The position numbers and the translations under genes were made by a program. Below are positions 1-31,789 of a DNA stretch of 31,789 nucleotides, one piece after another; positions within the stretch are counted from its first letter, which is position 1; the number at the start of each line of letters is the position of its first letter. Below the pieces are notes generated by a model. That model was not told the origin of the DNA. It saw only the letters and a program-made list of their open reading frames with translations, and made no database searches. This stretch comes from a virus. The stretch lies in the IMG/VR virus record IMGVR_UViG_3300037222_000024, positions 1 to 31,789 of that record; one strand, 5' to 3'.

Positions 1-7
1 GGCCATT

Positions 8-85
8 TCAGCGGAAAAACGCCGCCGCCACTTTCGCGACGACGGCGGACAGATAAACGATGATAGCGATCTCGGTGGGCGTCAT
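8..85 (-). CDS. Possible 25-aa single-span membrane peptide
   Basis: A 25-codon frame (MTPTEIAIIVYLSAVVAKVA...) begins one base after the stop codon of the holin-like gene, with GTGAG just ahead of its ATG. It would form one hydrophobic helix at about residues 5-22 and ends in FFR. Tight coupling to the upstream gene and the membrane character suggest an accessory lysis peptide, but nothing this short can be assigned by eye. It could equally be chance. Confidence 0.35.
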   Translation of the reverse strand: MTPTEIAIIVYLSAVVAKVAAAFFR

Positions 86-86
86 C

Positions 87-344
87 TCACTTCGCGGTAG
101 CTTTCGCTGTGGCCTTCACGCTGGCGTCCTCGACTTGTGTCAAAGTCGAATGCGTGGTCGCGTCTTTCCCGACGAGGCCCAGATAGCCGAGAATGAGCCC
201 GAGCACGTCAGGCGCAGTGACCGCCTGCTCCAGCGGGACGCCAGCGGCCATTTGGTGCGCGATAGCGGCGCCCACGGTGAGAAACGCGGCGAGGCCGCCT
301 AGCGTTGTCTTCTTGTTTGCGAGCATCGACTTGAGAAATTCCAT
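87..344 (-). CDS. Holin-like small membrane protein (85 aa)
   Basis: The protein begins with a short basic amphipathic segment (MEFLKSMLANKKTTLGG). One hydrophobic helix follows at about residues 14-32, a second apolar stretch at about 46-60 (APDVLGLILGYLGLVGKDA), and then a polar tail rich in Ala, Lys and Thr. The pattern KKTT-G-hydrophobic helix-hydrophobic loop-GLVGKD is common in short phage holin or holin-accessory proteins encoded beside lysis enzymes. Here it closes the lysis/accessory block, 3 bases downstream of the NlpC-like gene. The holin role is inferred from size, topology and position. No catalytic or binding motif is visible, so it could also be a superinfection-type membrane protein. 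Confidence 0.5.
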   Translation of the reverse strand: MEFLKSMLANKKTTLGGLAAFLTVGAAIAHQMAAGVPLEQAVTAPDVLGLILGYLGLVGKDATTHSTLTQVEDASVKATAKATAK

Positions 345-347
345 GGT

Positions 348-872
348 TTATTTCCTTGTTTCTGGCGGATGAACGATTGCCGCCGGGTGGGCGCTTAGAA
401 TAAGCAGAAGATCCCTCGGCGAGATTTCATGGGCTGGCTCCGACAATGGACGCGGGAAAACGCCGGCCTCGCGGAGAGACAGCGCCGCGAGCATCGAACA
501 GATCATCCCTCCGGGGAACCGCCAGTCGAGGAACAGCGCCTCGCCGTAGACCGCGTTCCAATCATACGGCCTCCCCACTCTGCTGCGGAGATAGGAAATC
601 CAGCGCAGCAAGTCCGTGTCGAAAAGAGGGATGTCGACGAAAATTTGCATCGTCGATGTCGTGTCATAGTCGCCATCGACATGGACGACGCCACGATCAC
701 TCAGCGCCGCGATAATCGATCCGTCAGGTAGGACCATTTCGACGTGAGAGATGCGCGCCATCGTGCGCCAACGGATGAGTCGCCCGAACAGGCTGTGCTC
801 TTGGGTGACAAATCTGAACCGAGCGGTGCGTGGATTGGGTCGCGGAACGATCAGTGGCGCATCGTCCTTCAT
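348..872 (-). CDS. Permuted NlpC/P60-like (YiiX/YebB-type) protein
   Basis: In this 174-residue protein a His-containing strand comes first (residues 41-47, ISHVEMV, His43) and a Cys-containing helix comes later (residues 121-131, GGMICSMLAAL, Cys125). RPYDW lies between them at 101-105. The His-before-Cys order with SHVE and CS motifs is the hallmark of the circularly permuted NlpC/P60 papain-fold superfamily, whose members act on peptidoglycan peptides, lipids or amide bonds. No signal peptide is visible. The start overlaps the end of the papain-like gene by 4 bases (ATGA), so the two are probably translated together. In a phage late region a wall-hydrolase or host-modifying role is plausible. 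The substrate is unknown. Confidence 0.6.
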   Translation of the reverse strand: MKDDAPLIVPRPNPRTARFRFVTQEHSLFGRLIRWRTMARISHVEMVLPDGSIIAALSDRGVVHVDGDYDTTSTMQIFVDIPLFDTDLLRWISYLRSRVGRPYDWNAVYGEALFLDWRFPGGMICSMLAALSLREAGVFPRPLSEPAHEISPRDLLLILSAHPAAIVHPPETRK

Positions 873-1690
873 GCTGCAACCTTTCCACCAATGGCGCCGA
901 AATCAGCGAGCAACTGGCCCCAATTAAAGCCATTCGCGGCCTTACCCACGGCGCGGGAGACGATTTCCGGGGTGAGCACGGTGAACAGGTCGCCCCCGGA
1001 GCCGTGCGACGCATAGGCGGCGACGGCCGCCCATGTCACGAGCCCTCTCATGCCCCACGTATCGATCGTAACGCCTTCGGAGGCGTTGCCCTTGGCAGAG
1101 ACGAAGCAGTGCCCGTTCTGAGGGTCGGGAGCACCAGCGACGCCCCATGTGAAGCCATCTGCCGCCGGCATTGGGTTGATCCAACGGTCGGGGAGATTGA
1201 CGCCGAATAGCAGATTTTCGAATAGCCATGCGGCTGTGGCGCATTCGTCCTTATCGGCGGCGTTGACCGCGAGATAGCCAGCTATCTTGTGGCCCTCAAA
1301 TCCTGATTGCACCCAATAGTTGAGCGCGGTCACTTCGTCGCAGCCGTTGTCCGTGGAGGGATCTCCCGGAACAAATCCGCCGATCGCCCCATACATGGCG
1401 TTGATTTGGTCGTCGGTAAACGCGACGGGCGTCCCTGTGCCGCTCGCCGTGAACACGCCTTCGAGATGCGCCATGCCAGAAATAACGCAACAGCCTTCGA
1501 CGTCGTTAAGATAGACCTTGCTCAGCACGCTCGCCGCCGGCGCGGTGTAATCCCATTCATCCGGCGGCGTGGGGAGCGCGCGCAAGAGATAGCGGTTCAG
1601 CGACAATCGCGGGCCGCGCGCGACCGGCGTCCGGCGCCCAAGTTTGAAGGTTTGGCCGCTGGTCGGTTGCGTGATGGTTTTGACGGTCAT
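869..1690 (-). CDS. Papain-fold-like cysteine peptidase candidate (273 aa)
   Basis: I do not recognise a named family, but the order of motifs matches a papain-like fold. A Cys pair sits at 67-68 in NDVEGCCVISG, a His at 194 in NGHCFV, and DTWG at 210-213 occupies the place of the NSWG motif in C1/C39-type peptidases. This would give a Cys67/68-His194-Asp210 triad. Residues 105-130 (GFVPGDPSTDNGCDEVTALN) look like a conserved substrate-side loop. There is no signal peptide. The gene overlaps both neighbours by 4 bases and so forms a translational unit with the 70-aa membrane protein and the NlpC-like protein. Peptidase activity is inferred from motif spacing alone; an inactive homologue with a structural role is the alternative. 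Confidence 0.5.
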   Translation of the reverse strand: MTVKTITQPTSGQTFKLGRRTPVARGPRLSLNRYLLRALPTPPDEWDYTAPAASVLSKVYLNDVEGCCVISGMAHLEGVFTASGTGTPVAFTDDQINAMYGAIGGFVPGDPSTDNGCDEVTALNYWVQSGFEGHKIAGYLAVNAADKDECATAAWLFENLLFGVNLPDRWINPMPAADGFTWGVAGAPDPQNGHCFVSAKGNASEGVTIDTWGMRGLVTWAAVAAYASHGSGGDLFTVLTPEIVSRAVGKAANGFNWGQLLADFGAIGGKVAA

Positions 1691-1899
1691 GACGCGCTCC
1701 GTGCGTTCTGGGCGAGAATCCGGCGCAACGCTTTAACGTCAACCGGCTTGGTGATGATGACGTATTTCACGATGCATGGCTTTGGCTTTTCGAGATGGCG
1801 CGCAGCAAGCGTGTCGACCTCCGGCACCACGACGCCAACCGCGCTTATCGCGAGGCCGATGAATTGCACGAGACCGATTCCAGCAAGCAGCGCGCCCAT
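1687..1899 (-). CDS. Small membrane protein (70 aa), unknown
   Basis: The first 26 residues are strongly hydrophobic (MGALLAGIGLVQFIGLAISA...), consistent with a signal anchor or single transmembrane helix. A basic, probably cytoplasmic tail follows (HLEKPKPCIVKYVIITKPVDVKAL...). The gene ends by overlapping the start of the papain-like gene (ATGA), which supports translation and co-expression. It may be a membrane partner or anchor for the neighbouring hydrolase-like proteins. No family is recognisable. Confidence 0.55.
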   Translation of the reverse strand: MGALLAGIGLVQFIGLAISAVGVVVPEVDTLAARHLEKPKPCIVKYVIITKPVDVKALRRILAQNARSAS

Positions 1900-1914
1900 G
1901 ATCGTTGTCCCTTA

Positions 1915-2271
1915 TCAGCCCGCGACTGTGTAGCCGTTGGCCTCGGCTTGCGCGATAGTCCAGCCAAGCGCCAAAACGTTAGCCGCCGTGAGCGCCTTCG
2001 GGCCAGTCATGGCCACCGGGGCCGGAGCCACCGGAGCGGCCACGGGTGCCGGAACAAGCGGCTTGCTAGCGAGGCCCAGCGGGTCGAACGGCAACAGCGC
2101 CGCTTTAACATCGGGGTGCTGGAGGGCGGCGAGGCCAGCGGCGGCAAGGCCACCAACAGCCATTTGCTGAAGGACGGTTCCCGCGAAGCCAGACGCCGTG
2201 GTTGACGCGGTATTGCCGAACACACTTCCAAGCGTCCCGATTAAGCTAGTCATGTTAGGAAGAGTAGTCAT
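1915..2271 (-). CDS. Hypothetical Ala/Pro-rich protein (118 aa)
   Basis: The N-terminal part (residues 1-50) is rich in Gly, Thr and Ala with a mildly hydrophobic helix (VLQQMAVGGLAAAGLAALQ). The centre is a Pro/Ala/Val linker (residues 65-88, repeated P-V-A-A-P-V-A-P). The C-terminus (GPKALTAANVLALGWTIAQ) looks like a small helical module. A good Shine-Dalgarno (GGAG, 8 bases from ATG) follows a strong 10-bp hairpin (2288-2321). I recognise no function. The linker layout suggests two small domains joined flexibly, possibly membrane-associated. Confidence 0.55.
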   Translation of the reverse strand: MTTLPNMTSLIGTLGSVFGNTASTTASGFAGTVLQQMAVGGLAAAGLAALQHPDVKAALLPFDPLGLASKPLVPAPVAAPVAPAPVAMTGPKALTAANVLALGWTIAQAEANGYTVAG

Positions 2272-2287
2272 TTCATTTTCTCCAGTT

Positions 2288-2321
2288 GCCGGACGGGGGA
2301 GAAAGCGACGGCCCGTCCGGC
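2288..2321 (-). promoter_or_regulatory. Perfect 10-bp hairpin upstream of the 118-aa gene
   Basis: On the minus strand GCCGGACGGG pairs perfectly with CCCGTCCGGC across a 14-base loop. There is no T-run after the stem, so it is not a standard intrinsic terminator. The stem ends 16 bases before the ATG at 2271 and directly precedes its Shine-Dalgarno. It could be an mRNA-stabilising or processing element, or a Rho/pausing signal. Confidence 0.5.
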
Positions 2322-2359
2322 TACTCCGTCGCTCAGTTCACCGCTTTATGGGCGGCGAT

Positions 2360-2518
2360 TCAATGGCACGGTGGGTGGTTCAAGCAGTCATGCGCCGCGC
2401 GGTGATTCATGACACAGGTTGCCCCGTGGCAGCATACCGAACAGCATTTCACGTCGGCGGCCATAGCCGCTCCAGCGGCGACGAATGCGAAAGCGATCGA
2501 GATGATGATAGCGCGCAT
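2360..2518 (-). CDS. Exported Cys/His-rich microprotein (52 aa)
   Basis: The start at 2518 lies behind GGAGGG and gives a textbook Sec signal peptide: MRAIIISIAFAFVAAGAAMA with a likely cut before ADV. The mature part is only about 32 residues and carries seven Cys and five His (CCSVCCHG, TCVMNH, HDCLNHPPCH). Such density suggests metal binding or several disulfides in the periplasm. A longer in-frame extension upstream exists but would destroy the signal peptide. The gene sits one base after the coiled-coil microprotein, whose tail is also Asp/His-rich. No homologous family comes to mind, and metal binding is an inference. Confidence 0.55.
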   Translation of the reverse strand: MRAIIISIAFAFVAAGAAMAADVKCCSVCCHGATCVMNHRAAHDCLNHPPCH

Positions 2519-2519
2519 G

Positions 2520-2672
2520 TCAGCGCCCTCCTTCGTGATCGTGATCATCGTGGTCATCGCGGCCGCGCTCGTCGAGCCGACCGTCGATGCGGGCAAGCTT
2601 TTCTTCCAACTCGGCGACGCGGGCGGTGAGAGCGGTGATTTCAGCCTGCATTACCTGAATTAGCTGTTCCAT
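2520..2672 (-). CDS. Coiled-coil microprotein with Asp/His tail (50 aa)
   Basis: Residues 1-34 form a clear heptad pattern (MEQLIQVMQAEITALTARVA, then ELEEKLARIDGRLD) typical of a short coiled coil. The C-terminus is DDHDDHDHEGG, a run that could bind divalent metal. AAAGGA lies 7 bases ahead of the ATG, and the stop is 1 base from the next start. Short coiled-coil proteins of the SlyX or spanin-like type occur in phage lysis regions, but this one has no membrane anchor. The function is unknown. Confidence 0.55.
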   Translation of the reverse strand: MEQLIQVMQAEITALTARVAELEEKLARIDGRLDERGRDDHDDHDHEGGR

Positions 2673-2684
2673 TTGGTTGTCCTT

Positions 2685-2807
2685 TCAGTTCACACACACA
2701 ATTTTTCCGCGTTCACAATTACCAGCGGCGCAAGCGGACAGCGCGACCGCGAGGGCAAGCGACGCGGCTATAAGGATGGTGAAGTTGATGGCGAACGCGC
2801 GCATCAT
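2685..2807 (-). CDS. Very small lipoprotein (40 aa)
   Basis: The protein has a short basic N-terminus, a hydrophobic stretch and a perfect lipobox, ALSAC, with the lipidated Cys at residue 26. The mature lipopeptide would have only 15 residues with two further Cys. AGGAGGG lies just upstream; either of two adjacent ATGs (2807 or 2804) could be used. The 4-base overlap with the preceding exported protein recalls the i-spanin/o-spanin (Rz/Rz1) arrangement, but the mature part is shorter than known o-spanins. An entericidin-like toxic lipopeptide is another possibility. Confidence 0.6.
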   Translation of the reverse strand: MMRAFAINFTILIAASLALAVALSACAAGNCERGKIVCVN

Positions 2808-3088
2808 CGCCCTCCTAGCGCATCGTGGAGACACACAGCCGTGACGTATTCGCTCTGCTCCTTCGCGAATATCGGCGCATCCGGGGGAATGCCGACCATC
2901 GCGGCGAGAGTGGTATATTCTGACGCGGCGGAGATGTGGCAGTCTGGGGCGGCTGTGTTGGGGATGCCCCAATCGCGGTAGTCAGGCGTTTCCGCGCGCG
3001 CCAGCCCGACCATCCAGACAAGCACGCCGATGACGATGGCGGCGGCCCAGAACAGCCCGGCGAGTTTCAAAGGTGAGGGTCGGCGCAT
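2804..3088 (-). CDS. Exported or membrane-anchored protein (94 aa)
   Basis: A basic N-terminus (MRRPSPLKLAG) precedes a long hydrophobic helix at about residues 12-31 ending in LARA, so it is either a cleavable signal peptide or a type II anchor. The remaining ~60 residues are periplasmic and contain two Cys (DCHISAASEY and AVCLHD) that could form a disulfide. It starts 3 bases after the lysozyme-like gene ends and overlaps the lipoprotein gene by 4 bases. The position suits an inner-membrane spanin subunit, but no long coiled coil is present, so that role is doubtful. Confidence 0.55.
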   Translation of the reverse strand: MRRPSPLKLAGLFWAAAIVIGVLVWMVGLARAETPDYRDWGIPNTAAPDCHISAASEYTTLAAMVGIPPDAPIFAKEQSEYVTAVCLHDALGGR

Positions 3089-3091
3089 CGA

Positions 3092-3559
3092 TCATCCCCC
3101 GTGCTGTTGCATGAAGTAACTCGCCCAGAACACAGCGCGATTGCCGCGTTTGACGTTCTGGCCCAACGCTCCAGGTCGTTCATACCAAGCGCTGGCCGCG
3201 AATCCAGCATCGTATGAAGTCTTCGCCGCTTGGATCATTTTGAGCGCGTGCGATTCTGAATGTTGAAGCTCCCACCAAACAGCTTCGAGTTGCTTGACCA
3301 GGGGCGGCAGCTTGGAAACATCGATCCCGCAACCCGGCCATTGCTCGTCGCCATCGCGGATCAAGATGATGCGGACCATGCGGAGCTGATGCAGCCCGAA
3401 GGATTTGCCGTGGTCGCCAATTGCGCCCGGATCGAGCGATGACTCCGAGTCAGCTTGCGCGAGCATGGCCGCCGCGAAGATCGGCGTTTGCTTTTCGGAA
3501 AGCCAGAAGGCGTGAATCGCCTTGGCGTTCGCGTAATATTGGGTTTGCGTGATGGTCAT
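3092..3559 (-). CDS. Lysozyme-like/lytic transglycosylase-fold endolysin candidate
   Basis: The 155-residue protein carries AAMLAQADSESSLDPGAIGD followed by GKSFGLHQLR. This fits the catalytic-Glu helix (Glu39) and the G-x-x-Q strand of the lysozyme-like superfamily, closest in style to phage-tail-type lysozymes. A second structural region contains SYDAGFAASAWYERPGALGQ, again typical of muramidase folds. There is no signal peptide, so access to the wall would need a holin. The gene overlaps the 38-aa ORF by 4 bases and lies in the same unit as the amidase, so the phage carries both glycan and peptide-bond cleaving candidates. Muramidase versus transglycosylase activity cannot be told from sequence. 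Confidence 0.65.
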   Translation of the reverse strand: MTITQTQYYANAKAIHAFWLSEKQTPIFAAAMLAQADSESSLDPGAIGDHGKSFGLHQLRMVRIILIRDGDEQWPGCGIDVSKLPPLVKQLEAVWWELQHSESHALKMIQAAKTSYDAGFAASAWYERPGALGQNVKRGNRAVFWASYFMQQHGG

Positions 3560-3672
3560 TGAGATTCCTCATTGATATTAGCGGCGGGGACATCGCTAAT
3601 ATCCAGGCGCGTCACAGGCGATGGCCAAACAGTCTCACCCGTCGTTGATGCGGTCGTGATGATAAGGACCAT
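3556..3672 (-). CDS. Small conserved-position ORF (38 aa)
   Basis: The peptide MVLIITTASTTGETVWPSPV... begins 2 bases after the amidase stop and overlaps the lysozyme-like start by 4 bases. GGAGAG sits 8 bases before the ATG. The tight fit between two enzyme genes supports translation. It is not clearly membrane-bound and matches no family I know. Confidence 0.5.
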   Translation of the reverse strand: MVLIITTASTTGETVWPSPVTRLDISDVPAANINEESQ

Positions 3673-3674
3673 GA

Positions 3675-4235
3675 TTAGCTCTCCGCAGCGGCAAGGCCGC
3701 ATTTCGTGCGCTCGCGTTCCGGCTCCCAAATCGGCGGGAAGTTGCCCTTCTCGTAAGCAGCCGTGACAAGCGTGACGAACTGCTGCCACTTCGCCGGATC
3801 GGTGCAAGGATCTCTGTGCCCTCCACCGGCTTTCCCGAGGTCGTAATGCGAGCAGAACCCCGGCCCGACGCCGGCGCGCGCCCAACGCAACGGGATTTGA
3901 AGATGATGGAGGTGGAATGCGATGATGTTGGCGGCGGCTTCCCATTCGACGCTCGCGAATCCCTTGGCCGCGAAGCCGCCCATTTCGAAGCCGACCGACC
4001 GAGAATTGAAGGCGACGCAATGCCAAGCCTTGTCGGCGACGTCGACCATCTGCGTCACTTCCGAGCCGTCTTCCTTGATGACGAAGTGCGCGGAGACGTT
4101 GGATCGCTTTTGCGCGAACCAATCGATGGAGCCCGCGTAGGAGCCCTCGCAATCGTGCAGACACAGCAAATCTACACGCGCTCCATTTCGCGAAGAGAAA
4201 TTTGGGCTCGGCTTCCATTTAAGCGGAGGGAGCAT
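3675..4235 (-). CDS. N-acetylmuramoyl-L-alanine amidase (Amidase_2), endolysin
   Basis: This 186-residue single-domain amidase would cut the bond between MurNAc and the L-Ala of the stem peptide. The Amidase_2 layout is visible: His27 in LLCLHDCEGS, SAHFVI at 48-53, the VGFEM strand with Glu84, SHYDL at 129-133 and GGGHRDP at 137-143. His27 and His140 are the likely zinc ligands, with Cys144 or a nearby Asp as third. There is no signal peptide, so release would depend on a holin. Its first 17 bases overlap the end of the HNH gene. Its first 14 codons nearly duplicate, with different synonymous codons, a truncated amidase start at 4839-4892. The start uses AAGG 7 bases upstream. Confidence 0.85.
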   Translation of the reverse strand: MLPPLKWKPSPNFSSRNGARVDLLCLHDCEGSYAGSIDWFAQKRSNVSAHFVIKEDGSEVTQMVDVADKAWHCVAFNSRSVGFEMGGFAAKGFASVEWEAAANIIAFHLHHLQIPLRWARAGVGPGFCSHYDLGKAGGGHRDPCTDPAKWQQFVTLVTAAYEKGNFPPIWEPERERTKCGLAAAES

Positions 4236-4775
4236 TGCGATGCCTTTCTCTAGCTTTTGCGCCGATCTTGGCGCGCGTTTCCGGCGAGCAAACGCGGCCC
4301 TTTAGAGACGCAGATTGTCTCGCTACACGTTCGGGAGGAGGAGGGCCAAACACTCGTCCTTTGTTTGACCGGCCGTGGAGTATCATGTCGGCCGCGTTCT
4401 CGGCGTGCGTTCCCCATCTCAAGTGCGAACCGGTAATGCACCCAAGGTGGCCGTTGCCGCATCCATGAAGTGTCTCGGCACCCTCAAATGGTTCCGGCCC
4501 ATTAACCGCTCGCAAATTATTCGGCTGACGTATTGGAGGCGTCCATCTTTCCTCATGGCCGCATATCCCTTCGTCTTGGAAAATGGCCAGATAAGACATT
4601 CGTCGCCTTCGTAGTTGATGGCACGCTCAATAAAAGCGGCAGGCGCGCCCTCTTTCGTTCGACCCGCTAGCGGATCGCCATGCCGCCGCATCCTTGCCGC
4701 ATGCAGCTTGCAAAGACCCAATGAATCTTTTGGATTGCCACACCCATCGATCTTGCATATTTTATCCATAGCCAT
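4219..4775 (-). pseudogene. HNH homing endonuclease, split by a 1-base frameshift
   Basis: The first frame, starting at 4775, encodes a zinc finger (Cys7, Cys12, Cys22, His25; C-x4-C-x9-C-x2-H) and RMRRHGDP, then DECLIWPF and YVSRIICERL. The HNH core continues only in another frame: VNGPEPFEGAETLHGCGNGH, then GSHLRWGTHAEN. A NUMOD3-like helical motif follows at the end (SPETRAKIGAKARERH). Restoring one base near 4506-4507 (CGGTTAATG to CGGGTTAATG) joins the frames into ICERVNGPEP and about 185 residues. It may be an inactivating deletion, a sequencing error, or much less likely recoding. The gene lies between a broken and an intact amidase start, fitting a freestanding homing endonuclease. 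Confidence 0.75.
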
Positions 4776-4838
4776 TCCAGCCTCACTGGTTTGCGTTAGA
4801 GGCCGTCGCGGCGCGCAAACGCCCGGCGGCTTCGCTAT

Positions 4839-4892
4839 TTATAAGCAGGAGAAGTTCGGCGACGGTCGCCATTTCAAAGGGGGAAGGCTCAT
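4839..4892 (-). pseudogene. Truncated remnant of the amidase 5' end
   Basis: The frame MSLPPLKWRPSPNFSCL then stops at TAA. Residues 3-15 match the functional amidase N-terminus (LPPLKWKPSPNFS) with only one Arg/Lys change. AAGGA lies 7 bases upstream, and the start overlaps the stop of the preceding 30-aa ORF (ATGA), so this looks like the original amidase start. The match ends just before 4848-4839, marking the left edge of the inserted HNH-bearing segment. Confidence 0.75.
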
Positions 4893-4981
4893 CGTTCGGT
4901 CCTTCGGTTGCCGTAGGTTTTATTTTCAGTTTCGCTGTCGCAATACTCGCGCACGATTTCGAGGAAGTCGGCGCGGTTCAT
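4889..4981 (-). CDS. 30-aa ORF upstream of the original amidase start
   Basis: The peptide MNRADFLEIVREYCDSETEN... is short, acidic and helical. Its stop overlaps the remnant amidase start in an ATGA, which argues that it was translated in the ancestral arrangement. A longer in-frame version beginning at 5083 would overlap the 43-aa membrane protein and is less likely. The function is unknown. Confidence 0.45.
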   Translation of the reverse strand: MNRADFLEIVREYCDSETENKTYGNRRTER

Positions 4982-5049
4982 CGGATCCAAGTCTGAATGA
5001 CAAATGCTCTCAGCCGGCAGAGCGTGGTGTGATCTTGCGGGAGCATCGA

Positions 5050-5181
5050 TCAGCGAGCCAAAGCTTCGGAAATTACAGGCCAAAGATCGCGCGCCAGTTT
5101 AGAGACGAAAATCGCCGCGACCAGACACCCGCCGGCATTGATGATTAGTTGAAGGATGCGCCACTGGTCAGGATTGATCAT
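5050..5181 (-). CDS. Small membrane protein (43 aa), holin/antiholin candidate
   Basis: The sequence MINPDQWRILQLIINAGGCL continues VAAIFVSKLARDLWP, giving one transmembrane helix at about residues 9-27 with a basic flank. GAGG lies 8 bases before the ATG, 9 bases after the stop of the 33-aa ORF. Two consecutive tiny membrane proteins leading into an amidase gene is a typical holin/antiholin position. The function is inferred from topology and place only. Confidence 0.5.
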   Translation of the reverse strand: MINPDQWRILQLIINAGGCLVAAIFVSKLARDLWPVISEALAR

Positions 5182-5190
5182 CTCGCTACC

Positions 5191-5292
5191 TCACGCGCGT
5201 TTGATCCATTCGGCCGCAAACCCCGTCGATAAACCGAGCGCCACGACGGCGAACAGCTGCAAGTAGACCAGATCAACGTGTTCGATGAGCAT
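5191..5292 (-). CDS. Small membrane protein (33 aa), first gene of the lysis block
   Basis: The sequence MLIEHVDLVYLQLFAVVALG continues LSTGFAAEWIKRA: one transmembrane helix with a charged C-terminus. GGAGG precedes the ATG at good spacing. It is the first minus-strand gene after the candidate promoter at 5338-5365, with about a 40-base leader. It is a holin-type or regulatory membrane peptide candidate and is not recognisable further. Confidence 0.5.
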   Translation of the reverse strand: MLIEHVDLVYLQLFAVVALGLSTGFAAEWIKRA

Positions 5293-5332
5293 CGCTCCAT
5301 CCTCCGGTTGCAGGCATGCGTTAACCAGATAT

Positions 5333-5365
5333 TGAGGATTATAATTTACCCTCACGCGGGTTGAA
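5333..5365. promoter_or_regulatory. Candidate bidirectional promoter with operator
   Basis: The core ATTATAAT reads TATAAT on both strands (plus 5340-5345, minus 5338-5343). On the minus strand TTCAAC lies 16 bases upstream as a -35-like element, driving the lysis block. On the plus strand the -35 is poor. The inverted repeat TGAGG-N12-CCTCA (5333-5337 and 5350-5354) brackets the shared -10 and would suit binding of the XRE dimer encoded next door. Confidence 0.5.
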
Positions 5366-5396
5366 ATGCAACATCGAATGTGAGATATTAACAGTC

Positions 5397-5630
5397 ATGC
5401 TAACATGCGGGGCGCAAATCACAGCGGCGCGAGGGCTTATCGGAATGTCGCGGGCGGAGCTTTCAAGGGCTTGCGGCGTTCACATGAACACCTTGACGAC
5501 GATGGAAGGCAAAGGGCTTGAGCAGCTCGACAGCCTCGCGAAGACTATCGCCAAAGTGCAACATGCGTTGGAGGCCCAAGGCGTCGAGTTCTTGAACCAC
5601 GGCCGCCCCGGCGTGCAAATGAAGGGATAG
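5397..5630 (+). CDS. XRE-family HTH transcriptional regulator (77 aa)
   Basis: The protein has an N-terminal helix-turn-helix (ITAARGLIGMSRAELSRACG, then VHMNTLTTMEGKG) and a C-terminal ALEAQGVEFLNHGRPGVQM. Both are signatures of a widespread family of small XRE regulators in alphaproteobacteria. I prefer the ATG at 5397 over 5361 because homologous proteins start close to the HTH and a TATAAT at 5340 would leave almost no leader for the longer form. It is one of only two plus-strand genes and diverges from the leftward lysis block across an inverted repeat. It probably represses itself and/or that block; the target is inferred from position. Confidence 0.75.
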   Translation: MLTCGAQITAARGLIGMSRAELSRACGVHMNTLTTMEGKGLEQLDSLAKTIAKVQHALEAQGVEFLNHGRPGVQMKG

Positions 5631-5887
5631 AGCCCTCACAGCCGCCGCGCCCGCTTCCCCCACAGAACCCGCATCATGACGGCGGCGACCGTCCATGCGA
5701 AGCGCGCTCTGAAGGACAACGGCGCGCGCTCCATTGGTCACATCCTCACGAGCGCACGATTTGGCGGCAGCGGCCGATTATTGCAGTGGGTAGCAAAAGG
5801 GCAGCTCGGAATTGTGAGAAGAACGGAACTGACCACCGCCGGCCATTGGAAGCGCCATCCATCCATTACAAGCCCCTTCCGCCATGC

Positions 5888-6883
5888 TTACATGCAATGC
5901 ACGCCATAGGACGCGCCAGCTAGGTTCAATCCAGTGAACGTGATAACCGACGTTGTTATTGACGCCACATATAGACCAGTTGTCCCGGTCGCGGCTGCAG
6001 CGGAATTGGTAGGCATCGCAACACAAACCTTTGGAGCCACCACCCATACTGTTCCAAAAGTAACTGAGCACGTTGTAGTAGCGCTTCCCATCGTCAGGGT
6101 GAAGCTATTATCGTGTCCACTAATTGCCGGCGATGTTCCGCAGAGTGATACTGACGGTGACACCGTGCCATTTAAGCTTAATGCACCATTAATATAGGCA
6201 AGTCTCGGATTATCTATGACGTTCCCCGTCCCATCGTGGCCTAGCAGCGCGCCATAGGATGAGAACGAAGATGGAAAACGCAGTTGGCCTCCCGTGCCAA
6301 TCTGTGTGAGGCCGGCTCCCAGGTAATTGGTCGCGGAGCCAGCATTATAAAGGCAGTAGTTGGATGACCCTCGCGTCAGAATCTCGCACCATATCCCAAC
6401 TTGCGACGTTATTGGTCCGGTTCCAAGAGCGTCAAACATATGCACGCCGTAGGAAACGCCAACTGCCACCGTGCCGGTAACGGTGGGTTGCCAAGTAAAA
6501 CCGGAGGCATCCGAAAGCGCCGCCGATAAGTTTAGCTGCGGACGCGCCTGGAAAGCGTGAAAATGATTGCTCGCGATGGAGCCGCCATAAACTGGAATAC
6601 TGTCATAGGACGCATACCCGCCGGATGATCCGGCCGGCGTGTAATTGGTGATGTCTCGCGAGGCGTGAGAGCCCCCGTTCGACAGGGGATTTGTGGCGGT
6701 GCGTGTAAACTCTTGGAGATTATCGTCAACGTCGCCAGCCCCGGAGCCTGAGATAATTGGCCCCACGACATGACCGCCAGAAAGCGGGAGGGCAGGCGCA
6801 CCGGGGGGTATGGCCGGAGGAGTGGCGAAAGCGAATGTCGAGAACAAGATGAGTGGCGGGAGAATCGCGAGAATCTTCTTCAT
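5888..6883 (-). CDS. Secreted tail-linked/adhesin-like protein (331 aa)
   Basis: A clear Sec signal peptide (MKKILAILPPLILFSTFAFA) with a likely cut before TPPAIPP precedes a Gly/Ser/Thr-rich beta-structured protein. The pattern GHDGTGNVIDNPRLAYINGA and the C-terminal run ending GLNLAGASYGVHC resemble C-terminal fibre or adhesin modules of alphaproteobacterial phages. It follows the 199-aa tail-linked gene by 3 bases, so it belongs to the same transcript as the gpD end of the tail operon. A Sec signal is odd for a virion protein. It may be a secreted or surface-exposed product. The 3' part (about 5890-6420) is visibly more AT-rich than neighbouring genes. Confidence 0.55.
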   Translation of the reverse strand: MKKILAILPPLILFSTFAFATPPAIPPGAPALPLSGGHVVGPIISGSGAGDVDDNLQEFTRTATNPLSNGGSHASRDITNYTPAGSSGGYASYDSIPVYGGSIASNHFHAFQARPQLNLSAALSDASGFTWQPTVTGTVAVGVSYGVHMFDALGTGPITSQVGIWCEILTRGSSNYCLYNAGSATNYLGAGLTQIGTGGQLRFPSSFSSYGALLGHDGTGNVIDNPRLAYINGALSLNGTVSPSVSLCGTSPAISGHDNSFTLTMGSATTTCSVTFGTVWVVAPKVCVAMPTNSAAAATGTTGLYVASITTSVITFTGLNLAGASYGVHCM

Positions 6884-6886
6884 GGT

Positions 6887-7486
6887 TCAGTTCCCCGTCC
6901 AATAGTAGATATCGCCGATGGTGCCGTTGACGTAGACCGCCGAGGCATTTGCGGGCGCTCCCGACCATGCTTCGCCCGGAAGAAGTCGATACCCATTACC
7001 GGTTCCGTCATCAGTCGCGGTTACACCAGATGGTCCGACAAAGCCGTTGCCCACATTCGTGTTTTTAGCTTTGACAACGAGGCCGTTGGAAAAGGCTTGC
7101 GACGGCAACGCGACGGCGGTGTTCGTGGTCGCGATCTTGATTTGGCCGGAATAGATCGCGGCCGGCGTTGGCGTGGCCACTTCCAGCGGCGGAATTGGCA
7201 ATATCACCGGCGGCGGCGAACCTCCGCCCTGGCCGGCGACAAACGTCGTCAGACTGACCTGAGCGCCTGAGATTGTCGCCGCGCGAGCCCAAACGTGTGA
7301 TGTTCCACTGAGCGACGCGGATGTTGGATTGCCGGACGACACGCCAAGCGGCGAGCCAGACGCTCCCCATGACGGCGCCGACGCCCCGACCGAAAGGTAA
7401 GCGCCGCCGCCCGAATTCAGTCGCACGACCATTGGCCCTGGGCCTAAGTCTACCCAACCGATATTTGTCAGTGTGAAGGATGTCAT
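6887..7486 (-). CDS. Tail-associated structural protein candidate (199 aa)
   Basis: There are two beta-type halves joined by a Pro-rich linker (residues 89-110, GGGSPPPVILPIPPLEVATP). The second half (YSGQIKIATTNTAVALPSQA, then LVVKAKNTNVGNGFVGPSGV, ending TIGDIYYWTG) resembles a small domain often seen in phage virion proteins, with the pattern A-TAVALPS...KA-N-G-VG-S-V...GE...VN-T-GD. It lies just after the gpD-like hub gene and 3 bases before the signal-bearing 331-aa gene. A virion decoration or fibre-accessory role is inferred. Confidence 0.5.
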   Translation of the reverse strand: MTSFTLTNIGWVDLGPGPMVVRLNSGGGAYLSVGASAPSWGASGSPLGVSSGNPTSASLSGTSHVWARAATISGAQVSLTTFVAGQGGGSPPPVILPIPPLEVATPTPAAIYSGQIKIATTNTAVALPSQAFSNGLVVKAKNTNVGNGFVGPSGVTATDDGTGNGYRLLPGEAWSGAPANASAVYVNGTIGDIYYWTGN

Positions 7487-7509
7487 TTGACCACCTATTT
7501 TCGTGAGAA

Positions 7510-8631
7510 TTACGGTGTTGTTCCGCCGGCCGGCGCGGAGCCGGATGATCCACCCGGCGTAGCAGAACCAGACGAGCCGCCGGGAGCGCCGCGGCTATCC
7601 GTCCCCGCCGACCCGGACGGCTGTTTTAGCGCCAGCTCCGTCGTGTAGCTCTTGCCGCGCGTGAGATCGTGCGTCGCGGTCTCGATGCGATATGTCCCGT
7701 CAACGCCGGGGCGAACGCCGGAGACGATGCACGGCGCCTGCGATGCCGCGTCCGGGTTGCCTTGGATCGTCACCGTCCCGCCGCCCTTGTCGCGATCAGA
7801 CTCGATTGAGTTTGAGCCGGACTGGTTGCTGGCGTTGTCTTTGTTGGCGTGCTGGCGCTTGTGCGAGAGCTGCGCGGTGACGCCGCCGCTCGCGCTGTCT
7901 TGCGAGAGGGCGTCAACGGACTCGGACATCCATTTCGCGGCCTTCGTGTCATACCAGCGCGTCAGAAACTTCTGATATTCCGGGCGCGACAAAACCGGAG
8001 CGAGCGACCATGAAATCAGATTGTCGCCATAGACCGCATTGATCGGCGTCAGCGGCTTGCCGGAGGTGGACGTGCCGCTGGACCGCTTCACGAAAACGCC
8101 GGTACCCCCCATGATTTTGAACGTCGCGCCGAGTTCCTTGGCGATGCGCGTGCCCCATACGAGAAAGGACTCATGCCCCATCGCCCAATAGGCGCGCTGG
8201 ATTGAGCCGATTGCGTCATCGACCTTCACACTGGAGAGCCCGGCCGCTTGGCCCCATTGCGTCGCCACGTCGCTGAATTTTGCGTTGTCCTTATGACGCT
8301 GCGCCGGCTGCTTGAGATTGTCGCGCATATTTGCGCTCTTGGCGTCAATCTGTAACAGATGGCCTTGGCCACGCGCGCCGGTCGAGCGGACCTCATCGAC
8401 AAAGCCGTTGAACATCACAACAGAGCCGCTGTCCGACCATCCCATGCCGGCCTGAACAACCGCGCCGATGCGCGGCAATTCGATATGGCCGTCCGCGTCG
8501 TCGAGTTCGCAACTGAACGTGTCGGCCTTGCCGCCGTCCGTGTCGACGATTCTGAGCGTAATGAGAAGCGGATCGAAGTTAGACGTGACATCGTTACCGT
8601 CGATGCTGATCGAATAGGTCGGGACGTGCAT
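7510..8631 (-). CDS. D: Baseplate hub protein, phage late control D family (P2 gpD-like)
   Basis: The 373-residue product opens with the beta-rich hub domain typical of the family (SISIDGNDVTSNFDPLLITL, then DTDGGKADTFSCELDD). A central part includes AAGLSSVKV and GHESFLVWGTRIAKELGATF. In P2-type tails this trimeric hub sits on the central spike at the tail end and, with U and X, caps the tube/tape-measure complex. Gene order U-X-D matches P2-like tails, and its ATG overlaps the X stop. The C-terminus is a low-complexity Gly/Ser tail (residues ~338-373, repeated GGSSGSA) beyond the folded hub, probably a flexible extension. Confidence 0.85.
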   Translation of the reverse strand: MHVPTYSISIDGNDVTSNFDPLLITLRIVDTDGGKADTFSCELDDADGHIELPRIGAVVQAGMGWSDSGSVVMFNGFVDEVRSTGARGQGHLLQIDAKSANMRDNLKQPAQRHKDNAKFSDVATQWGQAAGLSSVKVDDAIGSIQRAYWAMGHESFLVWGTRIAKELGATFKIMGGTGVFVKRSSGTSTSGKPLTPINAVYGDNLISWSLAPVLSRPEYQKFLTRWYDTKAAKWMSESVDALSQDSASGGVTAQLSHKRQHANKDNASNQSGSNSIESDRDKGGGTVTIQGNPDAASQAPCIVSGVRPGVDGTYRIETATHDLTRGKSYTTELALKQPSGSAGTDSRGAPGGSSGSATPGGSSGSAPAGGTTP

Positions 8632-8864
8632 CAGTCGTAAAGCCGGGTCGTGGTTCTCGCCGGCTGTTGCGAAATCGGAACGGGCTGCTCAAAGGTCACG
8701 ATGGTCCCACGCGGCGGAAACGGGCCAAACGCCCCAAGCCAGCGGTTGCGCGGATCGGCCAGCGTTTGCTCCACGAGGCCGGCGACCTCGGAACCGTTTG
8801 CCTTGAACAGCAGTAGGTCAACCGGCGTGATGGAATTGGGGATCGTGAGTGTTTTTGTCGTCAT
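8631..8864 (-). CDS. X: Tail protein X (P2 gpX-like)
   Basis: This 77-residue protein has the size and pattern of the phage tail X family, a LysM-like small tail/baseplate protein (residues 10-36 VDLLLFKANGSEVAGLVEQT, then PFPPRGTIVTFEQP). It overlaps gpU by 4 bases and shares its stop with the gpD start, the conserved U-X-D arrangement. The precise role in P2-like phages is in baseplate/hub assembly. Confidence 0.75.
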   Translation of the reverse strand: MTTKTLTIPNSITPVDLLLFKANGSEVAGLVEQTLADPRNRWLGAFGPFPPRGTIVTFEQPVPISQQPARTTTRLYD

Positions 8865-9304
8865 GACAGCAGCCCAAAGATGACGTCGAGCATCGATTGC
8901 GCACTCGCGGCTGTCGGCGATTTGACGAGGCTGATCTCGTATTCGATGATCTGACCGATGCCGGTCGCCATCAGCCGCGTATTTTTCTCATGCACTTCTT
9001 CGACCAGAAACCAGCCGAGGTTCGCGCCGTCGCCGCGCACAAGGATTTGCGGCTGGCCGGCCTTGCGGATCGTGTCGAGCGTCTGCAATTCGTCGAGCCC
9101 GCTTTGGCCGTAAAGCTGCGCCATGCGGAGCGGGAAAAGCGTGCCGATGATCGCGAACCGCTCGTCTCCCTCGCCCATGAACTCGCGCGGGCGTTGCGCT
9201 CCAACGATGTCCTTTGGCGCGAAGTCCGCGCCGCTGCGACGGTTGACTTCGTGGGTTTCAAAGGGAAACGTGTCTATGGTGAGGGGACCGAGATTGTATA
9301 AGAT
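8861..9304 (-). CDS. U: Tail protein U (P2 gpU-like), probable ATC start
   Basis: GpU-type features are clear: NLGPLTIDTFPFE at the N-terminus, VGAQRPREFMGEGDERFAI in the centre and GTLFPLRM, DELQTLD and GQPQILVRGDGANLGWF further on. In P2-type tails gpU helps complete the tail and contact the hub. The only in-frame ATG (9178) would cut off the conserved first ~42 residues. Upstream, the frame stays open to a TAG, with no ATG, GTG or TTG. AGGAGG at about 9310-9315 lies 5 bases before an ATC at 9302-9304, giving 147 residues, near the usual family length. I therefore annotate an ATC start; a mutated start or sequencing error is the alternative. Confidence 0.75.
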   Translation of the reverse strand: MLYNLGPLTIDTFPFETHEVNRRSGADFAPKDIVGAQRPREFMGEGDERFAIIGTLFPLRMAQLYGQSGLDELQTLDTIRKAGQPQILVRGDGANLGWFLVEEVHEKNTRLMATGIGQIIEYEISLVKSPTAASAQSMLDVIFGLLS

Positions 9305-9339
9305 TTCCGCCTCCTACATCCGCAAACCGGAGAACTCAA

Positions 9340-9606
9340 ATGAAACGATTGTTTTCAGCCGTCTTTTTGCTTTTGCTCGCCTGGATTTGCTTCTCCGCAT
9401 CCAACCCGAGCCCTGAATTCGCGGCGGCGTTGCAAGAGCTTGGCGTCTCGCTGACCGCGCTCTCCAACAGAATCGGGCAGGCTTTCGGTATCGACGGCCA
9501 TTTCATCGCATTGTTTTTTGGAGGCGCGTTTTGGGTGATTGTCGTGATGTGGGCGATCATCGCCTTGATGACGCTTTTCAGAGTCTCGCCGAAGAGCCAG
9601 CCTTAA
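9340..9606 (+). CDS. Plus-strand small membrane protein (88 aa), moron candidate
   Basis: The protein has an N-terminal hydrophobic helix (MKRLFSAVFLLLLAWICFSA), an amphipathic middle (SPEFAAALQELGVSLTALSN) and a second long helix (FIALFFGGAFWVIVVMWAII). It runs against all surrounding tail genes, between tape measure (3' ends overlap by 4 bases) and gpU (divergent). CGGAG lies 8 bases before the ATG. A TATAAG-like -10 at 9297-9302 is a weak promoter candidate. An independent unit inserted into a virion operon fits the moron concept, for example superinfection exclusion or holin-like activity. The function is unknown. Confidence 0.7.
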   Translation: MKRLFSAVFLLLLAWICFSASNPSPEFAAALQELGVSLTALSNRIGQAFGIDGHFIALFFGGAFWVIVVMWAIIALMTLFRVSPKSQP

Positions 9607-12431
9607 TCCCCCTGGACGCCAGCCGTCGAGAAATGCCCGCGCTGCGTCTTGCCGAGGAGCCCGCCGAGACGAGAATTCACGCTCGGGCGCACGGTCATTT
9701 CGTGCATCTCCTCAAGATCAGCCTTCACGGCTTTGACCTTGCGGTGATAGGCGTCGATCGGGCCATGGTCGAAATCGGGCGAGACCGGCGCGGCCTCCGC
9801 CGAAGAGACGATGCCGCCGCCAGCGTGGCCAGCTCCTCTACCGGCTTCTGCTAAATCTCTCTTGTATCTGTCAGTATTGATAGTATTTGCCCAATCCCCT
9901 AGATTTCCTCGTCTACGGTATAATGCCAATGCCGCTTTTGCATTTGTTTCTGGATTCATTAGTTCTTCATCTGTGCCAAATGCACCATGATGAGCATTTT
10001 GGTTTATTTGCCAAAGACCAATCGAATGCTCGCCATTCAAATTAGCGTTTCTTGGATTGCCTTCGCTTTCCTGTCCCACAAGAGCGCCTAATGCTCTGGC
10101 CTCCGCCTCTGTTCCTCCCGCATGTCTTATAAGAGCCGCCGCCTGTGCTACAGAGTATCTTCCCTTTCCATCGCCACCGCCGCTGCCGCCAGCGCCCTCG
10201 CGGCCTGGAATGAATGGGCTGTTTCCGCGCGAGCCACGACGGATCGATGGATGATCAGCGCGATGAACCTCATCAGCGGACATTTCGCCGGGGCCGACGC
10301 CGCTGCCGCCCTTGAGACCGTGCATGCGTCCGAACACGTCGTGCTTGTTCTCGCCCTGCTCTTGCTCCGATGGCGCGAGTTGGCCGTGGTCGCGGCGATA
10401 GGCGTGTAGCCAGCTTGTCGCCTCATACCAGACCGACAGCGCGCTGAGGATGGCGAGAAGCGGGCCGAATGCCCCAACGGTAGCGTTTATCGTCCCGGCG
10501 AGCCCTGTGAGGCCCATGCCGCCGGAGATGACGCCAGCGCCGCGCAGCGTCACCATCGCGGCTGCGGCGATTGTGGCTTCGGTTCCTAGCCGCGCTATTG
10601 GATCTGGCACATTGATCAGTGCATTCGTTCCGCTTGTCAGCGCGCGTGTAAACTCGGTCAGCGCGCCATTGCCTTTGCCGTAGTTGTCGAAGGCTTCGAG
10701 AATACGAATTTGCAGCGTCTCGACCGAGCCTTCGAGCTGCTTGACCGCGCCATCGAAGGATGCGAGACGCTCGGCCGCGAGATCAGCGGCGAGCGTAAGC
10801 GGCGTTTTCTCGAGCTTTTTCCGGTTGGCAGCGAACTCTTCCGGGTTCATCAGCGCCGCGCCGGCGCGCGAGCCCTGCTGAAAGCCGTAGAGCGCGTTTA
10901 GCTGCGCCAAATTCGGATGCTTCGCCATAACGGCCCGCAATAAGCCCTCTGTATCGACGCTCTCAATCGACAGCTTGTAAAAATTAGAAATCGCCTTGCC
11001 GAGTTCATTGGCGTCTTTAGCCTTCATCACTCCTTTCTTGTTCTTTTCAAAGCTCTCGGCAAATATTTCCATGGCGTGCATCACATATTCCGTCTTGTCG
11101 GTGACAATCGGAACCTGTTCGCCTTTTTCATTGGCAAAAGTCTTCTCGCCCAATTCATCAAGTCTGGCGATTTGATCGTCTGAAAGTCTCTTGCCGAATC
11201 TTCCGCCGATGACTTTTGCCACGGATTTTCCGCTTAACCCCGCGTCCGGCATTTTGGCGAAATTGTTCCAATTTACACCCAGCGCGTCATATGCGTCGAA
11301 CCCCTTCGCCGTCGGGGAAACCGACTTCGCCATGATTGCTCGCACCGCGACGCCGGCCTTGTCGCCCGCGATCTGCTGCTTTTTCATCAGCGTGGCGATG
11401 GCCATCATCGTATCGTCGGAAAGTCCCGCCTGCGTGCCGGAGAGCCCGCCGTATTCGAAGAAGCCGGAAATGTCCTCGTTGGACATGCCCATCTTGCCCA
11501 TGCGCGTCGACTTCGCGGCGACGCGCTGCATGATCTTTTCGGCTTGAGCCGGGTCGGTTACGCCCTTCAATTTGTTGGTCGAGAAAATGTTGGCTTCAAG
11601 CGTCTTGACCGCCTCGGGAAGATCGATGTTGAGCGCGGAGGCGTAATCGACGGCGTGGCGCGTGTAGGCCTCGATGAATTCCTTTGGAACATTGCGCTCC
11701 AGCAATAGCTTTTGCGCTTCGGCGATTTTGACCGGCGAATAGCGCGATGCGACGCCGAGCGCGCGTTGCTGCGCCTTTAGTTTTTCCATTTCCGTCGGCG
11801 TCAGTTCGCCAACAGGCCGCATGATCGCGTTGACATCGGAATATTCGCGATATGCCGTAATGCCTTGGCTGGCGAACTGCTCCGCCTTATAGCCGGCATA
11901 CATGCCGCCCATGGCGCCCAGCGCGCCCATGTTGATCCCGCCGCCGGCCTTGGCCGCCACGGCGGCAGCGAGAGCTGGCGTCCCCATGCCGGAAAGCAGC
12001 CGCTGATTGGCGATGGCGTTCGCCGACATTTGCGTCATCATCGGCGACACGCTCGAGCCTCCGGCCCCGGAGATCGAGCGGTTGAACGCGATCTGCTCCG
12101 CCTTCACCTTGCGCAGCGCGGAGATCGTCTGGCTTTCCCATTGCCGCACATTCGCGACTTGGCCCTTCGTCCAGTCGGCGGAATTGGCGGCGAGCCCGGC
12201 CGTCTTCGAATAGTCCTTCCATGCCTGCGCGACGGTATTGATGTCCTTGGCGCCGACCTTGATCTTCGACAGCGACGAGACGAAACGATCCGTCGCGCCG
12301 GTGTTGGCCATGCCCTTGGCCATCTCTTGAACCGCGCGCTCGGCGTCCTTGAGCGCCTGACCGACCGTGCGAGCGGGTTTGCTCACATCGTCGATCATTT
12401 TCAAGGTGAGAGTCGATGTCAGGCTGGCCAT
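9603..12431 (-). CDS. T: Tail tape measure protein with C-terminal muramidase domain
   Basis: The 942-residue protein sets tail length. The N-terminus is coiled-coil (LTLKMIDDVSKPARTVGQAL). A tape-measure core follows, with VASRYSPVKIAEAQKLLLER and IDLPEAVKTLEANIFSTN, and hydrophobic stretches near residues 155-175 and 640-670. Near residues 755-865 lies a lysozyme-like domain: ARALGALVGQESEGNPRNAN with a catalytic Glu, then GLWQINQNAHHGAFG. Such domains open the wall during DNA entry. The DNA for this domain (about 9840-10165) is clearly more AT-rich than the rest of the gene, suggesting separate acquisition. The gene start overlaps the end of the frameshifted E' product. Confidence 0.9.
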   Translation of the reverse strand: MASLTSTLTLKMIDDVSKPARTVGQALKDAERAVQEMAKGMANTGATDRFVSSLSKIKVGAKDINTVAQAWKDYSKTAGLAANSADWTKGQVANVRQWESQTISALRKVKAEQIAFNRSISGAGGSSVSPMMTQMSANAIANQRLLSGMGTPALAAAVAAKAGGGINMGALGAMGGMYAGYKAEQFASQGITAYREYSDVNAIMRPVGELTPTEMEKLKAQQRALGVASRYSPVKIAEAQKLLLERNVPKEFIEAYTRHAVDYASALNIDLPEAVKTLEANIFSTNKLKGVTDPAQAEKIMQRVAAKSTRMGKMGMSNEDISGFFEYGGLSGTQAGLSDDTMMAIATLMKKQQIAGDKAGVAVRAIMAKSVSPTAKGFDAYDALGVNWNNFAKMPDAGLSGKSVAKVIGGRFGKRLSDDQIARLDELGEKTFANEKGEQVPIVTDKTEYVMHAMEIFAESFEKNKKGVMKAKDANELGKAISNFYKLSIESVDTEGLLRAVMAKHPNLAQLNALYGFQQGSRAGAALMNPEEFAANRKKLEKTPLTLAADLAAERLASFDGAVKQLEGSVETLQIRILEAFDNYGKGNGALTEFTRALTSGTNALINVPDPIARLGTEATIAAAAMVTLRGAGVISGGMGLTGLAGTINATVGAFGPLLAILSALSVWYEATSWLHAYRRDHGQLAPSEQEQGENKHDVFGRMHGLKGGSGVGPGEMSADEVHRADHPSIRRGSRGNSPFIPGREGAGGSGGGDGKGRYSVAQAAALIRHAGGTEAEARALGALVGQESEGNPRNANLNGEHSIGLWQINQNAHHGAFGTDEELMNPETNAKAALALYRRRGNLGDWANTINTDRYKRDLAEAGRGAGHAGGGIVSSAEAAPVSPDFDHGPIDAYHRKVKAVKADLEEMHEMTVRPSVNSRLGGLLGKTQRGHFSTAGVQGD

Positions 12432-12912
12432 TGCGACTTCTCGATTTCCATCGCCTCGATGACCTCGGCGATAAAGTCATCCCAATACATCGCGGACATT
12501 TCCGCCATGCTCCAGCCGATCACTCGTTTGACGTAGGCTCGATAGCTGCGCCATCCGGCTGGGCCGAACTGCTCGCCAGCGCGGCCCGGAACCGGCGGGG
12601 TAAAAAAGGCTCGGCGCCCTCGTCGAGCGCGAGTTTGTCGTCGTCGTCGAGCGCGTCCATCACGGCGTTCGGAATGGGAGCGCCGGCGGCGTCGCGGAAG
12701 ATCGGGAGCCGAGCATCGCCCTTGTCTTTGATCGCGACGATGAAATCCGCGACTTCCTTCGCTGTCAATTTGACGAGATGCACCTCGGCGAACACGCGAC
12801 CTTCATGCTCGACTGGCCAGTCGAGCGCCACCACCTTGAACCGCGGACGCCCATTGTCGACGAAGCGCGGGGGCGCCGGCGCGATGTCCGGCGCATTGGT
12901 TTCGTCAGTCAT
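12419..12912 (-). CDS. E': Tail assembly chaperone E-E' -1 frameshift product
   Basis: If ribosomes slip back one base at T TTT TTA (12601-12607), translation leaves the gpE frame after residue 104 (Leu) and runs open for 60 more codons to a TGA at 12419-12421. The extension begins TPPVPGRAGEQF and contains VIGWSMAEMSAMYWDDFIAE. Its G-W-x3-E/D-M-x-x-M core is reminiscent of P2 E'/GpE-family proteins. The 164-residue fusion ends 13 bases inside the tape measure gene, exactly the layout of P2 E/E' and lambda G/GT, where the long form bridges tape measure and tube. It could also be made from an internal ATG. Confidence 0.7.
12520..12912 (-). CDS. E: Tail assembly chaperone gpE-like (130 aa)
   Basis: Short unshifted product of the chaperone gene. 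FKVVALDWPVEHEGRVFAEV, then HLVKLTAKEVADFIV, matches the tail assembly chaperone family (Phage_TAC type). It lies between tube and tape measure, as expected. The acidic stretch DALDDDDKLALDEGAEPFLP leads straight into the slippery codons. The last 26 residues are read only when no frameshift occurs. Confidence 0.8.
   Translation of the reverse strand: MTDETNAPDIAPAPPRFVDNGRPRFKVVALDWPVEHEGRVFAEVHLVKLTAKEVADFIVAIKDKGDARLPIFRDAAGAPIPNAVMDALDDDDKLALDEGAEPFLPRRFRAALASSSAQPDGAAIEPTSNE
12601..12607 (-). promoter_or_regulatory. Slippery heptamer for programmed -1 frameshifting
   Basis: On the minus strand the codons CCT TTT TTA create the canonical X XXY YYZ heptamer T TTT TTA in phase with gpE. A GC-rich stretch able to fold follows directly (CCCCGCCGGTTCCGGGCC). 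The -1 frame is open and encodes an E'-like domain ending inside the next gene. Confidence 0.7.
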
Positions 12913-12922
12913 GGAACCCCCG

Positions 12923-13456
12923 TTAGCCGGCGACGCGGAGGATCGCGTTCATATCGTTTTGGTTGACGCCATCGACGCGCCAGATGCGACCGAAGAAATC
13001 CCAGAAGTATTTTTCCGCCTGATTGAAATAAATCTCCATATGGGTGACCTCCTTCAACTCGAAGTCTTGGCCGACGAGATCGCCGCGCTTGTATTCGTCG
13101 TTGCCGACCTTCACCATGCGCGCCTGGATGATCGCCTTGTATTCGACCGGAATATTGCCGTTTTTGTTCCGCACGCCGCCATAGATCGAATAGAAGTTCT
13201 GCGCCACCCCGTTGACGCCAAACTGACTCATCGATTGCGGATCGATGCCCTTGACCTTGAAGCTTAGATTGAAAGCTTTGTTTCCGAGGCCGCCAATCTC
13301 GATAGCCCCATAGGAGCCGCCTGGATGGAAGTCCTGCGTTAGCTCATCGAGGTCCGAGATTTTGATGTTATTGACGATGAGGCCCTTGTCGGCGTCGCCG
13401 CCGCCGGAGCCGACGAATATCGTCCCCGCTTCCCAGATGAATAATGACGACGCCAT
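12923..13456 (-). CDS. FII: Major tail tube protein (P2 FII-like)
   Basis: This 177-residue protein follows the sheath, the usual position of the tube. Diagnostic stretches are GLIVNNIKISDLDELTQDFH, PGGSYGAIEIGGLGNKAF and NLSFKVKGIDPQSMSQFG. These fit the phage major tail tube family, whose hexameric rings form the inner conduit of contractile tails. AAAGGA lies about 9 bases upstream of the ATG. No oddities are seen. Confidence 0.85.
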   Translation of the reverse strand: MASSLFIWEAGTIFVGSGGGDADKGLIVNNIKISDLDELTQDFHPGGSYGAIEIGGLGNKAFNLSFKVKGIDPQSMSQFGVNGVAQNFYSIYGGVRNKNGNIPVEYKAIIQARMVKVGNDEYKRGDLVGQDFELKEVTHMEIYFNQAEKYFWDFFGRIWRVDGVNQNDMNAILRVAG

Positions 13457-13498
13457 GGTGCGTTCCTTTGATTGAAGATTGAGAGACTGGCCCTAGCG

Positions 13499-15349
13499 TC
13501 AGCCGGCGAGCTGTTGCGCCTGGGTGGACAGCGTGGCGATTTCCTGAATGAGCGCCGTGCGGTCGAGTCCACTGTCGATCGTGACTTGCAGAATCGGCGC
13601 GGGCTCTTCGCCGTCGAAGAAGACGCGGAATTTGCCGGCGCGCAGATTGTCCGGCGTGTTGACCGAGCTGTCAAAGCCAACCGCCCAACCGATAAGACAG
13701 TCATTGGCCTTGAGATCGACCGAGATGGCCGCCATGTCGTTGAGAACGTCTTGCACGCCTTGCAGCGTGACGTTATCGACGCCGAGGCGGAGGCGGATGC
13801 TTTTCAGCAACGCGAGGTGAATAAAGTCACGACCGCGCGTCTTGTTGAACAGATTCCACAGCGGGTCCGTGCTGGCGTTCATGTAGGAGATCAGCGACCA
13901 TCCGCTATCCGTGAGCGAAGCGTCAGCATGATTGCCGCGCGCCACGACGCCGACGCCGCTGGCGAGGAGTTCCTGCCCGTCCGTCGCGCCGTCGAGTAGC
14001 GAGAAGCTGTCGACGCGCACGGTGCCGAGAATGCCTTGGATCGGCTGATTGGCGAACGAATGGAACGGATAGCCGGCATTTGCGAAATCGACCCGCACGC
14101 CGATGCCGAGCGCTTGAGCGACGACATCCTGTGTCTCGGTCCCGGTCCCGGCCAGATTTTCGATGATGACCGGATCGTCGACCGGGATAAGGCGCTTGCT
14201 CGCCAGCGTCGTCTGCCAGTTGATCGCATCTGTTTTCGTGGTGCCGGGGCCGCCGACGATGGCATGGGCCATCAGCGCTTCGCAGACGGCGGGGAGCGCC
14301 GCGCAAAGCGGGTTGGCGAGCAATTCGCCCCCCGTTACTGCGACCGTGACATTGAACTCGTCGCCGATCTGGAAGTCTGGCGAACCGTCCGCGATGGTGA
14401 ACCCGATCTGATCGGCATAGGCGCTGCCGACCGTCGCTTGCGGCAGCGGGTTGCCGAAAGGGTCAGCAACCGAGAATACGCCGCCATTGGTCGGCACGAC
14501 CGCCGACACGGCGAGGTCGAACTCGTCGCCCTTGATGAAATCTGGCGTGCCGTCCGCGATGGTGAAGCCGATGCCGAGGCTGCTCGTGTAAGCCGCTCCG
14601 ACCACCGCGAGACCGTCAACCGTGCCATCGGGGCGTAGAACCACGAAAGTGCCGCCATTGGTCGCGGTAAGCTGGCAGACAGCGCGCCACGTTCCGAGCG
14701 TCGTGCTGGCGTTCGATGTGAGCGAACCAAGCGTGCCCCCGCCGGTATTTCCGCCAGCCTTTGGCGCGGAAGCCGCCGATGTGCCGCCGCCGATGCAAAT
14801 GAGTTCGTAAATGCCAGGCTGGACGCCGGTGAGATTTGGAGGACTCGCGAGAGTGAGCGCGCCGCCGCCGACATTGCCGCCGACACGCGCCGCCGCCTCG
14901 GTGACGGTCATCGTGCCGCCGACGAAGGTGTATTCGCCGGTGAAGCCGGGGAAGCCCAGCAAACGCGGCGTCACGCCGAGCAGCGATGGTGCGGTCAGCA
15001 GCGCATAAATGCCGGTCTTGGCGCCAGAGGTGCCGATGATGTTCGTCATCGTCTCGGCGGTATCTCCGCCGGTCGCCACGCGCACCACGACCGCGCGCGC
15101 CGAGACTTGCTGCGACATGAGCTGATTGTTGACGGCGAGCAGCGTCTTATAAAGCGGACCCGACCCGATGTTGGCGAGGACGGCCGGATCGCCAGTGTTG
15201 ATGTCCACCGGCGTGTTGAGTGGAAACATCGTCGCGTTGGCGTCGTCGGACGGCAGCACAATGCCGAGCACCGAGAAGTCGCCATAGGTCGGCGGGTAAA
15301 CATCGTTGTCGACGATGTTAAAGATTACGCCGAAAGACGGTTCTGTCAT
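13499..15349 (-). CDS. FI: Contractile tail sheath protein with inserted decoration-type module
   Basis: The flanks are a P2-FI-like sheath: FNIVDNDVYPPTYGDFSVLG at the N-terminus, GVTPRLLGFPGFT at ~125-137, NPLCAALPAVCEALMAHAIV at ~346-365 and RGRDFIHLALLKSIRLRLG near the C-terminus. In ordinary sheaths the PRLLGFPG strand leads directly into the ALPAVCEAL helix. Here about 200 residues interrupt it. Residues 150-338 of that insert are colinear with the phage's own head decoration protein and contain the same nested repeat. The 616-residue length reflects the insert, since P2 FI is about 400. A strong terminator-like hairpin lies 16 bases upstream of the ATG. GGAG supplies the ribosome site. 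Confidence 0.9.
   Translation of the reverse strand: MTEPSFGVIFNIVDNDVYPPTYGDFSVLGIVLPSDDANATMFPLNTPVDINTGDPAVLANIGSGPLYKTLLAVNNQLMSQQVSARAVVVRVATGGDTAETMTNIIGTSGAKTGIYALLTAPSLLGVTPRLLGFPGFTGEYTFVGGTMTVTEAAARVGGNVGGGALTLASPPNLTGVQPGIYELICIGGGTSAASAPKAGGNTGGGTLGSLTSNASTTLGTWRAVCQLTATNGGTFVVLRPDGTVDGLAVVGAAYTSSLGIGFTIADGTPDFIKGDEFDLAVSAVVPTNGGVFSVADPFGNPLPQATVGSAYADQIGFTIADGSPDFQIGDEFNVTVAVTGGELLANPLCAALPAVCEALMAHAIVGGPGTTKTDAINWQTTLASKRLIPVDDPVIIENLAGTGTETQDVVAQALGIGVRVDFANAGYPFHSFANQPIQGILGTVRVDSFSLLDGATDGQELLASGVGVVARGNHADASLTDSGWSLISYMNASTDPLWNLFNKTRGRDFIHLALLKSIRLRLGVDNVTLQGVQDVLNDMAAISVDLKANDCLIGWAVGFDSSVNTPDNLRAGKFRVFFDGEEPAPILQVTIDSGLDRTALIQEIATLSTQAQQLAG
14336..14902 (-). repeat. Decoration-type module, sheath copy
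   Basis: Sheath residues 150-338 are homologous to decoration-protein residues 57-243. Over the best 138 aligned positions there are no gaps and about 89 identities by hand count (near 64%). Hallmarks are GGNTGGGTLGSL, GTFVVLRPDGTVDG and two copies of GFTIADG-PDF--GDEF. The nucleotide sequences have diverged more than the proteins, so this is not a recent duplication. Confidence 0.85.
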
Positions 15350-15364
15350 TGGGATAGCTCCAAT

Positions 15365-15386
15365 AAAAAACCCCGCGAGAGCGGGG
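15365..15386 (-). terminator. Intrinsic terminator hairpin directly before the sheath gene
   Basis: On the minus strand CCCCGC-TCTC-GCGGGG is followed by TTTTTT, a textbook rho-independent terminator. It lies 30 bases after the 76-aa ORF and only 15 bases before the sheath ATG, leaving no space for a promoter between them. Confidence 0.85.
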
Positions 15387-15416
15387 CTATTGTCTGCGGA
15401 TGAGGTCGCCCTCGGA

Positions 15417-15647
15417 TTAGAACGTCAGATTTGGCGTCACGACCTCGATATTGCCGACCGTCGTCGATTTGACGCGGACTTCGAGGATCGGCGGCCCGTT
15501 TACGCCGTTCGGTTCTCCAAACACGCGGATCGCGCGCACGAATGTCCCCGTGCTGGTCCCGTCGTCGACGGGGGCGGTCATGACGATGGAGTCAACGCTA
15601 TCGATCTCGACAACCTGGTTGAGCGTGGTGACTTGTGATTGCGTCAT
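15417..15647 (-). CDS. Hypothetical tail-region protein (76 aa)
   Basis: A small beta-strand-rich protein: VVEIDSVDSIVMTAPVDDGT, then FVRAIRVFGEPN and PILEVRVKSTTVGNIEV. It overlaps the fibre gene by 4 bases and is the last gene before the hairpin that precedes the sheath. Its place at the end of the fibre cluster and its beta structure suggest a small fibre-attachment or capping protein, but no family is recognised. Confidence 0.6.
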   Translation of the reverse strand: MTQSQVTTLNQVVEIDSVDSIVMTAPVDDGTSTGTFVRAIRVFGEPNGVNGPPILEVRVKSTTVGNIEVVTPNLTF

Positions 15648-17602
15648 GTTGGATCCGCCTGCTTACTAAACTTCGCTTCTAAGAGAAGATCGCTCTTCAA
15701 AAACTCAACCCCATTGGCATCAAAGTGATTCACTGCAATTTTATCCTTACGAGTCCCGATTAGGAGGATATTGTATCTTCCCTTCAGCTCGAAAGTGGCC
15801 TGGAGTAATGTCATCTCTTCGTTGACTACGCCGTAACCTCGTCCAAAAGAATCGACTGATGAGACCCACACCTGCGGATTCTCGTTCAAGTGCTTCCAGT
15901 AATCTGGCAAATCCAGCGACACGGTTTGGTTGTCCTTGTCGGCCTCCATAAGGAAGCGATATATATTGTCTCCCCGTGTGGGACTCTCAACGAAGCAGTG
16001 CCGAAGTTTATGTGTCGCCGTTTTCGTCGGATCTGGATGATCAATAAGGAACGAACCAGCCCCTTTCGAGAGCGTGCCACTGACATTAAGACCATTATCC
16101 ATCTGGACATTAGAGTGAAAAGTAACGCCACCACTAAACGTCGTTCCACTGAGGGACGCGTAGCCCGATAGCGCGCTAGACGTGATGTAGCCACGACCTG
16201 TCACGTAAGATTGGGTCGCGTAGTTGGCCGCAACATATGTGTCATAGACGCTAAAATTTGCCTGCACATAAGCTGTGGTAGCTAGCTGAGTGGAGTTATT
16301 GGCGCTCGACGCTGTAGGTGCAGTCGGTATGCCTGTGAACGGCGGCGATGCGAGTGGTGCGTAGCCCGAGCCGCCGGAGGGGGCGCCGCCGTCTTGAATT
16401 GTGCCAGCCGTGTCCGCGAACGTCGCGAGATGGCCCACGATAAAGCTGCCTGTGACCGAGGCGACCTTGGCATCAGATGCCGACGCCGCTTTGGTCGCCG
16501 CCGTTCCGAGCCCACTCACGTCGGTCGATGCGATCACCACCGCGCCAGTGCGACCGGCGACGCTCAGAACCTCGGACGGCAGACCGTCGAATTTGTCCCA
16601 CGTCGTGCCGTTGAAAACAGCCAGATCGGCCGGCGTCCATTGCGAGATGCCGTTAAGTGTTGTCGTTCCAGCGCTGGAGACCTTGTAGTAAAAACCCTTC
16701 GTTCCGACTCCCGAAGCCAGCGTCGGCGTGTTCGAGGCAGCGTTCCATGAGCCTTGAAAATTGAGCGCGCCGAGAATAGACGCCGGTAACTGCGTCGTCG
16801 GCACCTTGCCGGAACCGTCGAGGCCCGCGACGCCGCTGGCGAGGCCGATTGGCAATTGCGCCGCCGGGACTTGGCTGGCTGAATTCAGCCCGGCGTAGCC
16901 GCTCGCCGCGCCCTTGGCGCTGGTATCTTGGACGCCAATGACCGCGCCCGACCGCCCATTGACCGACCCGACGCCCGCTCCCACCGCGACGAGCGCGATA
17001 GCGGCCATATCCGCCGCGATTGTCACTGCCTTGGCGTCAACATCGGCTTGCGCCGCGAGAACATCAGCCTTCGCCGCCAGCACCGTTGCCGTGCTTCCGA
17101 GCGCCGCGAGCGCGCCACCTGGACAACCGATGGCAATTACGTCGGTATAGGTCCCGGAGACGCCCGCCTGGATCGTGACATCGAGGTTTAAGCCGCCTGT
17201 CGTCGAATTGTAGGAAAGGACTTGCGCGATCAGGTAGTCGGTCGCGTTCGCCTCGCGAACCAAGACGACCCACGGCGGCGGGACGAACAGGCCAGCTTGC
17301 GTGGCGGTGATCGTGACTTCCGTCACTCCGGTCGCGAAAATGGCGTTCGAACCTACCGCGATCGGCGCGGACAGGAATCCGAGCGTCTGAATTTCGATAA
17401 TTTTGTTGAACGCAGGAAGCAGCGCGGTGTTGATGCGGTCGAGGCCGAGTTGGGTCAGATTGGCGATCGCCACCGCGAGTTCTGGCTGCATATTCTCCAG
17501 CGCGCTGAGCCGCCCATCGATGTCGAACAATCGCGGATTCATGTCATCGGCGGAAAACTGCGTTACGCCGTCCGTGATCCGGTATTGCTGTTGGCGGTTC
17601 AT
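15644..17602 (-). CDS. Tail fibre protein (652 aa)
   Basis: Residues 1-200 form a helical/beta attachment region. Typical fibre repeats follow: SVNGRSGAV and SVAGRTGAV, SGVAGLDGSGKVPTTQLP, and ANNSTQLATTAYVQANFS, a motif common in phage side-tail fibres. The C-terminal ~140 residues contain FLIDHPDP, KLRHCFVESP, SLDLPDYWKHLNE and LIGTRKDKIAV. This is a C-terminal module I associate with fibres and bacterial surface proteins (the LRHSFVESP type). The DNA for this end (15650-16270) is much more AT-rich than the 5' part, as expected for an exchanged receptor-binding tip. The gene overlaps both neighbours by 4 bases. Confidence 0.8.
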   Translation of the reverse strand: MNRQQQYRITDGVTQFSADDMNPRLFDIDGRLSALENMQPELAVAIANLTQLGLDRINTALLPAFNKIIEIQTLGFLSAPIAVGSNAIFATGVTEVTITATQAGLFVPPPWVVLVREANATDYLIAQVLSYNSTTGGLNLDVTIQAGVSGTYTDVIAIGCPGGALAALGSTATVLAAKADVLAAQADVDAKAVTIAADMAAIALVAVGAGVGSVNGRSGAVIGVQDTSAKGAASGYAGLNSASQVPAAQLPIGLASGVAGLDGSGKVPTTQLPASILGALNFQGSWNAASNTPTLASGVGTKGFYYKVSSAGTTTLNGISQWTPADLAVFNGTTWDKFDGLPSEVLSVAGRTGAVVIASTDVSGLGTAATKAASASDAKVASVTGSFIVGHLATFADTAGTIQDGGAPSGGSGYAPLASPPFTGIPTAPTASSANNSTQLATTAYVQANFSVYDTYVAANYATQSYVTGRGYITSSALSGYASLSGTTFSGGVTFHSNVQMDNGLNVSGTLSKGAGSFLIDHPDPTKTATHKLRHCFVESPTRGDNIYRFLMEADKDNQTVSLDLPDYWKHLNENPQVWVSSVDSFGRGYGVVNEEMTLLQATFELKGRYNILLIGTRKDKIAVNHFDANGVEFLKSDLLLEAKFSKQADPT

Positions 17603-17793
17603 GCGCGCACGTAGCTTTCAACGGAGGCTATGATTTCCTTCAAGACGCGCCCGGTGACGACGATATGCGACCCGCGATTCAGCGTGGTCACGCCAACCGT
17701 CACACTCTTTTTGAGCGTGATCTTGTATTGCGCCGTGTCGTCAATGTTCTCGGGCGCTTGGGCTGGCCCGACGGGGGTGCGTGGATTCGCCAT
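17599..17793 (-). CDS. Small hypothetical protein (64 aa)
   Basis: The sequence contains AQYKITLKKSVTVGVTTLNR, then GSHIVVTGRVLKEIIASVES. This strand-turn-strand pattern ending in a helix is common in short phage ORFs beside tail or head genes. The gene overlaps the fibre start by 4 bases, so it is probably translated with it. The role is unknown. Confidence 0.55.
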   Translation of the reverse strand: MANPRTPVGPAQAPENIDDTAQYKITLKKSVTVGVTTLNRGSHIVVTGRVLKEIIASVESYVRA

Positions 17794-17824
17794 GCGTTCA
17801 CCTATTCAAGAGATCGGCGATAGA

Positions 17825-20197
17825 TCAGAACGCAAAATCCCAACGCTCCGTCGGGATCGGGAATCCGTAGCCGGTCGTCGTCGTGACGATTGTCTTGATG
17901 TCGTAAGCGGTGATCGCCGATGGCGTGAACACAAATTCGATTTTGACTTGCGTCGGATCGGTCGGATCGGGCGTCGTGGTGATCGTCCCAGCGGCTCCGC
18001 TGGTCACGCCGCCGGTTTCGAGGCGGACATCAAGCGTATGATGCGCGGCATCCCAGCCATTGACGTAATAGTCGATTTTGACGGAGCTCGTCGCGGAGCC
18101 AAGCGAGCGCCCGTCCGACCAATGAGTAAGGCTCGTGGCCGTCAAAGTGACTTCGTTTTCTGCCTGCGTGAGATCGATCCCCGGCATTAAATCGGACGTG
18201 CCGGTGAACACCGCGCGAAGCGGGACAAGCGACGGCGATCCGGCGAATGCGCCAGGGGTGTTGGAATTGAGCGGATACCAAATGCCGCCGTTTTGCACTT
18301 CCCACGAAAGGGATGTCCCCTGTGGAACTTGCGCGGCGGCGGTGACGCGCATTGCGCTGATGCCGCCGGACAGAGCCGGCGACGCCATCGCCACCTCATA
18401 TCTATTCAAGGTGAACTGCGCCATCAGCACTTGCATGAACAGCGCCTGCGGCGCCGAGGAAAGCAGCCAAACCTGTGTCGTGTCGTAATAGAAGAAACAC
18501 CCGCTCGGATAGCCGTATTCCGCGAGTTCAACCGATCCGACGATATAGAAGCTGTGGTTGCCGGGCGTGTGGACGATCAGCGCATAATGCGTGCCGCCCT
18601 GGAGATAAGCCGGCGTAATCGCGATCTGATTTCCGGCCGCGCCGGCGACGAGATTGGCGACCGGAACGACGGCCGACGCCATGACTTTGGTGTGATCTGG
18701 GCGCAGCGTCGAGTCGACCTCAACAACCTGGATCGTCAAATCGCCAGACCCGGCGACATCCCGCAGCCAAATATTGGCATGCGTCATCCAGCCGTTGGAC
18801 TGATTGAGCCACGATTGCGCGAACGCGCTGCCCGTATGAGAGCCGGTCTCGATGATTGCATCCCAATAGGGATCGTCGTAATGGTCATGCCAGCAAACAT
18901 TTGGGCGCTCCGCCGAAAGCTTGGCGACATTCAGCTTGGCCCAAAAGCTCGCCCAATTAGGCGTATATGGCTCGCCGCCTCCACGCTGACACTTATAATA
19001 ATCCATATCCGGGCGCCGCGCGATTTCCGCGAGGCCGGGAGCCGACGATTGATTGGCGACGACGCTTTTGCCACACAAGTTCGTCAAAGCGACGCCATGC
19101 GCGTTGCCGGCAGGAGAGATTGGGCTCACGCAATAATCGCCATATCGGACGACGTGGCGCGACAGATGGCGTCGCACGAAGCTGCGGGAAACAACCGGGA
19201 ATGACGAGATCAGAACATAAGCTCGGCTAGCCCAATTCGCATTTGGCGGCACGAGCGAATAGCGCACGACCGGCGTATAGGCGGGCAGCGTGATATTGCC
19301 GACCGTGATGACTTTAGGATCGATCGGATTGAGTAGCGTGATCGCCGTTTGAACAGCCGTTGCGGTGCCGGGGAAGCGCAATCCGTCTTCAACCTTCGCG
19401 GAATAGCCGGCGTGCGACGTGTTCGTGTCGCCGATATTTATGAACCGATCTACCGCCGACCAGAAAGGACCCGATGGCTTCGCGAGGATGTTCCAAATCT
19501 GGAGAAGCTGTGCGGCGATCGCCGCAACGGCCGCCGAGAGATCGGGCGGGATCGACGCCTTCACCTTCGCGAGGTCGCTCGAAAGCGTGTTGATCTGCTG
19601 CCCGACTTGCGCCTGCCAAATCGTGATTGCGCCGACTTCTTCCTGAACATCTGCGACAGATGATAGCTGCGTCGTCGGGTCCATCGTGATCGACACAATG
19701 CCCGCGTTGTTCATGAAAACATCGGCGATGGCGATAACCGAACTGCCAATAACACCCCGCGTCGGCGCACCACTTTCCGCGCCATAGACGACACTGAGTT
19801 GCGCCAGCCGCGAACTCTCGGTCGTCACCTCTTGCGGCGAGAATTGCTTGGTGTCCGCGTTGATCAGAATCGCGCGCGACTCGATGCTTTGTTCCTGGCT
19901 AACGCCCCACGCGATGACTGTGCCGATCTTATTGGTGGCGACGGGAAGATTGGCCTGAACGGAAATCACCGTCGCATTGGCGACCACGAACACCTGACCA
20001 CCGGAATAATAGCGGCCGGGCGCGATCGTGATCTGGGTCGGTCCCGTCATGCTGACGGCGAGCCCGCTGTATTTTTGGCCCGGATCGATGCCGTCATAAA
20101 CGATGTCATCAAACGACTGCTGAATATAGCTTTCCATGTTGGAAAAGTCAGACGACTTGACCGACTGGTTCGGGCGAAAGATGATCTGGTTTTCCAA
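17825..20197 (-). CDS. Large tail/baseplate protein of unknown function (790 aa)
   Basis: Residues 1-180 contain QIIFRPNQSVKSSDFSNMES and TQITIAPGRYYSGGQVFVV, a start found in phage baseplate or fibre-network proteins (DUF4815-like in style). A coiled coil near 205-235 (QVGQQINTLSSDLAKVKASI) may trimerise it. The rest is beta-rich, with PDMDYYKCQRGG, WLNQSNGWMTHANIWLRDVA and a C-terminal region rich in GTITTTPDPTDPTQVKIEF-type strands. It directly follows gpI and precedes the fibre gene, where P2 carries fibre gene H, so a role in attaching fibres to the baseplate is likely. No enzymatic motif is seen. Confidence 0.6.
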   Translation of the reverse strand: MENQIIFRPNQSVKSSDFSNMESYIQQSFDDIVYDGIDPGQKYSGLAVSMTGPTQITIAPGRYYSGGQVFVVANATVISVQANLPVATNKIGTVIAWGVSQEQSIESRAILINADTKQFSPQEVTTESSRLAQLSVVYGAESGAPTRGVIGSSVIAIADVFMNNAGIVSITMDPTTQLSSVADVQEEVGAITIWQAQVGQQINTLSSDLAKVKASIPPDLSAAVAAIAAQLLQIWNILAKPSGPFWSAVDRFINIGDTNTSHAGYSAKVEDGLRFPGTATAVQTAITLLNPIDPKVITVGNITLPAYTPVVRYSLVPPNANWASRAYVLISSFPVVSRSFVRRHLSRHVVRYGDYCVSPISPAGNAHGVALTNLCGKSVVANQSSAPGLAEIARRPDMDYYKCQRGGGEPYTPNWASFWAKLNVAKLSAERPNVCWHDHYDDPYWDAIIETGSHTGSAFAQSWLNQSNGWMTHANIWLRDVAGSGDLTIQVVEVDSTLRPDHTKVMASAVVPVANLVAGAAGNQIAITPAYLQGGTHYALIVHTPGNHSFYIVGSVELAEYGYPSGCFFYYDTTQVWLLSSAPQALFMQVLMAQFTLNRYEVAMASPALSGGISAMRVTAAAQVPQGTSLSWEVQNGGIWYPLNSNTPGAFAGSPSLVPLRAVFTGTSDLMPGIDLTQAENEVTLTATSLTHWSDGRSLGSATSSVKIDYYVNGWDAAHHTLDVRLETGGVTSGAAGTITTTPDPTDPTQVKIEFVFTPSAITAYDIKTIVTTTTGYGFPIPTERWDFAF

Positions 20198-20218
20198 GGC
20201 GGCGGTCCCTTCGGAAGG

Positions 20219-21682
20219 CTATGTTTGAACAACTTGGCCGGCGGTGATCGCGCCAGCGATGCTTGCCACGCCAGCGGTGACGATGGAATATGCGTTTGTG
20301 TCGATGAGCACGAGATCGCGGGCGCTTTTCGCCGCGCGAACGGCGTCGACGACATCCCAAAGCGGCGACATATCGGGATCGATGAGGTAGAACCCGTCGA
20401 TGAAATCGGTGAGCGCGCACGCCGGGAGCTGCCCCACGACGGCGACCTTCACGATTGCGGTGTATGCGGGGAATTGGAACCAGCAATTGTCGAGGAAGCT
20501 ATAGGAACCCGGAGCCATTGAAACAGGGCCAGGGCTGTTTGGATCATAGAGGTAAAGACCTTGATAAATATTGTATTCCGACCTGTCATCCGAGGTCGGG
20601 AACAGCGCGAAATCGCCGGTTGAAAGAACGTCAGGCGGCGCGTCGAGATACCAGTCCCAAGGCTTCGTCGGCGCGTCTTGCATGACCTGCGCCGGCTTGA
20701 CGGTCACTAGATCGAGGCCCGGCGCCACGGTGACGGAAGTGAAAATTCCATTGTTCGCGCCGTAATCGGTTCCGTCCGTCTGAATCGAGATCGTGCGCGC
20801 GGCGATTGGATCGAATGAGCTTGGCGTGTATGACACAGCGCCGTCAACGATGTCTGGAGGCGTCGCTTCCATGAACCAGACGTCGGAAAGATCAGTGGGC
20901 AGAACGATAATGCGATAATCCGCGACGGTCCCGTCTGGTTGTGCCACCGTCGCCGCGAGATCGCTTAACGGCGTCTGGATTCCGTTCTGCCAGAGATAGG
21001 TCTGATTGCCGAGATATTGCGATACATCGATGTCGACGAGCGGCACGAAATAGCTGTCGTCGCTCGGGAAGCACGTCGAAAACCATTCGTCGTCTGGCAG
21101 AAATACCACCATCGGGGCGAAGCCGTCGCGCGAATAGCGATAGGTCCGCAACTGATCGAAGCCGGCTAGCCACGCCGCTGTTTCTTCCGGCGTCGGATCG
21201 GCTCCGGGGAAGCACATCAGTGGCGGCGCGTCGATCGAGAGGCATTGGCCGCCGGCGACACTGACATATTGCTCGATGCCGGCGCGCGTTCCTTTCTTGC
21301 GCTGCATTTCGAACGCGATGTCGGTGACATAACGCTTTTTGGAGACCGGCCAATTCGTGTTCCAAAGGTCGGTTGACCGCTCCCACGCCAGCAGCGGCAA
21401 TAATGGCAGATCGACCCGCATCGGGTCTTTCGTGCGTAGCACGGCGTCCCAATCGAGTGGGTAGCGGCCGGCGTCGGTCAATTCCTGCGCGAGATCGAGT
21501 TTGGTCGGGTTGTTCGGCGGTAGCAGCGAGACCGGGAACGGAATCCCGATAAAAGACGCCGAATTTCCAGTCAGCGCAAACGAGCCCGTCGCGCCATTTA
21601 GGACGCGCGTCAGTTGCGCGACAAGATCGCTCCCGGTGACGGTGAATGCGCCGAACTCCGGCGTATGCGTATAAGTCGTCAT
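20219..21682 (-). CDS. I: Baseplate protein gpI-like (tail protein I), extended
   Basis: Residues 75-145 carry the gpI core: MRVDLPLLPLLAWERSTDLW, NTNWPVSKKRYVTDIAFEMQ and RKKGTRAGIEQYVSVAGG. GpI-family proteins join J as baseplate wedge components. P2 I is about 176 residues, so at 487 residues this protein has a large C-terminal extension. That extension includes SYTPSSFDPIAARTISIQTD and a helical end (WDVVDAVRAAKSARDLVLID) and may form extra baseplate or fibre-docking structure. The order V-W-J-(144 aa)-I matches P2 except for the inserted 144-aa gene. Its start overlaps that gene's stop by one base. Confidence 0.85.
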   Translation of the reverse strand: MTTYTHTPEFGAFTVTGSDLVAQLTRVLNGATGSFALTGNSASFIGIPFPVSLLPPNNPTKLDLAQELTDAGRYPLDWDAVLRTKDPMRVDLPLLPLLAWERSTDLWNTNWPVSKKRYVTDIAFEMQRKKGTRAGIEQYVSVAGGQCLSIDAPPLMCFPGADPTPEETAAWLAGFDQLRTYRYSRDGFAPMVVFLPDDEWFSTCFPSDDSYFVPLVDIDVSQYLGNQTYLWQNGIQTPLSDLAATVAQPDGTVADYRIIVLPTDLSDVWFMEATPPDIVDGAVSYTPSSFDPIAARTISIQTDGTDYGANNGIFTSVTVAPGLDLVTVKPAQVMQDAPTKPWDWYLDAPPDVLSTGDFALFPTSDDRSEYNIYQGLYLYDPNSPGPVSMAPGSYSFLDNCWFQFPAYTAIVKVAVVGQLPACALTDFIDGFYLIDPDMSPLWDVVDAVRAAKSARDLVLIDTNAYSIVTAGVASIAGAITAGQVVQT

Positions 21683-22116
21683 CAGCCGTCAACAAACAGC
21701 GCGCCGCCATTTGGCGCGACCGTCTCGATGTCGCTGTTGAGCCCGTTTAGCACGAGCGATGCGCCGAGGTCATAGAATCCCAGCAGATTCTTGTTCGCCG
21801 CGCTGTCATCATAATAGACCACATAGCGATATGGCCCCATCGAGCCGATGCTCGACACCCAAGTCACCGCGCCGACGTTGAAAGTCACGACTCCGGCGGC
21901 GTTCGTAACGCTCGTCGACGGGACGATCGCGCCGCCTTGCACATATCCGTTGCCTGCGACCAGCTCATTCGGCTGGAGGTCAGTGTAATAATGAGAGTTT
22001 GGATCTGGCGCGACATTGGTGAGCATCGCCTTGATGCTGTCGCTCGAAAGGTTGAACGCGCCGCGCCACTTGTCATAGGCCGTGGAGTTGAACTTGCTGA
22101 AAGCGGCGTTCGGCAT
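21682..22116 (-). CDS. Hypothetical virion-associated protein (144 aa), between J and I
   Basis: The protein begins AFSKFNSTAYDKWRGAFNLS and later has VAPDPNSHYYTDL, NAAGVVTFNVGAVTWVSSIG and GPYRYVVYYDD. This pattern recurs in phage hypothetical proteins encoded near tail fibres. It is beta-rich with no membrane segment. Its insertion between J and I, which are adjacent in P2, suggests it is a baseplate or fibre accessory. I do not assign a name. Confidence 0.6.
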   Translation of the reverse strand: MPNAAFSKFNSTAYDKWRGAFNLSSDSIKAMLTNVAPDPNSHYYTDLQPNELVAGNGYVQGGAIVPSTSVTNAAGVVTFNVGAVTWVSSIGSMGPYRYVVYYDDSAANKNLLGFYDLGASLVLNGLNSDIETVAPNGGALFVDG

Positions 22117-22129
22117 GGTCGCTCAGTCC

Positions 22130-23074
22130 TCAATCGTCGGGCGAATTGATCGTCACGACATTTAACGGCGCGCCGGTGAAGCTGCCGAATTGGAAGCGCT
22201 GCGTCGCGACGCTCGCGGCTGGCGATTGCACGACCACCGAGTCGACGCCCGCAACGGAAAGCGCCGCGATGATCGCTGAGAGCGGAACGCCAGCCGAGAG
22301 CCGCTGATATTTCGCTGCCATCGCGGTCAGAGCGGTCAGAGCGTTTGTCTGGATCAAGGTCGGATCGGGACCGGGAAGAATGTAGAGCGTCGCGATAACC
22401 GAATATGGCGTCGCTTGCGCCGCGCGGATGCTGATCGTGTCGGTCAGCAGCTTCACGTCATCCGCGAGCACTGCATTTTGCACCGCCGTGATGATGTCGG
22501 GCGTCGGAACGCCGCCATTATTGTTCGACATGATCGTCAATTCGACCATCACGTCGGGCGTGCCGCGATTGAGCACGGCGCATCCGCAATCGGCGACCAG
22601 CGGCGAGGCGCCCATCGCGTAATAGATGTAGCCGCCGGCGGTCCCTGTCGCCGAGTAGGCTTCAGGCGCGAGTTGGATGCGCGCGCGGTAGCGCGAGTCC
22701 AGCTCCATGACCGCCGGCGTTGTGATGTTGCCGTTTGGGTCGAGCACGGCCGGCGTCACAACCGCGCGCGCCGTTTGTTGATTTATGCCAAGCTGATCGA
22801 GAAACGGCCCTTGCGCGAAGGCGAGCAGAACAGAGAGTTGCGCGTCGCGGATCGTCTGATTCCCAAGCAACTCGCGGTAGGCGCCGCTCTCTTGCAGATA
22901 GATCGCCGGGTCGGTCTCAAGCGCCGTGACGTCATAGGCCCAGCCGGCAGCGGTGAGCCTTGCCACAATGTCGGCGACGCGCGCGGCGCGGATGCCTTCG
23001 AACGTCAGCGGCGTGAACAGCGTCGACGGGTCTAGAGTCGACAAATCTAATGATGAGGCCGTAAAACGCGCCAC
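22130..23074 (-). CDS. J: Baseplate assembly protein gpJ-like
   Basis: This 314-residue protein has the gpJ layout: DLSTLDPSTLFTPLTFEGIR at the start, YLQESGAYRELLGNQTIRDA, then VLLAFAQGPFLDQLGIN, ELDSRYRARIQLAPEAYSAT and GGYIYYAMGASPLVAD. GpJ (T4 gp6-like) forms the baseplate wedge together with W and I. It follows W by 2 bases. The length is close to P2 J, and there are no anomalies. Confidence 0.9.
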   Translation of the reverse strand: MARFTASSLDLSTLDPSTLFTPLTFEGIRAARVADIVARLTAAGWAYDVTALETDPAIYLQESGAYRELLGNQTIRDAQLSVLLAFAQGPFLDQLGINQQTARAVVTPAVLDPNGNITTPAVMELDSRYRARIQLAPEAYSATGTAGGYIYYAMGASPLVADCGCAVLNRGTPDVMVELTIMSNNNGGVPTPDIITAVQNAVLADDVKLLTDTISIRAAQATPYSVIATLYILPGPDPTLIQTNALTALTAMAAKYQRLSAGVPLSAIIAALSVAGVDSVVVQSPAASVATQRFQFGSFTGAPLNVVTINSPDD

Positions 23075-23076
23075 GA

Positions 23077-23466
23077 TCAGCCGCCAATCTTGATTGTGCG
23101 CGGGATCGGAGACGGCGTGAAATCACCCTTGAGTGCGTTCGGCATATACACCCCGACGATGCTGAATTCGATCTTTCCGACGCGCAGCGTGTCGGGACTG
23201 TTTTGCGGCTGCGGATAGACGATCTGCGTCACGCGAAAGCGCGGCTCCCATAACTCGATGGCCAAAATGATCGCCGTAAAGAAGCGGGACATCGTGACGG
23301 GGACGAGGTTTTTCCCGAGAAGCCCCGGAACGGCCGAACCGAACAGCCGGCGCATGACGCGCGAGCCGATGTGCGTCGAGAAGATCAGATGGATCGATTG
23401 GACGACATGCGGCCAGTCTGAAAGTGATTTCCCGCTTTCCCTGTCTATTCCGGTCGAGTTCGCCAT
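23077..23466 (-). CDS. W: Baseplate wedge protein gpW/gp25-like
   Basis: The 129-residue protein contains SLSDWPHVVQSIHLIFSTHI, GSRVMRRLFGSAVPGLLGKN and AIELWEPRFRVTQIVY. These are the hallmarks of the GPW/gp25 family (T4 gp25, P2 W), an inner baseplate wedge component that nucleates the sheath. The order V-W-J is as in P2. It sits 10 bases after V and 2 before J. Confidence 0.9.
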   Translation of the reverse strand: MANSTGIDRESGKSLSDWPHVVQSIHLIFSTHIGSRVMRRLFGSAVPGLLGKNLVPVTMSRFFTAIILAIELWEPRFRVTQIVYPQPQNSPDTLRVGKIEFSIVGVYMPNALKGDFTPSPIPRTIKIGG

Positions 23467-23476
23467 GCCGACCGCC

Positions 23477-24994
23477 TTAGACTACGCGAGTCATGAGGAT
23501 TGAGCCGTTTCTATAGAGGCCACCGACCGCGACGGCCCCGGCAGCCGCCGCAGCATCGTTGGCGTAGCTGACGAGGGCACCAAACCCGGCCAGTCTGGCC
23601 AGCGGCAACACGCCGCTCGTGATATTGGCCGCGTTCGTCGCGTCGGTCGTTGCCGAAGGCGCGAGGCCGGTAACGTCAGCCGCGACGAGCGCCCGGAACG
23701 TCGCGGCTCCGTTCGATCCATTCGGCGCGGCGCAAACAAAATTCATGGTCTGCGACGCGAAACTTGGATTCGGGAGCGTCCCTGCTAGGACGCCGCCAAG
23801 GGTCCCCACATTCTCCGCCGCCGCGCCATCTTGCATCGCGCCGGCCGCGATTCCCGTGCTCGCACCTCCGCCAGTCGTCGCGTTGACTGCGCCATCAAAC
23901 AAGGCGTCGCCAGTCGTCCTAAATCCCATCGTCGCGTGCGTGAGGCCGCCATCCGCGTCCTTCGCGACCTCAAGCGCTCCGCTCGAAAGGCCGCCGGCAA
24001 GGCTTAAAAGTTGCGATACGCCCAGCGTGCCCTGAACGTTTGTATTGCCATCATGCCCAATCTGCGTAGCGGTGTCTGTAATGCTTGTTCCAGCCGAACG
24101 GCTTATAGCCTGCCCAGCAGTATGGCTTATATTCTGTATTGCGTTGTGAACTATACTCTTTAGAGTCGTATGCGTTATGCCGGTCGCCGGATCGACGGAA
24201 ATCGTATGATCTCCGCCCATAACGGAGTGCAAAATACCTTTTACAAAATCATATACTGTTTTATGCGTGCTAGATGTGTCTGTCCCTGGCCCCGGCGTGC
24301 TTTGTTGCGTTTGCTCAAAGTTGACGCCGAATTGGAATCCCTTGGTTGGGTGGAGGGATACTTTATGCTTATCGTTGTTTACGCTATGCGTAATGCCGTT
24401 GCCGCCAGCCGTATCAATATCATGATAGTGGACCGTATCGCTGGCCTTTTGCTGCTGCGGACTGGTTTCTTGTTGCAGCGAGTCCGTTCCGTCGCGGCTG
24501 TCGCCAACCCGGTGATGAGCATTCCCCGATGTCACATGCCAGCTTGATTTGACGACCTGCTGTTGAACGTCGCCAGCCTTTTGCCACCAAACCGAGCGCT
24601 TCGCCGGATTATTAGGGTCCGTGCGCTGATCGACGTCCTTGTCCGGATCATTCGACGGCGACGGGATTTGTGTCGACCAAGTGAGCGGCAAGAAATACGC
24701 CTGCTCGAAATCGCCGTTCGGCGAGTGCAGCATTCCTTGTTGGCCGACAGACGGGACGGAGTGATGTTTCCGATTGCCGGCAATCTGCGAATAGGGTTGC
24801 CATGGGCTTTTGACGGGCTGCCCGTTCTCGTCGACGCCGACCTGAAGGCGGATGGCATGCTTCTTTGCATCAACGTCCGTAACCGGGCCCGGCCGATGGT
24901 TGCGCTCGTGGTAGCCTTCCATTGCCGCTAGGCGATCATGAATCTTGGTGATCGCCGATGTCATCTCGGCAATCGCGTCAATAAACTCTTGCAT
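23477..24994 (-). CDS. V: Baseplate spike gpV-like, with fibre-like C-terminal extension
   Basis: Residues 20-125 are the gpV OB-fold region: RPGPVTDVDAKKHAIRLQVG, SPWQPYSQIAGNRKHHSVPS and VGQQGMLHSPNGDFEQAYFL. P2 V is about 211 residues. This protein has 505 and continues with a His/Asp-rich beta segment (HSVMGGDHTISVDPATGITH) and then fibre-type repeats (DATNAANITSGVLPLARLAG), ending AAAAAGAVAVGGLYRNGS. The DNA between about 24040 and 24460 is AT-rich relative to its flanks. The membrane-piercing tip may therefore carry a fused trimeric extension. The start abuts the 264-aa gene (1-base overlap). Confidence 0.8.
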   Translation of the reverse strand: MQEFIDAIAEMTSAITKIHDRLAAMEGYHERNHRPGPVTDVDAKKHAIRLQVGVDENGQPVKSPWQPYSQIAGNRKHHSVPSVGQQGMLHSPNGDFEQAYFLPLTWSTQIPSPSNDPDKDVDQRTDPNNPAKRSVWWQKAGDVQQQVVKSSWHVTSGNAHHRVGDSRDGTDSLQQETSPQQQKASDTVHYHDIDTAGGNGITHSVNNDKHKVSLHPTKGFQFGVNFEQTQQSTPGPGTDTSSTHKTVYDFVKGILHSVMGGDHTISVDPATGITHTTLKSIVHNAIQNISHTAGQAISRSAGTSITDTATQIGHDGNTNVQGTLGVSQLLSLAGGLSSGALEVAKDADGGLTHATMGFRTTGDALFDGAVNATTGGGASTGIAAGAMQDGAAAENVGTLGGVLAGTLPNPSFASQTMNFVCAAPNGSNGAATFRALVAADVTGLAPSATTDATNAANITSGVLPLARLAGFGALVSYANDAAAAAGAVAVGGLYRNGSILMTRVV

Positions 24995-25788
24995 CAGGGT
25001 GCCGTCAGCGTCGTCGAGGCGTCCGGATCTGGGCTGCTGATATCTGTGTCGTCGAGCGTGCCCTGCGACATGACAGGAGCCGTCCCGGAGCCCGTCGAGG
25101 CTATCGGCCCCATTCCGATCTGCGAGAATTCGAACAGCGACAGCCCTAGGAAGATGCGATCACGCTCGGCTTGCGATAGCGCGCCGGGCGCTTCGAGTTC
25201 TGTTGTCAGCCAAGCGGCAAGAGATGCGAGGCCATCTGTTTGCGTATCAGCTCCGATCAGCGCGATGAGATCAGCCCATACGCCGGCAGGGACCGCGCCG
25301 GGTATCGGCTCTTGGACGATATCGCACTTGAACTGAATTTCGCGCGCCGCCGCGCGGACATGGTTCATCGTCTCAATATCATATGACGAGCAGATAATCT
25401 CCGGCGTCGTTAGGACAAACTCGCCCCACAACGCGGCCCAAGGCTCAGTCCCCGTCGCGAACGCGCGGGAAATGATGAAGTAAAGCATATCTAGCGTCGC
25501 CTCGGCTCCGCGACCGCGCGTATCGAGCGCCAAGCCGGCGAGTGTCGTCGTCTCCGGCAGGAAAAGCTGGATTCGGAGGTCAAGGCTCGGATCGCCGCCG
25601 AATATTTCCCGACCTTCGTGCGTCGTCTTGAGGCCGCCGGTGTAGACCGTGGCAATAGGCGTCGAAGGGTTGTTTTCTAGCTGCGCGAAGGGATCGACCG
25701 GAGAATCTATAACCACGAAGTTTGACGGCAGCGCCGCTTGGAGCGCGCGCACAGTCGCGACGCGGATTGCGAATGCGGCGAGGCTCAT
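24994..25788 (-). CDS. Neck/tail-terminator candidate (264 aa)
   Basis: The N-terminal half (FAIRVATVRALQAALPSNFV, then VIDSPVDPFAQLENNPSTPI and LDLRIQLFLPET) has the alternation of a small alpha/beta protein with a TVYTGG strand typical of tail-terminator or neck proteins. The C-terminus is low-complexity, with Asp/Ser/Thr. It lies between the head-completion candidate and gpV, the right place for a connector between head and tail. The identity is inferred from position; no confident family match. Confidence 0.5.
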   Translation of the reverse strand: MSLAAFAIRVATVRALQAALPSNFVVIDSPVDPFAQLENNPSTPIATVYTGGLKTTHEGREIFGGDPSLDLRIQLFLPETTTLAGLALDTRGRGAEATLDMLYFIISRAFATGTEPWAALWGEFVLTTPEIICSSYDIETMNHVRAAAREIQFKCDIVQEPIPGAVPAGVWADLIALIGADTQTDGLASLAAWLTTELEAPGALSQAERDRIFLGLSLFEFSQIGMGPIASTGSGTAPVMSQGTLDDTDISSPDPDASTTLTAP

Positions 25789-25792
25789 CGGA

Positions 25793-26176
25793 TCACGCCA
25801 ATTTTACGAGCAAAAGCGTCGTCCGGTCGAAGCCGAACGGCATGACGGCGGAAACCCGCAACGATGGCGTCCCGTCTTCGTCGAGCAGCGTCACGAGATC
25901 GCCGGCGACGATTTGATAGGGGACAGCCGACGTCGTGAATCTCGCGGTATGTGTCGCCCCGCGCATCTCCGGGTTGTGGCCGGAATTCGCATTGGTGCCC
26001 GATGTCCGAATGAGTGACGGCGTTCCCGCGACATAAGCGTCAATCTCGATAACGGCGCGAGACGAGTCCGCGCCGCCAGAAACATAGCCGCCCGCCTTTT
26101 GCGGCACGATGCGGATTGTCTCGGCTGATTGCCGATCGACCGCATCGTGCAGCCGTTGAAGGCGGCAAGGTTGCAT
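25793..26176 (-). CDS. Head-tail joining/completion candidate (127 aa)
   Basis: I place the start at the ATG at 26176, five bases after the capsid stop; longer forms would run far into the capsid gene. The residues GYVSGGADSSRAVIEIDAYV and TARFTTSAVPYQIVAGDLVT give a compact beta-barrel pattern, with GDLVTLLDEDG resembling lambda FII/gpFI-type joining proteins. There is no strong Shine-Dalgarno, so translation probably couples to the capsid gene. The position after the major capsid protein supports a head-completion role. Confidence 0.6.
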   Translation of the reverse strand: MQPCRLQRLHDAVDRQSAETIRIVPQKAGGYVSGGADSSRAVIEIDAYVAGTPSLIRTSGTNANSGHNPEMRGATHTARFTTSAVPYQIVAGDLVTLLDEDGTPSLRVSAVMPFGFDRTTLLLVKLA

Positions 26177-26180
26177 CCGG

Positions 26181-27203
26181 TTAGATCGTGCCGGACGCCA
26201 GCGCCTGCGGCATGGTGCAGACGTGCAGCGGGTAGCTGTAGACCTCGACGGACGCAAAGGAATCACGAACAGTATCGACGACCATCCATGAATATCGTCC
26301 CTGGCCCGGCGTATTGACAAATTCGAAGCGCTCCGCCGGCGCGTAGGCAACTTGGAAAATTCCCGCGCCAGCCGGGAAAAACTTCACCTTGTTCGTCGGA
26401 ACGGCGACAGTGGAATTGTCGTCCGTGCCACGGTAGTTGTGCCAAAGGATTCCACCGAAATCGTAGGTTTTCCAGGTGCGGCCAACAATACTGCGGAGTT
26501 GCGGGGCCTCAACGTTGAATTTGTAGGTGTCTCGCACCTCTTTTGACGTTGTGAAGGCGTCCCAAAAGGCGTCGCCACAGAGCGCATGGACCTCGACACC
26601 TGTCCCGCCGAGTCCCTTCAAGGATCGGATCATGGCGCGGATGATCGTATTGGATTGGGCGATGATAGCTCCCTCGGTCGCGGAAGAGCTAAAATTAAAT
26701 ACAATCTCGGCTCCAGGCGTCTGGCTGAACTCATCCCACCAATCGTATAGGACGCTCCCGTCAGCATCGACGACAATGCCCTGAACGGCGCCGAGGCGCA
26801 TGTTCTCTTCGGTGAGTTCGAAGTTCTTATTGATTTTCATTTGGCGGCGAGTGATCTCGATCGACAGGTCTTTGACCGCCGCCTCTTGCCCGAATTCTCG
26901 AATCCCCTGCAATTCGTGCGCCCAAACCGTCGACGCCTCGAAAAGGCGAAATGTTTTGAAGCCGCGAACTTTTCGCTTGTCGCCGCCCTCGGTTGTGGGC
27001 GGTGCGCCACGCGGAGAGGTTTGGATAATTCTCTGCCCGAGGTCTCGCTCCTCAAGCCACACGCCTTCCGTGCGGATGGACTTTTTTTCAAAAAGACCCG
27101 GGATGGTTCCGAGGAAGCTTGGTGTGAATTCCTGCCGATCGATGGCATCAGTCAGAGAGCGAAACGAAAAGGCGTCGCCCAGGAAGACGTCTAGGATGGA
27201 CAT
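26181..27203 (-). CDS. E: Major capsid protein (lambda gpE family)
   Basis: This 340-residue protein contains FSFRSLTDAIDRQEFTPSFL, IPGLFEKKSIRTEGVWLEER and TFRLFEASTVWAHELQG. These define the lambda gpE-type capsid family (Phage_cap_E, HK97 fold). Near the C-terminus TVAVPTNKVKFFPAGAGIFQ and YSWMVVDTVRDSFASVEVYS are also family-typical. Unlike P2, which has gene N, the head here is lambda-like. AAGGA lies 8-9 bases before the ATG. A strong terminator-like hairpin ends 45 bases upstream. Confidence 0.9.
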   Translation of the reverse strand: MSILDVFLGDAFSFRSLTDAIDRQEFTPSFLGTIPGLFEKKSIRTEGVWLEERDLGQRIIQTSPRGAPPTTEGGDKRKVRGFKTFRLFEASTVWAHELQGIREFGQEAAVKDLSIEITRRQMKINKNFELTEENMRLGAVQGIVVDADGSVLYDWWDEFSQTPGAEIVFNFSSSATEGAIIAQSNTIIRAMIRSLKGLGGTGVEVHALCGDAFWDAFTTSKEVRDTYKFNVEAPQLRSIVGRTWKTYDFGGILWHNYRGTDDNSTVAVPTNKVKFFPAGAGIFQVAYAPAERFEFVNTPGQGRYSWMVVDTVRDSFASVEVYSYPLHVCTMPQALASGTI

Positions 27204-27248
27204 TGATGTTTTCCTTCATGTTCCTTGGCGGCGACGCCTGGCGGAACG

Positions 27249-27278
27249 AAAAAGGGCCGCCCGAATGGACAGCCCTTT
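27249..27278 (-). terminator. Intrinsic terminator between decoration and capsid genes
   Basis: On the minus strand AAAGGGCTGTCC pairs with GGGCGGCCCTTT (12 bp, two G-U pairs) around an ATTC loop, with TTTTT at the foot. It lies about 60 bases after the decoration stop and 45 before the capsid ATG, with no promoter-like element visible downstream of it. Confidence 0.8.
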
Positions 27279-27337
27279 GTGGTGGTTGAAACGAAAACGA
27301 CGCCCGTGAAGGCTCCGCGCTTTAGATGGTCAGTAGA

Positions 27338-28282
27338 TCAGCGGAACTTGACGAGAGACGTGTTGAACGTAGCGATAGCCGCCGCGATCTGTGCCGCCGT
27401 CGGCGAACCGCCGAACGTGATGTCGCTCAAACGCACCGTCGCGGCCGCATTGATAATAGCTATCTCCGCCGTCGTGCTCGCGCCCGTCGTTGCGCCATAG
27501 CCGGCGATGGCCGCTGGCGTATCTCCCGGCGTCCAGGCGACATATTCCTGATTGACGACAGTCACGTCGAACTCATCGCCGACAATGAAATCGGGAGCGC
27601 CATCGGCAATCGTGAAGCCAAGCTGCGTCGAGAAGGCCGAGCCCACCGTCGCATTGGCGACGAAAACGCCCTTCGGGTCCGTGACCGAGAAAACGCCGCC
27701 GTTGCTGGGGACGACATTGGTCACGGTCATATCGAATTCGTCGCCGACGATGAAGTCCGTGCTGCCGTCCGCGATGGTGAAGTTCGGGCCATGCGCCGAA
27801 TTATAAGCGACGGCGACAGTTGCGATGCCGTCGACCGTGCCGTCCGGCTTGAACACCACAAAAGTGCCGGCATTCGTGGCGGCGACTTCGCAGACGACGC
27901 GCCAGGCGCCCGACACGGCATCGGAGTCGACGGTAAGCGAGCCGACCGTTCCATTGCCGGTATTGCCGCCGCTTTTCGCCGCCGAAGCGATCGATAGAGC
28001 GCCGCCGATGCAGACGACACGATAGATGCCTTGCTGCGACCCCGCGAGATAGGCGGGAGACGCCGGCGTCATGAGGCCCGCGCCGGTATTGCCGCCGGTC
28101 TTCGCGGCGTGCGAGACAGTCGTTGGCGTGGTCTTCAAAACCTGGCCGACGACAATCGTCTGACTGTTCCCGATCACAGCCATATCGCGGGAAAGATAGC
28201 CGACGCCATCCGTATCATCGGAAATTAAGAAGGTGAACGGATGGAGAGCTTCGTTGAGTGTGATGCCTTGGGGAGTTCCCAT
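27338..28282 (-). CDS. Head decoration protein with nested repeat module
   Basis: The 314-residue gene sits between protease/scaffold and major capsid, the place of lambda D. The N-terminal GITLNEALHPFTFLISDDTD and C-terminal TAEIAIINAAATVRLSDITF, then GSPTAAQIAAAIATFN are decoration-protein features. Residues 57-243 are a repeat region built on GGNTG-GT...R-VC...GTFVV-PDG...GFTIADG-PDF--GDEF. The order of half-repeats suggests one unit inserted inside another. The same nested module occurs in this phage's tail sheath. The function is probably to stabilise or decorate the capsid surface. Confidence 0.8.
   Translation of the reverse strand: MGTPQGITLNEALHPFTFLISDDTDGVGYLSRDMAVIGNSQTIVVGQVLKTTPTTVSHAAKTGGNTGAGLMTPASPAYLAGSQQGIYRVVCIGGALSIASAAKSGGNTGNGTVGSLTVDSDAVSGAWRVVCEVAATNAGTFVVFKPDGTVDGIATVAVAYNSAHGPNFTIADGSTDFIVGDEFDMTVTNVVPSNGGVFSVTDPKGVFVANATVGSAFSTQLGFTIADGAPDFIVGDEFDVTVVNQEYVAWTPGDTPAAIAGYGATTGASTTAEIAIINAAATVRLSDITFGGSPTAAQIAAAIATFNTSLVKFR
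27554..28114 (-). repeat. Decoration-type module, head copy
   Basis: Decoration residues 57-243, colinear with sheath residues 150-338. Internal half-units: GGNTGAGL...GIYRVVCIGGA, a complete unit from GGNTGNGT to GDEFDMTV, then NGGVFSV...GDEFDVTV. The first and third pieces read as the two halves of a single interrupted unit. Confidence 0.85.
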
Positions 28283-28312
28283 GATTAACCTCGGTTGCGC
28301 CGGAGCGATTGA

Positions 28313-28768
28313 TTAACGACGGCCCGAGTTGCGGGCTTCCTCTTTGTTGACGACATCGACCGCGTTTTTCCAAAGCGAGGCGTTCGTCGTATTGCTCTTC
28401 TCACCTGTTTCGACGGGGAACTCGCCGAGAACCGTTGCGGCAGCGCGGGCGGCGACCGACGTGGTTTTCGGGACGCCAGCAAGCGCGCCGACAGCCGCGT
28501 CGAGGCTCATGTCAGTATTGAGCGCGAAGTGCTGTGCGGTCGTCTCGCGGCCCTTGGCGTCGGCATGGCCGAGGATGGCGACAATGCGCCCGCGCTCGGC
28601 TTTCGCGCCAGTCGCGAGCCCTTCCGCCAGTCCGGCCTTGTGGCCTTCGGCGACGCCAGCGGCCTTTCCTTCTTTAAACCCGGTCTCGCGGCCAACATTG
28701 TTGCCTTCGGTCACTCCGGCGTGTTGCCCTTCGGTGCGCGCGCGGTCCAAGTCAGTTTGATCAAACAT
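28313..28768 (-). CDS. Probable nested scaffold protein (internal start)
   Basis: Within the protease gene, GGAG lies 7 bases ahead of an in-frame ATG at 28768. The product (151 residues) starts MFDQTDLDRARTEGQ and holds the Gly-periodic helix region (TEGNNVGRETGFKEGKAAGV). This mirrors lambda C/Nu3, where the scaffold is made from an internal start of the protease gene. The start choice is inferred. Confidence 0.5.
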   Translation of the reverse strand: MFDQTDLDRARTEGQHAGVTEGNNVGRETGFKEGKAAGVAEGHKAGLAEGLATGAKAERGRIVAILGHADAKGRETTAQHFALNTDMSLDAAVGALAGVPKTTSVAARAAATVLGEFPVETGEKSNTTNASLWKNAVDVVNKEEARNSGRR

Positions 28769-29731
28769 CTTCATGCTCCGATTGCTCGCGCGGCCTTTCG
28801 CGGACGAGGACAGGTTCCCGACAAGATCGGCAAACGATCCAATGTCGTCGACGAGGCCGGCCCCTTGCGCGGCACGGCCGATATAGGTCCGCGCCTCGGT
28901 GGCGCGAGCCGCCTTCGCGGAAAGGCGTCTTCCACGCCCCGCCGCGACGGTATTCAAAAACTGGTCATAGAACGCATCGACCTCGGCCTGGAGGTCGGTA
29001 CGGACTTCCTTCGACAACGGCTCGTATGGATTCCCATCGACCTTATGCGCGCCGGCATGGATGAATGTCGGCGTCACGCCAGCCCGGTCGATCGCGCGGG
29101 AATAGTCCGCGTGCATGAGGACGACGCCGATTGATCCCGCAAGGCCAGATTCGGTCGAGGTGATCGACTTCGCCCCGGAGGCCAACGCATAGGCCGCGCT
29201 CGCCGCCATCCCGTTGACGACCGCGTGAACCGGCTTCTCACCATTGACCTTGCGAATAAGCGCCGAAGTCTCCATCGCGCCGACCGCCTCGCCGCCGGGG
29301 GACTCGATGTCGAGCACGATGGATTTGACTTTCGGATCACGAGCCGCGCTTTCGATTTGATGCGCGATGCCCTCATAGCTCGTCATTCCAGACGATGCGC
29401 CGATGAATGCGCCCCGGTTCACAAGCGATCCGGTGATGGTGATGACAGCGACACCCTCCGGCGTGCGGCGGTAAGGCAACCGCGCTGGGCGCCCGTTAGC
29501 GTCAGTCTCCGTCGCATCGCCGACAAAGCGTGATGCGTCGGGGCGCCGCGCCATCGCTTGCGCGACCGCCTCCGCGACTTCCGGGTCATGTGCATTGACC
29601 ATCGGCGCAATCGCGTCGACGCCAATGCGGCCAGCGAGCACTTCCGTCAGGATCGCCAGCTTGTCCGGCAAGATCAGCAGCGGCCGGTTTATGACGCGAT
29701 CAGCGATGTGGACGAGTAAATTCGACATCAA
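28313..29731 (-). CDS. S49/SppA-type head maturation protease with scaffold domain
   Basis: The 472-residue protein has an S49 domain at about residues 90-300: VKSIVLDIESPGGEAVGAME, then HAVVNGMAASAAYALASGAK with the nucleophile Ser178, and TFIHAGAHKVDGNPYEPLS with the general base Lys230. This Ser-Lys dyad is that of SppA and lambda gpC. It processes scaffold and head proteins during prohead maturation. Residues ~322-472 are the scaffold part, with repeated EG-x-x-x-G units and a helical tail. It overlaps the gpW-like gene by 4 bases. Confidence 0.9.
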   Translation of the reverse strand: MMSNLLVHIADRVINRPLLILPDKLAILTEVLAGRIGVDAIAPMVNAHDPEVAEAVAQAMARRPDASRFVGDATETDANGRPARLPYRRTPEGVAVITITGSLVNRGAFIGASSGMTSYEGIAHQIESAARDPKVKSIVLDIESPGGEAVGAMETSALIRKVNGEKPVHAVVNGMAASAAYALASGAKSITSTESGLAGSIGVVLMHADYSRAIDRAGVTPTFIHAGAHKVDGNPYEPLSKEVRTDLQAEVDAFYDQFLNTVAAGRGRRLSAKAARATEARTYIGRAAQGAGLVDDIGSFADLVGNLSSSAKGRASNRSMKMFDQTDLDRARTEGQHAGVTEGNNVGRETGFKEGKAAGVAEGHKAGLAEGLATGAKAERGRIVAILGHADAKGRETTAQHFALNTDMSLDAAVGALAGVPKTTSVAARAAATVLGEFPVETGEKSNTTNASLWKNAVDVVNKEEARNSGRR

Positions 29732-30024
29732 AACCGCCGATCATAATCGCGCCCCGGCCCGCGATACCGATAGCCTGCCCCTATGGCGAAACGGCGGTTT
29801 GGATCTGGCAGTCCTTGACACTTGGCGCATTCGCTTTGCGCCGAGCGCAGTTCCGATTGCAGCCGGTCGATGTCGACGCTCTGGAACCGCACGAGGTCTT
29901 CCGCGTCATATGTGCGCGTGCGGATTTCCGTCTCGCGGTTGCCGGAGAGCAGCGCGTAATATGCGATCTGGAGCGCTGCCGCGCGCGCGCAAGCATTGGT
30001 CCAATCAACGGGCGCGTCGGCCAT
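29728..30024 (-). CDS. gpW-like head-tail connector protein (98 aa)
   Basis: The sequence DWTNACARAAALQIAYYALL, then SGNRETEIRTRTYDAEDLVR and FQSVDIDRLQSELRSAQSEC follows the helix-beta hairpin-helix pattern of the lambda gpW family. That protein binds beneath the portal to let the tail attach. In lambda W precedes the portal; here it follows it. The Arg/Tyr-rich tail (YRYRGPGRDYDRRF) may contact DNA. It overlaps the protease start and sits 2 bases after the portal stop. Confidence 0.65.
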   Translation of the reverse strand: MADAPVDWTNACARAAALQIAYYALLSGNRETEIRTRTYDAEDLVRFQSVDIDRLQSELRSAQSECAKCQGLPDPNRRFAIGAGYRYRGPGRDYDRRF

Positions 30025-30026
30025 CG

Positions 30027-31622
30027 TCAGTCCTTCGCCGTTGCATTGTCGGTTTTCGAGCCCTGTTTCATCGCGGGCGGCGCTATCACGGATGGATCGG
30101 GGAGTTTCAATTCCTTGCGCTTGTCGCGCTCACGGGCGAGTTGTTCCTGAACGTCCTCCCAATCGCTCCCGAGGTCGGCGCAGATACTCTCTTGCGTGAC
30201 CACTCCGAGCCCGTAATAGGCTTCGGCGGCGCCGGCGGCTTTCACTTCGTCTGGAACGGGCTTCGGCGGTCCGCGCCAGTGAGCCGAGCATGCGGCGGCC
30301 CTATTGGCGATAAACCCTTCTACGCCGCCGGGGAACGGCGTGAGCCCCGCCTCGATATCTTCCTCCAGCCAGCATTCGAACGCCGCCTGATAGAACGGCG
30401 CGGCGATATGCGAACGGCGCCAAAGTTGAATTGGCCAGTTCGTCGTCGTCGACATCTTGATCGACGAATAGGTCGCGCCGGTGTAATCGCCGGTCACGTC
30501 CTCGAATGTGAACCCGGCGCACGCCGCGATCTCGCGCAAAAGCCATCGCGAGAAGGGCTCGTAGTTGCTGTTTGGCGTCTCGCTGCGAAGGAATTTCAAC
30601 TCCTCGTCGGGGAAGAGATGCGCGATGCGGCCCATGCCGCCGAGGTCGATGTTTGTCTTTTCGTGGAACGCGGCTTTCGCCTCCAATAGAGAGTCCAGCC
30701 CGCCGCCGAGCCCTTGCTCATCCGACGTGTCTAGTGCGTTCAAAATCTCCGCGCTCGGGGCCGACGATGTGATGGTCGCCGCGAATAGGGCCTGAAGGTT
30801 CGCGCTCGTCGCCGTGGCGTTGGCGAGATCGTCGAATTGCCGCAGCACTTGCAAGACGGACGCAAACGGAGACATCCCGCGCATCTGTCCGACATCGCCG
30901 TCGAAGCAATGCACGATGACCGGACGATTGCCGGCGTCGCGCGCCGCAACCTCCAAAACCTGCCCGGTTTCCAGAATAGGCTGCGTCAGGCGTAACCGAT
31001 AGCTGCGCGGCATCCCATTCTTATCGATCCGCACGCCTTGGAACAGATCGACACCGTTCGATTCCTGCGTCAGGCGCGGCGACGGAATGAGCATCAGCTT
31101 GGTCTTCGACTTCGACTCTGGCCGCGTGACCCATTTCGCCCAAGCAATATATTCGCCGGTCGCGAACCACGACCGCAACGCCGCCTTGGCGAGCTGATGA
31201 ATGTCGCTCTTGCCGGAGGCATCGCATTCGAGCTTGGTCGACGCCCAAAGTTCCCAGCGCCGTTCGACATCGCGCGCCCAATCCGCCGACGCCTTTTGCG
31301 TCCAGCCGATTGCGGTATAATCCGGTTTCGCCGCCAACCGAAGGCCCGTCCCGATGACCGAGGCGCAGCCCTTATTGACGACGCCGGCAACCCACCCGGA
31401 ATTGTGGATCGTGTCGATCGTGCGGGCGGCGGCCCGCCAGTAAGCGGCGCGGACATCCTCGCGCGGATCGCGCAAAATCGGCTGCCACGACCGAAAGACC
31501 GAGGCCATCTCGCCGCGCATATATTGCGCCCCGGAGCGGCCCCGGCCGGGCGCTGGGGGCTTCTGGCCGGCGAATGCGCCGAATAGACCGCGCATTGCAG
31601 AGCCAAAACCCATGCGTCGCAC
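30027..31622 (-). CDS. Portal protein (lambda gpB family)
   Basis: The 531-residue protein carries lambda-B portal features: WQPILRDPREDVRAAYWRAA, NSGWVAGVVNKGCASVIGTG, DLFQGVRIDKNGMPRSYRLR, FDGDVGQMRGMSPFASVLQV and TGDYTGATYSSIKMSTTTNW. The dodecameric portal is the DNA entry channel and motor dock. The start could be the GTG at 31622 or, better placed behind GGGG, the ATG at 31613 (MGFGSAMRGLFGAF). The length agrees with lambda B (about 530). Confidence 0.92.
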   Translation of the reverse strand: MRRMGFGSAMRGLFGAFAGQKPPAPGRGRSGAQYMRGEMASVFRSWQPILRDPREDVRAAYWRAAARTIDTIHNSGWVAGVVNKGCASVIGTGLRLAAKPDYTAIGWTQKASADWARDVERRWELWASTKLECDASGKSDIHQLAKAALRSWFATGEYIAWAKWVTRPESKSKTKLMLIPSPRLTQESNGVDLFQGVRIDKNGMPRSYRLRLTQPILETGQVLEVAARDAGNRPVIVHCFDGDVGQMRGMSPFASVLQVLRQFDDLANATATSANLQALFAATITSSAPSAEILNALDTSDEQGLGGGLDSLLEAKAAFHEKTNIDLGGMGRIAHLFPDEELKFLRSETPNSNYEPFSRWLLREIAACAGFTFEDVTGDYTGATYSSIKMSTTTNWPIQLWRRSHIAAPFYQAAFECWLEEDIEAGLTPFPGGVEGFIANRAAACSAHWRGPPKPVPDEVKAAGAAEAYYGLGVVTQESICADLGSDWEDVQEQLARERDKRKELKLPDPSVIAPPAMKQGSKTDNATAKD

Positions 31623-31627
31623 CCCGG

Positions 31628-31789
31628 TTATCGATTCAATCTTGCGGCCAGTTCGGCGAAGCGGTTGCGCGACGGCGCGGTGGTCTGCTTCGCGGCGCGC
31701 GCGGCGTGGATCGCCGCAAGTCCGCCGAGCAGCTCATCACGTTCCGGCTCTGGCGCCTGGATGTAGACAGGTTGCGCTTCCACGATTGG
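31628..31789 (-). CDS. C-terminal end of a gene running off the window
   Basis: An open frame enters from the right edge and ends in TAA at 31628-31630. It encodes 53 residues including EAQPVYIQAPEPERDELLGG and NRFAELAARLNR. It ends 5 bases upstream of the portal GTG. By lambda-type gene order it may be the end of the large terminase or of a small ORF between terminase and portal. The visible part has no diagnostic motif. Confidence 0.5.
   Translation of the reverse strand, partial: PIVEAQPVYIQAPEPERDELLGGLAAIHAARAAKQTTAPSRNRFAELAARLNR

Follow-up and report, generated by a model that had tools for sequence, protein, structure and literature searches.

A self-nested domain with an FlgL/FlgK-like predicted fold is inserted in both the tail sheath and the head decoration protein of a phage

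Results

A shared block interrupts the tail sheath and head decoration genes

The window analysed here is the whole IMG/VR record IMGVR_UViG_3300037222_000024, a stretch of 31,789 nucleotides, in which a tail sheath gene and a head decoration gene carry similar blocks (Table 1). The phrog_23 tail sheath profile spans residues 4 to 612 of the sheath, with core sequence flanking the insert on both sides, and a structure search matched the sheath model to the pyocin R2 sheath over residues 13 to 581. The insert lies between the sequences PRLLGFPGFT and NPLCAALPAV. The decoration gene sits between the head protease gene and the gene for a lambda-E-type major capsid protein, whose shell is what the decoration protein would coat. 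Against HDPD (PF02924), the decoration protein of the window scored 20.8 bits, below the curated Pfam cut-off of 29.1, and an orthologue-like relative (L077) scored 33.5 bits, above it. In the orthologue from L075, HDPD positions 1 to 113 align over residues 8 to 307, on both sides of the module. The block had initially been described as homologous to the head decoration protein itself; it belongs to neither the sheath proper nor the decoration protein proper and is an insert in each.

A single BLASTP comparison aligned the sheath and decoration blocks with 117 identities over 191 residues (61%) and no gaps (208 bits, E 9e-67), and the whole record contains only these two copies. The first-pass annotation had located the similarity at sheath residues 150-338 (14336-14902, minus strand) and decoration residues 57-243 (27554-28114, minus strand). 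These coordinates and the colinearity were correct, but the accompanying hand count (about 89 identities in 138 positions, plus 44 ungapped positions) was too low. At the DNA level 357 of 573 positions are identical (62%), and the same codon is used at 68 of the 117 identical residues, indicating that the copies are old and have long been apart. The sheath encoded by a second contig (L003) is identical to that of the window, as are parts of the decoration gene in L009 and L010. Since both genes recur, identical, in other metagenomes, the pair of blocks is not an assembly chimera.

Among the other genes of the window, the one at 12923-13456 follows the sheath, where a tail-tube gene would be expected. 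It matches phrog_55, whose label, head closure, is probably wrong for this gene. The gene at 348-872, at the end of the structural region, matches phrog_1128 (enoyl-CoA hydratase/carnitine racemase-like, listed under morons), and an HNH endonuclease-like gene lies among the late genes at 4219-4599.

Table 1. Positions of the shell genes, modules and units in the window.
Feature	Position	Strand	Evidence
Tail sheath gene, 616 aa	13499..15349	-	phrog_23 E 9e-39; model matches pyocin R2 sheath, Z 14.8
Sheath module, residues 146-336	14342..14914	-	61% identity over 191 aa to decoration module; pLDDT mostly 80-92
Sheath outer unit, N-terminal half, residues 153-191	14777..14893	-	HMM positions 1-37
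Sheath inner unit, complete, residues 195-284	14498..14767	-	HMM positions 1-89, E 9e-38; FlgL-like fold on 190-282, Z 10.7
Sheath outer unit, C-terminal half, residues 286-339	14333..14494	-	HMM positions 35-89; 110 bits joined with N-terminal half
Head decoration gene, 314 aa, lambda gpD-like HDPD with inserted module	27338..28282	-	HDPD E 4.5e-4, below curated cut-off
Decoration module, residues 52-242	27557..28129	-	BLASTP to sheath module
Decoration outer unit, N-terminal half, residues 59-94	28001..28108	-	HMM
Decoration inner unit, complete, residues 101-190	27713..27982	-	HMM; FlgL 5zj0, Z 10.3, rmsd 2.2 over 84 residues
Decoration outer unit, C-terminal half, residues 193-245	27548..27706	-	HMM; whole outer unit (56..242) matches FlgK 4ut1, Z 8.9
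Major capsid protein, lambda E type	26181..27203	-	PF03864 E 2e-70
Head protease gene	28313-29731		Flanks decoration gene

The block is one domain nested in another of its kind

The module consists of two copies of a domain of about 90 residues, the second of which sits within a loop of the first. Both ends of the block and its middle piece align to single domains from the decoration proteins of Pseudomonas phages and cyanophages; 20 columns are invariant. Searches with an HMM revealed the same order of units in sheath and decoration protein, namely an N-terminal half, a full unit and a C-terminal half. With an HMM built from 53 independent single units of other phages, the joined outer halves scored 110 bits in the sheath and 105 bits in the decoration protein, compared to about 30 and 72 bits for the halves alone. 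The inner copy is placed between a strand ending in CIGG and a strand starting with NGGVFSV. At the same site, the sheath of L017/L093 carries one uninterrupted unit, with YRVRAKTAAANGGVFSV in place of the YELICIGG(inner unit)NGGVFSV of the window. Together with the scores of the joined halves, this uninterrupted unit indicates that one copy of the domain interrupts another, and that the pair is inserted in two unrelated host proteins. Besides nesting, two units can also come about as head-to-tail tandems, which occur in a sheath (L014:7059-9089) and in decoration proteins (L054:7530-8477 and L074:7491-8429).

The predicted fold resembles the outer domains of FlgL and FlgK

Structure prediction of both proteins, as proposed in the first-pass annotation, placed an extra sandwich module on the sheath core and in the decoration protein; by sequence and model, the head bears the same module as the tail. 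The AlphaFold model of the decoration protein has a mean pLDDT of 76.6. In the sheath model (mean pLDDT 59.9 overall) the module is well predicted and the core C-terminal to it is weak. The decoration inner unit matched Xanthomonas FlgL (5zj0) with 24% identity, the decoration outer unit, read across its interruption, matched FlgK (4ut1), and the module in the sheath model also matched FlgL (Z scores in Table 1). FlgL and FlgK led the structural matches, followed at lower Z by Wzc and FliD domains, and the lack of an Ig fold from this list does not exclude an Ig fold.

When a profile of the unit was searched against 121 ORFs, it matched residues 198-250 of an FlgL (L124, E 4e-6), and hhalign aligned the unit with hand-chosen FlgL rows end to end over 78 columns (probability 91.6, E 8e-7). 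The reverse search with an FlgL-domain HMM placed module carriers on top (best E 3e-4). A collinear motif, GNTGxG ... Y.v.ft ... y.V.D ... GD.f.v, is common to the unit and FlgL/FlgK. Given the hand-chosen rows, and a PDB-wide profile search with the unit that found nothing, homology to the FlgL/FlgK outer domain is likely but not settled.

Short matches to designed beta-trefoils and FGF1 around TNGGTFVVLRPDGTVDG in PDB sequence searches were attributed to chance, since trefoils did not appear in any fold search. The periplasmic N-terminal domain of the capsule kinase Wzc gave weak Pfam matches in 9 of 38 units (best E 1e-3) and structural matches with Z of about 8; this likeness perhaps reflects a wider family of exposed domains.

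The sheath insertion site is empty, singly occupied, nested or otherwise filled

A survey of sheath genes for the same insertion, also suggested at the outset, revealed several states of the site. It is empty in L092 and L094, which read PRLLGxPGYTWQTxIVGGxxQANPICAALPS, contains one unit in L017/L093 and L091, and contains nested units in the window, L043, L047, L057/L058, L068/L089, L079 and L090. Unrelated glycine-rich modules occupy it in L006, L008 and L095 to L097, as well as in Burkholderia phage Mica. This sheath loop seems to be a general hot spot for insertions. The loci of the glycine-rich modules, of GGxGYT/GATG type, are L006:16001-17476, L008:8001-9824, L095:8394-9869, L096, L097 and L007:13914-15392; Mica is a cultured phage, and in L008 a further unrelated domain lies next to the glycine-rich module. 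The empty-site relatives, together with a pyocin R2-like model bearing an extra, well-predicted module, bear out the proposal of an insertion into an otherwise normal sheath and rule out that the segment is part of the ordinary sheath fold. The aligned sheath relatives include prophages of Microvirga, Methylosinus, Methylobacterium, Rhodoblastus and Xanthobacter, which suggests a host among the Hyphomicrobiales for the window phage.

Modules and the proteins that carry them have different histories

In a tree of the nested modules, a single clade of sheath modules was rejected (p-AU 1.2e-4). The sheath module of L043 was sister to the decoration module of L075 (support 100/98), whereas in the sheath-core tree L043 was sister to L047 (98/94), and grouping the modules of L043 and L047 was rejected (p-AU 6.6e-4). 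This conflict between core and module trees indicates that modules move apart from the shell proteins carrying them. Among the relatives, modules jump between sheath and decoration genes. The closest relatives of each window module are found in other phages; the two are not closest to one another in the free tree, and grouping them costs 8.1 log units (p-AU 0.058), so that copying within this genome is unproven from the window alone.

The unit is widespread in decoration proteins and occurs on both shells in at least four lineages

The module is not confined to this phage: the trees show it to be mobile, and one scan of IMG/VR yielded 518 related stretches. Among the 80 of these kept for further analysis, carriers are mostly HDPD-type (lambda-D-like) decoration proteins of about 220 residues with one unit, and other decoration proteins have tandem (L054, L074) or nested (L055, L075) units. 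The phrog_23 profile identifies the large carriers as sheaths, and their units are single, tandem or nested. Matches were found in 13 of 50,697 annotated phage records, none of them in an annotated sheath, in seven plasmid records, all in head decoration proteins, and in 5 of 297 Hyphomicrobiales genomes. Pfam, PHROG and NCBIfam gave no accepted match to the module (NCBIfam gave nothing), and BFVD one clear match, a viral protein of 523 aa with no stated name. The decoration proteins of Pseudomonas phages Lodos, Turba and Presto and of cyanophage Cy-LDV1 are likewise of HDPD type with an inserted unit, but a single one, unlike the nested pair of the window.

Units were also observed in other tail proteins. 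A siphophage (L029) carries one in its tail-tube protein (PF18906, L029:11483-12757) and another, 65% identical, in its decoration protein. In Pseudomonas phage Ab19, the structural protein gp67, encoded directly after the tape measure gene (L143:3821-5092), contains one unit, indicating that the domain reaches the tail-tip region too.

Both decoration protein and sheath carry the module in the window, G012, the near-identical G032/G033, G043 and the Methylosinus Sm6 prophage G052, which resembles G043, that is, in at least four lineages when near-identical records are counted once. Five lineages (G005, G007/G054, G028, G037/G051 and G053) have the module in the sheath and none in the decoration gene, so that display on both shells is common but not obligatory.

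Discussion

We propose, with a probability of about 0.6, that the block is a mobile, surface-displayed domain inserted in loops of both shell proteins. Sequence and models place a beta-sandwich of about 90 residues, probably related to the exposed outer domain of FlgL/FlgK, in a loop of a lambda-D-like decoration protein and, separately, in a strand-helix loop of the tail sheath core, the two inserts of the window phage being two-unit blocks with a second copy in a loop of the first. Both loops presumably face solvent, which would explain why the shells tolerate the domain; in the sheath, the poorly predicted core C-terminal to the module limits confidence in the exact placement. The virion would then show the domain in hundreds of copies on head and tail, with assembly untouched, and nesting would move the outermost domain farther out and enlarge the surface while requiring no further attachment point. 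The likeliest function may be to assist the true receptor-binding proteins by attaching weakly and multivalently to the cell or some other surface, although we hold this tentatively and at slightly under even odds.

The module might instead mainly stabilise both shells, with neighbouring copies touching and clamping capsomers or sheath rings. HDPD proteins cement capsids, as established for lambda gpD, which counts for such a role, and in the sheath of phage 812, domain II is in contact with its neighbours (quoted in PMC9230969). We nevertheless consider stabilisation rather unlikely as the main role, since related phages have empty-site sheaths (L092, L094) and an insert-free decoration protein (L006), and unrelated modules replace the domain at the same sheath site. 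The free variation of site occupancy among near relatives and the recombination of modules would also fit a near-neutral coding segment that spreads through permissive loops by recombination between like sequences, with no selected function. This is improbable in our view: reading frames remain open and fold residues (G, D, P and F positions) are conserved across 38 diverse units, so that selection is needed at least for folding, and large inserts are costly on abundant proteins. The presence of two similar blocks on one contig could in principle reflect chimeric assembly or a recent duplication within the genome. Chimerism is ruled out by the recurrence of both genes in other samples, and a recent intragenomic copy by the low DNA identity, the few shared codons and the trees, in which each module has its closest relatives in other phages, making this by far the least credible explanation.

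The mobile-domain reading gives a name to a widespread virion domain that has had no model, and links the two shells of a single virus by descent. The series of empty, single, nested and swapped states at one site makes the stepwise acquisition of a domain by a shell protein traceable, and the self-insertion represented by the nested copy is open to structural tests. The link with FlgL and FlgK points to a common pool of exposed domains from which both phages and bacteria furnish their helical and icosahedral surface assemblies.

The outer domain of FlgL (5zj0, 5ziz) and FlgK (4ut1) has the same fold as the unit and is also inserted in the subunit of a helical tube; in sequence, the two are only weakly related. 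Flagellar proteins, however, have a D0/D1 helical core that the module carriers, phage sheaths and HDPD proteins, lack, and flagellar models matched none of these carriers. In the available excerpt of PMC10457771, the sheath of phage XM1 has an insertion domain (InD) in its NTD that resembles domain D3 of the flagellar axial protein FliD; the excerpt describes it as unique to XM1 and single, and makes no mention of a counterpart in an XM1 decoration protein. That the domain was taken from, or is shared with, flagellar hook-filament junction proteins and is shown on head and tail for flagellar mimicry or contact is a long shot. If true, the virion would dock along the flagella of its host, or its surface would pass as self with host appendages or defences, and the XM1 insert would be a second case of the same strategy.

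T5 is a precedent for exposed domains on both the head and the tail of a single virion: its decoration protein pb10 displays an Ig-like domain (PMC5292684), and its tail tube protein has an Ig-like domain as well (PMC9022992). According to PMC9230969, domains added to sheaths are located away from the tube in the structures known and have a proposed role in adhesion or stability; the available portions of the phage 7-7-1 and Milano papers describe no similar sheath domain. The suggestion that the shared domain is undescribed therefore holds in part: Ig-like domains exposed on heads, tubes and sheaths are known (PMC5292684, PMC9022992, PMC9230969), but our literature search turned up no description of a sheath with this domain, of self-nesting or of head-sheath sharing at the sequence level. 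What is new is the self-nesting, the sharing between head and tail, the range of site states from empty to nested, and the link to flagella.

Tailed phages possess promiscuous Ig-like domains (Fraser et al. 2006, summarised in PMC9022992; Evseev et al. 2022, PMC9230969); these are exposed beta-sandwiches on unrelated structural proteins, dispensable, exchanged between phages and proposed to bind carbohydrates weakly. The units described here share with them the addition of a presumably exposed beta-sandwich to unrelated structural proteins, dispensability and exchange between phages. The units differ in that they match none of the classes named there (Big_1/Big_2, I-set and FN3) in Pfam, the Ig-class models giving only sub-threshold, chance-level matches among 38 units (e.g., Big_8, E 0.054 in two), and in that their fold matches are led by FlgL and FlgK rather than by Ig domains. 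The module is best read as a mobile, surface-displayed accessory domain that forms a distinct new family within the phenomenon of promiscuous Ig-like phage domains.
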